Source of the DNA: Coriobacteriia bacterium | GTDB lineage: Bacteria > Actinomycetota > Coriobacteriia > Coriobacteriales > Eggerthellaceae | Direction of reading: 5' to 3' | Assembly (NCBI GenBank): GCA_030530215.1 | Contig: JAUMVJ010000002.1 | Location: 1 to 64,000 of the forward strand | Length of the DNA: 64,000 nt | Shown here: positions 1 to 64,000 of the stretch, piece after piece | Layout of the letters: every line of letters starts with the position of its first letter | Numbering within the stretch: the stretch's first letter is position 1 | Made by a program: the position numbers and the translations under genes | Notes under the pieces: generated by a model | Told to the model about the DNA's origin: nothing | The model's input: only the letters and a program-made list of their open reading frames with translations | Databases searched by the model: none

Positions 1-62
1 TCGTGGGCGGCAAGACCTACTACTCCGGCTGGTCCGCCAAGAAGGCCGTGAAGACTAAGTAG
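1..62 (+). CDS. C-terminal fragment of a secreted/surface protein (5' end outside window)
   Basis: Only the last 19 full codons are visible (codons from base 3), ending in TAG at 60-62. The residues read VGGKTYYSGWSAKKAVKTK. Such a Gly/Tyr/Trp/Ser stretch followed by a Lys-rich end is typical of the last strand of fibronectin-III-like or Ig-like domains that close many secreted proteins of Eggerthellaceae. The function cannot be given from so short a piece. A strong hairpin 67 bases downstream ends the transcript. Confidence 0.6.
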   Translation, partial: VGGKTYYSGWSAKKAVKTK

Positions 63-128
63 CCGCTTTCGGCGCGCAACATATGCGGCGGCCGCGGCCC
101 CTTGCGGGCGTCGCCCGTTACGCTGTTC

Positions 129-157
129 AGAAGCCCAGGTCAGCAACCTGGGCTTCT
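129..157 (+). terminator. Hairpin terminator after the first gene
   Basis: A perfect 12-bp stem (129-140 with 146-157) closes a 5-base loop. A weak T-run (TTCTTCAT) follows. It lies just downstream of the truncated first gene. Confidence 0.7.
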
Positions 158-293
158 TCATGCGCTCACTCCTTCAGCATTTTTATGCGGGCTTCTGGCG
201 AAGCCCTCTTTGTGGTTTTCAGAGCGACGCCCTCCAGGAGCCCCGTCTGCTGCTCCGTGGCTGTCCCATTTCGCTGCAGCTTGCTCTTGAAAT

Positions 294-370
294 GGTCAAA
301 AGTCGCTTCCGAGGGAAGCCGGATCCGCGAAATGGGCCTCTTTTGGTCAGAAGTCCTCTCCGGGGGTAGA
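294..370. repeat. Two degenerate copies of a ~26-nt GGTCA repeat
   Basis: Bases 294-319 (beginning GGTCAAAAGTCGCTTCCGAG) and 345-370 (beginning GGTCAGAAGTCCTCTCCGGG) align without gaps to each other and to the left arm of the palindrome at 486-527. Shared positions are GGTCA-AA-TC followed by CC and a G-run. Confidence 0.55.
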
Positions 371-485
371 TTTTCGGGCCTCAACAGCGCTGAAAGGCGC
401 CCTGCCCCGCGCTTCCAAATTCTTGCACACCTCTGACCTGGGCTTTTATATTTTGCTCTAAGGATGAAATCTGTAAAACGAGCCG

Positions 486-527
486 ATTGGTCAGAACTCC
501 TACCCCGGGGTAGGAGTTTTGACCAAT
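486..527. repeat. 42-bp near-perfect palindrome
   Basis: The two 21-base arms (486-506 and 507-527) are reverse complements except for one G/T pair at 494/519, which would be a G-U wobble in RNA. The left arm starts ATTGGTCAGAACTCCTACCC. There is no loop, so the DNA could bind a dimer or extrude a cruciform, and the RNA could form a long hairpin. It looks like a mobile or repetitive palindromic element rather than a simple terminator, because no T-run follows. Confidence 0.75.
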
Positions 528-707
528 TGCAGCCCGATTTCGAACTCTGGCTCAAATTACGAACCCCAGTCCTATTCCGGGTGAGGCCTTGCCCGGACGG
601 CTGCCCCGACGCGGCGGCCCGTCCTCGCAAAGCCCCGATCACAGCGCCTGCAAGGGATCTTGACCGCCGCCCAAGGCGACGCTCAAGCGCAACTCTCCGC
701 GTTGACC

Positions 708-1979
708 CTAATCCTTCAACTCAAGACGGCAGATGTTTTCGATGTGCCCTGTATGCGGGAACATGTCGACAGGTTGGATGTCGGTGAGCTTGTAGCCGTT
801 CTTCACCAGGTGGTCTACGTCGCGTGCCTGCGTGTTGGGCCCGCAGCTGATGTAGACGATGCGCTGAGGCTTGAGCGCGCAGGTGACATGCAGGAATTCC
901 AGGCTCGAGCCTGCGCGCGGTGGATCCATGAACAAGACGTCGATTTGCCCGCCTTCGCGTGCTAGGCGCTGCATGAAGTCGCCGGCGTCTTGGGCGAAGA
1001 ACTCGGCGTTTTCTATTTTGTTGTGGTGCGCGTTGTTGCGGGCGTCTTTGATGGCTTCGGGCACTTTGTCCACGCCGATGACTTTGCCTGCACCAGGTGC
1101 TTCGCCAAGGCCCTTCGCGGCAACCAGCCCGATGGTGCCGGTGCCGCAGTAGGCGTCCATCACCACTTCGTTGCCGGTAAGCCCGGCAAGCTCGATGGCG
1201 CGTCGGTACAGAACCTCGGTTTGCGTGGCGTTAACCTGGTAAAAGCTGTGTGAGCTTATGCGAAAGCGCAGGCCGCACAAATCGTCCAGGATGAATCCCG
1301 GGCCGTACAGGCGCTGCTCGCCTTCGTTGCCTAGGATCACGTTGGTTTGGCGCGTGTTCACGTTTTGCACGATGGTGGTGATGCTGGGCACGCGCTTGCA
1401 AAGCTCGCGGCAGAAGGCCTTCGACGCAGGGAACTGCGCGCCGTTGGTCACCAGCGTTACCAAGATCTCGCCGGTGCTATGCCCAACGCGCACGATTGCG
1501 TGGCGCATGAAGCCTGAGCCCGTGTCTTCGTTGTAGGGCTCGATGCCGAACTTTGGCATCAGCTGCTTGATCGCCTGGATGATGCGCTTGGCTTCTTCGT
1601 TTTCCAGCAGGCAGCAGGAGCTGTCGATAATGCGGTGCGTGCCTTTGGCATACATGCCGCACAGGATCTCGCGTCGTGTCCCAGGCTTTGCCCCGCGTTT
1701 GCCACGAGCGCCCTTGCCCGCGGACTGGCCTTTGCCCTTACCGCTCGGGGCCGGGCGCTTGCCGGGCGCGAAGGGCGAGGCAACTTTGTTGCGATAGTGG
1801 TAAGGCTCGCTCATCCCGCAGATGGGGTGCAGCACGCAATCCTCGTCGGCAAGATCGTCGAACAGCTCCACAATGCGCGCTTGCTTTTCTTCAAGCTGCT
1901 TTTCGTAGGGGACGTCGATGGCATCGCAGGCGCCGCATAGCTGCGCCACTGCGCATTTACTCGCATTCTGTTTCGCCAT
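708..1979 (-). CDS. 23S rRNA (uracil-C5)-methyltransferase, RlmD/TrmA family
   Basis: The 423-residue product is a SAM-dependent RNA m5U methyltransferase of the TrmA/RlmCD type. N-terminal cysteines (CAVAQLCGACD and later HPICG) suit the family's [4Fe-4S] cluster. Motif I is DAYCGTGTIGL, motif IV is MDPPRAG, and the catalytic cysteine is in ISCGPNTQARD. A Lys/Gly/Ala-rich insert (APGKRPAPSGKGKGQS...) sits after the cluster region. I chose the ATG at 1979 because GGAGGAG lies just upstream; a longer frame to 2027 lacks such a site. Whether it modifies 23S rRNA or tRNA cannot be told from sequence. Confidence 0.88.
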   Translation of the reverse strand: MAKQNASKCAVAQLCGACDAIDVPYEKQLEEKQARIVELFDDLADEDCVLHPICGMSEPYHYRNKVASPFAPGKRPAPSGKGKGQSAGKGARGKRGAKPGTRREILCGMYAKGTHRIIDSSCCLLENEEAKRIIQAIKQLMPKFGIEPYNEDTGSGFMRHAIVRVGHSTGEILVTLVTNGAQFPASKAFCRELCKRVPSITTIVQNVNTRQTNVILGNEGEQRLYGPGFILDDLCGLRFRISSHSFYQVNATQTEVLYRRAIELAGLTGNEVVMDAYCGTGTIGLVAAKGLGEAPGAGKVIGVDKVPEAIKDARNNAHHNKIENAEFFAQDAGDFMQRLAREGGQIDVLFMDPPRAGSSLEFLHVTCALKPQRIVYISCGPNTQARDVDHLVKNGYKLTDIQPVDMFPHTGHIENICRLELKD

Positions 1980-2225
1980 CGCTCCTCCTGAGACCCTTTG
2001 AAGCTCGATCTTCCTTCTTGGTTTCATCGTATTGTGTCACATGAAACCGTTCGCCGCCCGGCGAGTGGCGGGCTTTTTACCGCCTAACCCCCGGCATACC
2101 CTCCTTTAAAGAAATAAACGCGATTGAAACATCGTTGCGTTATTTTCGTTGCTGATAATGCAAAGCCAAGCATCCGGCAATCGGTTTGCTTGGAACGATA
2201 CGTCCAACATAAAGGAGCATGTTGC

Positions 2226-3083
2226 ATGAAGAACCTCGGTTACTACAAGGGTCAGGATGGCGTCGAGCACATCGGCGAGCTTGATGAGCTTGTTGTTCCC
2301 TTTAACGATCGCGTCCACTTCTTCGGCGACGGCGTATACGACGCTGGCCCGTCCCGCAACTACAAGATTTTCGCAATCGACGAGCATATCGACCGCTTCT
2401 TCAACAGCGCCGCACTGCTCGAGATCGAGATGCCCGTTACCAAGCAGGAGCTTAAAGATCTGCTTTGCGACCTGGTGAAGAAGGTAGACACGGGCGATCT
2501 GTTCGTGTACTACCAGGTCACGCGCGGTACCGGCATCCGCGATCACGCCTTCACCGAGGGTCCCGGCAACCTGTGGGTCATGCTCAAGCCTGCAAGCATC
2601 TCCGACGGTATCGAGCCCATCAAGCTCATCACCGCCGAGGACACCCGTTTCTTCCACTGCAACATCAAGACCCTGAACCTCATTCCTTCCGTCATGGCAA
2701 CCGAGAAGGCCAAGCGCGCAGGTGCCAAGGAAACGGTTCTTTATCGCCCCAACGGCGAGGTCACCGAGTGTGCACATAGCAACGTTCACATCATCAAGGA
2801 CGGCAAGCTCTACACGCATCCCTGCGACGAGCTCATCCTTCCCGGCATCGCTCGCGCTCACATCATCTCTGCTTGCAAGCGCCTGGGCATCGCCGTTTCC
2901 GAGACCGCATTTAGCCTGGACGACCTGTTCGACGCCGAAGAGGTTTTGGTTTCCAGCTCGAGCAACCTGTGCCTGCATGCCAACGAGATTGACGGCATCC
3001 CCGTGGGCGGCAAGCAGCCCGAGCTCATTGAGAGCATTCGCAAGGCCGTCATGGACGAGTTCCTGGCCGCAACCGAGGCATAA
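2226..3083 (+). CDS. dat: D-amino-acid transaminase (class IV PLP aminotransferase)
   Basis: The 285-residue protein belongs to fold-type IV PLP enzymes, which interconvert D-alanine and D-glutamate with their 2-oxo acids. The PLP lysine is in CNIKTLNLIPSVMA, close to the CDIKSLNLL of Bacillus D-amino-acid transaminases, and YYQVTRGTGIRDHAF matches their YFQITRG..R.HAF motif. That favours Dat over branched-chain transaminase or aminodeoxychorismate lyase, though the latter stay possible. Start ATG at 2226 has AAAGGAG ten bases upstream. The next gene starts nine bases after the stop, so the pair is an operon. Confidence 0.85.
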   Translation: MKNLGYYKGQDGVEHIGELDELVVPFNDRVHFFGDGVYDAGPSRNYKIFAIDEHIDRFFNSAALLEIEMPVTKQELKDLLCDLVKKVDTGDLFVYYQVTRGTGIRDHAFTEGPGNLWVMLKPASISDGIEPIKLITAEDTRFFHCNIKTLNLIPSVMATEKAKRAGAKETVLYRPNGEVTECAHSNVHIIKDGKLYTHPCDELILPGIARAHIISACKRLGIAVSETAFSLDDLFDAEEVLVSSSSNLCLHANEIDGIPVGGKQPELIESIRKAVMDEFLAATEA

Positions 3084-3092
3084 AGGAATACG

Positions 3093-3914
3093 ATGGCAAC
3101 GGTTGAAGACGTTATCCTGAGCTACTCGCGCCGCGGCATGACGCTGCTGCGCCCTTACTTGCCCAAGGATTATTGCGGCGAGGCTGCCGACGAGATTTTG
3201 TCCTGGGAAAAGGGCGGCACGGTTCTGCTTACCACGGGCTTTTTCGTGGCTGGCCAGCCCGAGACCGATGGCCCCGCGGGCACGGTCGCCCTGGCGCATG
3301 CGCTGCGTCGCTTGGGCTTTGTGCCGGTGTTCGTCTGCGAGGATTTCGGCCTGGATTATTTCGCCGACTTCGACGTCGAGGTGGTTACTCCTGAGGACGG
3401 CGAGGAGCGCTATCAGGAGATTTTGGACAAGCGCAACCCGGTGGGCATCATCGCCATCGAGCGCTGCGGCCTGAACGAGGACAACGACTACGCCAACATG
3501 CGCGGCGTTTCGGTTGCCCCGCTCACTTCAAAGGTCGACTACCTGTTCGAGCTTTCGCGTGGCAAGGTTCCCTCCATTGGCGTGGGCGACGGCGGCAACG
3601 AGATTGGCATGGGTTCGCTTTTGGACGAAATCCATGACGAATTGCCCATTCGTCCCTGTAAAACCCCTGTTGACAAGCTGGTTATCGCCACCGTTTCCAA
3701 CTGGGGCGCCTACGGCATCGTCGCGCGCTTGCAGGAAAAGACCCGTAAATCGCTTCTTCCGAGCTTCGTTGACGTGCGCTCGTATCTGCGCCACACCGTT
3801 AAGCTCGGCAGCGTCGATGGCGTGACGAAGGAAAACATCGTCGGCGTCGATGGTTTCTCGCTCGACGAGGAGGCTCGGGTTCTGAACGCGCTTGAGAAAG
3901 TAGCAAGCATTTAG
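3093..3914 (+). CDS. DUF4392 protein, probable D-glutamate cyclase domain
   Basis: The 273-residue protein matches the DUF4392 family, which forms the C-terminal half of the animal mitochondrial protein DGLUCY (D-glutamate to 5-oxo-D-proline). Recognisable stretches are LLTTGFFVAGQPETDGPAGT near residue 50, IGVGDGGNEIGMG near residue 165, and VSNWGAYGI near 200. It sits nine bases behind the D-amino-acid transaminase (site AAAGGAAT), so it likely acts on the same D-glutamate pool. A DUF1445 gene, the other DGLUCY half, lies at 21049 beside 5-oxoprolinase genes. Activity of the isolated domain is inferred. Confidence 0.8.
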   Translation: MATVEDVILSYSRRGMTLLRPYLPKDYCGEAADEILSWEKGGTVLLTTGFFVAGQPETDGPAGTVALAHALRRLGFVPVFVCEDFGLDYFADFDVEVVTPEDGEERYQEILDKRNPVGIIAIERCGLNEDNDYANMRGVSVAPLTSKVDYLFELSRGKVPSIGVGDGGNEIGMGSLLDEIHDELPIRPCKTPVDKLVIATVSNWGAYGIVARLQEKTRKSLLPSFVDVRSYLRHTVKLGSVDGVTKENIVGVDGFSLDEEARVLNALEKVASI

Positions 3915-4003
3915 CAGATACCTAGTAGGTACTTAGGGAAACTGATTAGCTGATCAACCAAGATTCCCTAACTCGTGCGTCCTGCTACTGGTTTTTCATG
4001 ATT

Positions 4004-4032
4004 GAGGGATCGTCGCTTAGCGGCGGTCCCTC
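4004..4032 (+). terminator. Terminator after the D-amino-acid operon
   Basis: A 13-bp stem (4004-4016 with 4020-4032, two G-U pairs) closes a 3-base TTA loop and is followed by TTGCTGTTT. Upstream, TTAGGGAA and TTCCCTAA (about 3932 to 3971) form a second, longer inverted repeat. Confidence 0.75.
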
Positions 4033-4155
4033 TTGCTGTTTGGGCTTACGGTACTGTGGGAAAACGGCAGCAACCTGATTGCCGATAGCGGGATGTGGTT
4101 TTTCGTTTTATGCTTCTAGTGTTTGTTGGTTAACGAAGACCGAGAGGGGGCTTGC

Positions 4156-6483
4156 ATGGGATTAGACCAGATATGGCTTAGCAACCTGGCGCCTATCTTT
4201 GACATCTGCTTTTTGTTCCTGCTGAACATGCGCAACAGGGTGCTCGATAAGCGTTCGCGTTGGATTTTCTATGCCATCCTGGCATCTGAGGCATTTGAGC
4301 TCTGTATTGCCAACGTCGAGATCTGGCTTGGCAGTCTTGAGTACCACACCGTCTGGCGCGACCTATGCAGCGCAACGGGTTACATCGTCCGCCCCCTTAT
4401 CCTTATGTTGTTCGTGCTTATGCTTGCCCCGAAGAAGCGCACGAAACTGCAAAACTGCCTGCTCTATCTCCCAATGGCGCTTGATGTGCTCGCAGCTGTT
4501 TCGGTCTTCTTCACCGGCATCGTCTACTCTTACGACGCAAGCAACACCTTCGTCCGCGGCCCGCTGGGGCTCTTTCCTATCTTCATCGTCGTCGTGTACA
4601 TGATCATGCTGGTTGCCGTGGTGGGGCGAAGGGAAATGCATCCCCACTTCGACTTTGGCCTCACGGTGCTCGCCGTGCTCTACATGGCAATTTCGATGGG
4701 GGCCGAAACGCTGTTTAACGTGACCAACGTCGGCCGCACCGCCATGGTCTACAGTACGATGTTCTATTTCTACCTCTATCAGACGAGTGTCCTGCGGCGC
4801 ACTCTGCATGCTGAGCAGGAGAATGCTTCGCTTAAGAAGGCGCTCTTCGAGGTGGATAAGGCTCGGCGTGAGTTGCTTCAAAGCAAATCGGTGACGCAGG
4901 CTTTGGGCGAGGATTATCTCAGCATTCTGCTCATCAACCTTAAAACAGGCTCCGTTTCGCCTGTAAAGCTTGAGGAAAGCTACCTTGGCGCAGACATTGC
5001 CCAGGCGCTAGAACAGAAACTTCCTCTTAGCCAGATCATGGAGCTTTACGTGGAGAGCTTCATCGTAGACGACGAGCGCGAGGATTTCCTGCGTGAGTTC
5101 GATCCCGCAAAGGTTCTTGAGCAGCTTCAGAACGCCCAGAGCTTCACGAAGCGATTCCACTTCAACTCCGGGGAAGCCACGTCGGCGGTTGAGATTCACG
5201 TCATGAGCTTGGAGGAGAACGGCGAAGGCGGCGTCGTTGTTGGCCTGCGCAATGTTGATGAGCTTGAGCGCGAGGAGCGCAGGCGCATGGAGACGCTGCT
5301 GGCCGCCAAGCGCGAGGCCGACCGCGCCAATGCTGCTAAGTCTAACTTCCTAAGTCGCATGAGCCACGACATCCGCACGCCCCTCAACGGCATCATCGGC
5401 CTACTCGAGATTAATAAGGCGCATGCCGACGACACCGAGCTCGTTGCCGAGAATCAGGGCAAGATGCGCGTGGCGGCAGAACACCTGCTTTCGCTCATCA
5501 ACGACGTGCTTGAAATGAGCAAGCTCGAGGACGATAAGATAGAGCTTACTTGCGAGCCGTGCGACCTCAACGATATCTCGCTTACCATTAGCACCATCAT
5601 GAAGACCAAAGTCTCGCAGGAAGGGCAGACCCTCAAGCGCGGCAAGCTCGAGATCCCCGTGCGCTACGTGTACACGAGCCCGCTGCACCTGCGCCAGATC
5701 TTCCTGAACATCTATAGCAACTGCGTGAAGTACAACAAGCCGGGCGGATCGATTACCACCTCTACCGAGTGCCTTTATCACGACGCTAAGCGAGTAAGCT
5801 ATCGCTGGACCATCAGCGACACGGGCATCGGTATGAGCCCGGAGTACCTTGAGCGCATCTTTGAGCCGTTCACCCAGGAGGGTGACACGGTGAGCGTCCG
5901 TACGGGATACCAGGGCACCGGCCTTGGCATGTCCATTGTGAAGAAGATCGTAGACCGCATGGGCGGCACTATCGAGGTCAGCAGTGTGAAGGGCGAGGGT
6001 AGTACTTTTGTTGTCGCCATTCCGTTTGAGGTGGCACCGGCTCCCGAGCCGTGTGAACTCGCAAGCAGTGAAGCCGCAAGCATCGAGGGCTTGAGTATCC
6101 TGCTGGTGGACGATAACGAGCTCAATATCGAGATCGCCAAAACCCTTATGGAATACGCGGGTGCCATGGTTGCCACAGCCAAGGACGGTTTGGCTGCCGT
6201 GCAGCTGTTCGAGGAAAGCAAGCCCGGGCAATTCGACGCCGTTCTTATGGACGTGATGATGCCAGAGATGAACGGCTTTGACGCCACGCGTGCAATTCGT
6301 TCTTTGGATCGCGAGGATGCTGCAAGCGTGCCTATTATCGTCACGACGGCTAATGCCTTCACCGAGGACGCGCAGAAGTGTTTCGATGCCGGCATGGATG
6401 CCCATTTGGCAAAGCCTCTCGATATAGCCAAACTTATCGAGACCGTTAGCACTTGCGTAACCGAGAGGCGCGCAAGCAAATAG
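4156..6483 (+). CDS. Hybrid sensor histidine kinase/response regulator
   Basis: The 775-residue protein starts with several hydrophobic segments (about residues 8-215) that form a membrane sensor. A PAS-like linker, HisKA, HATPase and receiver domains follow. The phosphoacceptor is His404 in SHDIRTPLNG; ATP-binding boxes are NCVKYNKPGG, DTGIGMSPE and GTGLGMSIV; the receiver aspartate is Asp699 in VLMDVMMPEMNG, with the switch lysine in AHLAKPL. ATG 4156 follows GAGAGGGGG; a TTG further up is less likely. No separate regulator gene lies nearby, so the output is unknown. The N-terminal helices match no sensor domain I can name. Confidence 0.9.
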   Translation: MGLDQIWLSNLAPIFDICFLFLLNMRNRVLDKRSRWIFYAILASEAFELCIANVEIWLGSLEYHTVWRDLCSATGYIVRPLILMLFVLMLAPKKRTKLQNCLLYLPMALDVLAAVSVFFTGIVYSYDASNTFVRGPLGLFPIFIVVVYMIMLVAVVGRREMHPHFDFGLTVLAVLYMAISMGAETLFNVTNVGRTAMVYSTMFYFYLYQTSVLRRTLHAEQENASLKKALFEVDKARRELLQSKSVTQALGEDYLSILLINLKTGSVSPVKLEESYLGADIAQALEQKLPLSQIMELYVESFIVDDEREDFLREFDPAKVLEQLQNAQSFTKRFHFNSGEATSAVEIHVMSLEENGEGGVVVGLRNVDELEREERRRMETLLAAKREADRANAAKSNFLSRMSHDIRTPLNGIIGLLEINKAHADDTELVAENQGKMRVAAEHLLSLINDVLEMSKLEDDKIELTCEPCDLNDISLTISTIMKTKVSQEGQTLKRGKLEIPVRYVYTSPLHLRQIFLNIYSNCVKYNKPGGSITTSTECLYHDAKRVSYRWTISDTGIGMSPEYLERIFEPFTQEGDTVSVRTGYQGTGLGMSIVKKIVDRMGGTIEVSSVKGEGSTFVVAIPFEVAPAPEPCELASSEAASIEGLSILLVDDNELNIEIAKTLMEYAGAMVATAKDGLAAVQLFEESKPGQFDAVLMDVMMPEMNGFDATRAIRSLDREDAASVPIIVTTANAFTEDAQKCFDAGMDAHLAKPLDIAKLIETVSTCVTERRASK

Positions 6484-6607
6484 GATAGGCCACGAACGGG
6501 GCGCACGTGGGGGCAGGCGCACGCGTGCGCTGGGAGACGCCGATGCGACCACCTGTTGTTTTCCTAAGCTGGGTTTTAGCCGAGTATAGACGTGGGTTTG
6601 ATTTTTT

Positions 6608-6632
6608 GCCCGGCTTTTTGTCGGGCTTTTTG
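6608..6632 (+). terminator. Terminator after the sensor kinase
   Basis: GCCCG (6608-6612) pairs with CGGGC (6622-6626), and a T-run follows directly. Confidence 0.7.
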
Positions 6633-6653
6633 TACAAATGAGCCCATTTTTTA

Positions 6654-6684
6654 ATTAAAACCTAGCGATCTGATAGGTTTTAAT
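6654..6684. promoter_or_regulatory. Palindromic operator candidate upstream of cysE
   Basis: A perfect 10-bp inverted repeat, ATTAAAACCT (6654-6663) and AGGTTTTAAT (6675-6684), surrounds the core ACCTA-N9-TAGGT (6660-6678). It lies just upstream of a likely -10 box TATAGT at 6707-6712, so a protein bound here would touch the -35 region. A site with the same ACCTA-N9-TAGG spacing precedes thrH at 36959. Confidence 0.6.
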
Positions 6685-6706
6685 CTGAAATCCCTCAATT
6701 TGGTGG

Positions 6707-6712
6707 TATAGT
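6707..6712 (+). promoter_or_regulatory. -10 element (TATAGT) of the cysE promoter
   Basis: TATAGT lies in GGTGGTATAGT, and the same eleven bases precede thrS (TATAGT at 27001-27006). The -35 region is weak (CTGAAA). The leader to the cysE start is about 105 bases. Confidence 0.5.
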
Positions 6713-6823
6713 CGCGCAAGAGAAGAGGAAGGCGCTCGCGCGGTGTTTGTGCTGGCATCCGCGCCGACCGTCTAACAAAGGCTTTAAGCTCTGCGTTGAG
6801 CAGCTGAAACGAAGTGAGGAACT

Positions 6824-7720
6824 ATGCTCAAAGACAACCTCGATCGCAACGTGGCAGCGATTTCCGCAAATTATGATTCGTCCGATGAGATCTTTTTCGG
6901 TAAGCCTGACAGGCATTTTCCTCGCCGCGGCGAGATTATCCGCATGATCAAGGACATCAGGGTTCTCTTGTTCCCTGGCTATTTCGGCGATGAGTCCATC
7001 AGCAACAGCGACCCGACCTATTTCATCGGTGAGACGCTGATTCGCGTTAACCACATCCTGCGCACCCAGCTGCGCGAGGCCTTCATGTTCCGCGACGGCG
7101 ACAAGCTCAGTGCCGAGGAAATTGCAGCAAAGGTCGACGAAGTTGCCCAGGCCTTTATCAATCGCCTGCCCGAGCTGCAGCTTTTGCTCTTGAAGGACGT
7201 TCAGGCGGCCTTCGACGGCGACCCCGCCGCTCAGAGCAAGGAAGAGATCATCCTTACCTATCCGGGCACCTTCGCCATCTTTGTTTACCGCTTGGCGCAT
7301 GAGCTTTACGTACAGAAGGTGCCCCTGATCCCTCGCTTGATGACGGAATACGCTCACTCCAAGACGGGCGTCGACATCAATGCCGGTGCACAGATTGGCG
7401 AGTACTTCTTCATCGACCATGCAACGGGCGTCGTCATCGGTGAAACCACCATCATCGGCGATCATGTGAAGGTGTATCAGGGTGTGACGCTTGGCGCGCT
7501 TTCCACGCGCAAGGGTCAGCTGCTTGCGGGCATTAAGCGTCACCCAACTATCGAGGACAACGTGACCATCTACTCCAACGCGAGCGTCCTTGGCGGCGAG
7601 ACCGTGGTGGGCGAGGGTTCGACCATTGCCGGCGGCGCTTTCGTCACCGAGTCGGTGGGCCCCAATTCGCGTGTTGCGAATAAAGTGGAGGTTACCGTTC
7701 GCGAGCCCAAGAAGAATTAA
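6824..7720 (+). CDS. cysE: Serine O-acetyltransferase
   Basis: The 298-residue protein makes O-acetyl-L-serine from L-serine and acetyl-CoA, the first step of cysteine synthesis. An alpha-helical N-terminal domain (about residues 1-165) is followed by left-handed beta-helix hexapeptide repeats: GVDINAGAQIGEYFFIDHAT, GVVIGETTIIGDHVKVYQGV and HPTIEDNVTIYSNASVLGGE. The DHATG and ETTIIGD motifs are characteristic of the EpsC/CysE type. Its start has GTGAGG upstream. It is transcribed alone between two terminators. The palindrome near its promoter suggests regulation by a cysteine or serine signal, which is inference. Confidence 0.92.
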   Translation: MLKDNLDRNVAAISANYDSSDEIFFGKPDRHFPRRGEIIRMIKDIRVLLFPGYFGDESISNSDPTYFIGETLIRVNHILRTQLREAFMFRDGDKLSAEEIAAKVDEVAQAFINRLPELQLLLLKDVQAAFDGDPAAQSKEEIILTYPGTFAIFVYRLAHELYVQKVPLIPRLMTEYAHSKTGVDINAGAQIGEYFFIDHATGVVIGETTIIGDHVKVYQGVTLGALSTRKGQLLAGIKRHPTIEDNVTIYSNASVLGGETVVGEGSTIAGGAFVTESVGPNSRVANKVEVTVREPKKN

Positions 7721-7741
7721 ACTGCGCATAGCGCAAAATCG

Positions 7742-7775
7742 AATGCCACGTGTGAGCTTCGCGCCGCGTGGCATT
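7742..7775 (+). terminator. Terminator after cysE
   Basis: AATGCCACG (7742-7750) pairs with CGTGGCATT (7767-7775), followed by TTGCTTTT. Confidence 0.75.
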
Positions 7776-7946
7776 TTGCTTTTAAGGGCAAGCGGCTATA
7801 TCGAGCTAGGCTGGGCTCCGCTCTTCGTCTTTTGCTGCAGGCGAACGGCTTTTTGCTTGGGCGGGGTGCGCGTATGTGGTGCGTGGCAGTTTACTCTTGC
7901 GTCGCACGCTTGCTTGACGGTATTTGATAGTGGGTAAGGATTGGTT

Positions 7947-8396
7947 ATGGATCGCGATTCGATGTTCGGCTTGACCGAGGAAGACTACGGCTACGACGAC
8001 GATGACGAGGCCTTTGAGCAATACGGTCTGTTCACCAGCTCAGCGATGTTTTCCGGCGCGGGCTACAAAGGATACTCCGGCGCCGACGTGGTAACCAAGC
8101 CTTCGATGGCCGCGGCTTATCAGCAGGATGCCGGCGGCTCTTCTGCGGGTGGCTACATGACGCCGGAAATGGCGCTTGAGCAGGCGGCCATGGCGCATGA
8201 GGAAGCCGAGTGGGCGGCCTCGGAACTTGCCGGTGCGCGCCTGGTTAACGCAGGTGGGGGAAGCGAAGGCGCAACGAGCGGCCTTTCGTCTTTTTTCGGT
8301 GCCGCTGCATCGCGCGATGCTTCCGGTATGTCCGAGGAAGATTACTGGGCCGACGAGGATGAGCAGGCGCTCCTGTTCGGTTTCGGGGAGTTTTAG
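7947..8396 (+). CDS. Hypothetical acidic protein with related N- and C-terminal ends
   Basis: I do not recognise this 149-residue protein. It is rich in Asp, Glu, Ala, Gly and Tyr with almost no basic residues and no signal peptide or membrane segment. Its ends resemble each other: FGLTEEDYGYDDDDEAFEQY near residue 5 and GMSEEDYWADEDEQALLFGF near residue 127 share an S/T-EEDY-acidic-hydrophobic pattern. The middle has Ala/Glu-rich helical stretches (MALEQAAMAHEEAEWAASEL). ATG 7947 fits the GTAAGG site better than the in-frame TTG at 7941. It stands alone between cysE and the convergent exporter gene. Confidence 0.7.
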   Translation: MDRDSMFGLTEEDYGYDDDDEAFEQYGLFTSSAMFSGAGYKGYSGADVVTKPSMAAAYQQDAGGSSAGGYMTPEMALEQAAMAHEEAEWAASELAGARLVNAGGGSEGATSGLSSFFGAAASRDASGMSEEDYWADEDEQALLFGFGEF

Positions 8397-8504
8397 CTAA
8401 TTTGTTCTGGGCGATGTTGGCGGCAGGGCCGCTGCGTCCCTGGGGCTCAAAGCGCGAAAATACTGGATTTTATGCGGGGCTGCAGCTGTGCGGCCTCGTT
8501 TCGT

Positions 8505-9275
8505 TTAGCAGCAAATCAGCTCGTAGATCGTCTTGATCATGAATATTGCAAGCACCACCAGCATGATGGGCTTGGCGATGCTTGCGCCTTTGCTCGTGAA
8601 GGTTTTCGCGCCCAGCCAGGCGCCGATCATGTTGCATGCGCCCGCAACCAAGCCGAGCACCAAAAGCACTTGTCCGTTAAGCAGGAAAACGAACAGCGCT
8701 GCAAGGTTGGTGCTCAGGTTGACCACTTTGGTAGTGCCTGCGGCATCGTTTAAGGTCAGGTGAGCTGCGCCGGTGAAGGCGAGCATCAGGAAGGTGCCCG
8801 TCCCGGGGCCGTATGCGCCGTCGTATGCGCCGATCGCCAACGAAATAAGTGCGCAGAGCGCTAAGGTGCGCAGGTCGGTGGGCGATTCGGCCGCTGCGTT
8901 CATGGAATGGCTGCGCATCAAATAGGCTGCCGTTGCAGGGATGATAAACAGCATGGCGATGCGAAAGGCCCCGTCCGGAATCATCATGGCAAGTGCCGCG
9001 CCTGCCGCTGATCCGGCAAGCGCTAGCGCAGCGCAAGGCAGCGATCGCTTGAACGAGATGAAGCCTTCTTTGTAGTAGCGCAAGGTGGCCACAGCGGTGC
9101 CCATGCAGGAGCTGAGCTTGTTGGTGCCCAGGCACTGGTGCACGGGCAGGCCGGCAATCAGGTAGGCGGGCAGCGAAACAAGCCCGCCGCCGCCTGCGAT
9201 GGCGTCGACGAAGCCGGCAAGGCCAACCAAGGGGCACACGATCAGAAAGGTGAGAAGGCTGTCTTCAAATCCCAT
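8505..9275 (-). CDS. TauE/SafE family membrane exporter
   Basis: The 256-residue polytopic membrane protein matches the TauE/SafE (DUF81) family, whose members move sulfite, sulfonates or other organic anions. The family's first repeat is visible: GLAGFVDAIAGGGGLVSLPA at the N-terminus with GTNKLSS soon after, and the second repeat contains GAYDGAYGPGTGTFL. About eight hydrophobic helices can be drawn. It begins 15 bases after the threonine ammonia-lyase stop on the same strand, so it is co-transcribed and may export a threonine-derived organic acid. The substrate is not determined by sequence. Confidence 0.85.
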   Translation of the reverse strand: MGFEDSLLTFLIVCPLVGLAGFVDAIAGGGGLVSLPAYLIAGLPVHQCLGTNKLSSCMGTAVATLRYYKEGFISFKRSLPCAALALAGSAAGAALAMMIPDGAFRIAMLFIIPATAAYLMRSHSMNAAAESPTDLRTLALCALISLAIGAYDGAYGPGTGTFLMLAFTGAAHLTLNDAAGTTKVVNLSTNLAALFVFLLNGQVLLVLGLVAGACNMIGAWLGAKTFTSKGASIAKPIMLVVLAIFMIKTIYELICC

Positions 9276-9290
9276 CGAGACGTGGTTTCT

Positions 9291-10511
9291 TTAAATCTGG
9301 GCGGCAACCACGGTGGGGTGCAGGCCTTCGGTCTCGAGCGCCTTCACGATCTGGTTCTTGTGCGTGGTGCCGAAGGCTTCGATGGTCACCTTAAGCTCAA
9401 CGGCGTCGTTGCGGTTGGTGGAAACGAACTGGTTGTGATCAAGGCGAATTACGTTACCGCGCACGTTGGCGATGGTCTGGGCAACGTGCACCAGCTCGCC
9501 GGGCCTATCGGGCAGGAGCACCGAAACGGTGAAGATGCGGTCGCGTGTAATCAGGCCGTGCATCACAACCGAGCTCATGGTGATGACGTCCATGTTGCCG
9601 CCGGAAAGAACGCTGACCACCTTCTTGCCCTTGACGTCCAGGTGGTTCAGGGCAGCAACGGTTAGAAGGCCGGAGTTCTCGACCACCATCTTGTGCGACT
9701 CGATCATGTCAAGGAAGGCGACCACCAGTTCGTCGTCGGGGACGGTGATGATGCCATCGAGATTCTTTTGCAGGTAGGGGAAGATCTTATGGCCGGGCTC
9801 GAGCACGGCGGTGCCGTCGGCGATGGTGCAGGCGCTGTCAAGCTTCACGACCTCGCCCGCCTCGAAGGATGCCTTAAGGCAGGCGGCTCCCTCGGGCTCA
9901 ACGCCGATGACATTGATGTTGGGGTTCAAAAGCTTCGCCAGGGTGGAGATGCCGGTGGCAAGCCCGCCGCCGCCAACGGGAACCAGGATGTAGTCCACCA
10001 AGGGCAGCTCCTGGAAAATTTCCATTGCGATGGTTCCCTGGCCGGTGGCCACCGTCAAATCATCGAAAGGATGCACGAAGGTGTAGCCATTTTCCTCGGC
10101 CAGCTTGCAGGCGTACTCGTAGGATTCGTCGTAAACGTCGCCGTAAAGGATTACCTCGGCGCCGTAGTGCCTGGTGCGCTCAACCTTGATGAGGGGAGTG
10201 GCGGTGGGCATAACGATGGTGGCCTTCACGCCGTAGCGCTGTGCAGCGTAGGCAACGCCCTGCGCATGGTTGCCAGCGCTTGCGGTGATGAGGCCGCGCT
10301 CACGCTCCTCGTCGGTGAGGGTCGAGATTTTGTAGTAGGAGCCGCGGACCTTGTAAGCGCCCGTGCGCTGCATGTTCTCGGGCTTGAACCACACGCGATT
10401 GCCCGTCAGATTGCTGAAATGAGGGCTCTCGATGAGCTTGGTTTTCTGGGTGACTTCATGCACCTTTTTCAGGGCTTCTTCAAATGATTCAAGGGTGAGC
10501 ATCTCGGGCAT
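9291..10511 (-). CDS. ilvA: Threonine ammonia-lyase with ACT domain
   Basis: The 406-residue PLP enzyme deaminates L-threonine to 2-oxobutyrate and ammonia. The PLP lysine lies in TGAYKVRGSYYKI, the substrate/phosphate loops in ASAGNHAQGVA and PVGGGGLATGI. The last ~80 residues form one ACT domain (FTVSVLLPDRPGELVHVA). One short ACT domain is typical of the catabolic-type or short form rather than the ~510-residue IlvA. ATG 10511 has AGAAGG five bases upstream; a TTG at 10526 overlaps that site and is rejected. RidA, which clears the reactive enamine this enzyme releases, is encoded divergently at 10899. Confidence 0.92.
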   Translation of the reverse strand: MPEMLTLESFEEALKKVHEVTQKTKLIESPHFSNLTGNRVWFKPENMQRTGAYKVRGSYYKISTLTDEERERGLITASAGNHAQGVAYAAQRYGVKATIVMPTATPLIKVERTRHYGAEVILYGDVYDESYEYACKLAEENGYTFVHPFDDLTVATGQGTIAMEIFQELPLVDYILVPVGGGGLATGISTLAKLLNPNINVIGVEPEGAACLKASFEAGEVVKLDSACTIADGTAVLEPGHKIFPYLQKNLDGIITVPDDELVVAFLDMIESHKMVVENSGLLTVAALNHLDVKGKKVVSVLSGGNMDVITMSSVVMHGLITRDRIFTVSVLLPDRPGELVHVAQTIANVRGNVIRLDHNQFVSTNRNDAVELKVTIEAFGTTHKNQIVKALETEGLHPTVVAAQI

Positions 10512-10898
10512 AGCAACCTTCTTCAACGACTGTAACGCGCCTTATCCTACCGCCTGGGTAAATGCTGACAAGACCCCACACGAAACAAATTCAAGAATAT
10601 GTCCAATTTTATGGCGCTCCTCGATGAGGATTGCCCACGGTCGCGTAGGCGTTTGTGCTTTGCTTTGGCTCTGCGCGTTCACCCTGTGCGATGCAACAGT
10701 AGGGGCAAGCGCCATGGCGGGAAACCGCGCATCGAACCTTGATAAAACCTATAATGAAGGACGTCATTCATTTGGCGTTTTTGTGGTGGTAATAGCAAAT
10801 CAAACTTTTGGCAGTAGCGGAATTAAGCCCTAAGGCATATCTGCAGTTCGAAGATTTGCTAATTCATTGCTGGCTTGTCCCAGCAGAAAGAGGGAAAC
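10512..10898. other. Divergent intergenic region between ilvA and ridA
   Basis: These 387 bases contain the promoters of both genes but no credible coding frame. A good -10 box for ridA, TATAAT at 10750-10755, lies in ACCTATAATGAAGG; its -35 is not clear. The ilvA promoter is not obvious. Confidence 0.5.
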
Positions 10899-11276
10899 AT
10901 GCAAGTAATCAGTACTCCAGATGCTCCTGCAGCCATTGGCCCCTACGTTCAGGGCAATGTATATAACGGCATTTTGTTTGCCTCGGGTCAGATTGCACTT
11001 GACCCCAAGACCGGCGAGCTCGTGGGTGAAAGCATCCAGGAGCAAACCGCTCAGGTTATGAAGAACATCGCCGCCATCTTGGAGGCCGCAGGCACCGACT
11101 TCGATCACGTTATCAAGACAACCTGCTTCTTGAACGACATGGACGACTTCGTGCCCTTCAACGATGAGTACGCTAAGTCCTTCCCGGGGCATCGCCCCAG
11201 CCGCTCGGCTGTTGCCGTTGAAAAACTTCCTAAGGGAGCCCTTGTTGAAGTTGAGGTCATTGCATCTGTTGAATAG
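10899..11276 (+). CDS. ridA: RidA-family reactive intermediate (enamine/imine) deaminase
   Basis: The 125-residue protein belongs to the RidA/YjgF/UK114 family, trimers that hydrolyse 2-aminoacrylate and related imines from PLP enzymes. Family landmarks are AAIGPYVQGNVYNGILFASGQI at the start, the conserved arginine and acid in HRPSRSAVAVEKLPKGALVEVE, and the C-terminal EVIA. ATG 10899 has GAGGG upstream; a TTG at 10875 is unlikely. It lies divergent to threonine ammonia-lyase, the classic source of its substrate, so the pairing makes functional sense. Confidence 0.93.
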   Translation: MQVISTPDAPAAIGPYVQGNVYNGILFASGQIALDPKTGELVGESIQEQTAQVMKNIAAILEAAGTDFDHVIKTTCFLNDMDDFVPFNDEYAKSFPGHRPSRSAVAVEKLPKGALVEVEVIASVE

Positions 11277-11307
11277 CGTGTTCGCTCGATTTTGAGGGAG
11301 GGAAGCC

Positions 11308-14300
11308 TTGAAGCTTATCGGAATTAGAAGAAGCTTGCTGCTGGCGACGATTTGTTTCGCTGCCGCATGCGCAGCTTGCCTAACTGCACCTGTTTACGCC
11401 CAGGCAGACGATAACCTTGCCTTTTCATTGGAAAATGGCGAAAGGACTTATTATTCCAGCGTTGCTGATGCTCGAACTGCCGGCTACGCAGGTAAAACCA
11501 TTTATATGGCAAGGGATTGGACGAGCTCCGATTTTGGCGAAACGCTTGAAATCGCCGACAGCAAAAAGCTCACGATCGATATGCAAGGCCACACGATTAA
11601 AGGTGATGGCGAACATACCGCAATTCATCTTGCAGAAAACTCGAAGCTCGAGCTTACGTCTACTAGGACAAGCAACATAACTTATACGGGCTATACCTCA
11701 GCTGCCGCAGACGAAGGCGAAATAAAAACTACGGGCGGCGGTTTGGTAACGGCTGGCTCTTGCACGGGTTCCGGTGGCGCTTTCTTGATGGACGCAAACA
11801 GCTCCTTGGAGCTGGATTCGATTATCGTCGGTGGCAACTGTTCGAATAAGGGAGTTTTTGCCTATGACGGCGCGGCAATTTATGCCAATAAAAATTGCTC
11901 CATCGAAATGACCGACGGTGCATCTATTGAATACAACTCCAGTTCATGCGGAGCTGTTTATGTTAGCGATGCCAACGTGACAATAAAAATGAATGCTTCT
12001 TCGATGCATCATAACTACGGAACGACCACGGGCTGTCTTGCTTCCCGCGGAGAGAAGACCAAGGTCTACCTTGAGAACAATTCTTCAATTGCCGACAACT
12101 CTGGTCAGGTAGCTGGCGGCGTTCAGTTCTACAACAGCTTCTATACGCTTTGCTCAGAGGACGGGACAGGTTCTTTAACGGGCAATGTATCTCGAGGTCC
12201 CAGCTCAATCAGCGATAGCACGAGCGAAAGCGGAATCGATAAAAAAGCTGGTGCAGCTGTTCATGTAGAGATAAAGTCCTACGGCGAAAACGAAGGCACC
12301 ATCAAAGGCATCGCTTTCAAAAAGAATAAGGCAGCATTCCACGGTGGCGCTATTTATGCAGGTCAGGAATGGCTTACTGTCAAAAATTGCAGCTTTGAAG
12401 AAAATGAAGCGGGCAGTGACGGTGGAGCAGTCTACATCGATAACGACAACATTAGATTCGAAGACTGCACCTTCTCAAACAACAAATGCGACACCCGCAA
12501 TAAAGATTATGAAGGCGGAGCAATATATGTTCCCTCCGGCTTTGACGTTACGCTTGTTGGCAAGACGATAGTCAAGGACAACTATCGTAGTAACGGAGAT
12601 AGGGACGATGTCTTTCTGGGTGACAACTCTTTGCAGGCTGCATACATAGAAGGCAACTTGAGCAAGGGGTCGAGTGTTGGTGTGCGTACCTCTATTACTG
12701 GCGACCGCCGAATCGCCGAGGGTTTCACTCACGAGGCTGAGGATTGTCTTTACATTGATTCTGATGGTTACTACGTAAGTTACGGAACCGATAACGATGG
12801 CGACGCTTGGCAGCGTCAAGGGGAGCGCCAATTTGTTGTTTCCGTCAACGGCACGGGTGTGGGCAACTATAAATACGATGCCAAAGCTACGGTTAATGGT
12901 GCCAGCAGCGATTCTTCCAAGGTGTTTAAGTGCTGGAACGCTGCTAAAACAACAGGCCTTAACCCGGTAAGCAATTACATCAACGATGGCAACAAGTACA
13001 ACCAAGCTATTAGCTTCAAGATGCCGCAAAATAGCGTAGATCTTGCGGCTGAGTACCTAACGCGTACAAAGAATGTCGATGTTGTTCTTCAAAAACCCGA
13101 GGTTGGTAAAGAGCTATCTACCGCAGGAAGCTTGAAGTGGGAAACCTCTGAAAGCGAAGGCTCCATTTCTGTTATGGATGTCACGGTTGCTTGGTATGAA
13201 AAGAAAGACGGCGCATTAACCCCTGCATCTGGCACCGCAAAAGAGGCCACCGTTTACGTAGCGCGTTTGTCGGCCAAGCAGGACGTTAAAGAGGATCGCG
13301 CTTTTGCCTTCGATATAGCGGCAAGTGATGTTTCGGTTACGCTTACCGGTAGCGAGCAGAAAGACCTTGGTGCAGCCGAGGTTAAGGTCGACGACGCCGG
13401 CACCTTAAGCGTAGTGAGCAATGAGTACACAACCGAAGGTGCAGCTATTACGAGTGTCTTGCCTTACTCGATGTCTGTTCCTGAAGGAACCTCCTGGGAC
13501 GATTTCGAAAAGCAGCTTCCAACCAAGGCTGTGGCCACTACAAATGTGGGCTCCACAATTACCCTTGACTTTAAGGGTGGGCAAGATTATTCGTTGCTTT
13601 TTGACGACGACAATAAGCTTAAAAAGCCGAAATCAAATCCAATAAAGCTAGATGTTGAAGTGGTGGCTCCTAAGGGGATGAGCCTTCCCGACAGCTGCAA
13701 GACGGTGGTTATCAATCTCACGGTAACCGATAAGCCTGCCGAAGATGTCGCAAGCCCAGTGGTCACCGTTGCCGAAGGCGCTTATTCGACCGAAACTGAT
13801 GCTGAAAAGTTCGAAGGTGACAAGCTGTTACTTCAGGCTGAATGCGCTACTTCTGAAGCCGTTATCAGGTACAACCTGAGTCGTCTTGAAAGTGGCAAGT
13901 GGACCGAAGAGGCCGAGGGCGAAGCTTATAGCGACAATATCAGTCTAGCCTCGCCCAGCGCAAGCAAGCAGTACACCTATAAGCTTGAAACCTGGGCAGA
14001 AAAAGATGGCATTAAATCGGCATCGCGCAGTGCGTTCTACATTATTAGCAACGATCAAGCTGTTCAGAAGCATAAGCTAGTTGTTTCTTATGCCGATACG
14101 GCTGCAGAGGGGCATCATGGCTCCAAGGATTCCGAGTCGAACCCCGTAGAGGACGGAGGATCCTTTGTTCTTGATGCCGCTGAATGGCCTGGTTATTCGT
14201 TTGAAAAGTGGATTGATAAGGATGGATCGGTAATAAGCACGAATCCAACCTATAAGCTTGCAAACATTACCGAAGATACAAACGTTACCGCTGTTTACAA

Positions 14301-15684
14301 CCCGGTAGTAACCGAGCTTGATTTTGGTATTACGCTTCCTCAGGCCGATGAGACCTTGGCTACAGATGCAAGCGTTAAGGCCAAGATAGCAGGGTCTTCA
14401 GAGTACGAAGATGTGACCAATTACTTTATTGGCAAAGCTACGATTACTTGGTCTCCCGCTGATGCCACCGCTGCTCACGCAACAAGCTATCTTGCTTCTT
14501 TGGGTCTCAATACCGCCGAACTGAGTGGTGTTAAGTACGTCTTGTCGGAAGAGAATTTGACAACACGCATTAACGGAAGCACTAGCGATAAAGAAGCCTA
14601 CGTAATGCAAGAAGACGGCAAGGCTACGCTCTATGTAGCTTGCCCGTCTACTGAAAAATACAAGCTGAAATCGTTGGCTAACCTTAGCGATGCAAACATT
14701 TCGTTTGCTGCTGCGTGGAAGTCTCAAACCAAGCAAGATGAAGGAGACACGAACTCCTGGGGTCTGCCTCAGCAGGTGGCAGTGACCTACGAATGTGGCG
14801 AAACCGGAATGCTTGATATCGACTGGAATACGGTAACTGGTTTTGATAAGACCAAGCTTGAGGCTCAATCTTTTGAGGTTGAAGGCACGGTTAAATATCC
14901 AAGCAACGTAGACAGCACAGGTGCTCCTGAAAAAGTAAAGCTCAAAGTAAACGTTGCTGCTTCCGAGACTGTTGCTGTGCCTACGGCCAGTATCCAGCCT
15001 GGCTCTTATTTGGGCACTCAGGCTCTTGAGCTGAGCTGCGATACGGAAGGCGCGGTTGTTCGCTACACAACCGATGGAAGCGAGCCCACCGAGAATAGCG
15101 CTGTATATACGGACGTTATTAAGCTTGCGCATAGCACAACGGTTAAGGTTAAAGCCTTTTGCGACGGAATGAATGCAAGTGATACTGCCGAGTTCGCTTA
15201 TGTCATTAAGCATACGGTGACCTTTGACAGCGCTGGCGGCTCGGGCGTTGATGCTCAGGAAGTCGAAGACGGCAAATGCGCTCAGCAACCCGCTAACCCC
15301 GTAAAGGACGGCTACACCTTTGCTGGTTGGTATGCTGATGAAGCGCTTACTGCCGAGTACGATTTTGCTGCACCTGTTACGGCAGACGCGACCATCTATG
15401 CTAAGTGGAAGCAAGATTCTCAAGATGGCGACAAGGGCGGCTCCGATGGCGATGCGGTAAACCCTGATAGCGATGGCGACGGTTCTTCCGGCACGTCTGA
15501 TTCCGAAGACGCTGAGAGTGAATCGGATTCCAATTCGAGCAACGAAACTCCGCACACCGGTGATGCTTCAGGCCTAGTTTTAAGCTTCGCCTTCTTGGGT
15601 GCGCTCATCTGCGGTGCAATCTTGATCCGTCGAGGTTTTGCTCGTAGGTCGGGTTTTGCTCGTGGCAGCCACGAGCTTCGGTAA
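11308..15684 (+). CDS. Giant sortase-type surface protein with beta-helix and InlB-type repeats
   Basis: The 1458-residue protein starts at TTG 11308, with GAGGGAGG just upstream. It has a signal peptide (residues 1-33, ending VYAQA). Residues ~60-430 form a probable right-handed beta-helix (repeats such as FHGGAIYAGQEWLTVKNCSF and GGAVYIDNDNIRFEDCTFSN). Ig-like and InlB-B-like modules follow (GYSFEKWIDKDG near 960), then a chitobiase-like module (VVRYTTDGSEPTENSAVY near 1250) and a Flg_new-like module (GYTFAGWYADEALTAEYDF near 1335). The C-terminus has a Ser/Asp-rich linker, the sorting-like motif PHTGD near 1414, a hydrophobic helix and an Arg-rich tail. It probably acts in adhesion; its ligand is unknown. 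Confidence 0.88.
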   Translation: MKLIGIRRSLLLATICFAAACAACLTAPVYAQADDNLAFSLENGERTYYSSVADARTAGYAGKTIYMARDWTSSDFGETLEIADSKKLTIDMQGHTIKGDGEHTAIHLAENSKLELTSTRTSNITYTGYTSAAADEGEIKTTGGGLVTAGSCTGSGGAFLMDANSSLELDSIIVGGNCSNKGVFAYDGAAIYANKNCSIEMTDGASIEYNSSSCGAVYVSDANVTIKMNASSMHHNYGTTTGCLASRGEKTKVYLENNSSIADNSGQVAGGVQFYNSFYTLCSEDGTGSLTGNVSRGPSSISDSTSESGIDKKAGAAVHVEIKSYGENEGTIKGIAFKKNKAAFHGGAIYAGQEWLTVKNCSFEENEAGSDGGAVYIDNDNIRFEDCTFSNNKCDTRNKDYEGGAIYVPSGFDVTLVGKTIVKDNYRSNGDRDDVFLGDNSLQAAYIEGNLSKGSSVGVRTSITGDRRIAEGFTHEAEDCLYIDSDGYYVSYGTDNDGDAWQRQGERQFVVSVNGTGVGNYKYDAKATVNGASSDSSKVFKCWNAAKTTGLNPVSNYINDGNKYNQAISFKMPQNSVDLAAEYLTRTKNVDVVLQKPEVGKELSTAGSLKWETSESEGSISVMDVTVAWYEKKDGALTPASGTAKEATVYVARLSAKQDVKEDRAFAFDIAASDVSVTLTGSEQKDLGAAEVKVDDAGTLSVVSNEYTTEGAAITSVLPYSMSVPEGTSWDDFEKQLPTKAVATTNVGSTITLDFKGGQDYSLLFDDDNKLKKPKSNPIKLDVEVVAPKGMSLPDSCKTVVINLTVTDKPAEDVASPVVTVAEGAYSTETDAEKFEGDKLLLQAECATSEAVIRYNLSRLESGKWTEEAEGEAYSDNISLASPSASKQYTYKLETWAEKDGIKSASRSAFYIISNDQAVQKHKLVVSYADTAAEGHHGSKDSESNPVEDGGSFVLDAAEWPGYSFEKWIDKDGSVISTNPTYKLANITEDTNVTAVYNPVVTELDFGITLPQADETLATDASVKAKIAGSSEYEDVTNYFIGKATITWSPADATAAHATSYLASLGLNTAELSGVKYVLSEENLTTRINGSTSDKEAYVMQEDGKATLYVACPSTEKYKLKSLANLSDANISFAAAWKSQTKQDEGDTNSWGLPQQVAVTYECGETGMLDIDWNTVTGFDKTKLEAQSFEVEGTVKYPSNVDSTGAPEKVKLKVNVAASETVAVPTASIQPGSYLGTQALELSCDTEGAVVRYTTDGSEPTENSAVYTDVIKLAHSTTVKVKAFCDGMNASDTAEFAYVIKHTVTFDSAGGSGVDAQEVEDGKCAQQPANPVKDGYTFAGWYADEALTAEYDFAAPVTADATIYAKWKQDSQDGDKGGSDGDAVNPDSDGDGSSGTSDSEDAESESDSNSSNETPHTGDASGLVLSFAFLGALICGAILIRRGFARRSGFARGSHELR

Positions 15685-15711
15685 GCATAGGATGCTGAAA
15701 TAGCAAGAACC

Positions 15712-15743
15712 AAAGAGGAAAGGGCCAAACCCCTTTCCTCTTT
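15712..15743 (+). terminator. Terminator after the giant surface protein
   Basis: A perfect 13-bp stem (15712-15724 with 15731-15743) with a 6-base loop, followed by TTCAATTT. Confidence 0.85.
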
Positions 15744-16086
15744 TCAATTTCAAACAGGTAAGACTTTGATTAGACGGTTGTGGGACTGAACCTGTAGAGA
15801 AGCTCTTTTTCAGATTCTTCGCTGTGCACAGTGGGTTTTCTTTAGTGCCCTTGCGTGTCCAGGAAATCGTCCGTAGACCCGCTTTTTCGTGTTTGGTTTT
15901 TCCTGCCTTGTGTTCATGTTGTGGTGTTGGGGTGCTCGCCTCGCAATCCGTGTTAAGTTAAATGTACCTGCTAATAGGCAGGCGAATTTTATCCAGAGTC
16001 GGGGTAGAGAGTTGGCTCGATGATCCCGGCGCCAACCAGCCAATAGGCAATGGTGGCAATGCCAACATCGATGAAAGGAGCCTATC
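15744..16086. other. Gene-free spacer upstream of the 144-residue orphan
   Basis: Roughly 340 bases with no credible coding frame. An AT-rich patch (GTTAAGTTAAATGTA, about 15951-15965) could hold the downstream promoter, but no clear -35/-10 pair can be named. Confidence 0.4.
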
Positions 16087-16521
16087 ATGGGCAATACTTC
16101 TCTGCGTTCCAGCAACTCCACCAGCAAGAACTTCCTCAACTTGAGCGTCGCTCCCAAGCGCTTGCATTTGCTCGATGTCCCTCATGGGTTTGTGTCGGGC
16201 ATGGCCAAGGACAACCTGGGCCATCAGATGCGCTATTCGGTTTGCCTGCTCGAAGCTGAGCTTGCCGAAGCCGGCACCGCGCACGTTCTGCAGCTTGCGC
16301 TTGAGGGCGACGACGATCGCAATCCTGATAGGTGGACTCTTTACGCCGATGGAAAAACGGCTGCACTTGGCACGGGTGAGTACGCGCGCGGGTGTTTCCT
16401 TGAAAGCGCAACTGCGTTTTTGGACCTTTGCCGCGAGGCCGTGCATGCCTGCGACCTTCAATCTTGGAGCGATCACGACTACCAGCTGCTAAGCACAGCC
16501 CGCAAGGTCGCCTCTCTCTAA
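16087..16521 (+). CDS. Hypothetical protein
   Basis: I do not recognise this 144-residue protein. It has no signal peptide, membrane segment or known motif. Ser/Asn-rich residues 1-20 precede a mixed alpha/beta region, with VLQLALEGDDDRNPDRWTLY (about 66-85) and two cysteines in FLDLCREAVHACDL near the end. The start is well supported: AAAGGAG lies seven bases before the ATG. A strong hairpin follows. The codon use is like that of its neighbours. Confidence 0.7.
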   Translation: MGNTSLRSSNSTSKNFLNLSVAPKRLHLLDVPHGFVSGMAKDNLGHQMRYSVCLLEAELAEAGTAHVLQLALEGDDDRNPDRWTLYADGKTAALGTGEYARGCFLESATAFLDLCREAVHACDLQSWSDHDYQLLSTARKVASL

Positions 16522-16550
16522 GAGTTTGCAAATTTGCCAGGGAAATGGTT

Positions 16551-16572
16551 AGGGCCGGCAAGCGCCGGCCCT
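16551..16572. terminator. Hairpin between convergent genes
   Basis: A perfect 9-bp GC-rich stem (16551-16559 with 16564-16572) with an AAGC tetraloop, followed by TTCTGTT. It lies between two convergent genes; only the plus direction has a T-rich tail. Confidence 0.75.
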
Positions 16573-16682
16573 TTCTGTTGCATTGGTATGAAACGCGGAG
16601 ACTAACAGCGCTGCCATATAGAATCGGATGCGCCAGTTTGGATGCTGCGGCCGGTTTTGGGCGCAAGCCCACCAGCGCGCCT

Positions 16683-17603
16683 TTAGGCGTAGCGGGCGTT
16701 GAGGCTGGAGTAGCTGGTGGATGCCTTGATCCAACCCCACTTTTTGCCGTTGCTGATCTTGAAGTAGACCTTGCTGCCCGAAACGACGATCTTGCTTGCC
16801 TTGAAGGCGCTCTTTGCGGAAACGGTGAAGGCCTTTTTCTTGAATTTGGTGTTGGTGTAGGCGGTTAGCTTCACACCATGGCGCAGCCAAACGGTGTTGC
16901 CGCTGTAATTGGTGTAGCTGCTGTACGCCTTGTAGGAAATACTGGCCGTGCTGCTTGCGCGCTTCAGTTTACCCTTGGTGTATTTGTAGCTGAACTTGAA
17001 GCTCGTGATGCCCGTGGTAGCGGTGTCGTACTTGTGCTTCATCGTGATGGTATTGCCGCTGACCTTGACGAACGAGGTTCCGCGGTCAACGCCGTAGGTA
17101 CTGGAAAGCATAAGGTTGTAGGCTTTGAACTTCTTGCCGGAAAGGCGCAGCAGGTAGTTGGAGAAGCAGACCCCGTCTTGGTCGGCTGCCTTCACCCAAA
17201 CGTAGCGCTTGCCGTTTTTAAGCGTGATCAGGCGCGCCGAAACGGAGGAGAAAAATTGCGTCGATTTTGACTTTGACCAGGTGAGCTTGCCGTTTACGTA
17301 AATGCCAAGCTTCGAATAGCCCGAGTCGCCCTTGGAGTAGTTGAGGCTTTTGATTACGAGCGATTCTTTCTTTTTGTCGCCGTTGAGGTCGTACTTGTAG
17401 GTTTTGCCAACGCTCAGAGCCTTGCTGGATGCTTTGGCCTCAGCGGTATTTGCGCTGGCCGTTACGCTGGGGGCGCTGTTCGAGGAGTTTCCCTGGCTGC
17501 TGCCCGCGTTCAAGCAGAAGGGCAGGGAGGCAAGCGCGGCGACAAGCACCAGCGCAATGCCTGCGATGGCAAGGGATCGTTTGTGGGATGCAAGGAAATT
17601 CAT
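16683..17603 (-). CDS. Secreted/membrane-anchored Lys/Ser/Tyr-rich protein
   Basis: The 306-residue product begins with a basic-hydrophobic segment (FLASHKRSLAIAGIALVLVA) that is a signal peptide or anchor. A Ser/Ala/Asn linker follows, then a Lys/Ser/Tyr-rich beta domain with YKYDLNGDKKKESLVI near residue 70, which resembles the Asp-rich VCBS/FG-GAP calcium loop. The end, GSKVYFKISNGKKWGWIKAS, resembles a bacterial SH3 strand set. ATG 17603 follows AAGGATCACC; the frame stays open to 17750 but without such a site. The function is unknown; a cell-wall location is likely. Confidence 0.78.
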   Translation of the reverse strand: MNFLASHKRSLAIAGIALVLVAALASLPFCLNAGSSQGNSSNSAPSVTASANTAEAKASSKALSVGKTYKYDLNGDKKKESLVIKSLNYSKGDSGYSKLGIYVNGKLTWSKSKSTQFFSSVSARLITLKNGKRYVWVKAADQDGVCFSNYLLRLSGKKFKAYNLMLSSTYGVDRGTSFVKVSGNTITMKHKYDTATTGITSFKFSYKYTKGKLKRASSTASISYKAYSSYTNYSGNTVWLRHGVKLTAYTNTKFKKKAFTVSAKSAFKASKIVVSGSKVYFKISNGKKWGWIKASTSYSSLNARYA

Positions 17604-17882
17604 GGTGATCCTTAAGGCTTGGGTGTAGTTGAGTTTCGGTTTGCCTTGGCGGGGCGCTTGCGATGTTTGACGCCCTGATTTTTTGTGTTCCGTAAAAGAC
17701 ATACTAGCAGATGGGTTTCGTGCGACGTCGATGGCGGTTTTCAGCGGCAACGCTGGTGAAACGTTGGCCCCGGCAGCTTATCGCGGGACGCGGTGACGCT
17801 TGGGCGTGGGCTGGTGGAGCCTTGATGAAATTTGGGCAGGGGCCTCGCGCACAAACAGAGTTGCAGGCGTATCCTCTTGATT

Positions 17883-19118
17883 ATGAATAAGATCAAAACT
17901 GCTGCTCCAGGCAGCGTATCCAAGTTAAAGAAACTAGTTCGTGCGAGCTTGCACGCCGGCAACGTCGTTCGCGTGAAGACGGCGCCTCTGAACTCGCGTG
18001 TCTCGGGCAGCTGGAAGAAGAAAGCGGCGCCAGCTGCGGGGCCCGCCGCTAAGCGAGGGACATCCGCACCAGCGGTCCCTGCGCAAGATCGGGAGGAGCG
18101 GTCTGCCGCCGTGGCGGGATCGGCCGTCACCGTGCGGAACCTGGGGTCGCAAGCCTCCGTTGCGCAGCAGCCCGCCAAGCTCGCTTTTGGCACAGATGCG
18201 GCTCCTTCCGCCCAGGCAGCCCCTCCTCAAGCATCTGCCCTGAAAAGCAACGTGTTCAACACTGCGCTCTTGTTCGAGGGCGGCTCGATGCGCGGTGCCT
18301 ACACCAGCGCCGTTGCTACCTACTTGCTTGAGCAAGGCGTCTTCTTCAATCAGGTGTACGGCGTTTCGGCGGGTTCAAGCAACTTGGTTAACTACCTGTC
18401 GCGCGACGCCTGGCGCACCTCGGTTTCCTTCACGGAGTTTATGGACGACCCGCGCACGGGAAGCCTGGGCACTTTCCTGCGCGGCAAAGGCGCTTTCAAC
18501 GCCGAGTACATCTATCAGCAGGCGGGTAAGCCCGACGGTGTGATTCCTTTCGATTTTGCCACCTTTAGGCAAAATCCGGCGCAGTGCTGCGTGCCCGCCA
18601 TCGACCGCGACACCGGCGAAGACCTGTACTTCACCAAGGAAGATATGAGCTCGCTCGATCGCCTGACGGTGATGGTGCGCGCTTCTTCAACCTTGCCGAT
18701 GTTCATGCCCGCCCCCGTGATCGACGGGCACGTATGCTACGACGGCGGATTTGCCACGGGTGGCGGCTTGCCCTTGGCCAAGATCGAGGCGGACGGCTTC
18801 GAACATGTGGTGGTTGTGCGCACGCGCAAGCGCGGCTATCGCAAGGACGATCACAACGAATGGGCGCGCGCCTTCTTCCGCGATTACCCTGCGATGCGCC
18901 AGGCGGCCCTTAGCCGCTCGGAGCGCTACAACGCATCCTGCGATCTGCTCGACGAGTGGGAGAAGGATGGTCGTGCCTACGTTTTCTACTGCGACGACCT
19001 GACTCTTTCGGGTACGGAGCGCGATGTGCATCTGCTGAAGGAGAACTTCCAGGCAGGTTACGACCAGATTCGCCGCGATTGGGATGCCTTGATGGAGTAC
19101 GTGCAGAAGTGGGGTTAA
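17883..19118 (+). CDS. Patatin-like phospholipase with long N-terminal extension
   Basis: The C-terminal ~290 residues are a bacterial patatin-type lipid acyl hydrolase (YjjU-like). The oxyanion loop is FEGGSMRGAYTSAV (131-144), the nucleophile is Ser162 in GVSAGSS, and the catalytic aspartate is Asp287 in the DGG motif. Before it lie about 120 residues that are basic and Ala/Pro-rich with no fold I recognise; KLKKLVRASLHAGNVVRVK could form an amphipathic membrane-binding helix. The start is uncertain: ATG 17883 has no ribosome binding site, and either a leaderless message or an internal start is possible. Confidence 0.82.
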   Translation: MNKIKTAAPGSVSKLKKLVRASLHAGNVVRVKTAPLNSRVSGSWKKKAAPAAGPAAKRGTSAPAVPAQDREERSAAVAGSAVTVRNLGSQASVAQQPAKLAFGTDAAPSAQAAPPQASALKSNVFNTALLFEGGSMRGAYTSAVATYLLEQGVFFNQVYGVSAGSSNLVNYLSRDAWRTSVSFTEFMDDPRTGSLGTFLRGKGAFNAEYIYQQAGKPDGVIPFDFATFRQNPAQCCVPAIDRDTGEDLYFTKEDMSSLDRLTVMVRASSTLPMFMPAPVIDGHVCYDGGFATGGGLPLAKIEADGFEHVVVVRTRKRGYRKDDHNEWARAFFRDYPAMRQAALSRSERYNASCDLLDEWEKDGRAYVFYCDDLTLSGTERDVHLLKENFQAGYDQIRRDWDALMEYVQKWG

Positions 19119-19296
19119 GGCGCACTTGGCCCTTTTCGCGCCGTGCCCGCTGAACGCAAACAAGCAACCTTTTTCCCTATGTGAAACAAAAGGAATGCAT
19201 CGTTTCTTAGAATAAGGATGGCTTGCAACCGTGTTTTAGTTATAGGGCATGCAGGCCATGAAACGAATCTCAATTCGGTATGAAAGGGGCTCTTGC

Positions 19297-20028
19297 GTGG
19301 CCTTCAAGATCACGACCTCGGGCGATTCGGCCATCAACGTGGTGTTGTCGGATTCCATTTCCGACGAGGCGAGCAAGCTCGTACGTGCGGCGGTTGATGC
19401 CATCGACAAGGCAAACATTCCCGGCGTCAAAGAGCTGGTCCCCACGTTTTGCTCGGTGATGGTGTGCTACGACCCGGTGCAAATTGGCCATGCCTTGCTT
19501 GTTTCCCAAATTTCAAAGCAGCTTGAATCGCTCAGCTTGGGCGAGGAGGGCACACGTCGTATCTTCGAGATTCCCGTGTGCTACGGCGACGAATTTGGCG
19601 AGGATATCGGTACCGTTATGGCGCATTCGGGCCTAAGCGAGCAAGAAGTCATCGAGCTCCATTCCGGTCACGATTACTTAATCAATATGCTGGGCTTCCT
19701 GCCTGGTTTCGCCTATTTGGGCGGCTTGGACGAGCGCTTGCATACGCCACGTCTGGACGTTCCACGAACAAGCATTCCCGCAGGCAGCGTTGGCATCGGC
19801 GGCGCCCAGACGGGCATCTACCCGCTGGCGAGCCCTGGCGGTTGGCAGCTTATCGGGCGCACGCCCTTGCGCCCCTACGATGCCGATCGCGATGAGCCCA
19901 TTTTGTATGCAGCGGGTGATTATCTTCGCTTCGTCTCCATCACGCGCAGCGAGTACGATCGCATCGCCGCTGAAATCGAGGCCGGCACGTATCGCTGCAC
20001 CGTTATCGAAGAAGGGCCGGTGAGCTAA
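19297..20028 (+). CDS. pxpB: 5-oxoprolinase subunit B
   Basis: The 243-residue protein is of the KipI/PxpB (allophanate hydrolase subunit 1-like) family. With PxpC and PxpA it forms the ATP-dependent prokaryotic 5-oxoprolinase that opens 5-oxoproline to glutamate. Motifs visible are GDSAINVVL at the start, EIPVCYGDEFGEDI near residue 98, and LGFLPGFAYLGGLDERLHTP with PRTSIPAGSVGIGGAQTGIY further on, the family signature. GTG 19297 has AAAGGGG seven bases upstream, which fits better than the ATG at 19249. pxpC starts directly after its stop codon. Confidence 0.92.
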   Translation: MAFKITTSGDSAINVVLSDSISDEASKLVRAAVDAIDKANIPGVKELVPTFCSVMVCYDPVQIGHALLVSQISKQLESLSLGEEGTRRIFEIPVCYGDEFGEDIGTVMAHSGLSEQEVIELHSGHDYLINMLGFLPGFAYLGGLDERLHTPRLDVPRTSIPAGSVGIGGAQTGIYPLASPGGWQLIGRTPLRPYDADRDEPILYAAGDYLRFVSITRSEYDRIAAEIEAGTYRCTVIEEGPVS

Positions 20029-21000
20029 ATGGCCCTGTACGTTTCCAAGCCGGGCATTATGGCAACCATCCAGGACGAGGGTCGCTGGGGTTACTTGGGC
20101 AGCGGTTTTTCGCCTTCGGGCGCCATGGACCAGCGCGCCCGTCGGCGCGCAAACGCTCTTTTGGGCAACCCCGAGGACGCTGCGGTTCTCGAGTTTTGCA
20201 TGATGGGTCCCACCCTTCTTTTCACGCGCGACAGCTTCTTTGCGCTTACGGGCGGCGACTTTGGGGCCACGCTTGATGGCGCACCTATCGCCATGAACCG
20301 CACTATCCCGGTGCGCTCCGGCCAGACGCTTGCCCTTGGGCAAGCAAGGAAGGGTATGTACGGATACCTTGCGGTCATGGGCGGCTTCAATGTCCCTGTG
20401 GTCATGGGTAGCCGTTCCACCAACATGAAAGTTGGCATCGGCGGTCATGAGGGTCGCGCCCTGAAAAAGGACGACCTTCTGTGGGCCTTCGACCAAATTC
20501 CCGGATACAAGCCTGGCATTGCGGCTCGCGACTTCGGATCCGACGACGAGTTCTACCAGTTCGGCAAGCCCGTGGTCGAGGTCCGTGTGATTATGGGCCC
20601 GCAAACCGAGCTTTTCACGCAGGCGGGCATCGATGCCTTCCTTGGCGGGGAGTTCGAGATGACGGCGCAATCCGATCGCATGGGCGCGCGCCTGGAGGGG
20701 CCCGAGGTGGGCACCGTCAACGGCTCCGACATCATTTCCGATGGTATTGCTCTTGGCGCGGTGCAGATTCCCAACCACGGCAAACCCATCATCATGTTGG
20801 CCGACCGCCAGACGACGGGCGGTTACGCGAAGATCGCCACCGTGGCCAGTGTCGACATCCCCAAGTTGGTGCAATGCAAGCCCGGCACGAAGATTCGCTT
20901 CAAGGAAATTTCGGTTGAGCAGGCTCAAGATCTTGTTCGCGCCGAGACGCTTGAAAGGCACGTTCCCGCCGACGTGAAGCAGCAGTTGGCTTCTTTGTAA
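20029..21000 (+). CDS. pxpC: 5-oxoprolinase subunit C (biotin-dependent carboxyltransferase-type)
   Basis: The 323-residue KipA/PxpC-type protein pairs with PxpB. Signature motifs are KPGIMATIQDEGRWGYLGSG at the N-terminus, SGAMDQRARRRANALLGNPE, and near the end DGIALGAVQIPNHGKPIIML followed by DRQTTGGYAKIATV. The start codon directly abuts the pxpB stop, indicating translational coupling. The length fits the family. The role in pyroglutamate cleavage is established for the PxpABC family in other bacteria; here it is inferred from the complete gene set. Confidence 0.93.
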   Translation: MALYVSKPGIMATIQDEGRWGYLGSGFSPSGAMDQRARRRANALLGNPEDAAVLEFCMMGPTLLFTRDSFFALTGGDFGATLDGAPIAMNRTIPVRSGQTLALGQARKGMYGYLAVMGGFNVPVVMGSRSTNMKVGIGGHEGRALKKDDLLWAFDQIPGYKPGIAARDFGSDDEFYQFGKPVVEVRVIMGPQTELFTQAGIDAFLGGEFEMTAQSDRMGARLEGPEVGTVNGSDIISDGIALGAVQIPNHGKPIIMLADRQTTGGYAKIATVASVDIPKLVQCKPGTKIRFKEISVEQAQDLVRAETLERHVPADVKQQLASL

Positions 21001-21048
21001 AAGCAACACGATCGCGGCAAAAGCGCGGTTTTAACTAGGAGGAAAGAA

Positions 21049-21882
21049 ATGAACCAGGTTCCCGCAAAGCCCCAGGGCGTCGACGACGCCGTATGGCAGC
21101 AGATGCTCACTGCGAGCCCCTTGGAGGCGCGCAAGCTCATCCGCGAAGGCAAGTACAGCGCTCCCACGAGCGGCTTGTGCCCCGGTTATGCCCAGGCGAA
21201 CCTTATCGTCCTGCCGCGCGAGCAGGCCTATGACTTCCTTCTGTTCGCTCAGCGCAACCCCAAGCCCTGCCCTTTGCTCGAGGTAACTGAAGTCGGTTCG
21301 CGCGAGGCCAACATCTGCGCCACTGACTGCGACATTGCCACCGACTTCCCTCGTTACCGCATCTATCGCAATGGCGTCATGACTGAGGAAGTAACCGACA
21401 TTTCCGACTACTGGCGCGACGACCTGGTTTCCTTCGTCATCGGCTGCAGCTTTAGTTTCGAGTCCGACTTGATCGAGGCCGGCATCGAGATGCGCCACAA
21501 CACCATGGGACGCAACGTGCCCATGTACCTGACCAACATCGCTTGTAAACCTGCGGGCATGATGAGCGGCAACATGGTGGTTTCCATGCGCCCCTTGCCC
21601 CCTGAGCAGATCGTCCCTGCAGTGCAGCTTTCGGGTGCTATTCCTTCGGTGCACGGTGCTCCGGTGCACATCGGCGACCCTTCACTGATCGGCATCGACG
21701 ACATCATGAAGCCCGATTTCGGCGATCCGGTGGACATTTATCCCGGTGAGACGCCGGTGTTTTGGGCTTGCGGCGTGACCCCGCAGTCCATCGTGATGAA
21801 CGTCAAGCCTGAGTTCGCGATCACCCATGCGCCGGGCCACATGCTCATCACCGATACCAAGAACGTCAATCTGCGCGGTTAG
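21049..21882 (+). CDS. DUF1445 family protein (putative hydro-lyase / D-glutamate cyclase N-domain)
   Basis: The 277-residue protein belongs to the DUF1445 family, often labelled putative hydro-lyase (YcsI-like). The same domain is the N-terminal half of animal DGLUCY. Typical stretches are [37 protein letters not shown], and the C-terminal [29 protein letters not shown] precedes the ATG. It is inserted between pxpC and pxpA, so it likely feeds 5-oxoproline to, or takes a product from, the oxoprolinase. Whether it needs the DUF4392 partner at 3093 is unknown. Confidence 0.88.
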
Positions 21883-21891
21883 GAAGCCCTT

Positions 21892-22647
21892 ATGGCCAAG
21901 ATCGATCTTAACTGCGACCTGGGCGAGAGCTTCGGTCGCTATACTCTGGGCCTGGATGACCAGGTAATCCCTCTAATCACCAGCGCAAACGTCGCTTGCG
22001 GCATGCACGCAGGCGACCCCGTGGTCATGGCGCGCACGGTTTTTTTGGCAGCAGCCTCGGGCGTGGCCATCGGCGCGCACCCGGGTTACCCCGACCTGCA
22101 GGGTTTCGGGCGCCGCAACATGGCGCTTTCCCCTGATGAGGCCTACGCTTTCGTTCTGTACCAGGTGGCTGCTCTGTCGGGCTTTTGCAAGGCGCAGGGC
22201 GTGGCGCTTCATCACGTGAAGCCTCATGGCCAGCTCTACAACAGCGCCGCTAAAGACGAAGAGCTAGCTGCGGCTATCGCGCGTGCCGTTTATGATGCCG
22301 ACCCCAATTTGGTGCTTGTGGGCCTGGCGGGAAGCAAACTCATCGACGCCGGTCGGGCGCAGGGCCTACGTTGCGCAGGCGAGTTCTTTGCCGATCGCAA
22401 CTACACGAGTGAGGGCGCCCTTGTCCCTCGTAGCCAGGAGAATGCAGTGATCACCGACGAAGACCAGGCGGTAAGCCGCACGGTTGCCGCAGTGAAGTCG
22501 GGCAAGGTTGTGGCTGTCGACGGCACCGAGGTCGCGGTCGACTTCGACACCATCTGCGTGCACGGCGATGGCCCCAAGGCCTTGGCCTTCGTGAAGAAGA
22601 TCCGTGCAGCGCTGGCCGACGCCGGAGTTGAGATAAAAGCGCTCTAG
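21892..22647 (+). CDS. pxpA: 5-oxoprolinase subunit A (LamB/YcsF family)
   Basis: The 251-residue LamB/YcsF-type protein is the third 5-oxoprolinase subunit. Motifs IDLNCDLGESFGRYTLG, SANVACGMHAGDP, IGAHPGYPDLQGFGRR, HHVKPHGQLYN and EFFADRNYTSEGALVPRS are all intact and in order. It starts nine bases after the DUF1445 stop and closes the four-gene pxpB-pxpC-DUF1445-pxpA operon. The YgjP-type peptidase gene follows after 12 bases and may be co-transcribed. Confidence 0.95.
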   Translation: MAKIDLNCDLGESFGRYTLGLDDQVIPLITSANVACGMHAGDPVVMARTVFLAAASGVAIGAHPGYPDLQGFGRRNMALSPDEAYAFVLYQVAALSGFCKAQGVALHHVKPHGQLYNSAAKDEELAAAIARAVYDADPNLVLVGLAGSKLIDAGRAQGLRCAGEFFADRNYTSEGALVPRSQENAVITDEDQAVSRTVAAVKSGKVVAVDGTEVAVDFDTICVHGDGPKALAFVKKIRAALADAGVEIKAL

Positions 22648-22659
22648 GGAAGGTGCCTG

Positions 22660-23214
22660 TTGCCTTCTTTGCTCGAGACCCAGGTCGATGGAATCCCGGT
22701 GCGGGTGGTTCATCGTTCTGGAATGAAAACGATTCGCATCAAGGTGGACGACGCCGGTGTTTGCGTGGTTTCCGCAGCGCCGCATATTTCCAATGAGGAA
22801 ATGCTTTCCTACGTGCACGAGAAGCGTGATTGGATTGCTCGGCATCGCGCGGAGCGCATAGGGTCGCCTTCGTATATTGCCGCCCATGCGAGCAAGAAAG
22901 AGATTGAATCCTGGCGCTCCGTTGTTAAGGCGTGCGTCCCGCCTTTGGTTGCGGAATGGGAGCAGATTCTTGGGGTGAAGGCGGGCACGCTTGCGTACCG
23001 CAATATGACGAGCAAGTGGGGGAGTTGCCAGCCTTCTACGGGGCGCGTGTGCATCAACATCCGCTTGGCTCTTTACCCGCCGGAGTGTCTTGAATATGTG
23101 GTGGTGCATGAGCTGTGCCATCTTCTGCAGGCCAATCATGGGCCGAAGTTCTGGGGACTCATGGACAAGGTCATGCCCGACTGGCGTGAGCGCCAGGCCA
23201 AGTTGCGCGGCTAG
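22660..23214 (+). CDS. YgjP-like (DUF45) metallopeptidase
   Basis: The 184-residue protein carries the YgjP/DUF45 zinc-peptidase fold. The zinc motif is HELCHLLQANHG (HExxH with a third ligand after HGPKFW), preceded by the typical MTSKWGSC and VCINIRLALYPPECLEYVV. The likely start is TTG 22660 with GGAAGG upstream. It sits just behind pxpA without a visible terminator. The physiological substrate of this family is poorly known, so the link to the oxoprolinase operon is only positional. Confidence 0.87.
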   Translation: MPSLLETQVDGIPVRVVHRSGMKTIRIKVDDAGVCVVSAAPHISNEEMLSYVHEKRDWIARHRAERIGSPSYIAAHASKKEIESWRSVVKACVPPLVAEWEQILGVKAGTLAYRNMTSKWGSCQPSTGRVCINIRLALYPPECLEYVVVHELCHLLQANHGPKFWGLMDKVMPDWRERQAKLRG

Positions 23215-23297
23215 GCTCTTAGGCGGCCGTCTTGGCTTTTGCTCTTTCAGCGGGTTTGCATGGATAATGGTTCGCATTGACCGACCAAAGGATTGCT

Positions 23298-24119
23298 ATG
23301 CAGTCGTTCCTTGACTCACATATTCACTTGGACTTCATGGAGGGCGCTCCCGAAATTGCCCTGCGCGCGGCTGAACTTGAGCGCAAACTGCTCGCAAATT
23401 CCATCAGCCCCTATGGCTTCATGAAGCTAAGGATGCGCTTTCCCGGCAATCCTTGGATAAAACCTGCCTTAGGCTTTCATCCCTGGTGGGTGGCCGCCGG
23501 TGTGTTGCAGCCGGCCGACTTGCTTTTGTTCGAGCGGCTTGCCCCCGAGGCCCCGTTCATCGGCGAGGTAGGTCTGGATTTCATGGGCCCGCGCAAGGAA
23601 AGTGCCCAAGACCAGCTGGATGCTTTCGATCGCATTATTGAAGCCTGCGTGCAGCCTCTGGCGTGCCCACCGGCAACCGAGCGTTATCAGCGCGTTGTCA
23701 GCATTCATGCCGTGAAATCGGCGGCCGCAGTGCTCGATGTTCTTGAGCGCTGGGACGCCACCGGCAGCAATGTTTGCGTTTTCCATTGGTTCACCGGCAC
23801 AAGCGATGAACTTCAGCGGGCGATCTCGCTCGGCTGTTTCTTCAGCGTGGGCGAGCGCATGCTTCGCTCTAAGAAGGGACGCGCTTACGTCAACGCAATA
23901 CCCCCCGAGCGCATTCTTCTAGAGACTGACGCGCCGGGAAGCATCGATACGGCGCCCTGGGATTCTGCGCTCTTTGCCGGTGAAGCTCCTATTCCCGACG
24001 CGCGCATTGCCGCCAAGAGCTGCGACGAGTGGGAGGCGAGCCTTCTGCGCACGGCAAATTTGTACGAAGAGGCAACAGGCCGTGCCCTGCCAGCCGCCCT
24101 GCAATGGATGGAGCGCTAA
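23298..24119 (+). CDS. TatD-family metal-dependent hydrolase
   Basis: The 273-residue protein is a TatD-type amidohydrolase-fold enzyme (DNase-like). Metal and active-site motifs appear in order: DSHIHLDF, ALGFHPWW, GEVGLDFMGP, SIHAVKSA, VFHWFTGT and LLETDAPGS. ATG 23298 is preceded by CAAAGG; the in-frame TTG 23277 is rejected. The stop overlaps the next start (TAATG), so it is coupled to the nucleotidyltransferase gene. Family members act on DNA or RNA ends; the exact substrate is unknown. Confidence 0.88.
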   Translation: MQSFLDSHIHLDFMEGAPEIALRAAELERKLLANSISPYGFMKLRMRFPGNPWIKPALGFHPWWVAAGVLQPADLLLFERLAPEAPFIGEVGLDFMGPRKESAQDQLDAFDRIIEACVQPLACPPATERYQRVVSIHAVKSAAAVLDVLERWDATGSNVCVFHWFTGTSDELQRAISLGCFFSVGERMLRSKKGRAYVNAIPPERILLETDAPGSIDTAPWDSALFAGEAPIPDARIAAKSCDEWEASLLRTANLYEEATGRALPAALQWMER

Positions 24120-25624
24120 TGGCGCGCAAGAAACCAAGCAAAGAAACCTCTGAGTTTTCGCCGGCGACTTGTGAGGGCCATGTTTTAGTTTGCGGCGGTT
24201 CGGCGGCGTCGAAGGACGCCGACCCCGCAAACTCGCGCAAGGAATCGGCGAAGCTTGAGGCCGCAGCAGCGCTGCAGAGGGATCTTGCGATGGCGCGCAC
24301 CATCGCGCGTTTGGTTGACGAACGGGGAGGTCGCACCTTTTTCGTGGGTGGCTGCGTGCGCGACAAGCTTATGGGCATTCAAGCCAAGGACCTTGACCTG
24401 GAGGTTCACGGGATCGAGCCCGCCTGTTTACGTGAGCTGCTTGAAGGGCTTGGCCATTGCTCCGAGCGCGGTGCGAGCTTCGGCATTTTGGCGCTCGACG
24501 GCTATGGCCTGGACATCGCGCAGCCTCGGCGCGAGCGTGCAATAGGCGTGCATCATACGGATTTCGAGGTTGACGTCGATCCTTTCATCGGTACTTACGA
24601 GGCGGCCATCAGGCGCGATTTCACCATTAACGCCCTGATGGAGGACGTGCTAACCGGCGAGGTGATCGACCACTTCAACGGTGTAGCCGATCTTCAGGCG
24701 GGTATTTTGCGTCATGTGAGCGAAGCTAGCTTTGCCGAAGACCCCTTGCGCGTTTTGCGCGCGGCCCAGTTCGCGGCACGTTTTGAGTTTAAGCTTGCGC
24801 CCGAGACCATTTCTTTGTGCAGCACGATGGATTTGACCGCGCTTTCGAAGGAGCGCGTGATGGGGGAGCTCGAAAAAGCCCTGCTTAAAGCAGAGCGCCC
24901 GTCCCTGTTTTTCGAGACCTTGCGTGAAATGGAACAGCTTGACACATGGTTTCCCGAGGTCGCGGCTTTGGTCGGCGTTCAGCAACCGCCGCAATATCAT
25001 CCCGAGGGTGACGTGTGGGCACATACCATGTGCGTGATCGACCAGGCTGTCAAGTCGCGCGACCAGGCTACCTGGCCTTTGGCCTTCATGCTCGCCGCGC
25101 TTGCCCACGATTTCGGCAAGCCTGCCACAACCGAGCTGATCGATGGACGCTGGCGTGCCTTCGGCCACGAAAACGAAGGAGTCGCAGTGGCCCACGTTTT
25201 CATTCGCCGCCTAACTGCCGAGCGGAAGCTTGCCACCTACGTTGAGAGCATGGTCAAGCTGCATATGCGCCCCAATGCTATCGTCGGATGCGCCAAGAAA
25301 GCGAAGTCCTTCAACCGTCTGTTTGATTCCTCGGTTTCGCCCGAGGACCTTCTTCTTATTGCGAAGTCGGATTATCTGGGCTGTGGGGGAACCTCCGCGG
25401 AAGCTTACTCAAAAACGGAGGAAGCCCTGCGCGGGCGTCTGGCGGACTATCGCGAGCTGATGGCGCGCCCCCATGTGACCGGCGAGGATTTGATTAAAGC
25501 CGGTCTGAAGCCCGGGCCTCAGTTTTCCGAGGCGCTTGCCTATGCCCATAAGATGCGTTTGGCGGGTATTGCGAAAGAGCGCGTTCTTCAAAGCACGCTC
25601 GGCTACGTGCGCACCCTGAAATAG
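24119..25624 (+). CDS. CCA tRNA nucleotidyltransferase / poly(A) polymerase family with HD domain
   Basis: The 501-residue protein has a class II nucleotidyltransferase head domain (FFVGGCVRDKLMGIQAKDLDLEV, with the DLD metal motif; RRDFTINALM; the ERVMGELEKAL region) and a C-terminal HD phosphohydrolase-like domain (ALAHDFGKPATTE). It could add CCA to tRNA or have a repair role like the E. coli Cca HD form. About 50 low-complexity residues precede the head domain. The start overlaps the tatD stop. A second Cca elsewhere in the genome cannot be excluded. Confidence 0.85.
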   Translation: MARKKPSKETSEFSPATCEGHVLVCGGSAASKDADPANSRKESAKLEAAAALQRDLAMARTIARLVDERGGRTFFVGGCVRDKLMGIQAKDLDLEVHGIEPACLRELLEGLGHCSERGASFGILALDGYGLDIAQPRRERAIGVHHTDFEVDVDPFIGTYEAAIRRDFTINALMEDVLTGEVIDHFNGVADLQAGILRHVSEASFAEDPLRVLRAAQFAARFEFKLAPETISLCSTMDLTALSKERVMGELEKALLKAERPSLFFETLREMEQLDTWFPEVAALVGVQQPPQYHPEGDVWAHTMCVIDQAVKSRDQATWPLAFMLAALAHDFGKPATTELIDGRWRAFGHENEGVAVAHVFIRRLTAERKLATYVESMVKLHMRPNAIVGCAKKAKSFNRLFDSSVSPEDLLLIAKSDYLGCGGTSAEAYSKTEEALRGRLADYRELMARPHVTGEDLIKAGLKPGPQFSEALAYAHKMRLAGIAKERVLQSTLGYVRTLK

Positions 25625-25999
25625 CTTGGGGCGGCTGTCCCACGATACCTTTGACGCCGGGGCGTTCTTGGTTTGCGGTCCGTCGCTTCATTTTATGGCG
25701 CGTCCCTGTTTGTTTCAGCGCGTCTAGTTTTTTAGCGCCTTCCGCCGTTCGCCCGCCGTGAGCGGCGCTGTTGGCCGGGCGCTTACATCCTCTTCAGGCG
25801 CATAGCGTGTCAGAGGCGCCGCCTGCCCTGGGCTAGCTTAGTTCCTGCATGCTCGGATGCTAGGCTCGATGTGCGATTTTCGCGCCGGGCACTCCAAACG
25901 GATAGCCTCGGGCGACAGCCTTGATGGCACGGCATCTGTTAGTGGGCCCAAGCGCGAAGCCATCTTCAAACCCTTTTGCTTTTATATGAAGGAGCGAGC
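25625..25999. other. Gene-free spacer upstream of a dehydrogenase gene
   Basis: About 375 GC-rich bases without a credible coding frame, tRNA or recognisable riboswitch. Several short inverted repeats exist but none with a T-run that would make a convincing terminator. The promoter of the next gene is not obvious. Confidence 0.4.
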
Positions 26000-26962
26000 A
26001 TGAAAATCTCCGTTGTCGAACCCTTGGGAATCCCGAATGCCGACCTTGAGGCCTTGCTGGTCCGCGCCTGTGCCAACTTCAAGGCGACAGGCGAGGACGT
26101 GGAGATTGTTACCCACGAGGATCGCAAGGAAGACGAAGCTAGCCTTATCGAGCGCAGCGCCGATGCTGATATCGTGGTCGTCTCCAACATCAAATACCCC
26201 GCATCCGTCATGCAGGCCAACCCCAATCTCAAATACATCTGCGTCGCCTTCACCGGTTACGATCACATCGATATGGACTATTGCCGCGCCCAGGGCATCA
26301 AGGTTGCCAATTGCGCGGGCTATTCCACCACTGCTGTTGCCGAGCTGGTGTTTGCCTTGGCCATCGATTTGATGCGCAACGTCCTGCCGTGCGACCAGGC
26401 CGTCCGCGCAGGTGGCACCAAGGCCGGTTTGGTGGGCCCCGAGCTTGAGGGCAAGCGCTTCGGCATCATTGGCCTGGGCGCTATTGGCTCGCGCGTGGCG
26501 AAGATTGCGCAGGCCTTCGACTGCGAGGTCGTAGCTTGCAATCGCAGCCCCAAGGAGCTTCCGGGTGTGCAGATGCTCAGCCTCGAGGAGCTCTTGAGCA
26601 CCTCCGACATCATCAGCGTGCATGTCCCTCAAAACGCCCAGACCATCGGCATGATCGGCGCGGAGCAGCTGAAGCTCTGCAAGCCGAGTGCCTATTTCAT
26701 CAACTGCGCACGTGGTCCCATCGTCGACTCCCAGGCCTTGGCCGATGCCCTGAACGAAGGTCGCCTGGCCGGTGCCGGCATCGACGTTTTCGAGACCGAG
26801 CCGCCCATCGCCGCCGAGCATCCACTTCTCTCTGCGAAGAACGTGGTGGCAACCCCGCATATCGCCTTCGCAAGCTATCAGGCTTTCGAAAAGCGCGCCG
26901 TCATTATCGCGAACAACGTCGAATCCTATTTGGCGGGCGCTCCCGAAAACCTGGTTTCGTAG
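26000..26962 (+). CDS. D-isomer-specific 2-hydroxyacid dehydrogenase
   Basis: The 320-residue NAD(P)-dependent dehydrogenase reduces 2-oxo acids to D-2-hydroxyacids or the reverse. The Rossmann motif is GIIGLGAIGSRVAKI (about residues 154-168). The catalytic arginine lies in NCARGPIVD, the glutamate in DVFETEPP and the histidine in TPHIAF. ATG 26000 has GAAGGAG upstream. It stands as a single gene before thrS. The substrate (hydroxypyruvate, D-lactate or another) cannot be told. A second member of the superfamily is at 31722. Confidence 0.87.
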   Translation: MKISVVEPLGIPNADLEALLVRACANFKATGEDVEIVTHEDRKEDEASLIERSADADIVVVSNIKYPASVMQANPNLKYICVAFTGYDHIDMDYCRAQGIKVANCAGYSTTAVAELVFALAIDLMRNVLPCDQAVRAGGTKAGLVGPELEGKRFGIIGLGAIGSRVAKIAQAFDCEVVACNRSPKELPGVQMLSLEELLSTSDIISVHVPQNAQTIGMIGAEQLKLCKPSAYFINCARGPIVDSQALADALNEGRLAGAGIDVFETEPPIAAEHPLLSAKNVVATPHIAFASYQAFEKRAVIIANNVESYLAGAPENLVS

Positions 26963-27050
26963 TTTCCTGTGCTTGCATCGCGGGCCTTTGTTCGCGGTGG
27001 TATAGTGTGGGTTCGTATATTTCTTACTCTGCCGGAAGGAGCGCGCAGCG

Positions 27051-28817
27051 ATGAAGATTATCCATAAGGATGGCGAAGTAACCGAATGCCCTGAAGAACA
27101 GGAACTCGAGGTCATTCGCCATACAGCTGCGCACATCCTGGCTCAGGCCGTCAAGCGCCTGTACCCTGAGGCGATGTTTGGCTATGGCCCCGCCACCGAG
27201 AAGGGCTTCCACTATGACATCGACCTGGGCGATCGCACGATTGCCGAGGAAGAGCTTGAAGCCATCGAAGCCGAGATGAAGAAGATCGTGAAGGAAAATC
27301 TTCCTATTCGTCCTTCCATTCTTCCTCGTGAAGAGGCCATCGCCTTCATGAAGGAGCGCGGCGAGAAGTACAAGGTCGAGCATATCGACGACCTTCCCGC
27401 CGACGCCGAGATCAGCTTCTTCACGCAGGGCGAGTACGTTGACATGTGCACCGGCCCGCATCTGCGCTACACCAAGGCGCTGAAGGCCTTCAAGCTCACC
27501 AGCGTTTCGGGCGCTTACTGGAAAAACGACGCCAACAACAAGATGCTTGTGCGCATCAACGGCACCGCATTCCACAACCAGGCCGAGCTTGACGAGTATC
27601 TGGTTATGCTCGAGGAGGCCAAGAAGCGCGATCACCGCAAGATCGGCCGCGAGATGGACCTTTTCATGCTGCGCGACGAGGCTCCCGGCTTCCCCTTCTT
27701 CCTGCCTCGCGGCATGGAGGTTTACAACGCGCTGCTCGATTACTGGCACGAGATTCATCGCAAGGCCGGCTACGTCGAGGTCAAAACGCCTTTGATCATG
27801 AACCGTCACCTGTGGGAGACCAGCGGTCACTGGGATCACTACAAGGACAACATGTACTCCACGAAGATCGACGACGAGGACTTCTGCATCAAGCCCATGA
27901 ACTGCCCCGGCGGCGTTCTGGTTTACGCTTCCAAGCCCCACAGCTATCGTGAGTTGCCGATGCGCGTCGGTGAGCTGGGCCTTGTCCATAGGCACGAGAT
28001 GCGTGGCGCGCTGAACGGCTTGTTCCGCGTTCGTTGCTTCACGCAGGACGATGCTCATATCTTCATGACGCCCGATCAGATCGCCGACGAGATCACGGGT
28101 GTTGTCAACCTGATTGATTCGGTGTACTCCAAGTTCGGCTTCGAGTACTTCATCGAGCTTTCCACGCGCCCCGAGGACTCCATGGGTTCCGACGAGGATT
28201 GGGAAGCTGCAACCAACGGCTTGGTGGCAGCCCTTACCAATATGGGCCTCGATTACATCGTCAACGAAGGCGACGGCGCTTTCTATGGCCCCAAGATCGA
28301 CTTCCACCTGCGTGATTGCCTTGGCCGAACCTGGCAGTGCGGCACCATCCAGCTTGACTTCCAGATGCCCATCAACTTCGACCTGGGTTACATCGATGCC
28401 GACGGCGAGCGCAAGCGCCCCATCATGATTCACCGCGTGTGCTTTGGCTCCATCGAGCGCTTCATCGGCATTCTGACCGAGCATTTCGCCGGCAAGTACC
28501 CCACTTGGCTTGCCCCTGTTCAGGTTAAGGTTCTTCCCGTTTCCGAGAAGGCTAAGGACTACGCCGAGGGCGTTTACGAGAAGCTCTTCGACATGGGTGT
28601 TCGTGTGGAGATTGACCATCGCGACGAGACCATCGGCTACAAGATTCGTGAGGCTCGCCAGATCGACCGCGTGCCCTACATGCTTGTCTTGGGCGAGAAG
28701 GAAGCCGAGGCCGGTACGATTTCGGTCCGCTACCGTTCCACCGACAAGACCAGCTACGGCATGGATTTCGACGAGTTCGCCCGCGACCTGCTTGAGGAAA
28801 TCAACACCCGCGCATAG
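27051..28817 (+). CDS. thrS: Threonyl-tRNA synthetase (lacking N-terminal TGS domain)
   Basis: The 588-residue class II synthetase attaches threonine to tRNA-Thr. The second editing domain starts almost at once (RHTAAHILAQAVKRLYP at residue 24; zinc-type histidines), so the ~60-residue TGS domain of the usual ~640-residue enzyme is missing. The catalytic core shows KPMNCPGG, VHRHEMRGALNGLFRVRCF and EHFAGKYPTWLAP. The anticodon-binding domain ends the protein. AAGGAG precedes the ATG, and the upstream region is only 88 bases with TATAGT at 27001, so there is no room for a T-box leader. Confidence 0.95.
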   Translation: MKIIHKDGEVTECPEEQELEVIRHTAAHILAQAVKRLYPEAMFGYGPATEKGFHYDIDLGDRTIAEEELEAIEAEMKKIVKENLPIRPSILPREEAIAFMKERGEKYKVEHIDDLPADAEISFFTQGEYVDMCTGPHLRYTKALKAFKLTSVSGAYWKNDANNKMLVRINGTAFHNQAELDEYLVMLEEAKKRDHRKIGREMDLFMLRDEAPGFPFFLPRGMEVYNALLDYWHEIHRKAGYVEVKTPLIMNRHLWETSGHWDHYKDNMYSTKIDDEDFCIKPMNCPGGVLVYASKPHSYRELPMRVGELGLVHRHEMRGALNGLFRVRCFTQDDAHIFMTPDQIADEITGVVNLIDSVYSKFGFEYFIELSTRPEDSMGSDEDWEAATNGLVAALTNMGLDYIVNEGDGAFYGPKIDFHLRDCLGRTWQCGTIQLDFQMPINFDLGYIDADGERKRPIMIHRVCFGSIERFIGILTEHFAGKYPTWLAPVQVKVLPVSEKAKDYAEGVYEKLFDMGVRVEIDHRDETIGYKIREARQIDRVPYMLVLGEKEAEAGTISVRYRSTDKTSYGMDFDEFARDLLEEINTRA

Positions 28818-28919
28818 GGGAGGGCGCTTCGGCCAGGGCGTTCATGGCCGCCCCATCGCTGCGATAAAGCGGCAACTCGGTAGCGGTTGAGTAGCTCGGT
28901 TTCATATACGGCTTTCACA

Positions 28920-28955
28920 AAGGCCGGCACGCTTCACATGATGCGCGCCGGCCTT
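28920..28955 (+). terminator. Terminator after thrS
   Basis: AAGGCCGGC (28920-28928) pairs with GCCGGCCTT (28947-28955), followed by CTTTGCTGCTT. Confidence 0.75.
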
Positions 28956-29029
28956 CTTTGCTGCTTCGGGCGCTTTGCCGTTGGCCCTCTTCTTCGGTTT
29001 GTGTAGCGAACTTGAAATAAAGCGCGTGC

Positions 29030-29035
29030 TATAAT
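29030..29035 (+). promoter_or_regulatory. Extended -10 promoter (TGCTATAAT) of the ABC importer operon
   Basis: A perfect TATAAT preceded by TGC gives an extended -10 box. TTGAAA at 29012 is only 12 bases upstream, too close for a normal -35, so the promoter probably relies on the extended -10. Confidence 0.6.
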
Positions 29036-29102
29036 CGCACAATCGCTTTAGCGCAATGGAGTGCTGGAGTGGCAAGAGATAATCCCAATCAAAGGGGCAT
29101 TG

Positions 29103-29942
29103 ATGAAGAAGAAGATTTTCGCCGTTGCGGCAGCTTGCTTGATGCTGGCGTTTTCGGCAGTCATGCTGGCCGGCTGCGGCTCTAGCAGCTCTAGTTCCAA
29201 GGAAAAGCTCGTTGTTGGTTTTGATGCGGCATATCCTCCCTACGGTTACCTGGTAACCGACGACGGCGATGGCTATCAGGCCTCCGACGGCAACAAGTAC
29301 ACCGGCTTCGACCTTGATCTCGCAAGCGCCGTTTGCGAGAAGAATGGCTGGGAACTCGAGGTTTCCCCGATCGACTGGGACTCCAAGGATGCTCTGCTTG
29401 GCTCCGGCGACATTACCTGCATCTGGAACGGCTTCACTTACGAGGGTCGCGAGGACAATTACGCATTCTCCGGCCTTTACATGCAGAACAAGCAGGTAGT
29501 GGTTGTTCGCGCCGATTCCGACATCAAGAAGCTTTCCGACCTCAAGGGCAAGAACGTCATCACCCAGAAGGATTCTGCTGCGCTCGACGTTCTTGAGGGC
29601 GACCAGAAGAGCCTGGCCGACAAGTTCAAGAAGCTTGAGACCATCAGCGATTACAACAACGCTTTCATGCAGCTTGAGTCTGGCGCTGTTGATGCCGTTG
29701 CCTGCGACCTCTCCATCGCTGCTTATCAGATTGCCGCCAACCCCGACAAGTACGCTCAGCTTGACGAGAGCCTGAGCTCCGAGCATTACGCCGTCGGCTT
29801 CGCCAAGGACAATCAGGAAATGGCCGACAAGGTCACCGATGCCCTGAAGGAGCTCGATAAGGAGGGCAAGGTCAAGGAGCTTTGCGAGAAGTACGCCGAC
29901 CAGGGCATGGATTATGCCAACTGGTGTCTTGAGCAGGACTAA
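29103..29942 (+). CDS. Amino acid ABC transporter substrate-binding lipoprotein
   Basis: The 279-residue protein is a family 3 (SBP_bac_3) solute-binding lipoprotein for polar amino acids. A signal peptide with lipobox LAGC makes Cys25 the lipidated residue, followed by a Ser-rich linker. Then come KLVVGFDAAYPPYGY, GFDLDLASAVCEKNGWELE and the second lobe (LSDLKGKNVITQKDSAALDV). AAAGGGG lies upstream of the ATG. A hairpin separates it from the permease gene, which would let the binding protein be made in excess. The amino acid is not predictable. Confidence 0.92.
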   Translation: MKKKIFAVAAACLMLAFSAVMLAGCGSSSSSSKEKLVVGFDAAYPPYGYLVTDDGDGYQASDGNKYTGFDLDLASAVCEKNGWELEVSPIDWDSKDALLGSGDITCIWNGFTYEGREDNYAFSGLYMQNKQVVVVRADSDIKKLSDLKGKNVITQKDSAALDVLEGDQKSLADKFKKLETISDYNNAFMQLESGAVDAVACDLSIAAYQIAANPDKYAQLDESLSSEHYAVGFAKDNQEMADKVTDALKELDKEGKVKELCEKYADQGMDYANWCLEQD

Positions 29943-30010
29943 ATCTGCTCTTGATGCGTACGCTTCGTGCTTTGCCGGGTGAGTCCCGGTAGCGAGTTTC
30001 GCTTGTAACC

Positions 30011-30036
30011 GGTGGGCAAGGGTTTCCTTGCCCACC
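30011..30036 (+). terminator. Hairpin between binding-protein and permease genes
   Basis: A perfect 10-bp stem (30011-30020 with 30027-30036) with a 6-base loop and a short T-run (CTTTTGCG). Placed inside the importer gene set, it probably acts as a partial terminator. Confidence 0.75.
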
Positions 30037-30218
30037 CTTTTGCGTGTTTAAGGCTTTGCTTTTCGGAGCTTGGTTTCGGCCTGCTTTGAGCCTGATAAAG
30101 AGTTGTGAGCGCCGCCAACCGTTGGCCTTCAGGCAAGGTCTTCGGGCGCAAGTGGAGCGGGTGCGCAGGATGTGCGCCTTCTGGCGCGACCGTGAAGAAG
30201 AATGAACAAGGAGTCGTT

Positions 30219-30872
30219 ATGGAATTAACCGCGATGTTCACCGCATTGCTTTCGGGCTTTGGGATGACCCTGCAGATCTTCGTGATCACGCTGGTGGGCG
30301 CCTTGCCTTTGGGCGTTCTTGTTGCCCTTGCGCGCATGTGCAGCTTCAAGCCCTTGGCGCTTCTTGCTCGCTTCTACATTTCCATCTTGCGCGGCACGCC
30401 TTTGATGCTTCAGCTGATGGCCTGGATGTTCGCCCCGTATTACCTGTTTGGGCTTTCGCTTGGCTCCGACTGGAAATTCGTCGCTTGCGCGATCGGCTTC
30501 ATCCTCAACTACAGCGCTTATTTCGGTGAGATCTACCGTTCGGGTATTCAGTCGATTCCGCGCGGCCAGTACGAGGCCGCCGAGATTTTGGGCTACACCA
30601 AGGCTCAGTGCTTCCTGAAGATCATCTTGCCTCAGGTTATCAAGCGCATCGCTCCTGCCATCGGTAACGAAATCATCGCTCTTGTCAAAGATACTTCGCT
30701 CGCCTTCGTCCTGGGTATCATGGAGATGTTCACGCAGGCAAAGGCCTTGGCGGCAGCACTCGCCAACATGACGCCTTACTTCATGGCGGCGCTTATTTAC
30801 TGGTTCTTCACGCTTTTCGTCGAGTTCGTTTTGAACAAGATTGAAAAGAAGCTTTCCTACTACCACGACTAG
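30219..30872 (+). CDS. Amino acid ABC transporter permease
   Basis: The 217-residue inner-membrane protein is a HisM/GlnP-type permease with about five hydrophobic helices. The family motifs are FYISILRGTPLMLQL near residue 50 and the EAA loop QYEAAEILGYTKAQCFLKIILPQ near residue 110, where the ATPase docks. AAGGAG precedes ATG 30219. It is followed after 15 bases by the ATPase gene, completing the importer with the lipoprotein at 29103. Confidence 0.93.
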   Translation: MELTAMFTALLSGFGMTLQIFVITLVGALPLGVLVALARMCSFKPLALLARFYISILRGTPLMLQLMAWMFAPYYLFGLSLGSDWKFVACAIGFILNYSAYFGEIYRSGIQSIPRGQYEAAEILGYTKAQCFLKIILPQVIKRIAPAIGNEIIALVKDTSLAFVLGIMEMFTQAKALAAALANMTPYFMAALIYWFFTLFVEFVLNKIEKKLSYYHD

Positions 30873-30887
30873 GGCAAGGGGTTACAC

Positions 30888-31661
30888 ATGTCGAACAAAA
30901 ACGAAGTGCTTGTCCATATCGCTGACCTGCATAAAAGCTTCGGGGCAACCGAGGTGCTCAAAGGTATTTCGCTCGACGTCCACAAGGGCGAGGTGGTGGC
31001 TATCATCGGTTCGTCCGGCGGCGGCAAGTCCACGCTTTTGCGCTGCGCAACGCTGCTTGAAACTATGGACAAGGGTACGCTTGCTTATAGCGACGTGGTG
31101 GTTGCCCAGGATAACGAAAAGGGCCAAGCCGCTTACGACAAAGCGGCCATGCTCAAGGCGCGCACCAAGTTCAGCTTAGTGTTCCAGGATTTTAACCTGT
31201 TCCCGCATTGGACGGTGTTGCGCAATGTTGCCGATGCCCCGCATAACGTTTTGGGTAAATCCAAGGCCGAGGCGGAAGAGACCGCGCGTGCACTGATTAA
31301 GAAGATGGGCCTTGAGGGCAAGGAAGGCATGGTTCCTTGCGACCTTTCGGGTGGCCAGAAGCAGCGCGTTGCGATTGCCCGCGCATTGGCCATGAACCCC
31401 GAGGTGCTTTTCTTTGATGAGCCCACCTCTGCGCTCGACCCTGAGCTTACGCGCGAGGTTTTGAAGGTTATTCGCGATTTGGCTGCCGAAGAGATGACCA
31501 TGGTAATCGTCACGCATGAGATGCGCTTTGCCGCCGAGGTTGCCGACCGTATCGTATTTATGGACCGCGGCGTTATCGTTGAGGAAGGCCCTGCTGAACA
31601 GGTGTACAACAATCCTCAACATCAGCGCACGCGCGATTTTCTTTCGCAGGCAAGCGAGTAG
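30888..31661 (+). CDS. Amino acid ABC transporter ATP-binding protein
   Basis: The 257-residue ATPase is of the GlnQ/HisP type. Walker A is [13 protein letters not shown], the Q-loop is [11 protein letters not shown], the signature is [16 protein letters not shown], Walker B is [14 protein letters not shown], and the switch histidine is in VTHEM. The Walker A GSSGGGKS differs from the common G-SGSGKS at one residue but is compatible with nucleotide binding. AAGGGG lies upstream of its start. It energises uptake with the permease at 30219. Confidence 0.95.
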
Positions 31662-31721
31662 CCTAATCGTTTGGCGGGAAAAATCGAGGTAATTCAAGTT
31701 AACGAGGCGAAGGGTACGAAC

Positions 31722-32687
31722 ATGCCGAAAATCTATTTGGTGAATATGGACTTCACCCAATTCGATATCGAGGAGAAGATGGCAGCCGAGGCCGGCATCG
31801 AGTTGGGCTTCAGCCAGGAGCGCGATGCGAAAAGCACCATCGCCAACTGCCAGGATGCCGACGGTATCGTCACCTCGTACGGCGATTTTGACCGCGAACT
31901 CTTCGAATCGCTGCCCAAGCTCAAGGTGGTTTCGCGCACTGGTGTGGGCTACGACTCCATCGATGTTCCCGCTGCCACCGACAACGGCGTGTTCGTGTGC
32001 ACGGCTCCCGGCTACGCTAACGAGGTTGTTTCCGATCATGCTATTTCCATGGCACTCGGCGTGCTGCGTCGTACCAACGAGCTTGATGCCGACATCCGCG
32101 CTGGCGTTTGGGATTTTGCGCGCCGTCGCCCCTTGGGGCAGTGCTACGGCCGTACTTTCGGTGTTGTGGGCATGGGTGCTATTGGTCGTGCTTGCGCGCG
32201 CAAGGCGGAAGGTCTGGGCTTCAAGGTGGTTTGCTGGAGCCGCTCTTTGATTCCCGGGCGCCGTACGCCCGAAGGCTATGAGTGCCTGACTTTCGATGAA
32301 CTACTCGAAACTGCCGACGTCATTAGCATCCATACGGCGCTCACGCCCGATACGCATCATCTATTCGATGCCCAAGCTTTCGCCAAGATGAAGGACACTG
32401 CGGTGTTGGTGAACACGTCGCGTGGCTCCGTCGTCGATACCGATGCCCTGGCCGAGGTCTTGTGCCGTGGCGAGCTGTGGGGTGCGGGCTTGGATGTTTT
32501 CGAAGGCGAGCCTGCCGATATCACGCGTCCTATCTTCGCCGCGCCTCATACTCTCTTCAGCGCGCATGCCGCATATTGGTCCGAGGAGTCGGGCGTCGAG
32601 CTGCGCACGCGTACCATGCAAAGTGCGATAGACGCCGTCCTTGGCCGCAAACCCATCGATTGCTTAAATCCCACCGCTTGGGATTAG
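31722..32687 (+). CDS. D-2-hydroxyacid dehydrogenase, CtBP-like
   Basis: The 321-residue NAD-dependent dehydrogenase has Rossmann motif GVVGMGAIGRACARK, catalytic Arg in NTSRGSVVD, Glu in DVFEGEPAD and His in SAHAAYWSEES. The HxAxWSEES form is characteristic of CtBP-like dehydrogenases, which separates it from the paralogue at 26000. GAAGGG precedes ATG 31722. It starts 60 bases after the ATPase with no terminator, so it is probably expressed with the amino acid importer and may reduce the 2-oxo acid from the imported amino acid. The substrate is inferred. Confidence 0.87.
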   Translation: MPKIYLVNMDFTQFDIEEKMAAEAGIELGFSQERDAKSTIANCQDADGIVTSYGDFDRELFESLPKLKVVSRTGVGYDSIDVPAATDNGVFVCTAPGYANEVVSDHAISMALGVLRRTNELDADIRAGVWDFARRRPLGQCYGRTFGVVGMGAIGRACARKAEGLGFKVVCWSRSLIPGRRTPEGYECLTFDELLETADVISIHTALTPDTHHLFDAQAFAKMKDTAVLVNTSRGSVVDTDALAEVLCRGELWGAGLDVFEGEPADITRPIFAAPHTLFSAHAAYWSEESGVELRTRTMQSAIDAVLGRKPIDCLNPTAWD

Positions 32688-32711
32688 GCCTTGTTTGCAT
32701 AACCTTTTGTT

Positions 32712-33755
32712 TCAAATTTTTATGTAGGCGGTGGTTCGTCCGCCGCCTACTTTTTTAATTTCGCCTTCGTCGAGTAGACGTTTAAGTTCGCGTTCGATGC
32801 TGGAATCGCTAATGTCGGGGCAGCGTTTGCGAATGTCGTCTTTGCTGATTTTGCCGAGGGCATATTCGAAAGTTTCGGCGATGCGCCGTGCTTTGCTTGT
32901 TGCGCGCATGCTTGCTTCTACGCAGTCGAATAGATCGCGATAAGCGCAGCAAAGAATCCCTAACATGAAGTTGATGAAGGGCGCTTCGTTGTTGTTTCCT
33001 GTTTCCCAACCCGTTGAGCTTTCCGCCAGTGTCTCGTAGTACAGGTTAAGGTGCTTTCCGATGATTTCTTCGATGCTGATGTAGCGTGGTACCAGGTAGC
33101 CGCATTTTTCTAGCAGAAGTACGGTTAGCAGCCTGCTCATGCGCCCATTGCCGTCGTTGAAAGGGTGGATGCTTACGAAGTCAAAGACAAAGCGCATTGC
33201 AAGCAAAAGAGGGTCCGAGTTTTCTTTTGCTGTTGCTAAACGGTAGGTCTCGCAAAGCTCTGCAACGGCATCGGGTGTGGCGATGGCGGGCGTTGGCTTA
33301 AAGCGCACGTAGGCTGTTCCGTCGGCGCGCTGTGCAACAATCTGATTGTCGGTATCTTTCCATGAGCCGCCGTAGGAGTAGCTGGTGTATTTCAACAGGT
33401 CGCGATGAAGCTGCAAGATAACAGCGGGTGTGGTCTGAATATATTCATATTGGCTATGGATAAGGGCAAGAACGTCACGATATCCGGCAATTTCTTTTTC
33501 GCTTCGCGTGCTGGGGGCGGCCTTTTCTTTAAGAATCTGTTTAAAGCGAGCCTTGGTGGTTACGATGCCCTCGATGCGATTAGATGCTTCGGTGCTAGCA
33601 AAGTGAGCCTGCTCGTGGAGCGAAGTTAGAATGGCGGGCTTTGCTGCGTTTAAGAGGACTTGCTTTCCTTTGAATTCGCGCAAGCAAAGAAGAAAACGCA
33701 GGGTTTCCTCGTTGTGCAGCAGTTTGGATGTTGTGCTGTAGTCGAATCGTCGCAC
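32712..33755 (-). CDS. Fic-domain protein with N-terminal inhibitory motif and winged-helix C-terminus
   Basis: The 347-residue protein has the full Fic motif HPFNDGNGRMSR (catalytic His197), the signature of AMP-transferases. The inhibitory motif S-x3-E-G is present in EASNRIEG (Ser58, Glu62, Gly63), placing it among Fic proteins with a built-in anti-toxin helix. The last ~70 residues look like a winged helix (DDIRKRCPDISDSSIERELK). I place the start at GTG 33755, because AAAGGAG lies six bases upstream; that site would otherwise be inside the frame, which stays open to 33782. No separate antitoxin gene is adjacent. Confidence 0.88.
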   Translation of the reverse strand: MRRFDYSTTSKLLHNEETLRFLLCLREFKGKQVLLNAAKPAILTSLHEQAHFASTEASNRIEGIVTTKARFKQILKEKAAPSTRSEKEIAGYRDVLALIHSQYEYIQTTPAVILQLHRDLLKYTSYSYGGSWKDTDNQIVAQRADGTAYVRFKPTPAIATPDAVAELCETYRLATAKENSDPLLLAMRFVFDFVSIHPFNDGNGRMSRLLTVLLLEKCGYLVPRYISIEEIIGKHLNLYYETLAESSTGWETGNNNEAPFINFMLGILCCAYRDLFDCVEASMRATSKARRIAETFEYALGKISKDDIRKRCPDISDSSIERELKRLLDEGEIKKVGGGRTTAYIKI

Positions 33756-34003
33756 CCCTGGCTCCTTTCTAATCTGCATCAAATATAGAATAAATGAGGT
33801 AGATTGTATTCACAAAAGATTCAGCAAAAGCGCAAGGTCCATTGGTGCGGATGTAGCAATCGCGGGCCGTAATCTGATACGAAAAAGCCGCCCATCAAGG
33901 TGTTTGATTGCATTGATTTTCATTCTTGGATACAGGGGGACGTGGTGTTAGCCATGCAAAAAACGAGCCTTAACAGCGCTCGAGCAGGGGGTGGAACGCG
34001 TTG

Positions 34004-35863
34004 CTAAAGCGCTTTCGATTGGTATAGGCCGTTGTCGACGAACCCGAGTTTTCGGTAGTATTCGCGCGTGCCCACGGCGCTGATTACGAAGATGCGTGTG
34101 CGTTCGTGCTCGCGTGCAATCTCGCAAGCACGTGCGACAAGCTTGCGCCCCAAGCCTAGGTGCTGGGTGCCTTCCTGCGCTTCGTGGAGGCGCTCCACTT
34201 TGCCGTAAACATGCACTTCGCGGATCATTACATCGTCCGCGGTGGTGGGCAAGTTCGCTGCCGAGCGGGAGTGGCGCTCGAGCGCTTCTTTTTTTGGAAG
34301 CGAAAGGCGCAGGAAGCCGGCAATTCTGTTTTCCGGGGTAACCCACTGCAAGAAGAACTCCGTGGTGGCCGTGGTGTCGTATTCGACGACGTCGAGCGTA
34401 AGTTCTTCCGGGCTAAAGCTGCTGCCTCCGACTTCGCGATGACGAATTTCTTGGATGCTGCCATTTTCGCGCGCCACTTGAGCCTCGATGATCTGACGCA
34501 GATTGGCGGTGCGGTTGCCTTGGATGATGTCTTGCGCGCTGAAGTCGCGGATCATGCGGCTTACGCGGGTGTAGGGCTGGGTCGCCATCAGGTTTTGCGT
34601 CATGAGCCATTGCAGCTGTCGGGATGAATAAGCGCTCCATTTTCCCTGATTTTGCAGCTCTTCAAGTTTGGTGCCGCCCAAAAGCACGCAGGGGTAGAGC
34701 TTCACTTCGTCGGGTTTGAAGCGCGGGTCGTTTGAGAAAATCTGGTAATCCGCTGCGTCGTCTTCGGGCGTGGCGCCTACCAAGTTCGCCATGAAGTGCG
34801 TATGCGTTTTAAAGCCGAACAGGCGCAAAAGCTCAAAGGCTTGGGTGAGCTGAGCGGCGGACATGCTGCGTCCGTTACGCGCAAGCGTTTCTTCGCAGGT
34901 GCTTTGCACGCCGATTTGGATTTTGGTGCAGCCGAGGCGTCGGGCGTTGCTTAGCGCTTGGGCGCTGATGGCGTCGGGCCTTGTTTCAACGACGAGCCCC
35001 ACGCAGCGATGCGCCGCGAATTCGTTGATGCGCTGCTGTTTTTCCACGTCCTCCCAACTAGCACTTTGCCCTTGGGCAAGTGCTTGCCAACGAGAATCGG
35101 CATCGTAGAGCGCATGGAAGGCCTGGTTGTACGTGGAGTCACCATGCAAGATCTTCTGCTGATCTTCTCGGACGAAGGAATCGAGCTCTTTATCGTCGGT
35201 GGTAAAGCCGGCGTCCGCATAACATTTGCGCAGGGTGGCGGCTTTTTTCTCGGCAAGGTTCGCATCTGAACCGCCCTTTGCTGCGCCCCGGCTTGGCTGT
35301 CCGGCTTCGTTGAGCGCCTCGAACAGACGGCTTATGTACCAGCGCTGGTAGGCATCGGGGTAAGTGGTCCAGCTTCCGCCCAAAACGATGAGTTCCACTT
35401 TATCGGTGATATGCCCCATTTGAGTGAGCGCCCGCAAGCGTGAGGTAACTTGCAAATACGGGTCGAAGAAGTTGCGCTCGGCGCGTTGACAAGCGGGTTC
35501 GTTATGAACGTAGCTTTTGGGCATACGCAGGTCGTTGGGGCAGAAGACGCAATTGCCTTCGCAGGGCCAGGGCTTGGTGATGACGGTGATGGTTGCCACG
35601 CCCGAGGCGGTTCGGCGCGGTTTTGCGCGCAGGCATCGAAGGAATTTTGCCTCAAGCGCGTCGTCAACATTCCAGCTGCGCCAAAGCTCGGGGCGCGAGT
35701 TCTTAGTTTCAAAATAGTGGCGCAAAAGCTTCTTCTTGCTTGCGCGTTTTGCGTTGTCGTGGATACCGGCATTATGCGAGCGGATGATCTTTGCAACTTC
35801 GTCAGGCGAGAGCTTGTTTGCGCCGCGAAGTTGGTCGAGTATGTCCACGAGAGCTTTGTCCAT
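34004..35863 (-). CDS. elp3: Elp3-type tRNA U34 carboxymethyl-modifying radical SAM/acetyltransferase
   Basis: The 619-residue enzyme is of the Elp3 family, which installs cm5-type groups on tRNA uridine 34 using SAM and acetyl-CoA. The radical SAM cysteines are C101, C105 and C108 in CEGNCVFCP; later come LGGSWTTYP, GVQSTCEETL and THFMANLVG. The last ~100 residues are a GNAT domain (VRE-less form with EVHVYGKVERL, HLGLGRKLVARACEIA). ATG 35863 lies seven bases after TATAAT, so the message is probably leaderless; the ATG at 35872 lies within that box. It is divergent from the Trm9-like gene at 35902. Confidence 0.92.
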   Translation of the reverse strand: MDKALVDILDQLRGANKLSPDEVAKIIRSHNAGIHDNAKRASKKKLLRHYFETKNSRPELWRSWNVDDALEAKFLRCLRAKPRRTASGVATITVITKPWPCEGNCVFCPNDLRMPKSYVHNEPACQRAERNFFDPYLQVTSRLRALTQMGHITDKVELIVLGGSWTTYPDAYQRWYISRLFEALNEAGQPSRGAAKGGSDANLAEKKAATLRKCYADAGFTTDDKELDSFVREDQQKILHGDSTYNQAFHALYDADSRWQALAQGQSASWEDVEKQQRINEFAAHRCVGLVVETRPDAISAQALSNARRLGCTKIQIGVQSTCEETLARNGRSMSAAQLTQAFELLRLFGFKTHTHFMANLVGATPEDDAADYQIFSNDPRFKPDEVKLYPCVLLGGTKLEELQNQGKWSAYSSRQLQWLMTQNLMATQPYTRVSRMIRDFSAQDIIQGNRTANLRQIIEAQVARENGSIQEIRHREVGGSSFSPEELTLDVVEYDTTATTEFFLQWVTPENRIAGFLRLSLPKKEALERHSRSAANLPTTADDVMIREVHVYGKVERLHEAQEGTQHLGLGRKLVARACEIAREHERTRIFVISAVGTREYYRKLGFVDNGLYQSKAL

Positions 35864-35870
35864 GGCTGCC

Positions 35871-35894
35871 ATTATACGGGTGTTGCTTTAGAAT
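35871..35894. promoter_or_regulatory. Back-to-back -10 boxes of the elp3 and Trm9-like genes
   Basis: On the minus strand TATAAT (35876-35871) lies seven bases before the elp3 ATG at 35863. On the plus strand TAGAAT (35889-35894) lies seven bases before the ATG at 35902. That spacing puts both transcription starts at or next to the start codon, and neither gene has a ribosome binding site. Confidence 0.6.
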
Positions 35895-35901
35895 CTGGCT
35901 C

Positions 35902-36894
35902 ATGGAACGTAGGGTCGCCGACATACTCAACGCCGCCACCAGCCGCTTCTACGTGCAGCAGGCGCGCTCGTTTTCGCAGACGCGTCAATCCGCCTGGCCG
36001 GGCTGGGAAAGGTGCCTGCCTTATTTGGACGAGCTTGCTGCGGCAGCGGGGGCTAGCACGTGCACCGCTGCGTCTAGCGATGCCGAGCTGTGCGGCGTCA
36101 CAAGGGGAGAGGTCGCTGCGGCGCTTGGCGATGCCGAGACGCATGCCGCCGCTGCAAGGCGCGGTGCGGCGAGACCTCTTTCCTTAGTGGATTTAGGCTG
36201 CGGGAACTTAAGATTTGAGGCGTTTCTTAAGGCTGCCCGACCTAACTTTCCGGTTGAGCTTACAGCGATTGATTTGGGGGCGGCTCTTTTCGAGCAGGCG
36301 CGACCGGGCATTTTCGACGATGCGCAAAACAGCAGCTCGTTTGACGATACCCTCTGTGGCGATGCGGTCTGCCCGGCTGGGCAGCTTGATGCGCATTCTT
36401 TCAAAATGCAGCTTGCCTCATTTCAAGATATCGACGTGATTACGCAAGCTCTTGAGCGGAAACCACTTTTAGGTATTCATCTAGGGAGATCGGCGGACAC
36501 CGTGCTCTGCTTCGGCTTCATGCATCATGTGCCGGGGCGCAAAACGCGGGAATTTGCCTTGCGCGAAATGCTTAAGCTTCTTCGGCCGGGAGGCATTCTT
36601 GCTGTTTCGTTTTGGCAGTTCATGAAAAGCCCTAAGTTGGCAGAGCAGACAGGGCAGCTGCGCGAACAGGCGCTATTCGATTTGGAGCTTGTTAGCGACG
36701 ATCTTGAGGAGGGCGACCATCTTCTTGGCTGGCAAAAAGCCTCGGGCGTGTATCGTTACTGCCACTCCTTCGGTGAAGCCGAGCTTGATTCTTTGGCAGG
36801 GGCGCTGTCCGACTTAGCTAAGCTCGAGGCTCGTTTCGAGGCCGATGGACGCACGGGGAATCTGAACTCCTATTTGATCTTGCGTCGCAAATAA
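35902..36894 (+). CDS. Trm9-like class I SAM methyltransferase
   Basis: The 330-residue methyltransferase resembles eukaryotic Trm9/ALKBH8, which methylate the cm5U34 made by Elongator. Shared landmarks are FSQTR (24-28) with WP (32-33), SAM motif DLGCGN (97-102), FMHHV followed by LREMLKLLRPGGILAVSFWQ (207-239), GDHLLGW (271-277) and YRYCHSF (284-290). Two inserts, Ala-rich at ~48-92 and Ser/Asp-rich at ~138-195, set it apart. It is divergent from elp3 with a 38-base gap. I judge methyltransferase as certain and Trm9-like as probable; the substrate is inferred. Confidence 0.85.
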   Translation: MERRVADILNAATSRFYVQQARSFSQTRQSAWPGWERCLPYLDELAAAAGASTCTAASSDAELCGVTRGEVAAALGDAETHAAAARRGAARPLSLVDLGCGNLRFEAFLKAARPNFPVELTAIDLGAALFEQARPGIFDDAQNSSSFDDTLCGDAVCPAGQLDAHSFKMQLASFQDIDVITQALERKPLLGIHLGRSADTVLCFGFMHHVPGRKTREFALREMLKLLRPGGILAVSFWQFMKSPKLAEQTGQLREQALFDLELVSDDLEEGDHLLGWQKASGVYRYCHSFGEAELDSLAGALSDLAKLEARFEADGRTGNLNSYLILRRK

Positions 36895-36958
36895 AGCGAA
36901 GCAGCAGATATGCTATGCGTGATGCGCCGTGCACGATTTAGCGCCGTTCGCGGCGAAA

Positions 36959-36976
36959 ACCTATCAACTTGGTAGG
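36959..36976. promoter_or_regulatory. ACCTA-N9-TAGG site upstream of thrH
   Basis: ACCTA (36959-36963) and TAGG (36973-36976) are separated by exactly nine bases, as in the cysE operator at 6660-6678. A -10-like TATGAT lies at 36995-37000. The outer arms are not extended here, so the site is weaker than at cysE. Confidence 0.45.
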
Positions 36977-37097
36977 CATTAACTTCGTTTAGGGTATGAT
37001 TCGCCCATTGAAACTATGGCGTGGCGGCATAAGTCGGCTAAGCCGCGGGCTCGCAAGCACGAGCGGGCACCGCAACTCTGAAGCGAAGGAGCACACC

Positions 37098-37697
37098 ATG
37101 AACGTTGCATGCTTGGATCTTGAAGGCGTATTGCTGCCTGAGGTCTGGATTGCTTTTGCCGATGCCGCGGGCATTCCTGAGCTGCGTAAAACCACGCGCG
37201 ACGAGCCCGATTACGACAAACTCATGCGTTATCGCCTGGAGGTTCTGGCGGAACATGGCATGACCTTGCCAGACATTCAAGCGGTTGCCGCAAAGGTGGA
37301 TCCGCTGCCTGGCGCCAAGGAATTCTTGGATGCCCTGGAAAAGGAAATTTCGGTCATCATCGTGTCCGATACTTTCGAGCAGTTTGCGGCGCCTTTGATG
37401 GCCAAACTCGGCAACCCGACTATCTTCTGCAATAGCCTGGTAACCGACGAGACGGGCAAGATCATCGACTACAAAATGCGTTGCGAGCAAAGCAAGCTGA
37501 CCACTATCAAAGCACTGCAGAGCTGTGGCATGGAGCCAATTTGCGTGGGCGATAGCCATAATGATCTGGGCATGATCTTGAATGGCAAGACCGGTTTCTT
37601 GTTCAACACCACCGAGGCCATCAAGCAGGAATACCCGCAAGTCCCCGCCTTCGATAACTACGACGATCTGCTAGAGGCCATCAAAGCCGCACGCTAG
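37098..37697 (+). CDS. thrH: Phosphoserine phosphatase / homoserine phosphotransferase ThrH
   Basis: The 199-residue HAD phosphatase closely resembles Pseudomonas ThrH. It dephosphorylates phosphoserine, the last step of serine synthesis, and can pass the phosphate to homoserine. Motif I is CLDLEGVLLPEVWIAFA, motif II is IIVSDTF, and motif III is GDSHNDLGM. The TTRDEPDYDKLMRYRLEVL cap region also matches ThrH. AAGGAG precedes ATG 37098. It is a single gene between the Trm9-like gene and a strong terminator. Confidence 0.92.
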   Translation: MNVACLDLEGVLLPEVWIAFADAAGIPELRKTTRDEPDYDKLMRYRLEVLAEHGMTLPDIQAVAAKVDPLPGAKEFLDALEKEISVIIVSDTFEQFAAPLMAKLGNPTIFCNSLVTDETGKIIDYKMRCEQSKLTTIKALQSCGMEPICVGDSHNDLGMILNGKTGFLFNTTEAIKQEYPQVPAFDNYDDLLEAIKAAR

Positions 37698-37734
37698 AAC
37701 GCTCTCTTGGCAAAAGTCGGCCTGGCTGACATGT

Positions 37735-37768
37735 AAAACGCGACACTTGATTAAAAGTGCCGCGTTTT
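37735..37768 (+). terminator. Terminator after thrH
   Basis: A 14-bp stem (37735-37748 with 37755-37768, one mismatch) with a 6-base loop, followed by CTTTTG. Confidence 0.85.
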
Positions 37769-37901
37769 CTTTTGCGGTAAAACTCCCGCTCGAGGATAAT
37801 TTTTGTCGAAATTACTTTTAGCCCATCGGTGTTTTTTCTTCGGCTGTAAAGTGGCAAGGAAATCGTTTGACCGACAAAGAACATGGGAAAGGAGAACGCT
37901 C

Positions 37902-39144
37902 ATGGTTAAGGCGTTTACCAAGGGTATTGCGGCATTCTTCGTCGCTTGCGCCCTTCTGCTGGCACTGCCAACGCTGTCTTTTGCCAACGACAACACTTCA
38001 GGGGGGGGGTAAAGCTCTAAGCGATTTCACAGATGTCGATTGGAGCACCGCTACACTTAGCCTCGATAAAAGCGAATACACCTTTGATGGGGCGTACGAA
38101 TCCAACGGAATCCAGATAGATTCTCTTAAGGATTATTACGGTAATTTAAATCTGTATGTGGGCGAGGGAGGCTCGAAAGAGCTTCTTTCGACGTCTTCAT
38201 ATGATTTCGATTACCAGTTTTACACTGAGTCAGAAGGCGGAGAAGCGAAGGACTCAGTCAGTGAATCAGGCATTTATTATGTGAAAATCACTTTGAAAGG
38301 CCTGACTGACGGGGATGGGCAGCCGTGCATCTATTACCTTCCCGTAAAAATCACCATTGAAACGGCCGACCCTTATGATTTGAGCGATTACGTAGTTCGT
38401 CAGCCAGCGAACGAACTTAGGCTTTATGTGGGCGATTCGATTCTGTCCAGTACCTCTCAGGTCTTTGAATCTGAGGACTATTCTGAGGCCATTAGGTATT
38501 GCGGAGAGGGCGACCAGCTCCCCAGCAGCGCTTATGCCGTGGACGCCTCTTGGTACAAGGTCGTAGAGGATGAAGATACGGGCGAATATTCTTATACGAA
38601 AATCGATGGCGTTCCTAGCGAAGCAGGCGATTTCGGGATAAGGCTTTCGGGCGCGTCTCCTTATTACGGTGAAATTTATCTGCATTTTAGCGTTAAGGCT
38701 AAGAGGCATACGCATACTCCCGTGGTAAGCAAGGCTGCGGTTGCTCCTACTTACAAGACTGCCGGCTCAACTGAGGAAATCAAGTGCTCCACTTGCGGCA
38801 TCGTTCTTCAGGCTCAGAGCGCGGTTGCTAAGCTTTCCGCAAAGGCTCAGTCCGTCAAGGTTAGCACCGCCATTAAGAGTGTGAAGAAGGCTAAGGTTAA
38901 GAAGAAGGCCCAGACCGTTTCAGGCGCTATCAAGGTTTCTGGTGGCAAGGGCAAGGTGACTTACTCTAAGGTCTCGGGTTCGGGCAAACTCAATGTCAAC
39001 ACTTCCAACGGCAAGGTCACCGTCAAGAAGAAGACCAAGAAGGGCACCTACTCCATCAAGGTCAGGATGAACGTTGCGGCTTCGGCCGATGGCCAGTTCA
39101 AGGCTTTTAGTAAGACGGTTACCGTGAAGGTGAAAGTCAAGTAA
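37902..39144 (+). CDS. Secreted Lys-rich protein, frameshifted at a G9 tract (phase-variable candidate)
   Basis: ATG 37902 follows AAAGGAG by seven bases and opens a signal peptide (KGIAAFFVACALLLALPTLSFA). After ANDNTSGGG the frame ends at TAA 38010-38012, directly behind nine Gs (38001-38009). The rest of the protein, from KALSDFTDVDWSTATLSLDK to the stop at 39144, is in another frame that has no start of its own. One G fewer or two more would join them into a ~414-residue protein. It has beta-rich modules, a HTHTPVV...CSTCG module near residue 270 and a Lys-rich Ig-like tail. It is either phase-variable, OFF here, or a sequencing error. Confidence 0.75.
38001..38009 (+). repeat. Homopolymeric G9 tract
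   Basis: Nine consecutive Gs lie at codons 34-36 of the secreted-protein gene, just after the signal peptide. This tract is where the two parts of the reading frame go out of register. Confidence 0.95.
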
Positions 39145-39228
39145 CGCTGACGCTAATGAGGGGTCAGGCGGTCCCGACTAGCGAAGGAATGGTCAAGGCC
39201 TGCTTTGCTGGTAAATAAGCTTCAAATT

Positions 39229-39259
39229 AAAGCTGCTCCTATTTACGTGGGGCAGCTTT
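39229..39259 (+). terminator. Terminator after the secreted protein
   Basis: An 11-bp stem (39229-39239 with 39249-39259, one G-U pair) is followed by TCTTTT. It lies 85 bases after the stop codon. Confidence 0.8.
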
Positions 39260-39423
39260 TCTTTTATAAGGCAAGGCTGTTGTTCTCGACGGCAGGTGGG
39301 CTCATGTATTGGCTGCAACCCTCACTCTTTCTAAGCATGTGTTTGCCTTCGTTATTCCTCCTGGAGCAGCAAGAAGAGTGTGAAGATCAGGTAGCCTCGC
39401 GTGTACAGGTTATTCGGTGATCT

Positions 39424-40119
39424 TTACAGATCGAAGCCGAAGGTTCCTTTATCCAGTGGTTCCACCAGGGTGACGTGAAGCGTCGGCTCGTCCACGGTGA
39501 AGCGGATGTTGTAGCCCGCAAAAGCCATGGCATAGCTTTTCTCCGGGTTGTTTTGCAGGGGCGGACGCGGGTCTTGCGCGAGCGCCTCGATAAGCCCGGC
39601 CTGTTTTTCTTCTTGAACTTTTGCTAGCTCGCTTGCGGGGAAATCGACCTTAAGCGGTTGCCAGGGCTCGTCGTCGGTCCAGCCACCGTTGGCTTCGGGG
39701 TGGCAGTCGGCGAAAGGCAAATAGGGTTTGATGTCAAGAATCGGCGTGTTGTCGCGTAGATCGGCGCCCAGAACATGGACGAAAGGCACGCCGTCGACCA
39801 CTTCCACCTTGTCAAGGCGCACACAGGAAAGGCCTAGGGGGTTGGGGCGGAAGGGCGAGCGCGTGGCGAAGACGCCCATGCGGCGCGAGCCTCCCAGGCG
39901 AGGAGGGCGAACGGTTGGTCGCCAGTGGTCGCGATCGGTGTTTTCGAATTGCCAGATTAGCCACAGGTGGCTGAATTCTTGCAAGCCTCGGACGGCTTCG
40001 GGGTTGGCAAACCCCGGCTCAAAGATGATGACGCCCTGGGTGTCGGCGGCAAGCCCGGCATTGCGGGGTATTCCGAACTTTTGGTGATAGTCGGTATGGA
40101 TGTGCGCAATCGGTTTCAT
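39424..40119 (-). CDS. trmO: tRNA (t6A37) N6-methyltransferase TrmO
   Basis: The 231-residue protein belongs to the TsaA/TrmO family, which methylates N6-threonylcarbamoyladenosine-37 in tRNA-Thr. The beta-barrel domain shows PRNAGLAADTQGVIIFEP, LQEFSHLWLIWQF, MGVFATRSPFRPNPLGLSCV and NTPILDIKPYLPFAD, all family signatures. A C-terminal extension (FTVDEPTLHVTLVEP) is usual for bacterial members. It follows the PAP2 gene on the same strand, 87 bases away. Its upstream ribosome binding site is weak. Confidence 0.92.
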   Translation of the reverse strand: MKPIAHIHTDYHQKFGIPRNAGLAADTQGVIIFEPGFANPEAVRGLQEFSHLWLIWQFENTDRDHWRPTVRPPRLGGSRRMGVFATRSPFRPNPLGLSCVRLDKVEVVDGVPFVHVLGADLRDNTPILDIKPYLPFADCHPEANGGWTDDEPWQPLKVDFPASELAKVQEEKQAGLIEALAQDPRPPLQNNPEKSYAMAFAGYNIRFTVDEPTLHVTLVEPLDKGTFGFDL

Positions 40120-40206
40120 ACTTGCAGCTTTCTTTTTATGCCCGTTGCCTTGTCTGGCTTTGATTCTGCTTCGTTTTAGGGCAATGCTTTTTGATGTTGG
40201 GTTTGG

Positions 40207-40701
40207 CTAAACAAGCCAGAACCCGATTATGCCGCAAGCGACAGCGATCAGGATGCCTGCGCAAACGTCGCTTGGGTAATGAACGCCGCCCATCACGCGG
40301 ACAAGCGCCATCGCCAGGCTCAGCACCAAAAGCGCAATTCCTACGGGAGGGCACCAATAAAGCCAGGTCATTGCTATTATCGCCATGCTGAAGGCGTGCC
40401 TGCTGGGAAAGGATTTCCCGTGCGTGTCTTTATAGATCACGGGGTCGATGTTAAGCGCCTCGTAGGGGCGCGCGCGATTGACGACTTTGCGTAAAACGCT
40501 TACACCGACGAAACAGCATGCAGGAACGAGGAGCGCCCGCCAAAAGAAGGAGTCGCCTTGCGCGGCCAGGACAGCAAGCAAGAGGGGATAGATGGCATAG
40601 CCCAGATAGGTGAGGGCTTTGTTGGCGGCAAGAATGCCGGCTTTTGCGCGAGGATGATTGCGCAGAGGCGCCGACCAGCGCTCGTATTGTTCAGCGTCCA
40701 T
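40207..40701 (-). CDS. PAP2-family membrane phosphatase
   Basis: The 164-residue membrane protein has the three PAP2 acid-phosphatase motifs: RKVVNRARP (KxxxxxxRP), SFPSRHAFS (PSGH-like) and RVMGGVHYPSDV (SRxxxxxHxxxD-like). Four to five hydrophobic helices surround them. Such enzymes dephosphorylate undecaprenyl diphosphate or phosphatidic and phosphatidylglycerol phosphates; which one applies is open. It precedes trmO on the same strand. Confidence 0.88.
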   Translation of the reverse strand: MDAEQYERWSAPLRNHPRAKAGILAANKALTYLGYAIYPLLLAVLAAQGDSFFWRALLVPACCFVGVSVLRKVVNRARPYEALNIDPVIYKDTHGKSFPSRHAFSMAIIAMTWLYWCPPVGIALLVLSLAMALVRVMGGVHYPSDVCAGILIAVACGIIGFWLV

Positions 40702-41020
40702 GTTCCCTGTCCATCTTGGCTTTCAGCCAGCTTATCCTCTTGGTTTTTCGCTGGAGTATAGCAAAGCCGCGCGTAAGCGACGTTGCGCACGGCGCTCGAT
40801 GTAGTGTCTGGCTTTGCGTGTTTTCGTTTGCACAAGTCGGCGCTAATTTCTTAGCGATACAGAATACTGTTTAAAGTAAACTCAAAGAAAGTTCATTGTT
40901 GTTTTAATCTGCGATTTTGCAGGCCGCGGTCGTGGGCATGAGCGCTTTTGTGCACGAGCGAAGGCTTCACGCTTAAAGCTTGTGAAAACGCTGCCGCACA
41001 GGTAATGAAGGGGGTGGCCG

Positions 41021-41065
41021 ATGGCAGGAAAAGAGGGCGCAGCCAAAGAGAATGCGCCTGTTTAG
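41021..41065 (+). other. Likely original 5' end of the Fur-family gene, ending in an in-frame amber codon
   Basis: ATG 41021 has AAGGGGG (41007-41013) at ideal spacing and reads MAGKEGAAKENAPV, then TAG at 41063-41065. The same frame continues RNTKQRSLVLEVV, which aligns with the first DNA-binding-domain residues of Fur/PerR proteins. The gene therefore looks as if one codon (for example CAG) became TAG. Confidence 0.65.
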
Positions 41066-41086
41066 CGCAATACCAAGCAACGAAGT

Positions 41087-41458
41087 TTGGTTTTGGAGGT
41101 TGTGCGCGAGCATCGCGATCATCCCACGGCGGAGCAAATCTATCACGATGTGCATGAGCGCAATGCCAAGGTCAGCCGCGCAACGGTGTATCGCAACCTC
41201 AACTTGCTCGACGATAATGGCGAGATTCAGCAGGTGGCGGCGCCGATTGCCAATCGTTTCGACCTGCGTTGCGATCCGCATTATCACATGATGTGCGTTC
41301 GGTGCGGTTCGGTGGTCGATGCGCCGCTGGAATACCAAAAAGCCTACGATGAGCTTGTTGCGAAGACCTCGGGCTTCCAGGTGGTAAGCCATCAAACCCT
41401 GTTCAAAGGTTTGTGCCCTGACTGCCAAAAGGAAAACGGCGAATCGCAAAGCGAGTGA
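41087..41458 (+). CDS. Fur/PerR-family metalloregulator (5' part interrupted by a stop codon)
   Basis: The residues belong to a Fur-family repressor: winged-helix HPTAEQIYHDVHERNAKVSR with ATVYRNLNLLDD, metal site CDPHYHMMCVRCGSVVD and a second CPDC, giving the two CxxC pairs of the structural zinc site. Lying 56 bases before rubrerythrin, it is probably a peroxide or iron sensor. The TTG at 41087 is only the first possible restart after the TAG at 41063; starting there removes the conserved RNTKQR segment. The gene may be inactive, read through, or restarted. No ribosome binding site stands before 41087. Confidence 0.75.
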   Translation: MVLEVVREHRDHPTAEQIYHDVHERNAKVSRATVYRNLNLLDDNGEIQQVAAPIANRFDLRCDPHYHMMCVRCGSVVDAPLEYQKAYDELVAKTSGFQVVSHQTLFKGLCPDCQKENGESQSE

Positions 41459-41514
41459 AGAGAAGTTAAATGCGCTGATGAAGCGTGGAGGTAGATCAAG
41501 AAGGAGGCCATCTT

Positions 41515-42054
41515 ATGGCAAACAAGTACGCTGGCACTCAGACCGAGAAGAACCTGCAGGAAGCCTTTGCGGGGGAATCTCAGGCACGTAACAAGTACAC
41601 CTATTTCGCATCCGTGGCAAAGAAGGAAGGCCTGGAGCAGATCTCTGCGCTCTTCCTGAAGACTGCCGACAACGAGAAGGCTCATGCCAAGATGTGGTTC
41701 AAGGAGCTTGATGGCATCGGCACCACCGCCGAGAACCTGGCCGCCGCTGCCGAGGGCGAGAACTTCGAGTGGACCGACATGTACGACGAGTTCGCCAAGA
41801 CCGCCGAGGAGGAGGGCTTCCCCGAGCTTGCTGCCAAGTTCCGTGGCGTTGCCGCTATCGAGAAGATGCACGAGGAGCGCTATCGCGCGCTTCTGCACAA
41901 CGTCGAGGCACAGGAGGTCTTCAAGAAGTCCGAGGTCAAGGTGTGGGAGTGCCGCAACTGCGGTCATATCGTCGTGGGTACCGAGGCTCCCGAGATTTGT
42001 CCCGTCTGCGCTCATCCTCAGTCTTTCTTCGAGGTTCATGTCGAGAACTACTAG
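41515..42054 (+). CDS. rbr: Rubrerythrin
   Basis: The 179-residue protein reduces hydrogen peroxide in anaerobes. The N-terminal ferritin-like four-helix domain carries the diiron ligands ([20 protein letters not shown] and [15 protein letters not shown]; then [26 protein letters not shown]). The C-terminal rubredoxin domain binds iron through [10 protein letters not shown] and [18 protein letters not shown] precedes ATG 41515. It follows the Fur-family gene by 56 bases and ends in a very strong terminator. Confidence 0.95.
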
Positions 42055-42113
42055 GTTCGCACGCAAGCTCCCAGCTGTGAGCCTGCTCTTCTTTCGATAC
42101 AAGTAGCATGATG

Positions 42114-42153
42114 AAAGGCCCGCGTCACGATGAAACGTGACGCGGGCCTTTTT
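42114..42153 (+). terminator. Terminator after rubrerythrin
   Basis: A perfect 16-bp stem (42114-42129 with 42136-42151) with a 6-base loop and a T-run. It also separates the convergent ettA gene. Confidence 0.9.
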
Positions 42154-42173
42154 CGTTAATTTAAGCGATAGTG

Positions 42174-43853
42174 CTAGTTGCGGGTGAGCTTGCGATGGAT
42201 GCGGTGCGGTTTTGCCGCCTCGGCACCCAGGCGCTCGATGCGGTTCTTCTGGTAATCGTCGAAGTTACCCTCGAACCAGAACCAGTTACCGGGGTTTTCG
42301 TCGGTGCCTTCCCAGGCCAGGATGTGCGTGGCAATGCGGTCGAGGAACCAGCGGTCGTGGCTAACCACCACCGAGCAACCGGGGAACTCGAGCAGCGCTT
42401 CCTCAAGGGCGGCCAAGGTCTCGGTGTCCAGGTCGTTGGTGGGCTCGTCGAGCAGAAGCAGGTTGCCGCCCTGTTTCAAGGTGAGCGCCAGGTTTAGGCG
42501 GTTGCGCTCGCCGCCGGAAAGAACGCCTGCGGGCTTTTGCTGGTCGGAGCCCTTAAAGCCGAAGGAAGCCACGTAGGCGCGGCTGGGAACCTCGGTTTCG
42601 CCTACCATCATGAAGTCGGTGCCGCCCGAAACGACCTCCCACAGCTTGGTGTCGGGGTCGATGCCCTCGCGATTCTGGTCGACGTAGCTGATCTTCACCG
42701 TTTCGCCCACCTCAAGCGTGCCTGAGGTCAAAGGCTCCAAGCCGACGATGGTTTTGAACAACGTGGTTTTACCGACGCCGTTGGGGCCAATAACGCCGAC
42801 GATGCCGTTGCGGGGCAGCTGGAACGAAAGGTCGTCGATCAGCACGCGCCCATCGAATTCCTTATGCAGATGCTCGGCCACCAGCACCTTGTTGCCCAGG
42901 CGCGGGCCTACGGGAATGTGGATCTCGGAGTAGTCGACGTCCTTTGCAGCGCGAGCCTCGGCCTCCATTTGCTCATAGGCAGCCAGGCGCGCTTTGCTTT
43001 TGGCCTGACGGGCCTTGGGGCTCGAGCGTACCCATTCAAGCTCGCGCTTCATCTTCTTGGCAAGTTTTGCCTGCTGCTGGCCCTGCGCCTCGATGCGCGC
43101 GGCTTTGGTTTCCAGATAGGTGGAGTAATTGCCCTTGTAAGGGAACAACTGCCCGCGGTCGACCTCGCAGATCCACTCGGCCACGTGGTCGAGGAAGTAG
43201 CGATCGTGCGTGACGGCCAACACGGCGCCAGGGTAGTTTTGCAGGAATTGCTCCAGCCACAGCACGGATTCGGCGTCCAGGTGGTTGGTGGGCTCGTCCA
43301 AAAGAAGCAGGTCGGGCGCCTCAAGCAGAAGGCGGCACAGGGCCACGCGCCTGCGCTCGCCGCCGGAAAGTACGCTCACGGGCATGTCGGGGTCGGGGCA
43401 CTGCAGCGCGTCCATTGCCTGAGAAAGCTGGCTGTCTAAGTCCCAGCCGTTGGCGGCGTCGATGGCGTCCTGGAGCTTGCCCATTTCTTCCATCAGGGCG
43501 TCGAAGTCGGCGTCGGGCTCGGCCATCTCGGCGCCGATGGCGTTGAAGCGATCGATCTTCGCCAGGATGTCGCCAAAGGCCATCTGCACGTTTTCGAGGA
43601 CGGTTTTATCTTCTTCCAGCGGCGGCTCCTGCATCAGGATGCCGACGGAATAGCCAGGGGTGAGCTTGGCGTCGCCGTTGCTCACTTCCTCAAGGCCGGC
43701 CATGATTTTGAGCAGGGTCGATTTGCCCATGCCGTTGGGGCCCACGACGCCGATCTTCGCGCCAGGGTAGAAGCTCAGCGTCACGTCGTCCAAGATCACC
43801 TTGTCGCCGTGGGCCTTGCGAGCCTTGTACATTTGATAGATGAATTCTGCCAT
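42174..43853 (-). CDS. ettA: Energy-dependent translational throttle protein EttA (ABC-F)
   Basis: The 559-residue ABC-F protein binds the ribosomal E site and gates initiation by the ATP/ADP ratio. It has two ATPase cassettes: Walker A GPNGMGKSTLL and GPNGVGKTTLF, signatures LSGGERRRVAL and LSGGERNRLNL, Walker B LLLDEPTNHLD and LLLDEPTNDLD. The linker contains KMKRELEWVRSSPKARQAKS and the arm region is present. MAEFIYQMYKARKAHGDKVI is the EttA start. ATG 43853 follows AGGAGCG; the frame stays open upstream without a site. Confidence 0.95.
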   Translation of the reverse strand: MAEFIYQMYKARKAHGDKVILDDVTLSFYPGAKIGVVGPNGMGKSTLLKIMAGLEEVSNGDAKLTPGYSVGILMQEPPLEEDKTVLENVQMAFGDILAKIDRFNAIGAEMAEPDADFDALMEEMGKLQDAIDAANGWDLDSQLSQAMDALQCPDPDMPVSVLSGGERRRVALCRLLLEAPDLLLLDEPTNHLDAESVLWLEQFLQNYPGAVLAVTHDRYFLDHVAEWICEVDRGQLFPYKGNYSTYLETKAARIEAQGQQQAKLAKKMKRELEWVRSSPKARQAKSKARLAAYEQMEAEARAAKDVDYSEIHIPVGPRLGNKVLVAEHLHKEFDGRVLIDDLSFQLPRNGIVGVIGPNGVGKTTLFKTIVGLEPLTSGTLEVGETVKISYVDQNREGIDPDTKLWEVVSGGTDFMMVGETEVPSRAYVASFGFKGSDQQKPAGVLSGGERNRLNLALTLKQGGNLLLLDEPTNDLDTETLAALEEALLEFPGCSVVVSHDRWFLDRIATHILAWEGTDENPGNWFWFEGNFDDYQKNRIERLGAEAAKPHRIHRKLTRN

Positions 43854-44008
43854 TAAGGGCGCTCCTGTCCTCGGTGGATCTGCCGCCGCGCCGTTGGCCC
43901 GCCGCCGAGCTTTAGCGTTGCGTTGCCAGCTTATCCTGCCAGCTTTTTCGTTTGTGGATAAATAGATGGCTTGCATTGTCTCATGTATCGCCCGCACACG
44001 CTAATTGC

Positions 44009-44014
44009 TATACT
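44009..44014 (+). promoter_or_regulatory. Extended -10 (TGCTATACT) upstream of the MFS gene
   Basis: TATACT with a TG one base upstream, 38 bases before the likely ATG. No convincing -35 box. Confidence 0.45.
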
Positions 44015-44052
44015 CGCTTGATGAATCTGCACCTTTTGTCTGGCGAAAGAAG

Positions 44053-45315
44053 ATGAGTGCCCATATGAAGGCGGTACTGGCAAAGCACTACGAACGGGTA
44101 GTTTGCGCCTGTTGTTTCCTGTTCATCTTCGTCAACATCGGCTTGCCCAGCACCTCGTTCAATGTGTACCAAAGCTACATCGTTGCGACGCCGGGAGTGG
44201 GCGATACAGGTGGTTCTTTGGTGCTTGCGTGCCGTACCCTGGTGTCGCTTATTTGCATGTTTTTGGTGGTTAAGTGGTATCAATTTTTCGACTGCCGCTT
44301 GGGCGTGGCCATTGCCTGCATGCTCACCTGCGCGGGCTTTGTGATTTACGGCTTTGCGGGAAATCTGTGGCAGTTCATGATAGGTGCGGTGGTCGCTGGC
44401 GCGGGCTACGGCTTGGGCGGCATGGTTTGCATGACCTTCCTGGTTGGGCGCTGGTTTGAAAGCAATGTGGGCACCGCGGTGGGCATCGCCTCCTGCGGCA
44501 GTGGCGTGGCTTCGATGCTCATGCCCGTCGTTGCGCATGCGCTTATCGAGAATTTCTCTTTGTCGGTTTCATTCTGGGTTGAGGCGGGCATAGCCCTTGT
44601 GGTTGGCCTGCTGGTGGTGTTGCTTTTGCGCAACCGCCCCGAGGAAATGGGGCTGGAAAAATACGTTAACCCGCATGAGCTTGAGGACGACAAGCCTCAT
44701 GTTCACATGGGCGCCACGCGGCCCTTGAAGCCCATTGCGCATCATGCGATGTTTGTCGGCATGGTGTGCATCGGCTCTATTAGCATCGCGGGCTTCGGCT
44801 ATCTGGGTATTTTGATGACCTCTTCAGGCTTCCCGGCTTTCTATTCCGCGATCATGCTTTCGGTTGCGGGCCTGGCGCTTACCATGGGCAAGTTCCTAAC
44901 CGGCATCGTATTCGATGCGGTGGGCACGCGTATGGGCTCGGCCATCTTCTTCGTCATGATGATCGCTGGATTGCTGATCTGCTGTTTTGCCGGTTTGCAG
45001 AACCAGACGCTTACTGCCGTGGGCATGGTGTTGTTGGGTTTGGGCGCTGCTTTGGGTACGGTGGGCATCAGCGTGTGGTCGCTTGACCTGTCCACCTCCA
45101 TGGAGCGCGGTCGCTTGGTCAAGGACTTGCAGATTGCCTACAACTCGGGCGGCTTTTTGTTCAACCTGTTGCCAGGCGTTTTGATGGAGCTTACGGGCAC
45201 TTACACGATTTCGTACGGCATTTTGACGGCGCTCGGCACTTTGGCTTTCGTCATCGTGATGATCATCTACCTGCAAAAGGGTCCTTCCGTGGTGGGCAAT
45301 ATTCGTCGTCGCTAG
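44053..45315 (+). CDS. Major facilitator superfamily transporter
   Basis: The 420-residue membrane protein has the twelve-helix MFS layout. It resembles the oxalate/formate antiporter-like (OFA) branch, for example AGAGYGLGGMVCMTFLVGRWF in helix 4, GNRPEEMG-like LRNRPEEMGLEKYV before the central loop and GKFLTGIVFDAVGTRMG between helices 8 and 9. A short cytosolic loop of ~25 residues with several His (PHVHMGATRPLKPIAHH) follows the first half. ATG 44053 is preceded by AAAGAAG; ATG 44065 is an alternative. The substrate is unknown. Confidence 0.88.
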   Translation: MSAHMKAVLAKHYERVVCACCFLFIFVNIGLPSTSFNVYQSYIVATPGVGDTGGSLVLACRTLVSLICMFLVVKWYQFFDCRLGVAIACMLTCAGFVIYGFAGNLWQFMIGAVVAGAGYGLGGMVCMTFLVGRWFESNVGTAVGIASCGSGVASMLMPVVAHALIENFSLSVSFWVEAGIALVVGLLVVLLLRNRPEEMGLEKYVNPHELEDDKPHVHMGATRPLKPIAHHAMFVGMVCIGSISIAGFGYLGILMTSSGFPAFYSAIMLSVAGLALTMGKFLTGIVFDAVGTRMGSAIFFVMMIAGLLICCFAGLQNQTLTAVGMVLLGLGAALGTVGISVWSLDLSTSMERGRLVKDLQIAYNSGGFLFNLLPGVLMELTGTYTISYGILTALGTLAFVIVMIIYLQKGPSVVGNIRRR

Positions 45316-45468
45316 GCGCTGCTGCGAACGGTCCGGGAGTCTTTGCTGTAGGGCGTGCCGGGTGGATGCCTGGTTTTTCGGCTGGTTGAAATCTTCGAGT
45401 AGCTTGTGCTTGCTGTTAGTTGAGTCGGGCAGGTCAAGCAGGTCGGGCAAAGGAAGGCTTTAGCGCAG

Positions 45469-46461
45469 ATGGCTGCTTCGCAGACGAACAATCAAAAGAT
45501 AAAGCTCCTGGAACTTTTGAAGATCCTCTTCGAGCAAACTGACGAGGAGCGCGGCCTCACCATGCCTCAAATCATCGAGGCTCTGGCCGAGCGGGGGATC
45601 GACGCCGAGCGCAAGGCGATTTATCGTGATCTGGCTGCGCTGGAGGCTTGCGGTTTTGAGGTGGAGCATTTGCGCACGTCGCCGGTGCAATATGCGCTGG
45701 TATCTCGGCCATTCACGGAGGGCGAGCTGCGCTTGCTTGTTGACTCGGTTCAAAGCTCGCGCTTTTTGACGGAGGGGAAATCGGCCAGCTTGGTGCGCGC
45801 CATCAAGTCTCTTGCATCCAAGCGCCAGCGCGAGGATCTAAGCCATCGTTTGCATGTTGAGGGGCGCATCAAGATGCAAAACGAATCGGTGTTCTACAAC
45901 CTGGATGCTATTCAGCGGGCTTTGGCCAATCATCGGAAAATCAGCTTTCTGTACTTTCGTTACAACGTGAACAAAGAGCGCGTGCTGCGCCGCGAGGGCC
46001 GACGCTACGAGGCAAGCCCCGTGCAGCTGACTTACGTCAACGACTGCTATTACCTCATTACCTACTCGGATAAATACGAGGATTTCGCCAACTATCGCCT
46101 GGACCGTATGCTGGACATCGAGGTGTTGGACGAAAAGGCTGCGCGCAATTCTCAGATTGCGAATTTCGATTTGGAGGAATACTCCAACCGTTCGTTCGGT
46201 ATGTATACAGGTGAGTCGGTGTCGGCTTCCTTCATCGTGGACGAGCTTGCCATGGGTGCCGTGATCGATCGCTTCGGCTTCGACGTTGCGGTGTCGCCGG
46301 TAGACGCCGAACATGCGCGCGTGCATGCGGTGGTGATGGAATCGCCCACCTTTTTCGGTTGGCTTGCCGAACGCGGCACGCATATGACCATCGAGCACCC
46401 TGCTTCCCTGAAAAGGTCCTATCAAGACTACCTGCAGGGTATCTTGCGGGCGTACGAATGA
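45469..46461 (+). CDS. WYL-domain transcriptional regulator
   Basis: The 330-residue protein begins with an HTH_11-type winged helix (LLELLKILFEQTDEERGLTM, IDAERKAIYRDLAALE). A WYL domain follows from about residue 145 (QRALANHRKISFLYFRYNVN, YEASPVQLTYVNDCYYLITYSD, NYRLDRMLDIEVL), then the WCX-type C-terminal domain (DEL...VIDRFGFDV). WYL regulators sense nucleic acids or small ligands. AAAGGAAGG lies 11 bases before the ATG, which is rather far. It follows the MFS gene but 150 bases separate them. Confidence 0.9.
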   Translation: MAASQTNNQKIKLLELLKILFEQTDEERGLTMPQIIEALAERGIDAERKAIYRDLAALEACGFEVEHLRTSPVQYALVSRPFTEGELRLLVDSVQSSRFLTEGKSASLVRAIKSLASKRQREDLSHRLHVEGRIKMQNESVFYNLDAIQRALANHRKISFLYFRYNVNKERVLRREGRRYEASPVQLTYVNDCYYLITYSDKYEDFANYRLDRMLDIEVLDEKAARNSQIANFDLEEYSNRSFGMYTGESVSASFIVDELAMGAVIDRFGFDVAVSPVDAEHARVHAVVMESPTFFGWLAERGTHMTIEHPASLKRSYQDYLQGILRAYE

Positions 46462-46482
46462 TTCCTCGCTGAATGACGAAAG

Positions 46483-46507
46483 GGAACCCCTCATCTTGAG
46501 GGGTTCC
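46483..46507 (+). terminator. Terminator after the WYL regulator
   Basis: A perfect 11-bp stem (46483-46493 with 46497-46507) with a 3-base loop, followed by TTGTATTTTTATT. Confidence 0.85.
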
Positions 46508-47046
46508 TTGTATTTTTATTGAATAGTGTTTTCGGAGTACTTTTAGCTATTCGTCCTACTGAGGTTTTGCTTTTCTTTCGCAACGAAACAAAGTCTTCGA
46601 TGTGAGCTGCTAGGTCAAATGGCTCGGCTTTTGAGCCTGACTGTGGTTTAAATCAGGCGACGCTTGGGGCTCGAATTTGAGCCGTAAGTTACTGTGAAAT
46701 CTCTCATCTACCTGGCATTATGATTGCAAGGCGTCGTCTATTAGGCTTGAGCGTTTTGGGTAATTGATTATCAGCTGGGCGGCGCCTTCTCTTCTTTTCT
46801 TTGGCGACGCGACTTGTGCCTTTAGACTGCTAACCCCGTTGCGCTGCTAGAGCGCGGGTCCCCGATTAAAAGCAGCTTTATCAAAGGCGCACGCTTGCTC
46901 GAAGGCGTGGCAGCTTTGGTTGGACGTCAAAAGCGTAAACCTCGGCTAACTAAAAAATCTTTCAACAAACCTTTTCAAATTGATTGCTCTTTTGCATAAT
47001 GGCGGTAGTGAGCTTAATAGGAATCATTACTGAAAAGAAGATCGCT
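46508..47046. other. Long gene-free leader of the reverse rubrerythrin gene
   Basis: About 540 bases without credible coding. Two similar short hairpins occur: GGCTC/GAGCC at 46621-46637 and again at 46668-46683, the latter almost a 16-bp palindrome. Between them GCCTGA and TCAGGC (46635-46658) form another inverted repeat. Near the gene, CATAAT (about 46996) may be a -10 box, and AATAGGAATCATTACT (about 47016) looks like a degenerate Fur/PerR-type operator. Confidence 0.45.
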
Positions 47047-47625
47047 ATGTTGTTTATTTGTCCCGTTTGCGGTTACGTCGAAGAGTTCGATGGCGACGAG
47101 CTGCCCGCTGATTTCGTTTGCCCTGTTTGCAAGGTGCCTGGTTCCAAGTTTGTGAAGCAGACTCCTGCAGAAGATGGCGGCGAGGATTTGGTGTGGGTTT
47201 CTGAGCATCGCATCGGTGTTGGCATGCTTGACGAGGTTCCCGCTGAGCTGCAGAGCTTCCTGCGCGCCGAGTACAACGGCGAGTGCTCCGAGGCTGGCAT
47301 GTACCTGGCAATGGCACGCGTTGCTTATCGCGAAGGTTACCCCGAAGTTGGCGCCTACTACGAAACCGCCGCTTGGGAGGAGGCTGGCCATGCAGCCCGT
47401 TACGCCGAGTTCATCGGCGGCGAGATCGTGAGCGATTCCACTGAGGAGAACCTGAAGCGCCGCGTTGCCGCCGAAAACGGTGCCTGCAAAGCCAAGACCG
47501 ATATGGCCAAGCTTGCCAAGCAACATAACCTCGACGCCCTGCACGATAGCATTCACGAGATGGCTCGCGACGAGGCTCGTCATGGCCAGGCTTTCCAGGG
47601 CTTGCTGAAGAGGTATTTCGGCTAG
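47047..47625 (+). CDS. Reverse rubrerythrin (rubredoxin domain first)
   Basis: The 192-residue protein has the rubredoxin domain at the N-terminus (FICPVCGYVEEFDGDELPAD, CPVCKVPGSKF), then a ferritin-like diiron domain (EYNGECSEAGMYLAMARVAY, YYETAAWEEAGHAARYAEFI, HEMARDEARHGQAFQGLL). This order marks the reverse rubrerythrin/NADH peroxidase type. It would detoxify peroxide with electrons from a reductase elsewhere. It complements the classical rubrerythrin at 41515. The start ATG 47047 has a weak AAGAAG site. Confidence 0.93.
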   Translation: MLFICPVCGYVEEFDGDELPADFVCPVCKVPGSKFVKQTPAEDGGEDLVWVSEHRIGVGMLDEVPAELQSFLRAEYNGECSEAGMYLAMARVAYREGYPEVGAYYETAAWEEAGHAARYAEFIGGEIVSDSTEENLKRRVAAENGACKAKTDMAKLAKQHNLDALHDSIHEMARDEARHGQAFQGLLKRYFG

Positions 47626-47672
47626 TTTTCGTCTAAGCAATATCTGGCTGTGCGAACTTGCAGCCAAGCTGA

Positions 47673-47697
47673 GAGGTCCGGCCCCGCGCCGGGCCTC
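47673..47697 (+). terminator. Terminator after reverse rubrerythrin
   Basis: A 10-bp stem (47673-47682 with 47688-47697; one G-T pair) with a 5-base loop, followed by GTTTTGTGTTT. Confidence 0.85.
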
Positions 47698-47843
47698 GTT
47701 TTGTGTTTCTTAACTTTTACGTCGATTCGAGCGTGGGGGATGATTCGGGGTATTAGCTGAGGCAGCGTTCTTTTTTTGCGAGTGGAAATGGGGCAAAAAT
47801 AGAGCAAAAACCCAAACGGGGCATGGAGTTTTTGAACCGCAGG

Positions 47844-47927
47844 CAAAATGTCACTCGTTTACTATCTTTTTTCGACCCTTGGGGATTTTTTGACTAGCAA
47901 AACAATCTCTTGTTCCCAAAATGTCAC
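47844..47927. repeat. Direct repeat CAAAATGTCAC upstream of focA
   Basis: The 11-mer CAAAATGTCAC occurs at 47844-47854 and 47917-47927, 73 bases apart (about seven helical turns). It lies in the ~360-base gene-free stretch before focA and could be a pair of operator sites. Nothing else is recognised there. Confidence 0.45.
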
Positions 47928-48062
47928 ACACGAACGAGTAATGCGTCGGACCTGTCTTTGGCCGTCGGCGGGATTTGAATGAAGCGCGCCCTGCCTGCGA
48001 TGCCGCAAGGTTCACCTCGCACCGAATCCGTTTAAAAAAGAAAAACTCTGGAGGTGATTGCT

Positions 48063-48911
48063 GTGGCTCTAGACGCCGCGGAGGTCAAAGTTCTGAAACC
48101 GGATGTCCTTGCGCCTGCTGAGATCGAGGCTAAGGCCGAGGTTTTGGCTGTTGGTAAGGCTGGCATGAATGCGCTCACCATGTTTGTTTTGGCAATAGCG
48201 GCGGGCCTGTTCATCGGCTGCGGCGCAACCTTGTTTACTTTGGTTCAGGGCGACACTGATCTTCCCTTCGCCGTCAAGCGTGTGATGGGCGGCTCTTGCT
48301 TCTCGGTTGGCCTGATGCTAGTTGTCGTTTGTGGCTCCGAGCTGTTCACAGGCAATTGCTTGATGGTATGCGGCTTGGGTAGCAAGAAAATCAGGCTTTC
48401 CGGCATGCTTCGCAACTGGGTGGTGGTTTGGATCGGGAACTTCGTCGGCTCGCTGTTTTTGGCCGTCGTCGTTTGCGGGTCGGCAATGGCGGCCATGAAC
48501 AACGGTGCCGTGGGCGACGCCATGGTTGCCACCGCGGTTTCCAAGGTAACGCCTGATGCGCTTACCTTGTTCTGCAAGGCCATCATGTGCAACTTCCTTG
48601 TGTGCCTTGCTGTGTGGATGACTTTCGGCGCGCGCACCTTGGTCGACAAGATCGTGGCCTGCGTTATGCCCATCACCGCTTTCGTCGCCTGCGGCTTCGA
48701 ACATAGCGTTGCCAACATGTTCTTCCTGTTCGAGGGCTGGCTTGCCAAGCTCATGGGCTACGGCGCCGGTGTTGCAAACGTCGGCTCGCTCGACTTAGGG
48801 CCCATTTTCTACAACCTGGGAATCGTCACCCTAGGCAATATCGTCGGCGGGTCGATCCTGGTCGGCTTGCTCTACTGGATCGCCTTCGCACGCGGCAAGA
48901 AGGACGATTAG
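48063..48911 (+). CDS. focA: Formate/nitrite transporter family channel
   Basis: The 282-residue membrane protein is of the FNT family: about six helices, with GLFIGCGATLFTLVQGD in helix 1, CGSELFTGNCLMV in helix 2b, RNWVVVWIGNFVGSL in helix 3, and GFEHSVANMFFL, whose His is the central pore residue. A TM-free N-terminus of ~40 residues precedes. GTG 48063 is chosen because GGAGG lies nine bases upstream. The formate dehydrogenase genes follow 334 bases later, which favours formate over nitrite as cargo. Confidence 0.9.
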   Translation: MALDAAEVKVLKPDVLAPAEIEAKAEVLAVGKAGMNALTMFVLAIAAGLFIGCGATLFTLVQGDTDLPFAVKRVMGGSCFSVGLMLVVVCGSELFTGNCLMVCGLGSKKIRLSGMLRNWVVVWIGNFVGSLFLAVVVCGSAMAAMNNGAVGDAMVATAVSKVTPDALTLFCKAIMCNFLVCLAVWMTFGARTLVDKIVACVMPITAFVACGFEHSVANMFFLFEGWLAKLMGYGAGVANVGSLDLGPIFYNLGIVTLGNIVGGSILVGLLYWIAFARGKKDD

Positions 48912-49245
48912 CAAGAAGAACGACCGGCAAGAAGGACTGTTGGAAAGAAGCATCAAAAAGAACGGTCGAAGAAAGCAAGCTCAAGGAATTCAGCGCCGAG
49001 GTAGGATTTGCGCAGCATCAATGCGCTCTGCCGATGGCTTTTCCAAATGAGCGGCATTTGATTAAACGACGTTTGAAAAGATTACCCGTGTTTATGCACC
49101 TGAGCATGCATAATACACACAGAGAAATAGCCTTTTCAGGAATGTCCCGGCTCGTGTCGGGCATTCTTGATTGAAAGTGCATTATTCGCGCACGAGGATA
49201 ATGCCAGGGTATCAAGGATGAAGAGGTTCAAGGAGGATCGGCCTT
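48912..49245. other. Intergenic region before the formate dehydrogenase operon
   Basis: These 334 bases have no coding frame of note. A hairpin GAATGTCCCG/CGGGCATTC (about 49140-49166) follows a CATAAT box near 49109. Next comes an inverted repeat GCATTAT/ATAATGC (49179-49202), placed 43 bases before the start codon, which may be an operator. Confidence 0.45.
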
Positions 49246-51078
49246 ATGGCTAAGCTATCTATCGCACCAAGCTCTCATGCTGATAAACAGATAACCGACT
49301 ACCTGGAGCGCTACGAAAAGCGCGTCTCTGCAACGCCCCCAGGCATGTGCCCCATCGCGGTGCAACTGAATCTGTTGGAAACGGGCGGCTCGCAGACCTG
49401 TGGAAAGTGTGTTCCCTGCCGTGACGGCATCCCTCAGCTTGCTAACATGCTGCGTCAGGTGCGCGATTGCAAGGCTGGCCCCGAGACGCTCGACAAAATC
49501 CGCAGCTTGGCTACTGTTATCCGTGATTCCTCCGACTGTGCTGTTGGCTACGAGGCCGGCAACGTGGTTCTTGAGGGCTTGGATTCTTTCGCCGACGAAT
49601 ATGCAAGCCACATTCAGGAAGGCTCTTGCCTCTCCGACGTTTCGCAGAAGCTTCCTTGCGAGGCTCTTTGCCCTGCGCACGTTGACGTTCCTGGCTATAT
49701 CGCCCTGGTTTCCGAGGGCCGCTACGCCGAGGCCGTGCAGCTCATTCGCAAGGATAACCCCTTCCCAACCATGTGCGCGCTCGTTTGCGAGCACCCTTGC
49801 GAGGTGCGTTGCCGTCGCCAGCTTATTGATGCCCCGGTGAACATTCGTGGCATCAAACGCTTCGCGGTAGACATGGCACCTGCCGATACCGTCCCTGTGC
49901 CCAAGCGTCTGCCTGACACCGGCCGCCATATCGCCGTCGTTGGCGCTGGCCCTTCGGGCTTGACCTGCGCTTACTATCTTGCGCTGATGGGTCATAAGGT
50001 AACTGTCTATGAAGGTCGCTCCAAGATGGGCGGTATGACTCGCTACGGCATTCCTGCCTACCGTTTCCCGCGCGAGCTTCTTGACCGTGATATTCGCGCA
50101 GTCCTTTCGGTCGGCAACATCGACGTTAAGATGAATACCCAGCTCGCCAAGGAAGACGAGGCGCGCATCATTGCCGAGCACGACGCCGTTTACGTGGCCG
50201 TTGGCGCGCAAATCGGCAAGACCTTGAAGCTCGACGGCGTTGAGGCCGAGGGCGTTATGTCTGCTGTTGACCTTCTGGGTAAGATCGGCGACGACCAGTA
50301 CCCCGACTTCACGGGCAAGAAGGTCGCTGTTATCGGTGGCGGCAACGTTGCCATGGACTGCTGTCGCACTTCGGTTCGCCTAGGTGCATCTGAGGTTACT
50401 TGCGTGTACCGCCGTCGCATCGAGGACATGACCGCGCTTTATTCCGAGATCGAGTCGGCCATGCAGGAAGGCGTCGAAATGATGACGCTTGCTGCCCCCG
50501 AGCGCATCGAGGTCGATGAGAACGGCCATTGCGCAGCGCTTATCGCTCAGCCCCAGTACATCAGCGCGGTTAAGCGTGGTCGTCCTGCGCCGGCTAAGGC
50601 CGACAAGCCCGAGGTGCGCATCGAGGCCGATATTGTCCTTATCGCGGTCGGCCAGGACATCATGTCTACCCATTACGGCATGCCCGTTTCCTCCCGCAAA
50701 CCCTACAAGGCTGACGAGTTCCTTAAGGCCGAGGGCTTTGAGAACGTCTTCGTTGGCGGCGACTGCCAGACCGGCCCCGCCACCGTTATCAAAGCTATCG
50801 GCGCTGGCAAGGTTGCGGCGCGCAATATCGACGAGTTCCTGGGTTACCACCACAAGCTCGATTGCGGCGTGAGCGCCCCCGCGCCTCGCGCAAACGATCG
50901 TCAGGCTTACGGTCGCGTCAACATCGCCGAGCGCCCTGCCCGTGAGCGCAAGCGCGATTTCGAGGGTGTTGAAATTGAGATGAGCCTTGAAGAGGCAATG
51001 CAGGAATCCAGGCGCTGCCTGCGTTGCGACCATTACGGTTGCGGCGTCTTGCAGGATGGCAGGCATCAGTATGTCTAA
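49246..51078 (+). CDS. NAD(P)H-linked flavoprotein subunit of formate dehydrogenase (NuoF tail + GltD-like)
   Basis: The 610-residue protein is a fusion. Residues ~1-125 match the C-terminal [4Fe-4S] domain of NuoF (Cys52, 55, 58 in TCGKCVPC and Cys98). Residues 138-205 are the Fer4_20 cysteine domain of GltD/dihydropyrimidine dehydrogenase (Cys138, 142, 177, 181, 185, 189). The remainder is a two-Rossmann flavin reductase (VVGAGPSGLTCAYY; VIGGGNVAMDCCRT; FVGGDCQTGPATV). It lacks NuoF's FMN domain. AAGGAGG precedes the ATG, and the last bases overlap the formate dehydrogenase gene. It likely links that enzyme to NAD(P). Confidence 0.85.
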   Translation: MAKLSIAPSSHADKQITDYLERYEKRVSATPPGMCPIAVQLNLLETGGSQTCGKCVPCRDGIPQLANMLRQVRDCKAGPETLDKIRSLATVIRDSSDCAVGYEAGNVVLEGLDSFADEYASHIQEGSCLSDVSQKLPCEALCPAHVDVPGYIALVSEGRYAEAVQLIRKDNPFPTMCALVCEHPCEVRCRRQLIDAPVNIRGIKRFAVDMAPADTVPVPKRLPDTGRHIAVVGAGPSGLTCAYYLALMGHKVTVYEGRSKMGGMTRYGIPAYRFPRELLDRDIRAVLSVGNIDVKMNTQLAKEDEARIIAEHDAVYVAVGAQIGKTLKLDGVEAEGVMSAVDLLGKIGDDQYPDFTGKKVAVIGGGNVAMDCCRTSVRLGASEVTCVYRRRIEDMTALYSEIESAMQEGVEMMTLAAPERIEVDENGHCAALIAQPQYISAVKRGRPAPAKADKPEVRIEADIVLIAVGQDIMSTHYGMPVSSRKPYKADEFLKAEGFENVFVGGDCQTGPATVIKAIGAGKVAARNIDEFLGYHHKLDCGVSAPAPRANDRQAYGRVNIAERPARERKRDFEGVEIEMSLEEAMQESRRCLRCDHYGCGVLQDGRHQYV

Positions 51079-53860
51079 TCTTTCCTTCTGCACGCTTTCC
51101 ATCGACGGCAAGGAGGTCAAGGCCCCTGTCGGCATGACCATCCTTGCTGCCGCTCGCATGGCCGGCGTGAAGATTCCCACGCTGTGCTACCTGGCCGGCA
51201 TAAACGAGATCGGCAGTTGTCGCATCTGCGTGGTTGAGGCCGAAGGGCGCGCCGAGCTGCTTGCGGCTTGCAACACCCCGGTCGAGGACGGCATGGTCAT
51301 CAGCACCAATTCCCAGCGCGTCATCGAGTCGCGCCGTGCGGCCTTGTCGCTCATCCTCACCGAGCACAATCTTGACAGCACGCATTACTGCTTTAGCTGC
51401 AAGAAGAATGGCGCTTGTGAGCTCCAGGCTCTTTGCCGCGAATACGGCGTCACCGAATCTTTTGGCGGGGTCAAGCAAGACGTGCAGCCTATGCTCGACG
51501 GCAATCCTTTCATCTCATACGACCCCAACCTGTGCATCCATTGCCAGCGTTGCGTTGCCGTTTGCAATAACTGCGCCGGAAACCATACGCTCGTTGCGGG
51601 CAAGAAGGGTACACGCACTTCAATCGAGGCTCCTTTCGGCGACGATTGGAAGGCAACCTCCTGCGAGTCGTGTGGTAACTGCACCCAGGCCTGCCCGACG
51701 GGCGCGCTGACAGAAAAGCGCCGCGAGGAATATCGCGAGTGGGAAGTTAAGAAGGTGCTCACCACCTGCCCGCACTGCGCAACCGGTTGCCAGTACTATC
51801 TGGTGATTAAGGACAATAAAATCGTCGACGTCGAGGCGGCCGATGGCCCCTCGAACCGTGGCCTTCTGTGCGTCAAGGGCCGCAGCGCCAGCTTCGACTT
51901 TGTTCATTCGCCCCGTCGTCTTACCTCGCCTTTGATCCGCAATAAGGAAACCGGCGAGTTTGAAAAGGCCACTTGGGACGAAGCGCTCGACCTCGTTGCC
52001 AAGAAGATGGGCGCTCTGCGTGATGAATTCGGCGGTCAGTCCTTGGCTGCTTTCGCCTGCGCTCGCTCCGCCAACGAAGACATTTACATGCTCCAGAAGA
52101 TGGCGCGCACGGCCTTCAAGACCAACAACGTCGACAACTGCGCTCGTGTGTGCCATGGCCCCTCTGTTGCAGGCTTGGCGCGTACGCTCGGCTCGGGTGC
52201 GATGACCAACCCCATCGTTGATATTGCCGAAAACGCCAAGGTCATCATGCTTGTCGGCTCCAACCCTGAAGAGGCCCACCCGGTGTTTGGCATGCATATC
52301 CGCAAGGCCGTTGAGCGCGGGACCAAGCTCATCGTGGTTGACCCGCGCGATATCGGGCTGTCCAAAATGGCCGATATCCATATCAAGCTCACCCCCGGCA
52401 CAAACGTTGCCTTCTCCAACGGTATCGCCAACGTTCTTATTAACGAGGGTCTTATCGATTGGGACTTCATCAACTCGCGAACCGAGGTCGACGTTTACCG
52501 CGAGTACGCCGACATGGTTTCCAGCTACACGCCTGAGCGCGTGGCCGAAATCTGCGGCATTTCCGCTGCCGACCTGGTGGCCGCAGCGCGCCTGTACGCA
52601 TCTGTCGATGCGGCGGCGATTGTCTACTGCCTGGGCGTTACCGAGCATTCCGGTGGCACCGAGGGCGTTATGTCCTTATCCAACCTTGCCATGCTTACCG
52701 GCAACTTCGGCAAGCCGGGATGCGGCGTTAATCCGGTTCGTGGTCAGAACAACGTTCAGGGCGCGTGCGACATGGGCGCAACTCCTGCCGAGTTCCCTGG
52801 TTACCAGAAGCTCGCCAACGAAGAGGTTATGGCACGCTACGAGAAGCATTGGGGAGTCGAGATTCCCAAGTGGCAGGGCACCTATGCCACCGAGTGCTTC
52901 CCCAAGATGATCTCGGGCGAGATCAAGGGCCTGTTTATCTTCGGCGAGGACCCAGTGCGCACCGACCCCAACACCAACCATGTTATTAAGGCTTTGGAGT
53001 CGCTTGACTTCCTGGTGGTCGACGAGCTCTTCTTAACCGAGACGGCCAAGTACGCGGACGTCATTTTGCCCGGCCGCAGCTACGCCGAAAAGGAAGGCAC
53101 CTTCTCCAATACTGAGCGCCGCGTTCAGCGCATTCGCACAGCGGTTACCATCCCTGGCGAGACCCGCCTTGATACCGATATCTTCATCGACTTGATGAAC
53201 CGCATGGGTTATCCGCAGCCGCAGCTTACCAGTGCTCAGATCATGGACGAGATCGCTGAGCTTACTCCGAGCTTCCATGGCATCAGCCATGAGCGCTTGG
53301 ACAGCCCTGAAATCGGCGGCCGCGGCCTTTGCTGGCCTTGCTTGGACAAAGATCATCCCGGTACGCCCATCATGCACGTGGGCAAGTTCAGCCGCGGACT
53401 GGGAACCTATTCGGTTGCCGAGTACATCCCCTCTACCGAGCTGCCCGACGAGGAGTATCCGCTGATCCTCACCACCGGCCGCATCCTGTACCACTACAAC
53501 GCTTCCGCCATGACCGACAAGACCGAAGGCATCAACCAGATTGCCGGCAAATCCTTCATCGAGGTCAATTCCGAGGACGCCGAGAGGCTTCACATCATCG
53601 ACGGCGGTCGCGTGAAGGTGAGCAGCCGCAGAAGCGCCATCCTTACCTGGGCTCGCGTGAGCGGCAAAACCAACCCCGGTCAAACCTGGATGCCCTTCCA
53701 TTTCCAGGACGGTAACGCCAACTGGTTGACCAAGGATGCGCTCGATCGCATTTGCCGTACCCCTGAGTACAAGGTGTGTGCCGTTGCCCTTGAGGCGGTT
53801 CCCGACGATTACGTTCTTTCCGACGAGGAGAAGCATCCCGTACACGGGCACTCCGTGTAG
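51071..53860 (+). CDS. Formate dehydrogenase catalytic subunit (Cys-type, NuoG-like N-terminus)
   Basis: The 929-residue Mo/W-bisPGD enzyme oxidises formate to CO2 or the reverse. The N-terminus carries a [2Fe-2S] domain (Cys39, 50, 53, 67), a NuoG-type cluster (HYCFSCKKNGACELQ) and two [4Fe-4S] sites (CIHCQRCVAVC, CESCGNCTQACPTG). The catalytic core follows with cluster CPHCATGC (233-240) and the active-site motif NCARVCHGPSVAGL, where Cys361 replaces the selenocysteine of E. coli FdhF. ATG 51071 overlaps the previous stop by eight bases, so translation is coupled. A strong terminator follows. Confidence 0.93.
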   Translation: MSNLSFCTLSIDGKEVKAPVGMTILAAARMAGVKIPTLCYLAGINEIGSCRICVVEAEGRAELLAACNTPVEDGMVISTNSQRVIESRRAALSLILTEHNLDSTHYCFSCKKNGACELQALCREYGVTESFGGVKQDVQPMLDGNPFISYDPNLCIHCQRCVAVCNNCAGNHTLVAGKKGTRTSIEAPFGDDWKATSCESCGNCTQACPTGALTEKRREEYREWEVKKVLTTCPHCATGCQYYLVIKDNKIVDVEAADGPSNRGLLCVKGRSASFDFVHSPRRLTSPLIRNKETGEFEKATWDEALDLVAKKMGALRDEFGGQSLAAFACARSANEDIYMLQKMARTAFKTNNVDNCARVCHGPSVAGLARTLGSGAMTNPIVDIAENAKVIMLVGSNPEEAHPVFGMHIRKAVERGTKLIVVDPRDIGLSKMADIHIKLTPGTNVAFSNGIANVLINEGLIDWDFINSRTEVDVYREYADMVSSYTPERVAEICGISAADLVAAARLYASVDAAAIVYCLGVTEHSGGTEGVMSLSNLAMLTGNFGKPGCGVNPVRGQNNVQGACDMGATPAEFPGYQKLANEEVMARYEKHWGVEIPKWQGTYATECFPKMISGEIKGLFIFGEDPVRTDPNTNHVIKALESLDFLVVDELFLTETAKYADVILPGRSYAEKEGTFSNTERRVQRIRTAVTIPGETRLDTDIFIDLMNRMGYPQPQLTSAQIMDEIAELTPSFHGISHERLDSPEIGGRGLCWPCLDKDHPGTPIMHVGKFSRGLGTYSVAEYIPSTELPDEEYPLILTTGRILYHYNASAMTDKTEGINQIAGKSFIEVNSEDAERLHIIDGGRVKVSSRRSAILTWARVSGKTNPGQTWMPFHFQDGNANWLTKDALDRICRTPEYKVCAVALEAVPDDYVLSDEEKHPVHGHSV

Positions 53861-53945
53861 CCGCTCCCGTTCGGGTTTTTGCGAAGTGCGCTTCTGGCGC
53901 GCTTTTGCAAATAACGAACTTTAGGGCGTGCAAACAAAGGCTCTT

Positions 53946-53995
53946 AAGCCGGGCTCAAAGCGCACATGCGCATTTTGAGCCCGGCTTCGTTTTTG
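53946..53995 (+). terminator. Terminator after the formate dehydrogenase operon
   Basis: AGCCGGGCTCAAA (53947-53959) pairs with TTTGAGCCCGGCT (53974-53986), followed by TCGTTTTTG. Confidence 0.9.
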
Positions 53996-54249
53996 AACCG
54001 GCAGTGCAACTGCAATGTCTTCAGGGAATTTTTACCTAAGCGTCATGCAATAAGAGGCAAAGGTTCGCTACCCTAGGGCTAATACCCAATGCCTTCGGCT
54101 GTGCGCGGGTCGCTGTGAGCTTGTGCGCGATGAAGCTGCGTATAGGGCCAGCGTGCCATGCATCGTGCAGCTTTGTTGTGCGAAGTTGTGCGTCGCCCAC
54201 CCGCTTGAAGGCACTTTGCGTGTCTACGACTTATATAAAGGAGATTCTT
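53996..54249. other. Leader region of dapL
   Basis: Between the terminator and dapL lie about 250 bases with no credible gene. I saw no clear lysine-riboswitch core. GGCTAATACCC near 54080 could be a -10 region, but the promoter is unproven. Confidence 0.4.
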
Positions 54250-55470
54250 TTGGCTAAGGTCAACGAAAACTATCAATTGCTTCCCGGAAGCTACCTGTTC
54301 TCCGAGATTGCTCGTCGCACGGCGGCCTACTCCGAGGCTCACCCTGAGGCCGACCTGATCAAGATGGGCATCGGCGACGTCACCCGCCCTCTGGCCCCCG
54401 TCGTCATCGAGGCCATGCACGGCGCGGTCGACGATCTTGCTCATGCGGAGAGCTTCTATGGCTATGGCCCTGAGCAGGGCTACGACTTCCTGCGCGATGC
54501 GATCCAGAAGGCCGACTTCGCGGCTCGCGGGGTCGACATTTCCGCTGACGAGATTTTCGTTTCCGACGGCGCCAAGTCCGACTGCGGTAACATCGGCGAC
54601 ATCCTTTCCGTCGACAACAAGATTGCCGTGTGCGACCCGGTGTATCCCGTTTACGTGGACACCAACGCCATGGCTGGCCGTGCGGGCACCTACGATGAGA
54701 AAGCTCAAGGCTGGACTAATATTTATTACATGCCCACCACGACCGAAAACGGCTTCTCGCCCGAGCTGCCCAAGGTGAAGGTCGACGTCATCTACCTGTG
54801 CAGCCCCAACAACCCCACGGGCACCGTTCTTAACGCCGAACAGCTTAAGGCTTGGGTCGATTACGCCAATGAGAACGGCTCGATCATCATGTTCGACGCC
54901 GCTTATGAGCGCTTCATCACCGAGCCAGGCGTGCCCCATTCCATCTTCGAGGTGGAGGGCGCCAAGACTTGCGCCATTGAGTTCCGCTCCTTCTCCAAGA
55001 CAGCGGGCTTCACGGGCGCACGCTGCGGTTACACCGTCGTTCCCAAGGATCTTGTCCGCGACGGCCAGAGTCTGAACGCCATGTGGAATCGCCGTCAGAC
55101 CACCAAGTTCAACGGCGCCTCTTACGTTATCCAACGCGGTGCCGCTGCGGTCTACACCGAGGAAGGCGCTGCTCAGATCGAGGAAACCCTTGACTACTAC
55201 CGCAACAATGCCAAGGTGATTAAAGAGGGCCTGGAGTCTGCGGGCTTCACCGTGTTCGGCGCGGTTAACAGCCCCTACATTTGGTGCCAGACCCCCGAGG
55301 GCATGGGCTCCTGGGAGTTCTTCGACAAGCTGCTGACCGAGGCCAACATCATCACTACCCCCGGTGCCGGCTTCGGCCCTTCGGGCGAGGGCTACATTCG
55401 CCTTACCGCATTCGGCGATGCCAATCGTACGGTTGAGGCCATGGAGCGTATCAAGAAGCTTATGGCTTAA
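54250..55470 (+). CDS. dapL: LL-diaminopimelate aminotransferase
   Basis: The 406-residue class I PLP aminotransferase converts tetrahydrodipicolinate directly to LL-diaminopimelate, using glutamate, in lysine and cell-wall synthesis. Motifs are [14 protein letters not shown] at the start, [40 protein letters not shown], and the PLP lysine in [15 protein letters not shown]. The start is TTG 54250, chosen because AAAGGAG lies six bases upstream and the product begins as family members do. It is a single gene between terminators. Confidence 0.94.
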
Positions 55471-55552
55471 GGCTTGTAGCGTAGATTGTTTTGTGCGGCG
55501 TTGCCCGAGCCGGCTCGGTAACGCTAAGGGCGCTTAAGCCCGGAGCATTTAG

Positions 55553-55596
55553 AAGGCATGGGTGGCAGCTTGAAAGCGTTTTGCCACCCATGCCTT
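55553..55596 (+). terminator. Terminator after dapL
   Basis: A 15-bp stem (55553-55567 with 55582-55596) with a 14-base loop, followed by TGTTGTTG. Confidence 0.8.
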
Positions 55597-55698
55597 TGTT
55601 GTTGATGGGTTTGTTGGGGCTAAGGGCGTAAACTTTTGCCCTGGTGAGCAAGTTATATAGGCAAGCCAAGGCGGGAAGCAAAAAACGAAAGGAAAGCC

Positions 55699-56847
55699 AT
55701 GGAAGCAAAGCGCGAGTGGGTTCTCGTTTTCGATTCGACGCATGCGGCCATGGCTGCTCAAAATATCTTGTCCTCCCTCGACCCTTTTGTTATCCCGACG
55801 CCTCGCACGATTACCGCAAGCTGCGGTATTTCCTTGCGCATGGACGAGGTGCGAGCGATCAAGGCCAAGAAGCTTCTTCTTGAGCATTCGGACATCTGCG
55901 AGCTTTCCAAGTGGTATGTCAAAGTGGATGTTGCCTGGGTTCCTGCCATCCCTGGTGAGCTTGAGGAAGGCGATGCCCTTCGTGGGGTAGGCGAGTGCTC
56001 GTCTGCCCCGTTGCTTTTGTGCTCGGCCGCCAAGGACGCGCGCCTTCGTTTGGGAGGCGATGAGGATCCGGCCTACCCTATTGCCACGGTGCAGGTACAC
56101 ACGGTTTCCTCCGACGGGGTAAGCGAGCTTGTGCCCATGACGGTGCAAGCCGAGCATTCCCTTGACGTCTATGTGAACGAAGAGCTCACCATGCGTGTGG
56201 TTTGCACGCCGACGCATCTGTTCGACCTGATAATCGGCAGGCTACGCACCGAGGGTCTGATCTTTAGCATCGATGAAATTGAATCAATCGACTTGCTCGC
56301 AGAAGGCAGGCGCGCCAACGTTTACCTGCGCAATCGAGAGGCTGATCTGTCGCGTGCGCATGTGAACGTAGTTCCTACTTGTTGCACAGGAAACCAACTC
56401 TTTAACAGCTACTTCGTCAACGATGACAGCATGCGGAAGCTCGAAAGCTTCGACTGGGAGCCTGAGTGGGTGTTTTCCTTGGCACGCATGCTTGCAAGCG
56501 ACACGCCACTGCATCGGCAGACCTTCGGCGCACATAGCTGTTACCTTTCGCATAAAGGTACTTTGATTTGCTGCCGCGAAGATCTTGGTCGTCATAATGC
56601 CTTGGATAAGGTGGTGGGCAAGGCCATGCGGGAAGGCGTCAAGCTGGAAGAATGCGTGTTGTATAGCTCGGGGCGCGTCCCGGTTGACATGGTGCAAAAA
56701 GTTATTCGCGCGCGAATTCCTGTTCTTGCCTCTAAGGCGGTTCCCACCGACATGACCATTCGCCTGGCCAAGGAGTTCAACCTTACCCTCATTTGCTCGG
56801 CGCGCCCCGATTCCATGAAGGTCTTAAACAGCCCGAATTTTGCATGA
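55699..56847 (+). CDS. fdhD: Se/S carrier (DUF3343)-FdhD fusion, formate dehydrogenase maturation factor
   Basis: The 382-residue protein joins two domains. Residues ~1-75 match the DUF3343/Se-S carrier family (VLVFDSTHAAMAAQNIL, IPTPRTITASCGISL with Cys42). Residues ~125-382 are FdhD, which passes sulfur to the Mo-bisPGD cofactor of formate dehydrogenase (CTPTHLFDLIIGRLRTEGLI, EDLGRHNALDKVVGKA, VLYSSGRVPVDMV). The usual FdhD CxxC loop is replaced by PTCCTGN (Cys228-Cys229). GAAAGGAAA precedes the ATG. It lies 1.8 kb behind the formate dehydrogenase genes with dapL between. The sulfur-relay role of the fusion is inferred. Confidence 0.88.
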   Translation: MEAKREWVLVFDSTHAAMAAQNILSSLDPFVIPTPRTITASCGISLRMDEVRAIKAKKLLLEHSDICELSKWYVKVDVAWVPAIPGELEEGDALRGVGECSSAPLLLCSAAKDARLRLGGDEDPAYPIATVQVHTVSSDGVSELVPMTVQAEHSLDVYVNEELTMRVVCTPTHLFDLIIGRLRTEGLIFSIDEIESIDLLAEGRRANVYLRNREADLSRAHVNVVPTCCTGNQLFNSYFVNDDSMRKLESFDWEPEWVFSLARMLASDTPLHRQTFGAHSCYLSHKGTLICCREDLGRHNALDKVVGKAMREGVKLEECVLYSSGRVPVDMVQKVIRARIPVLASKAVPTDMTIRLAKEFNLTLICSARPDSMKVLNSPNFA

Positions 56848-56911
56848 TTGGACGCAGGGCTCGTTCGATATCTTGGCTGTTTGAAGGCACGGCAAATTGG
56901 GATGCAAAACG

Positions 56912-56949
56912 AATAGACTCGTGCAGCATGCTTGCCGCACGAGCCTATT
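56912..56949. terminator. Hairpin after the fdhD fusion gene
   Basis: A 13-bp stem (56912-56924 with 56937-56949, one mismatch) with a 12-base loop, in a T-rich context. It lies between convergent genes and may work in both directions. Confidence 0.75.
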
Positions 56950-57000
56950 TAAATTGAGCGTTTGGGCGTCTGATTCTAATTTGGGCGTTTTAAAACGCGA

Positions 57001-57213
57001 TTAGTATTTGCGTAAGAGCACGCCGACGCCGATGCAGACGATAGTGAGCACGGCGAAGATGATGCCGTATGTGTTCTCCTCGGCCATGAACATAAGCGCG
57101 GTGCTGATGAGCATCAGGGCGCTGCATCCGAAGATGACGCTAGAGCCAATGGATTTGAAGGATTTCAGGCTCTTGTTCTGCTGTTGCTTCTTCTTGCTGC
57201 TGCGTTTGCTCAT
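57001..57213 (-). CDS. Small membrane protein with basic N-terminus
   Basis: The 70-residue protein has a Lys/Gln/Ser-rich first 28 residues (KRSSKKKQQQNKSLKSFKS) and two hydrophobic helices (SVIFGCSALMLISTALMFMA and IIFAVLTIVCIGVGVLL). It likely sits in the membrane with the basic end inside. I recognise no family. GAGGGG precedes ATG 57213; an ATG five codons further up lacks that spacing. It is 61 bases downstream of the NrdD-tail-like gene on the same strand. Confidence 0.7.
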   Translation of the reverse strand: MSKRSSKKKQQQNKSLKSFKSIGSSVIFGCSALMLISTALMFMAEENTYGIIFAVLTIVCIGVGVLLRKY

Positions 57214-57274
57214 AGTGTGGCCCCTCAACCTTGCGAACGTGGGTGATTACTTGCGGTGAGGGATATTTTACCCG

Positions 57275-57631
57275 CTAGTTTTCCGCAATCAAATGCCCGA
57301 ATTCATCATGTTTGACTTTGGGGACGTTGTGCTTCACGCGATCGTGTTCCTCGGCGCGCTTGGCGTCATTGAAGCGGTCGAGCGTGCCAACCAAATATCC
57401 GGTGATGCGGCGAATGCGCTCGAAGGGGACGGCGTCGTAGTGGTAGGTGATGCCCACCTCCTCGCCTTCGATGTCGAGCTCGGCCCATTTAAGGTGTTTG
57501 CCCGGGTTCATTTCTTTATCGCGAGCGATATAGGCGCCAAGTTCCTGCTCGGAGACGTGCTGGTCGTTTTCGTCGAGGTAATTGATGACGAATTCAACGC
57601 CTTGATGGGTTTTGTGTTGTGTTGCAGGCAT
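57275..57631 (-). CDS. Stand-alone NrdD C-terminal-like (glycyl-radical-type) small protein
   Basis: The 118-residue protein ends with a segment resembling the C-terminus of anaerobic ribonucleotide reductase: RITGYL (residues 75-80, Gly78) then DRFNDAKRAEEHDRVKH, compare the NrdD RVCGYLG...GK..E...RVKH. The N-terminal half (VEFVINYLDENDQHVSEQEL) is not from NrdD that I can see. At this size it could be a spare glycyl-radical domain like GrcA for pyruvate formate-lyase, or a regulator. AAGGAG lies six bases before ATG 57631. It is 61 bases upstream of the small membrane protein on the same strand. Confidence 0.75.
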   Translation of the reverse strand: MPATQHKTHQGVEFVINYLDENDQHVSEQELGAYIARDKEMNPGKHLKWAELDIEGEEVGITYHYDAVPFERIRRITGYLVGTLDRFNDAKRAEEHDRVKHNVPKVKHDEFGHLIAEN

Positions 57632-58078
57632 TCGCTTCTCCTTTTCGTTATGGGCTAGAGCTTCGGCATTCCGGCTTCCGCGTGCGGCGGCTGGAATCAA
57701 TGCTGTTTTTTCGAAGCTAAGTGGTTGAGTGCATTCGATATTAATTCTTAAAAATCATCCTGTAAACACTATCTTGTATAAATGCATAGTTGTAAAACAC
57801 GAGATATAGAGGAAAATGCCAGAAGCCTACTTGTCTGTTTAGAGGTTTGGCGTTTGGACGGGCTTTGTTCGTGCGGTGACGAAAGCCTGCGGGGCAAAGT
57901 GGAGTTCAAATTTCTTTCGAGCTTCTATCGGACATGCGTCAATATGCTGCAATCCCGTGGCAAAATATATGAGTTACACGTCATGCGAAAGCGGTACTTC
58001 AAGCGCCAATAACGATGCGGACGCACGGGTGCCAAGGAGCATCGCAGGTCGCAAACCTCAGCTATTTAAGGAGGGCAC
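57632..58078. other. Divergent region upstream of dnaE
   Basis: About 450 bases. A TG-extended -10 box, TATAAA at 57777-57782, probably drives dnaE, giving a leader near 290 bases. A 76-codon frame in it (57783-58012) has no ribosome binding site or family and is not called. Confidence 0.45.
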
Positions 58079-61000
58079 ATGGCATTTGCACATTTGCATT
58101 GTCACACCGAGTATTCCCTGCTCGATGGTGCCACGCACATCGAAGATATGGTTCGCCGCGCCGCTGAATTGGACATGCCCGCTATTGCCATTACCGATCA
58201 TGGCGTGATGTCGGGCGTGCCTGAGCTTTCCGACGCCTGCGACAAGATCAAGAAAGAAACGGGCAAGTGGGTCAAACCTATTTTCGGTTGCGAGATCTAC
58301 TTCACCACCGACAGCACCCTAAGCCGCGAGCACAAGCCAAAGCTTCACCATATGATCTTGCTGGCAAAGAACTCGACGGGTTATCACAATCTGCTCAAGC
58401 TGGTAAGCGAATCCCACGTCGACAACTTCTACTACAAGCCGCGCACCACCTTCGAGATGCTCGAGAAATACTCCGAGGGCATCATTGCAACGAGCGCTTG
58501 CATTGCGGGCATTATTCCACGCTGCATCGATGCCGGTCAGTGGGACGAGGCCGTCGAATGGGCGCGTAAACTCTCTGCGCTTTACGCTCCCGGCGATTTC
58601 TACATCGAGTTGCAAGATCAGGGCATTACCACCAATGCCGGCATGAGCCAGTACGAGCTCAATTGCAAGCTCACCGAGATCGCCAACATGCTTGGCCTGC
58701 AGACCATCGCCACCAACGACTTCCACTATCTCACCAAGGAAGACGCGCGTGCTCAGGATGTGATGCTGTGCATCGGCACCAACTCCAACCTCAACCAGGA
58801 AAAGCGCTTCAAGTTCCCTAACAACGAGTTCTACATGAAGACCGAGGAAGAGATGCGCGCCGCGCTGAAGGACTTCCCCGAGGCCTGCGACAACACGGTT
58901 GCCCTGGCGGAAAAGTGCGACGTCGTTCTTGAGCGCGACTCCATTCTGCCGCGCTTCCCTTTGCCCGAGGGCTACACCGAGGAGATGCTGTTCCGCGAGG
59001 AATGCGAGAAGGGCCTTGAGCATCGCTACGGCAAGGATTGGCGCAGCGTTGTTCTGAAGGACAACACAGGGAAAGAGAAATCGGTTCTCGAGCAGTACGA
59101 GTACGAGGCCGACATCATCATCCAGCAGGGCTTCCCCGCGTACTTCCTTATCGTGCAGGAATACATTCGCTGGGCGCGCGAGCACGGTATCGGCGTTGGC
59201 CCTGGCCGTGGTTCGGCGGCAGGTTCTTTGTGCACCTATGCGATGGGCATCACCGACCTCGACCCGATCCAAAACGGCTTGATGTTCGAGCGCTTCCTTA
59301 ACCCTGAGCGCGTTGAGATGCCCGATATCGACGTCGACTTCGACGATCAGCATCGCCAGGATGTTATCGAGCACATCCGCGAGTTCTATGGTGAAGACCA
59401 CGTGGCGGGCGTTATCACCTTCGGCAAGCTGCAGGCAAAAAACGCCGTGCGCGACGCTGCCCGCGTGTTGGATTACCCTTACGCGGTAGGCGACCGCATC
59501 TGCAAGATGATCGGTGGCGAGCTTGGCATCACCATTGACAAGGCGCTCGAGGAAAACCCCGATCTTAAAGCTGCCTACGACAACGAGCAGGACATCAAAG
59601 AGGTTATCAACGCTGCCAAGTCCATCGAGGGCCATGTCCGCGGCGAGGGCGTGCATGCGTGCGCGACCATCATCTGCCGTGACCCCATGAGCGACCATGT
59701 GCCGCTGAAGCGCGACACCAAGGGTGGCGGCATCATCACCCAATACGATGGCCACTACACGCCCGATCTGGGCCTTTTAAAGATGGACTTCTTGGGCTTG
59801 CGCACCTTGGGCGTGCTTTCCCGCGCCTGCAAGAACGTCGAGGAAACCCTGGGCGAGAGCATCGCCCCCGAGGAGATTCCCATCGAGGACGACAAAGCCT
59901 TTGCCTTGATGCGCGGCGAGCTGCGCAAGAACGGCATGCCTTTGAACATGGATGGTTTGTTCCAGGTCGAGGGCGCCCTGTACGTGAGCCTGTTTGCGCA
60001 GATTCCGCCTGAGCGCTTCTCCGACGTTGTCGCATCGATCGCGCTCAACCGTCCGGGCCCCTTGGAGTCCGGCATGGTGGAAGACTACGTCAAGGTCGTT
60101 CAGGGCAAAACCCCTGTTCATTACTACGATGATCGTCTGCGCCCCATTCTTGAGGAAACCTACGGCACCATGGTCTACCAGGAGCAGATCATGCAGGTGT
60201 CCATGGTTATGAGTGGCTTTTCGGCCGGCAAAGCAGACAAGCTGCGCAAGGCAATGGGCAAGAAGAAGCTTGACGTTATGCGCGAGCTTCAGGACGACTG
60301 GAACACCGGCGCCGTCGAAAACGGCTATTCGCTTGAGATTGCCCAGAAGATCTGGAGTGACGCCGAGAAGTTCGCTAAGTACGCCTTTAACAAGTCGCAC
60401 TCGGCAGCTTATGCCTTGCTGGTTATGCGCACGGCGTACCTGAAGGCGCATTATCCCAACGAGTATATGGCGGCCGTTTTGTCCAGCTACATGGGCAACA
60501 ACGATCGTCTGATCAAATACATTGCAAGCTGCAACCATTCGGGCATTCCCGTTTTGCCGCCGGACATCAATTCGTCTCGCCTGGAGTTTACCCCCTTGGA
60601 GGAGGGCATCCGCTTCGGCTTGGCGGGTGTTCGCGGCGTGGGCGAGCATGTGGCCGAGGTCATCATCGCCGAGCGCGAGGAGAACGGCCCCTTCACCAGC
60701 TTGCACGATTTCGTTAACCGTGTTCCGGCTAACGCTTACAACCGCAAAACCCTGGAGGCCCTTGTTAAGTCGGGCGCCTTCGATTCGACGGGCTACACCC
60801 GCAAGCAATGCATGCATTTCATCGACGAAACCTCTTTGCTCGAGGGTGCGTCCAAGCGCCAGAAGGACAAGGCGGCCGGCCAGACCGACCTCTTCAGCAT
60901 GTTCAGCGAGGTGGACGATAGCTTTAAGGAAGAGGTGCCCGAGCCCGATGGCATCGAATGGGACAAGCGCACCCTGCTTGCCTTCGAGAAGGACATCTTG

Positions 61001-61600
61001 AAGATGTTCGTATCGGACCATCCGGTGCGCCCGTACGAGAACTACATCTCGCGCCTGACCAAGCACACCATGGGCAGCTTGAGCGATCAGCAGAAATCGA
61101 TCAAGAACATCACGGTTGCGGGCATGGTGTCCGACACCAACATTCGCCGTACCAAAACCGGCAAACTCATGGCGACTTTCAGCCTCGAGGACACCACGGG
61201 CCACTGCGAGTGCATTTGCTTTGACTACGAGAAGAACCAGGACGGCATCCAGGAAGACAACATCGTCACCATCAAGGGTAAGTACGAGGTTGCCGACCGC
61301 GGAAACCAGCTGGTGTGCTACGAGGTGCAGACCCTCGATGTGCCCCAGGAAGATTTGAACGTTGCTCCTTCGCAGCTGGTTCTTAACTTGCAGGGGGCAA
61401 GCCTGAGCGGCTCGAGCCTGAATAAGCTCACGAGGCTTTTGGAGGCCAACCCTGGCAACGACCCGGTTATCGTCAACGTGACCTTCAGCGACGGCCGCGT
61501 TAAAACGGCAAAGCTTCCTTGCACTGCCGACTCGCGCAACGGCTTGCTGAAAACTCGTATCGCCGACCTGTTCGGCTCAAGCGTATGGAGGGCATCGTAG
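58079..61600 (+). CDS. dnaE: DNA polymerase III alpha subunit
   Basis: The 1173-residue replicative polymerase (DnaE type, not PolC) begins with the PHP domain (FAHLHCHTEYSLLDGATHIE). Then follow the palm (GVGPGRGSAAGSL; DIDVDFDDQHRQDVIEHI), EKSHSAAYALL-type fingers (FNKSHSAAYALLVMRTAYLK), a helix-hairpin-helix region and a C-terminal OB fold (ITVAGMVSDTNIRRTKTGKL). The metal aspartates are in PDIDVDFDD. AAGGAGGGCAC precedes the ATG. truA follows after four bases, which suggests one transcript. Confidence 0.96.
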   Translation: MAFAHLHCHTEYSLLDGATHIEDMVRRAAELDMPAIAITDHGVMSGVPELSDACDKIKKETGKWVKPIFGCEIYFTTDSTLSREHKPKLHHMILLAKNSTGYHNLLKLVSESHVDNFYYKPRTTFEMLEKYSEGIIATSACIAGIIPRCIDAGQWDEAVEWARKLSALYAPGDFYIELQDQGITTNAGMSQYELNCKLTEIANMLGLQTIATNDFHYLTKEDARAQDVMLCIGTNSNLNQEKRFKFPNNEFYMKTEEEMRAALKDFPEACDNTVALAEKCDVVLERDSILPRFPLPEGYTEEMLFREECEKGLEHRYGKDWRSVVLKDNTGKEKSVLEQYEYEADIIIQQGFPAYFLIVQEYIRWAREHGIGVGPGRGSAAGSLCTYAMGITDLDPIQNGLMFERFLNPERVEMPDIDVDFDDQHRQDVIEHIREFYGEDHVAGVITFGKLQAKNAVRDAARVLDYPYAVGDRICKMIGGELGITIDKALEENPDLKAAYDNEQDIKEVINAAKSIEGHVRGEGVHACATIICRDPMSDHVPLKRDTKGGGIITQYDGHYTPDLGLLKMDFLGLRTLGVLSRACKNVEETLGESIAPEEIPIEDDKAFALMRGELRKNGMPLNMDGLFQVEGALYVSLFAQIPPERFSDVVASIALNRPGPLESGMVEDYVKVVQGKTPVHYYDDRLRPILEETYGTMVYQEQIMQVSMVMSGFSAGKADKLRKAMGKKKLDVMRELQDDWNTGAVENGYSLEIAQKIWSDAEKFAKYAFNKSHSAAYALLVMRTAYLKAHYPNEYMAAVLSSYMGNNDRLIKYIASCNHSGIPVLPPDINSSRLEFTPLEEGIRFGLAGVRGVGEHVAEVIIAEREENGPFTSLHDFVNRVPANAYNRKTLEALVKSGAFDSTGYTRKQCMHFIDETSLLEGASKRQKDKAAGQTDLFSMFSEVDDSFKEEVPEPDGIEWDKRTLLAFEKDILKMFVSDHPVRPYENYISRLTKHTMGSLSDQQKSIKNITVAGMVSDTNIRRTKTGKLMATFSLEDTTGHCECICFDYEKNQDGIQEDNIVTIKGKYEVADRGNQLVCYEVQTLDVPQEDLNVAPSQLVLNLQGASLSGSSLNKLTRLLEANPGNDPVIVNVTFSDGRVKTAKLPCTADSRNGLLKTRIADLFGSSVWRAS

Positions 61601-61604
61601 AGCC

Positions 61605-63455
61605 ATGGATGAATCTTCGCTCCCCCCGATTATCAAACCCGAAACGGAAACGTCGTCGGCGCCTCTGGCGGGCGCCGTGCGCGTCGATTCCACTTGCGAT
61701 CTGTCGAGCGTTTTAGGCGCGGACGACACTTTAGGCGTCTGGAATCCTTTGTCGCCCACGCCCGCCGAGCGCGAGGTAACCGACGATCTGCAGGCGGTTA
61801 TCGCAATGCGTGTGACCTATCGTGGCGAGCCGTTTTGCGGTTTTGCCAAGCAGCCTGGCCAGCTGACGGTTCAGGGGAGCCTTGAAGAGGCCCTGGCGAA
61901 GGTGTTCCGTCATCCCGTTGAGACGGTATGCGCCGGGCGCACCGATTCGGGCGTCCATGCCCGTGGCCAGTGGGTGAGCTTCAGCCTTTCGGCCAAAGAG
62001 TGGAACGAACGCAGCGACTATAAGGTCTTGAAGTCGCTCAACGCGCTTACGCACGAGGACATCAGCATCTGCGAGATCATGCGCAAGGACCTTGATTTCA
62101 ACGCTCGCTTCAGCGCGCGCTCACGCGAGTACCGTTATTTTATCTGCACCGATAAGCCGGCGCCTTTGCTCATGCGTGATTTCAGCTGGCATCTGGGCAA
62201 AGAGCTCGACCTTGAAGCGATGCGCAAGGCTGCTTCCTATTTAATCGGCGAGCACGATTTCCGTAGCTTCTGCATGGCCGCGTCGGCCGAGGGCAAGACC
62301 ACCAACCGCAACGTGGTGAGCATCGATATCGACGAGATTGAGATGTGGGGCGAGAACCTGGTGGTTATTACCGTTGTGGGCAACGCTTTTTTGCACTCGA
62401 TGGTGCGCACCATCGTGGGAACCCTGGTTCTTGTTGGCCGCGGAAAACGCGAGCCGGAGTGGGTGGCCGAGGTCTTGGCCGCCTGCGATCGCTGCGCGGC
62501 AGGCGAAAACGCCCCTGCTCAAGGCTTGGTTTTCTGGCAGGTCAACTACGACGGTGAGCTGATTTACGACCCCGATGCCAAGCGCAAGGAAGCGCGTGCT
62601 AAAGAGCTTGCCGAGGCGGAAGCCAAGGCAAAGGCCGAAAAGAAATTTCACCTGTTTGGAGGCACGCGCTTCGGCGGCGGTGCCGAGTTTGCCATTCCTC
62701 GTGGCGTGCCGAGGGAAGAGGGGCAGCTGCCCTTCAGCGGCGCGAGCATGTCCGACGTTAAAACCAAGAAGGGCGACACCGATAGCTTCAATCCGCTCGA
62801 AGTGGATGCATTGCGCAATCCCACCAATAAGGCTACCGAGGCTGGTTCTGCAGGCGACGGGCTTGCTTCGGCCGCTGTGGTGCAGGAAGCCCCTGAGCCC
62901 AGCGTTAGCGCAGCTCCGGTTTCACGCAGCTCTAGTGTGGCGCCAGCTTCGACGAAGTTCGCCTCTTTATCAGACGGCGCTACGCCCGCGTCGGTTGGCA
63001 AGGCTGCTCAGGTTCGCGCGAGTGTTTCGAGTATTCAGACCCCTGCTGCGGCCTACACCGAAACGGGAGCTTACGGTGATCTTGAGTGGGATATCGACCT
63101 TGAAGAGGCTAAACAATCCTCGAAAGAGGAAGCTCCCAAGAAGGTGGCGATTCCTGAAATCGACACTACGGACGTCGCCGGCGAGCGCGAATCGAATGCT
63201 CCTAAGCACAGCACGCCTTCGCATGATTTGACTGCCCCTATGGATCCCGTTTCGGCCAAGGAGGACTCCGAGCCGTTTGAGCTTGCCCCCGCTTCTGCCA
63301 AGCACGGCAAGCGTGCACCTGAGGAAGGCGCTCTCAACGCCAAGCACGGTAAGCCCCGCGAGCAAGATGATCCTGGCAAAACCGCAGCCATGCCTGCGCT
63401 CGACGGCCGCTACCCCTTCGAAACGCGCCCTCTTCCTTACCAGCTTAAGGACTAA
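61605..63455 (+). CDS. truA: tRNA pseudouridine synthase A with ~290-residue C-terminal extension
   Basis: The protein is 616 residues, against ~250-280 for the family. The TruA domain occupies residues ~62-325: VTYRGEPFCGFAKQP, catalytic Asp114 in AGRTDSGVHARGQ, FNARFSARSREYRYFI and FLHSMVRTIVGTLVLVGRGK. It isomerises U38-40 in tRNA anticodon arms. Before it lie ~60 unstructured residues. After a Lys/Ala-rich helix (RKEARAKELAEAEAKAKAEK) come ~270 residues rich in Ala, Ser, Pro and Glu, without a recognised domain. It starts four bases after the dnaE stop. The role of the tail is unknown. Confidence 0.9.
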   Translation: MDESSLPPIIKPETETSSAPLAGAVRVDSTCDLSSVLGADDTLGVWNPLSPTPAEREVTDDLQAVIAMRVTYRGEPFCGFAKQPGQLTVQGSLEEALAKVFRHPVETVCAGRTDSGVHARGQWVSFSLSAKEWNERSDYKVLKSLNALTHEDISICEIMRKDLDFNARFSARSREYRYFICTDKPAPLLMRDFSWHLGKELDLEAMRKAASYLIGEHDFRSFCMAASAEGKTTNRNVVSIDIDEIEMWGENLVVITVVGNAFLHSMVRTIVGTLVLVGRGKREPEWVAEVLAACDRCAAGENAPAQGLVFWQVNYDGELIYDPDAKRKEARAKELAEAEAKAKAEKKFHLFGGTRFGGGAEFAIPRGVPREEGQLPFSGASMSDVKTKKGDTDSFNPLEVDALRNPTNKATEAGSAGDGLASAAVVQEAPEPSVSAAPVSRSSSVAPASTKFASLSDGATPASVGKAAQVRASVSSIQTPAAAYTETGAYGDLEWDIDLEEAKQSSKEEAPKKVAIPEIDTTDVAGERESNAPKHSTPSHDLTAPMDPVSAKEDSEPFELAPASAKHGKRAPEEGALNAKHGKPREQDDPGKTAAMPALDGRYPFETRPLPYQLKD

Positions 63456-63573
63456 CAGCGGTACGGGCTTGGCTATCGAGTCGAACCACCATCCTTCTTG
63501 CAGCCTGCTTGGGGATGGTATGATTCTTGAACGCTAAACAATTTTTTACCGCATCTAATCCAAGGAGAATTCC

Positions 63574-64000
63574 GTGGCTCTTTCCATTGGCATCGTCGGC
63601 CTTCCCAACGTCGGCAAGTCGTCTTTGTTCACCGCGCTCACCAAGAAGACAGGCTTCGCGGCAAACTACCCCTTTGCGACCATCGAGCCCAACGTCGGCC
63701 TGGTTCCCGTGCCCGACAAGCGCCTTGAGGCCCTGGCAAAGCTCGACCACGCCAAGAAGATCGTTCCTGCAACGGTTGAGTTCGTGGACATCGCTGGCCT
63801 GGTGGAAGGTGCGAGCCACGGTGAGGGCTTGGGCAACAAGTTCTTGGCTAACATTCGCGATACGGATGCGATTTGCGAGGTCGTGCGCTTTTTCAGCGAC
63901 CCGAACGTCGAGCACGTGTCCAAGAAGGTCGACCCCGAAGCTGATGTTGACACCATCAAAACCGAGCTGATCTTGGCCGACATCGCGACAATCGAGAAGG
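63574..64000 (+). CDS. ychF: Redox/ribosome-associated GTPase YchF (OLA1), 5' part
   Basis: The visible 142 codons are the start of YchF/OLA1, an ATPase/GTPase that binds ribosomes and is linked to oxidative stress. G1 is GLPNVGKSS, followed by [21 protein letters not shown] and [26 protein letters not shown], all diagnostic. The start is GTG 63574, with AAGGAG six bases upstream. The gene runs off the right edge of the window. A TATGAT -10-like box is at about 63517. Confidence 0.94.

Follow-up and report, generated by a model that had tools for sequence, protein, structure and literature searches.

Divergent elp3 and trm9-like genes in Coriobacteriia suggest a two-enzyme bacterial route to the tRNA modification mcm5U34

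Introduction

Elp3 and a Trm9-type methyltransferase, encoded by two divergently oriented genes in members of the Coriobacteriia, probably constitute a tRNA modification pathway in which cm5U34, the product of Elp3, is converted by the Trm9-type enzyme to mcm5U34, which MnmA may then thiolate. We assign this reading, which is based on sequence comparison, a probability of roughly 0.8. The pair was found in the window, that is, the whole stretch of 64,000 nucleotides of DNA that was analyzed. It derives from a genome assembly of 1.47 Mb that is 64% complete and whose kin are Coriobacteriia. Enzyme homology, catalytic residues, genetic linkage and co-occurrence are all observed directly. A shared mcm5U34 pathway had already been put forward in a first-pass annotation of this DNA; homology, conserved residues and linkage support that idea, but the counterpart of one yeast Trm9 residue, Y243, is a cysteine.

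Results

Organization of the locus

Elp3 (622 aa, a radical SAM + GNAT protein identified by TIGR01211 and matches to Elp3 structures in the PDB) is encoded at 34004..35872 on the minus strand and the class I SAM methyltransferase (330 aa, based on translation, Pfam and a family profile) at 35902..36894 on the plus strand. According to these gene coordinates, a divergent intergenic region of 29 bp (35873..35901) separates both start codons. The head-to-head layout described in the first-pass annotation is therefore correct, with adjusted boundaries: it had let Elp3 run from 34004 to 35863 and the methyltransferase start at 35863, an interval that also covered the intergenic region and the terminal part of elp3. 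Position 35863 corresponds to the second ATG of elp3, an alternative start. In relatives, the gap between both genes is often 30-200 bp. Promoter and terminator scans at the intergenic gap yielded consensus-level matches only, which were set aside.

Several neighboring genes were recorded. A Fic-family protein gene (32715-33782, minus strand; PF02661, 1e-16) adjoins elp3, and a gene for a ThrH-like HAD-family phosphatase (36996-37697, plus strand) adjoins the methyltransferase gene; a similar phosphatase gene is located near the pair in three other genomes, G013 (L127), G008 (L129) and G020 (L132). At 2.5 kb from the pair, the window encodes TrmO, a tRNA m6t6A37 methyltransferase (39427-40119, minus strand; PF01980, 2.3e-42), making it a second gene for anticodon-loop modification in this region.

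Elp3 retains its catalytic residues

The window Elp3 scores 404.5 bits against TIGR01211 (curated cut-off 350) and can be aligned to Elp3 structures from archaea, bacteria and eukaryotes, with PDB E values down to 5e-78. Alignment with Methanocaldococcus Elp3 (MinElp3) places its [4Fe-4S] cysteines C104, C108 and C111 (CX3CX2C; 35540..35563, minus strand) at C90/C95/C98, and these cysteines are kept in all 73 aligned Elp3s of relatives. Likewise, K158, K355, H554 and Y605 correspond to MinElp3 K150, K266, H463 and Y517, the last being part of the acetyl-CoA site (34058..34060, minus strand; kept in 71/71). MinElp3 Q461 is replaced by E552, a Glu in each of 71 aligned relatives. Overall, the site residues are kept in 71-73 aligned relatives, with a single Arg at the K150 position. 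Mutagenesis has shown the mapped MinElp3 residues to matter for acetyl-CoA use, H463 being dispensable (PMC6367351). With its catalytic residues kept, the window Elp3 is taken to be an active enzyme, as judged from sequence.

The Coriobacteriia Elp3s are divergent, scoring about 400 bits compared to 600 for distant actinobacterial Elp3s. The Zn-binding cysteines of the linker are gone in the window Elp3 (I473/E475/H478) and are lost in relatives too. In bacteria and archaea, these cysteines have been called strictly conserved; as they are missing from eukaryotic Elp3s as well, they do not define the Elp3 family. The radical SAM domain contains an insert of ~80 residues (about residues 191-275) that PDB Elp3s lack and that relatives seem to share in differing versions.

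Sequence comparison places the methyltransferase in the Trm9 family

The open reading frame at 35902-36894 (plus strand) reads MERRVADILNAATSRFYVQQARSFSQTRQSAW...LVDLGCGN...GFMHHVPG...LLRPGG...EEGDHLLGWQ...YRYCHSFGEAEL...NSYLILRRK and contains every motif landmark previously pointed out, among them 'FSQTR...WP', which is present although its actual letters are FSQTRQSAWPGW. The SAM-binding motif I (LVDLGCGN) lies at 36184..36207 (plus strand) in the family alignment. Since the landmark motifs recur in about 310 relatives on genome contigs, they are not due to chance.

Pfam and NCBIfam provide generic methyltransferase names only, with Methyltransf_11/12/23/25 above cut-off, and a single-sequence phmmer search with the window protein was uninformative. 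A profile of 29 relatives searched against the PDB, on the other hand, retrieved Yarrowia Trm9 (5cm2_Z) as its top match (E 6.6e-6; runner-up 1.4e-4), ahead of 49 further matches, nearly all of them methyltransferases. Homologues from other Actinomycetota families match the methyltransferase family at E values of 1e-17 to 1e-24. One such distant relative, searched alone against the PDB, matches Trm9 over nearly its full length (residues 26-225) at 1.9e-18, followed by the next hit at 5e-13, in an alignment that takes in ETRxxxW at the N-terminus and the RYYH strand at the C-terminus. The strong match of these distant relatives to Trm9 bridges the gap between the window family and Trm9.

For a reciprocal HMM search and for residue mapping, yeast Trm9 and human ALKBH8 reference sequences were used that are presumed to be accurate; the Trm9 sequence gives all published residue numbers (29, 115, 241, 243, 271). 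The resulting HMM matches 113 of the 116 family ORFs, and a signature of the combined motifs finds 108/116; neither picks up any ORF outside the family among the 7,188 that the fetched loci contain. The Trm9/ALKBH8 placement made at first reading is thus borne out by a top match in the whole PDB and by a reciprocal search that is specific for the family.

Structure comparison was less specific. In a Foldseek search with the AF2 model of the window protein (pLDDT 84), generic class I enzymes dominate and Trm9 ranks sixth, and when structures are compared by Z, METTL6 and NTMT come first, Trm9 lying outside the listed matches. Given this lack of specificity, we did not rely on the fold by itself, and the comparison made with the predicted model is counted against the mcm5U34 reading. 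Using the model of the distant relative, Trm9 is the first-ranked Foldseek match, with a TM score of 0.85 on the target. The likeness of the window model to CmoM is at the level of the fold (8joz, Z 17.4); CmoM appears neither as an NCBIfam match nor among the PDB sequence matches of the methyltransferase profile.

The shared class I fold and the similarity of the window model to METTL6, NTMT and other enzymes besides Trm9 would fit an enzyme acting on another RNA or on a protein, linked to elp3 through regulation or shared metabolism only. We regard this as very unlikely, as the sequence match to Trm9 exceeds that to every other methyltransferase in the PDB, the substrate residues are conserved, and in two actinobacterial groups that are only distantly related, the gene and elp3 are jointly present or absent. 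By sequence, the 330-residue protein is a Trm9-type enzyme.

Four of five cm5U34-orienting residues are invariant

According to a review by the authors of the Trm9 structure (PMC5372719), residues R29, H115, R241, Y243 and N271 of yeast Trm9 orient cm5U34, and both tRNA binding and turnover suffer when they are lost; the alanine mutant of Y243 loses activity. R28, H208, R285 and N322 are the window counterparts of R29, H115, R241 and N271, each found in all 29 homologues. R28 lies in the FSQTR motif (35971..35985, plus strand), part of the N-terminal FSxTRxxxW feature of the Trm9 family, and is common to yeast Trm9, ALKBH8 and the archaeal and distant actinobacterial homologues. H208 is part of the HH motif (36523..36528, plus strand), and N322 is encoded at 36865..36867 (plus strand). 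R285 is located in RYCH (36754..36765, plus strand), which by alignment and in the AF2 model belongs to a predicted β-hairpin lid with strands 272-277 and 280-288, R285 being on the second; a two-stranded β lid has been described for Trm9 (PMC5372719). The counterparts H208, R285 and N322 are also kept in 6/6 distant relatives.

The Y243 position is occupied by C287 in the window protein, and by Cys in 26 of the 29 homologues, with Ala in two and Val in one. In distant Trm9 relatives, this position is C, Y, F or V, and an archaeal homologue keeps Tyr. Because it varies in clear distant Trm9 relatives, Y243 is not treated as family-defining; still, a counterpart that appears as Cys, Ala or Val throughout the aligned Coriobacteriia family counts against the mcm5U34 reading. 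It could be that this Trm9-lineage enzyme acts after Elp3 on some other product, such as a further-modified or thiolated cm5U, with an end product different from mcm5U. Such a course would accommodate the Cys in nearly all members as well as the divergent Coriobacteriia Elp3s with their lost linker Zn cysteines. We nevertheless consider it unlikely: the equivalents of R29, H115, R241 and N271 are invariant, and distant relatives encoded beside a canonical Elp3 also have C, V or F at Y243, which shows that this substitution does not depend on a divergent Elp3.

The two genes are almost always present or absent together

The predicted co-occurrence with elp3 is near perfect, both in the class and across the phylum. 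Among 149 genomes of the Coriobacteriia class, 73 carry both genes, one carries Elp3 alone, none the methyltransferase alone and 75 neither. Carriers of the pair include Collinsella, Slackia, Adlercreutzia, and relatives of Olsenella and Atopobium. The sole exception, G132, is 100% complete, and its Elp3 without a methyltransferase counts against the mcm5U34 reading. In a set of 296 Actinomycetota, 28 genomes encode the methyltransferase, and precisely these 28 encode Elp3. Six of these 28 belong outside the class and have a much more canonical Elp3; in four of the six, both genes are divergent on one contig.

In the class genomes, 67 of 74 methyltransferase copies lie <5 kb from elp3 in divergent orientation, and two are tandem neighbors (G008 and G090), adjacency having been kept after rearrangement. 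In a second collection of 80 contigs, which partly overlaps the class genomes already counted, Elp3 is nearby in 74 and on the opposite strand in 72; of the six remaining contigs, five have the methyltransferase gene near their upstream end. In G144, a class relative, elp3 and the methyltransferase gene are separated by two inserted genes (L128), one of which encodes an HTH regulator, but are still divergent. The congeneric genome G003 carries two methyltransferase copies (C4:255276-256094, L130; and C6:123767-124519), one beside elp3 and one elsewhere, possibly a paralogue with another substrate. Two apparent irregularities were dismissed: the fused methyltransferase of G013 is an 833-codon open frame around an ordinary divergent gene, and the joint decay in G004 reflects a run of N in the assembly that cuts both genes.

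Could adjacency simply have been inherited by descent, without functional meaning? The genomes are related, so that the Fisher value for co-occurrence (1.6e-42) overstates independence and is given descriptively only. Mere chance neighborhood is nonetheless highly improbable, since both genes are present or absent jointly within genera (in genus g28, G160 has both and G030 neither; in genus g57, G082, G104 and G118 have both and G093 neither), adjacency survives inversion to tandem as well as inserted genes (L128), and the genes are paired again in distant Actinomycetota.

Other U34 modification genes in the class

MnmE and MnmG searches were positive in E. coli, B. subtilis and others. Of the 149 class genomes, 148 lack MnmG, and a complete MnmE above cut-off turned up in none; MnmE-like matches were rejected, as they cover the GTPase domain only and fall below cut-off. 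The single MnmG in the class sample (G107, C8:4785-6362; E 7.6e-220) represents a lateral gain or contamination. MnmA, by contrast with MnmG, is present in 148/149 genomes, including that of the window. In the pair-carrying genomes, Elp3 is the only U34 C5-modifying route that we could find in searches that covered MnmE and MnmG. The 75 genomes with neither gene also lack MnmG, bar one exception, and keep MnmA; the same searches revealed no known U34 C5 modification in genomes without the pair. A simple replacement of MnmEG by the pair was rejected, since pair-less genomes are without MnmG as well.

Yeast Trm9 and human ALKBH8 need Trm112. Matches to the Trm112 family (PF03966) have low scores, fall for the most part within long frames and show no correlation with the Elp3-methyltransferase pair across genomes; G000 has none. 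A highly divergent Trm112 may nevertheless be encoded. As the yeast and human enzymes depend on Trm112, the lack of a correlated one here counts against the mcm5U34 reading.

Discussion

In the pathway that we favor, Elp3, without other Elongator subunits, would use SAM radical chemistry and acetyl-CoA to make cm5U34 in certain tRNAs. The Trm9-type enzyme would transfer a methyl group from SAM to the cm5U34 carboxylate, yielding mcm5U34; its Arg/His/Arg/Asn set would hold cm5U as in Trm9, Trm112 apparently being unneeded. MnmA, a housekeeping thiolase, may 2-thiolate the Lys, Glu and Gln tRNAs to give mcm5s2U34. Substrate, product, the set of tRNAs, Trm112 independence and the later thiolation are what we infer for this pathway.

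The eukaryotic system, composed of Elongator (Elp1-6) and Trm9-Trm112 or ALKBH8-TRMT112, has the Elp3 catalytic core and the Trm9 fold in common with the bacterial pair. Shared with Trm9/ALKBH8 are the FSxTR..W motif, the HH, the R-Y-x-H lid strand and the Asn, and the order cm5U34 to mcm5U34 would be the same, as predicted here. In contrast to the eukaryotic system, the bacterial locus consists of two divergent genes with no correlated Trm112, and the window protein differs from Trm9 by Cys in place of Tyr243 and by a long insert before motif I. Among archaea, Haloferax combines a stand-alone Elp3 with a Trm9 homologue (HVO_2888 with HVO_0574 or HVO_1032), as here, and archaeal Elp3 and Trm9 homologues are clustered in Sulfolobus solfataricus (PMC2584109; PMC5372719). 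In archaea, thiolation is carried out by Tuc1/NcsA and a Trm9-Trm112 complex has been reported (PMC7694415), whereas the bacterium studied here has MnmA and no linked Trm112. Archaea are a precedent, and the Elp3-Trm9 pair would be a simplified version, in bacteria, of a pathway that is already known.

Bacterial MnmE-MnmG (cmnm5U/mnm5U34) also acts on C5 of U34 and serves the same decoding boxes, but the enzymes are unrelated and the side chain is different. Bacterial CmoM is a class I enzyme that methyl-esterifies the U34 carboxyl of cmo5U34. Its fold is similar to that of the window enzyme, without a match at the sequence level, and its substrate is cmo5U from CmoAB, not an Elp3 product.

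A 2017 review described the methyltransferase partners of Trm112 as having no bacterial relatives (PMC5372719), and a 2020 review assigned mcm5U to archaea and eukaryotes, not to bacteria (PMC7694415). No description of a bacterial Trm9 was found in the open-licence papers that were searched, preprints excluded. The two genes hardly ever occur apart, and the gut-type bacteria that carry them are likely to produce a tRNA modification ascribed until now to eukaryotes and archaea only. That a lineage devoid of MnmE-MnmG makes both of the eukaryotic-type nucleosides mcm5U34 and mcm5s2U34 by a hybrid route, composed of a stand-alone Elp3, a Trm112-independent Trm9 and the bacterial thiolase MnmA, is the furthest-reaching interpretation, which we hold to be somewhat favored.

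If true, the boundary of mcm5U, now drawn around archaea and eukaryotes, would move to include culturable bacteria such as Collinsella and Slackia, and the role of the stand-alone Elp3 in these bacteria would be explained. Moreover, the pair would serve as a model, made up of just two proteins, for a pathway with ties to human disease, and it would raise the question how the half of the class that lacks both the pair and MnmG decodes with U34.

Follow-up and report, generated by a model that had tools for sequence, protein, structure and literature searches.

A tract of nine guanines that lies between a signal peptide and the frame of its mature protein is most probably a slipped-strand contingency switch, OFF in the consensus sequence and one of a genome-wide set, a reading to which we give a probability of roughly 0.85. 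The window (the whole stretch of DNA that was analysed) covers the first 64 kb of contig 6 in a draft genome of 1.465 Mb, assembled in 21 contigs and 64% complete. Judged from the sequence, the locus would be part of a larger candidate phasome of about 20 genes. Table 1 gives the parts of the locus together with other tract genes of the same genome.

Table 1. Features of the window locus, in window positions, and of tract genes elsewhere in the genome, as contig and position (C3 being contig 3)
Feature	Position	Strand	Basis or state
TTG start candidate opening the mature frame mechanically	37867..37869	+	AAGGA-like site present
Ribosome-binding site AAAGGAG	37888..37894	+	sequence; 7 nt 5′ of the ATG
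Signal-peptide ORF, 36 codons and stop	37902..38012	+	translation; homologous N-termini in the contig 9 and contig 17 paralogues
G9 tract, proposed slippage site	38001..38009	+	sole G/C run of at least 7 within the window
Mature-protein frame, 377 codons and stop	38011..39144	+	translation; one base off the signal-peptide register
Cys-X2-Cys pair segment, preceding the C-terminal module	38710..38835	+	paralogue alignment
Lysine-rich C-terminal module	38851..39141	+	common to several secreted proteins of the same genome
Family B, in-frame copies	C3:10842, C19:1379, C20:130681		in frame
Family B, out-of-frame copies	C3:8373, C19:12078, C19:14318		out of frame; long intact frames 3′
VWA/FctA pilus-tip-like protein	C14:137874		secreted-protein tract gene
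Internalin-type repeat protein	C19:6956		secreted-protein tract gene
MBG protein, LPXTG-like end	C12:10692		secreted-protein tract gene
GH53 family protein	C20:257299		secreted-protein tract gene; out of frame
Acyltransferase with tract	C17:1165		in frame
CDP-glycerol glycerophosphotransferase with tract	C17:15530		in frame
GT2 glycosyltransferase with tract	C17:10722		out of frame
LysR-type regulator, split in two frames by G8 in the DNA-binding region	C1:9896-9903		broken

The first-pass annotation had described a signal peptide with a ribosome binding site that runs into nine Gs and a stop, and this description holds. The ORF from the ATG at 37902 to 38012, preceded by AAAGGAG, translates as MVKAFTKGIAAFFVACALLLALPTLSFANDNTSGGG followed by a stop; it comprises the signal peptide MVKAFTKGIAAFFVACALLLALPTLSFANDNTS, then the G9 at 38001-38009, then TAA, with a cleavage site that, judged by eye, is likely to fall after SFA at about 37985. 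The same annotation had placed the mature protein in another frame with no start of its own. The frame was borne out, being open for 377 codons 3′ of the G9 up to a stop at 39142-39144, a length expected by chance with a probability of about 1e-6, given that off-frame stops occur at 3.6% of codons. The lack of a start was not, as a TTG at 37867 opens the frame mechanically. This TTG is probably not used, because the N-terminus it would give is the signal peptide read out of frame, and the paralogues favour the ATG frame. The coding sequence 3′ of the tract is intact and the single lesion is the tract itself; the promoter scan found no sigma-70-like promoter 5′ of the locus.

The dependence of the reading frame on tract length is apparent from two paralogues in the same genome, on contig 9 (position 46802) and contig 17 (position 5795), which together with the window gene make up Family A. 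In the window gene a G9 separates the signal peptide from the mature frame; in both paralogues a related signal peptide leads into a G8 at the homologous position, and the frame is kept across it and stays open for 878 and 739 codons, respectively. The family members align with the window gene on either side of the tract. Identity to the two in-frame paralogues is 40% and 36% over the N-terminal 232 codons of the mature frame, and 73% and 65% over the C-terminal 144 codons. A similar picture is found in Family B, whose signal peptide, MKSIKRFLMLGVLAAMTAFCLAPGFALADEGG, differs from that of Family A; here the junction is occupied by G8 or G9 in six copies, some of them in frame and some out. An extra copy of this family, at C19:22650, has just four Gs at the junction, as if the tracts were growing in place.

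Read by eye, about 19 secreted-protein genes of the genome carry a tract within the signal peptide, shortly ahead of it or behind it. Of these, 11 are in frame and 8 are out, and all 8 have intact downstream frames (examples in Table 1). Beyond the window, but still on contig 6, a SpaA-type pilin-like gene for 1500 residues has a G9 (C6:71873-71881) about 20 nt 5′ of its ATG, where the tract could have an effect via the promoter or the spacing of the ribosome-binding site, and not via frame.

Taken alone, the single G9 run of the window is not beyond chance, and dinucleotide shuffles of the window give a mean of 7.3 G7 matches compared to 3 observed. What is beyond chance is the placement of the tracts, which recurs genome-wide. 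The genome has 37 G/C runs of at least seven bases: 8 have seven bases, 23 have eight and 6 have nine, with none longer. For these three lengths, extrapolation from the window, where run counts drop about seven-fold from four to five bases, predicts about 18, 3 and 0.4 runs. We applied a strict test, which requires a ribosome-binding site ahead of a start codon, an N-terminus that is basic and hydrophobic, a frame open to the run and a long ORF after it, and which is passed by 14 of these 37 runs compared to 33 of 1755 runs of four to five bases in the same DNA (p about 4e-14). The comparison is conservative, since the shorter runs were drawn from DNA around the tracts that is rich in secreted-protein genes. 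With paralogues collapsed, so that the two families count as one each, 7 of 30 runs still pass (p 2e-6). Three congeneric genomes have no tracts at the junction of signal peptide and mature protein among their runs of at least eight bases, none of the 34 passing the same test (p 2e-5 compared to 14 of 37). In the long ORFs of the window GGG makes up 10.7% of Gly codons and only 1 of 89 Gly-Gly pairs is written GGGGGG; signal-peptide junctions keep pure G tracts despite this rarity.

Across the family, many of the long G tracts that we inspected turn out to be G and C runs clustered in low-complexity DNA and not switches, and raw tract counts are for this reason not used as evidence. For instance, genomes G013 (e.g. 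C63:2503-2720 and C5:8241-8435) and G006 (C1:225276-225375) pack long G and C runs of both strands densely into a few hundred bases, and some of these clusters adjoin masked N stretches; they are not switches of the present kind. Two congeners have G8 runs directly 5′ of start codons (G001:C9:73454 and G003:C2:186760, both on the minus strand), which may be ribosome-binding sites of variable strength.

Tracts are also found in three surface-glycan enzyme genes, for an acyltransferase, a CDP-glycerol glycerophosphotransferase and a GT2 glycosyltransferase. We looked for the GT2 start motif together with its C tract in 138 genomes of this family; four genomes, from three genera, have it, and none has motif and tract in the reversed pattern. 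These four GT2 genes are 56-68% identical in pairs and have C9 or C10 right behind the start codon, two being in frame and two out. Error is a poor explanation for a tract that occupies the same place in different genera in differing states. A complete genome of another genus (G006:C1, near 66020-66414) has a C9 behind the GT2 start, and the AMP-ligase-like gene next to it has a G10 near its beginning. The LysR-type gene at C1:9896, if its split is real, would be a phase-variable regulator.

The window protein itself has no Pfam or NCBIfam match. Its N-terminal part is present only in its paralogues, and in other genomes relatives matched the C-terminal part alone, with the N-terminal part not found. 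The structure model of the whole protein is poor (mean pLDDT 52), the sole part with good confidence being the lysine-rich module, which is modelled as a beta-sandwich. A cadherin/Ig-like fold was considered and discarded, the fold-search matches being generic with TM about 0.2. LPXTG is absent from the protein and its C-terminus is formed by the lysine-rich module, which presumably retains it on the anionic cell wall; the protein would act at the surface in an adhesin- or antigen-like role.

The phase variation proposed in the first-pass annotation gains support from the in-frame G8 paralogues, from at least 12 other tract genes with mixed states and from the recurrence of the GT2 tract in three genera. 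In the proposed mechanism, replication slippage would alter the length of the G tract. A frame-keeping length would join the signal peptide to the mature protein and lead to its export and surface display. The G9 of the assembled sequence breaks the frame and leaves a 36-residue signal-peptide fragment alone, which makes OFF the consensus state of the gene. In this species the locus would belong to a set of about 20 switches that comprises secreted repeat proteins, pilus-type proteins, an extracellular glycosidase and surface-glycan enzymes. We infer that tract length changes within populations, i.e. that switching itself takes place. Some observations weigh against slipped-strand switching: G8-G9 is among the shorter lengths for tracts that switch fast, the tracts of the two best-sampled families are non-independent because each family consists of paralogues, the congeners are without tracts at this junction, and in a draft that is 64% complete a consensus error is possible for the state of any single tract.

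An assembly or sequencing error, in which the true tract length differs, the gene is intact and nothing switches, is the alternative that the first-pass annotation had itself raised, and we consider it improbable. The assembly is a draft, the window contains no long G run besides the G9, and such tracts are difficult to sequence (PMC9187656); moreover G8 is the commonest run length in the genome and most in-frame tracts are G8. However, error cannot put tracts of G7-G9 at the signal-peptide junctions of a dozen genes, nor can it yield 23 runs of eight compared to 8 of seven, and homopolymers of six to seven bases elsewhere in the window ORFs are read through intact. It also does not account for the GT2 tract recurring in three genera in differing states. 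An error at the window tract would alter the state that is called there, but not the nature of the locus.

That the gene is a plain pseudogene, a dispensable surface protein lost to one fixed and irreversible frameshift, agrees with the broken frame in the sole sequence of the locus, but the lesion is at the tract only with 377 intact codons behind it. Moreover, among the roughly 19 genes that carry tracts, every one of the 8 that are out of frame has a long open frame 3′, and ordinary decay would scatter lesions, which makes this explanation very improbable. G runs are able to provoke slippage, and programmed ribosomal or transcriptional slippage on the tract, or initiation at the TTG, which has an AAGGA-like site and opens the mature frame, could give some full-length or cytoplasmic product from G9 with the DNA unchanged. 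We find this extremely improbable, as the sister genes vary in tract length and state, which is unexpected for a conserved programmed signal, and the TTG product would begin with nothing but the out-of-frame reading of the signal peptide.

MutS takes part in the correction of replication slips, and NucS is the other known actinobacterial mismatch-repair system. Among the 30 genomes searched from the order, none gave a match to domain I of MutS, compared to 11 of 14 control genomes. NucS gave no match in this genome or its congeners, and four relatives gave marginal partial matches. The absence of detected MutS and NucS agrees with tract instability, though it falls short of proof. We lean somewhat towards a broader picture, in which a lineage with neither system detected uses homopolymer tracts as a general architecture, with about 20 independently switched secreted proteins, and glycan enzymes in addition, encoded by one small genome of an uncultured, probably coriobacterial organism. 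Their combinations would yield a surface repertoire comparable in scale to that of Campylobacter, and the tracts would have arisen by expansion where signal peptide and mature protein meet, with gene duplication spreading them.

Repeat-based phase variation is best studied in Gram-negative mucosal bacteria. If the reading given here is true, one strain of this small-genome, probably coriobacterial organism would be a mixture of surface types, single assemblies would misreport the surface proteins that are made, and in the order missing mismatch repair may accompany contingency loci. The mechanism is of a kind already known; the lineage and the scale appear to be new, and the value of the finding would lie in these, i.e. 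the lineage and the number of loci, and in the coupling with missing mismatch repair. In the part of the literature that was covered we found no prior description of poly-G switching for this lineage.

Reversible surface variation in a coriobacterium has been described for the Eggerthella lenta capsule (PMC13174815, a preprint). There, however, it comes about by a megabase DNA inversion between inverted repeats and not by homopolymer slippage; the preprint names slipped-strand mispairing as a general mechanism only and leaves homopolymers unmentioned. In scale, the genome resembles the Campylobacter jejuni phasome, for which the abstract of one study (PMC4965091) gives 29 G/C tracts of at least seven bases in strain NCTC11168, compared to 37 in 1.465 Mb here. 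Both are small genomes with many such tracts, and in both, tracts are also found in surface-glycan genes. C. jejuni differs in being Gram-negative, with switching that is experimentally proven, whereas the genes here are mostly for secreted proteins of Gram-positive type with the tract at the signal-peptide junction.

A close likeness is to the experimentally demonstrated sortase-pilus switches bbr_0113 and bbr_1889 of Bifidobacterium breve UCC2003, a gut actinobacterium, in which mixtures of G-tract lengths from G10 to G12 were measured in populations (PMC9187656). In both cases a signal-peptide ORF is followed by a G tract and then by a mature ORF in another frame without an active start, and the length of the tract decides the frame. 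In B. breve such tracts are confined to pilus clusters, one or two per genome, and the protein has an LPXTG motif (PMC9187656), whereas here there are about 19 secreted-protein genes with such a candidate tract, and the window protein is without LPXTG. The window locus thus appears to work like the B. breve switch while not being a member of the sortase-pilus clusters, and two other tract genes of the genome, at C14:137874 and C6:71873, are pilus-like in appearance.

Follow-up and report, generated by a model that had tools for sequence, protein, structure and literature searches.

The 64 000 nt stretch of Eggerthellaceae DNA analysed here (the window) contains a gene in which a predicted selenium/sulfur carrier domain, DUF3343, precedes the sulfurtransferase FdhD, which supplies sulfur to the metal centre of formate dehydrogenase (FDH), on one polypeptide. 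In E. coli, the sulfur source of FdhD is IscS. The literature leaves open how sulfur reaches FdhD proteins that lack a CxxC motif (PMC6239281). DUF3343 has been proposed to be a Se/S trafficking protein (Lin et al. 2015); throughout the family, carrier activity is a prediction (PMC5322559). The gene has the following features.

55688..55696, + strand: likely ribosome-binding site, AAAGGAAAG, ahead of the ATG of the fusion (read directly)
55699..56847, + strand: DUF3343::FdhD fusion gene, 382 aa, stop included in the span (ORF and Pfam)
55717..55887, + strand: Se/S carrier domain PF11823/DUF3343, residues 7-63 (Pfam, 47.4 bits)
55822..55824, + strand: codon of Cys42, the conserved carrier cysteine, motif TASCGISLR (sequence and alignment)
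55927..56079, + strand: variable linker, residues 77-127 (conservation and low model confidence, pLDDT <50 at 92-113)
56149..56835, + strand: FdhD domain PF02634, residues 151-379 (Pfam, 201 bits; matches 2PW9 and 4PDE)
56380..56385, + strand: codons of Cys228-Cys229 in the FdhD loop, PTCCTGN not CxxC (subfamily alignment)

The DUF3343-FdhD fusion is real. As an earlier note on this DNA had claimed, a single 382 aa ORF holds both domains, each scoring above its curated Pfam cut-off. PF11823 (Se_S_carrier) was assigned to residues 7-63, within the first 75 residues for which that note had suggested a profile search (47.4 bits against a gathering cut-off of 25, E 1.4e-12), and PF02634 (FdhD) to residues 151-379 (201.1 bits against 27.2, E 2.9e-59). 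The FdhD equivalog model TIGR00129 (NCBIfam) scored 139.0, just below its cut-off of 140.9, as expected of a divergent FdhD. In the AlphaFold model, the carrier domain is confident and separate (10-residue block means of 80-96 over residues 1-90), the linker is unstructured (pLDDT <50 at residues 92-113), and the FdhD core is confident, with Foldseek matches to 2PW9 (E 6e-18) and 4PDE (E 2e-16); confidence is low in the loop of residues 224-238, which includes Cys228 and Cys229.

Cys42 was invariant among the carriers of an 11-row DUF3343 alignment, which bears out its earlier identification as the conserved carrier cysteine (SCGIS), and it is retained with the TASCGISLRM core in all four known fusions. 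Cys228 and Cys229, previously named as the FdhD cysteines, do lie within a loop of the FdhD domain, where the subfamily of the FdhD half (34 members) has PTCCTGN in place of CxxC. CC-type FdhDs have already been recognized within 'group III', and Cys-less FdhDs have been reported too (PMC6239281); the missing CxxC therefore does not exclude membership of the FdhD family. Within the subfamily, Cys169 and Cys281 are each conserved in 34/34 members, Cys366 in 33/34, Cys228 in 32/34 and Cys229 in 30/34. The loop is Cys-free in two members (L069:3445-4911 of genome G108 and L233:786-2462 of G096), in which Cys169 and Cys281 are still invariant. Compared with the FdhD/FdsC sulfurtransferase-chaperones (E. 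coli 4PDE, Desulfotalea 2PW9), the fusion protein shares the full FdhD domain by sequence and fold, the proximity of the gene to FDH genes and the position of the loop cysteines in a low-confidence region of the model, but differs in its CC motif and its extra N-terminal carrier domain.

The two halves and the linker have diverged at different rates. Between the window protein and that of G002, from the same genus, identity was 88% in the carrier core, 76% in FdhD and 42% in the linker; across all pairs compared, the carrier core was 79-95% identical and the linker 27-52%. Values of pN/pS were low in the carrier core and FdhD, as calculated from few sequences with some synonymous sites saturated. 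Judged from these comparisons, purifying selection is acting on both domains and the linker is poorly conserved, a combination suggestive of two domains joined by a free leash. Maintenance of the fusion by selection is thus supported.

A survey of the architecture, as the earlier note had recommended, located the fusion in four genomes from two genera, all of them metagenome-assembled: the window genome (G000) and G002, which are congeneric, plus G121 and G122, which belong to another genus of the family. Beyond these four, no DUF3343-FdhD fusion was found in 138 genomes of the family or 396 of the phylum (PF11823), in 396 genomes of the class (protein search), among the 80 closest carrier-lineage loci of an 84,980-species collection, or in plasmid records. 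Those long DUF3343 frames of the phylum sample that were checked had other partners or were unrelated long frames, with no FdhD fusion. The genome searches centred on this phylum, and a convergent fusion involving a distant DUF3343 may occur outside it. Unfused FdhDs (47-57% identity) occur commonly in the family's other genera. Adlercreutzia encodes a YedF-adjacent DUF3343 and a CC-type FdhD as separate proteins. The carrier halves of the four fusions form one clade (support 100/97) and the FdhD halves also form one, weakly (83/86), so that a single fusion event is the likely origin of all four. A literature search, which had most subscription papers outside its reach, returned no paper naming FdhD and DUF3343 together. 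Both families and the selenium-island context were already known; the domain architecture is new.

FdhD has other fusion partners. A MobA-FdhD fusion was seen directly in L022 (G040), and many further FdhD matches from the class fall within open frames of 470-530 aa that may, by their length, encode MobA-FdhD too. Like the fusion described here, MobA-FdhD gives FdhD an N-terminal partner from its own pathway; however, MobA makes the bis-MGD cofactor, whereas the partner here is a chalcogen carrier.

The ancestry of the carrier half, which the earlier note overlooked, connects it to selenium metabolism. The fused carrier domains nest (98/98) inside a clade of stand-alone DUF3343s encoded next to YedF, apart from the DUF3343s found beside TusA, desulfurase or activase, in a tree of only 70 columns whose inner forks are weak. 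YedF was encoded within 1 kb in 75 of the 80 closest carrier-lineage loci of the 84,980-species collection, and two of the five others are near contig edges. The slot beside yedF is filled in many other genera by a stand-alone DUF3343, and two DUF3343 genes have been described near YedF and Sec lyase in Slackia heliotrinireducens (PMC5322559). The fusion resembles these YedF-adjacent proteins in its domain, its invariant Cys and, in the sister genomes, its place in the yedF slot, but unlike them it is joined to FdhD and, in the window genome, has moved out of the selenium island. At two loci (L196 and L200), a YedF-type DUF3343 is flanked not by YedF but by genes resembling a methylated-DNA repair methyltransferase and a SAM methyltransferase. 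Among 50 genomes with the carrier lineage, 49 encoded SelD and only four FdhD, and several members of the family have this lineage without any FdhD. The ancestral function of the carrier is therefore independent of FdhD, and dependence of the lineage on FdhD was rejected on these grounds.

In the three sister genomes, the fused gene is beside yedF. G002, G121 and G122 all share the series double-cubane reductase, activase::DUF3343, double-cubane reductase, DUF3343, cysteine desulfurase, YedF and DUF3343::FdhD, which places the fused gene directly after the desulfurase and yedF, in the YedF-partner slot. On the longer contigs of G002 and G122, selD and a UGA-containing fdnG lie just beyond it. 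The activase in these islands is an acyl-CoA dehydratase activase that carries DUF3343 at its C-terminus and is flanked by the double-cubane reductases (L064:13412-14566, L065:615-1703 and L066:13641-14714); it too joins DUF3343 to a partner enzyme, but both the DUF3343 lineage and the partner differ from those of the FdhD fusion. A C-terminal DUF3343 was also present in a long protein at L079:5081. A different DUF3343-like domain occurs at L215-L222, in proteins of 338-442 aa with a common C-terminal region, LRDNRPGPVGSGNLLPL, and a differing Cys motif, mostly AGELCTTAIA.

In the window genome, the fusion gene is not adjacent to yedF and lies outside the desulfurase/YedF operon, near a Cys-type FDH instead, with the following genes upstream.

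48054..48911, + strand: FocA-family formate transporter (profile search)
49246..51078, + strand: GltD-like NAD(P)-binding protein of the FDH locus (profile search)
51050..53860, + strand: formate dehydrogenase alpha, NuoG-like N-terminus, Cys-type active site RVCHGPS (TIGR01591, 801 bits)
54115..55470, + strand: LL-diaminopimelate aminotransferase, between FDH and the fusion (TIGR03542; the true start may be further 3')

The FDH genes had been placed 1.8 kb upstream of the fusion, in agreement with the FDH alpha stop at 53860; the LL-diaminopimelate aminotransferase gene occupies the interval. The selenium island of this genome, on contig C12, encodes SelB, SelA, YedE, TusA, DUF3343, a selenium-type cysteine desulfurase, YedF and SelD, which itself contains UGA, together with FdnG with an in-frame UGA (NQARVUHGPT), FdnH, FdnI and FdhE. 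No DUF3343 follows YedF in the C12 island, and no second FdhD was found in the window genome, the assembly of which is 64% complete. With a single fused FdhD found and two FDHs present, the fused protein probably serves both the Cys-type FDH and the Sec-FDH, by analogy with E. coli, in which one FdhD serves three FDHs (PMC10609526). Elsewhere, selenocysteine-type FdnG genes were present in G024 (98% complete; L128) and G001 (80%; L070), where PF02634 found no FdhD, so that FDH apparently occurs there without FdhD. In G070, a short C-terminal FdhD remnant lies beside the selenium island (L227:3569-3823/L143:8552), as if FdhD had decayed.

We propose that a YedF-partner DUF3343 was fused once to a CC-type FdhD and relays sulfur to it, an account of origin and mechanism that, taken as a whole, we regard as evenly poised between right and wrong. 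We infer each chemical step. Cys42 would most likely be charged with persulfide (or selenide-level chalcogen) by the cysteine desulfurase of the island and/or YedF, the loaded carrier would swing on the flexible linker to the FdhD dimer, and at FdhD the bis-MGD cofactor would receive the sulfur, whether or not Cys228/229 take part. The fused protein would keep its YedF-partner role in selenium metabolism besides feeding sulfur to FdhD. No second copy of the YedF-type carrier lineage was found among the DUF3343 matches of the fused genomes, which include incomplete or contaminated ones, and the fused protein is thus probably still the partner of YedF.

The relay from Cys42 to FdhD suggested in the earlier note is plausible. 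Its further idea, that the fusion replaces a separate desulfurase step, is not supported: the window genome retains a selenium-type cysteine desulfurase and YedF, so the carrier would sit between desulfurase and FdhD. Some systems can dispense with the loop cysteines of FdhD (PMC6239281), and transfer from Cys42 to Cys228/229 specifically cannot therefore be assumed. Further findings count against a relay: the carrier lineage usually occurs with SelD (49/50 genomes) and without FdhD (4/50), two members of the FdhD subfamily lack the loop cysteines, and the window gene lies outside the desulfurase/YedF operon.

A reading with no internal relay we consider possible though doubtful. The carrier would perform only its ancestral YedF/SelD-linked selenium work, and the fusion would serve to co-express or co-localize FdhD with the machinery of selenium-FDH maturation. 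The ties of the lineage to YedF (75/80 loci) and SelD rather than FdhD are as this reading predicts, as is the position of the fused gene in the yedF-partner slot of selenium islands, close to Sec-FDH genes; the window gene, however, has kept its carrier core conserved outside the selenium island and near a Cys-type FDH. That conservation also bears on a quite improbable reading, in which DUF3343 is now a mere docking or stabilizing module with a vestigial cysteine. In its favour, the FdhDs of unfused relatives stand alone without DUF3343, but Cys42 and the TASCGISLRM core persist in 4/4 fusions. A further reading has the carrier deliver selenium in place of sulfur, either to FdhD or to the selenocysteine FDH as it is being synthesized; this would suit the selenium-island context and the UGA-containing FdnG of the same genomes. 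We consider it very improbable: the FDH nearest to the window gene is of the Cys type, Sec is made from selenophosphate by SelD and SelA, both of which are present, and a selenido Mo ligand is not known to us from any FDH. Finally, a frameshift, misassembly or misread start that merged two genes can be dismissed, even though the assembly is fragmented and incomplete, because the identical architecture occurs in three further assemblies, the ATG is clean and has a ribosome-binding site, and no in-frame internal start with a ribosome-binding-like motif was found in residues 71-165.

The fusion bears on both families. DUF3343, a predicted Se/S carrier of wide occurrence, is described as uncharacterized in the papers found, and the conserved fusion suggests a physical partner both for DUF3343 and for the CxxC-less FdhD. 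A rare natural fusion in a gut-type bacterium hints at the source of the sulfur of FdhD, an idea that can be tested by cysteine mutants and linker cuts. It is conceivable, if rather unlikely, that YedF-linked DUF3343 acts as a chalcogen hub, supplying selenophosphate synthesis as well as Mo-sulfuration. The fusion would then route sulfur from the selenium-type desulfurase and YedF to the FDH cofactor, and CC-type FdhDs would generally be supplied via such carriers and not by contacting an IscS-type desulfurase directly. If this is true, one protein would handle both chalcogens required by a single FDH, which contains selenocysteine as well as Mo=S.
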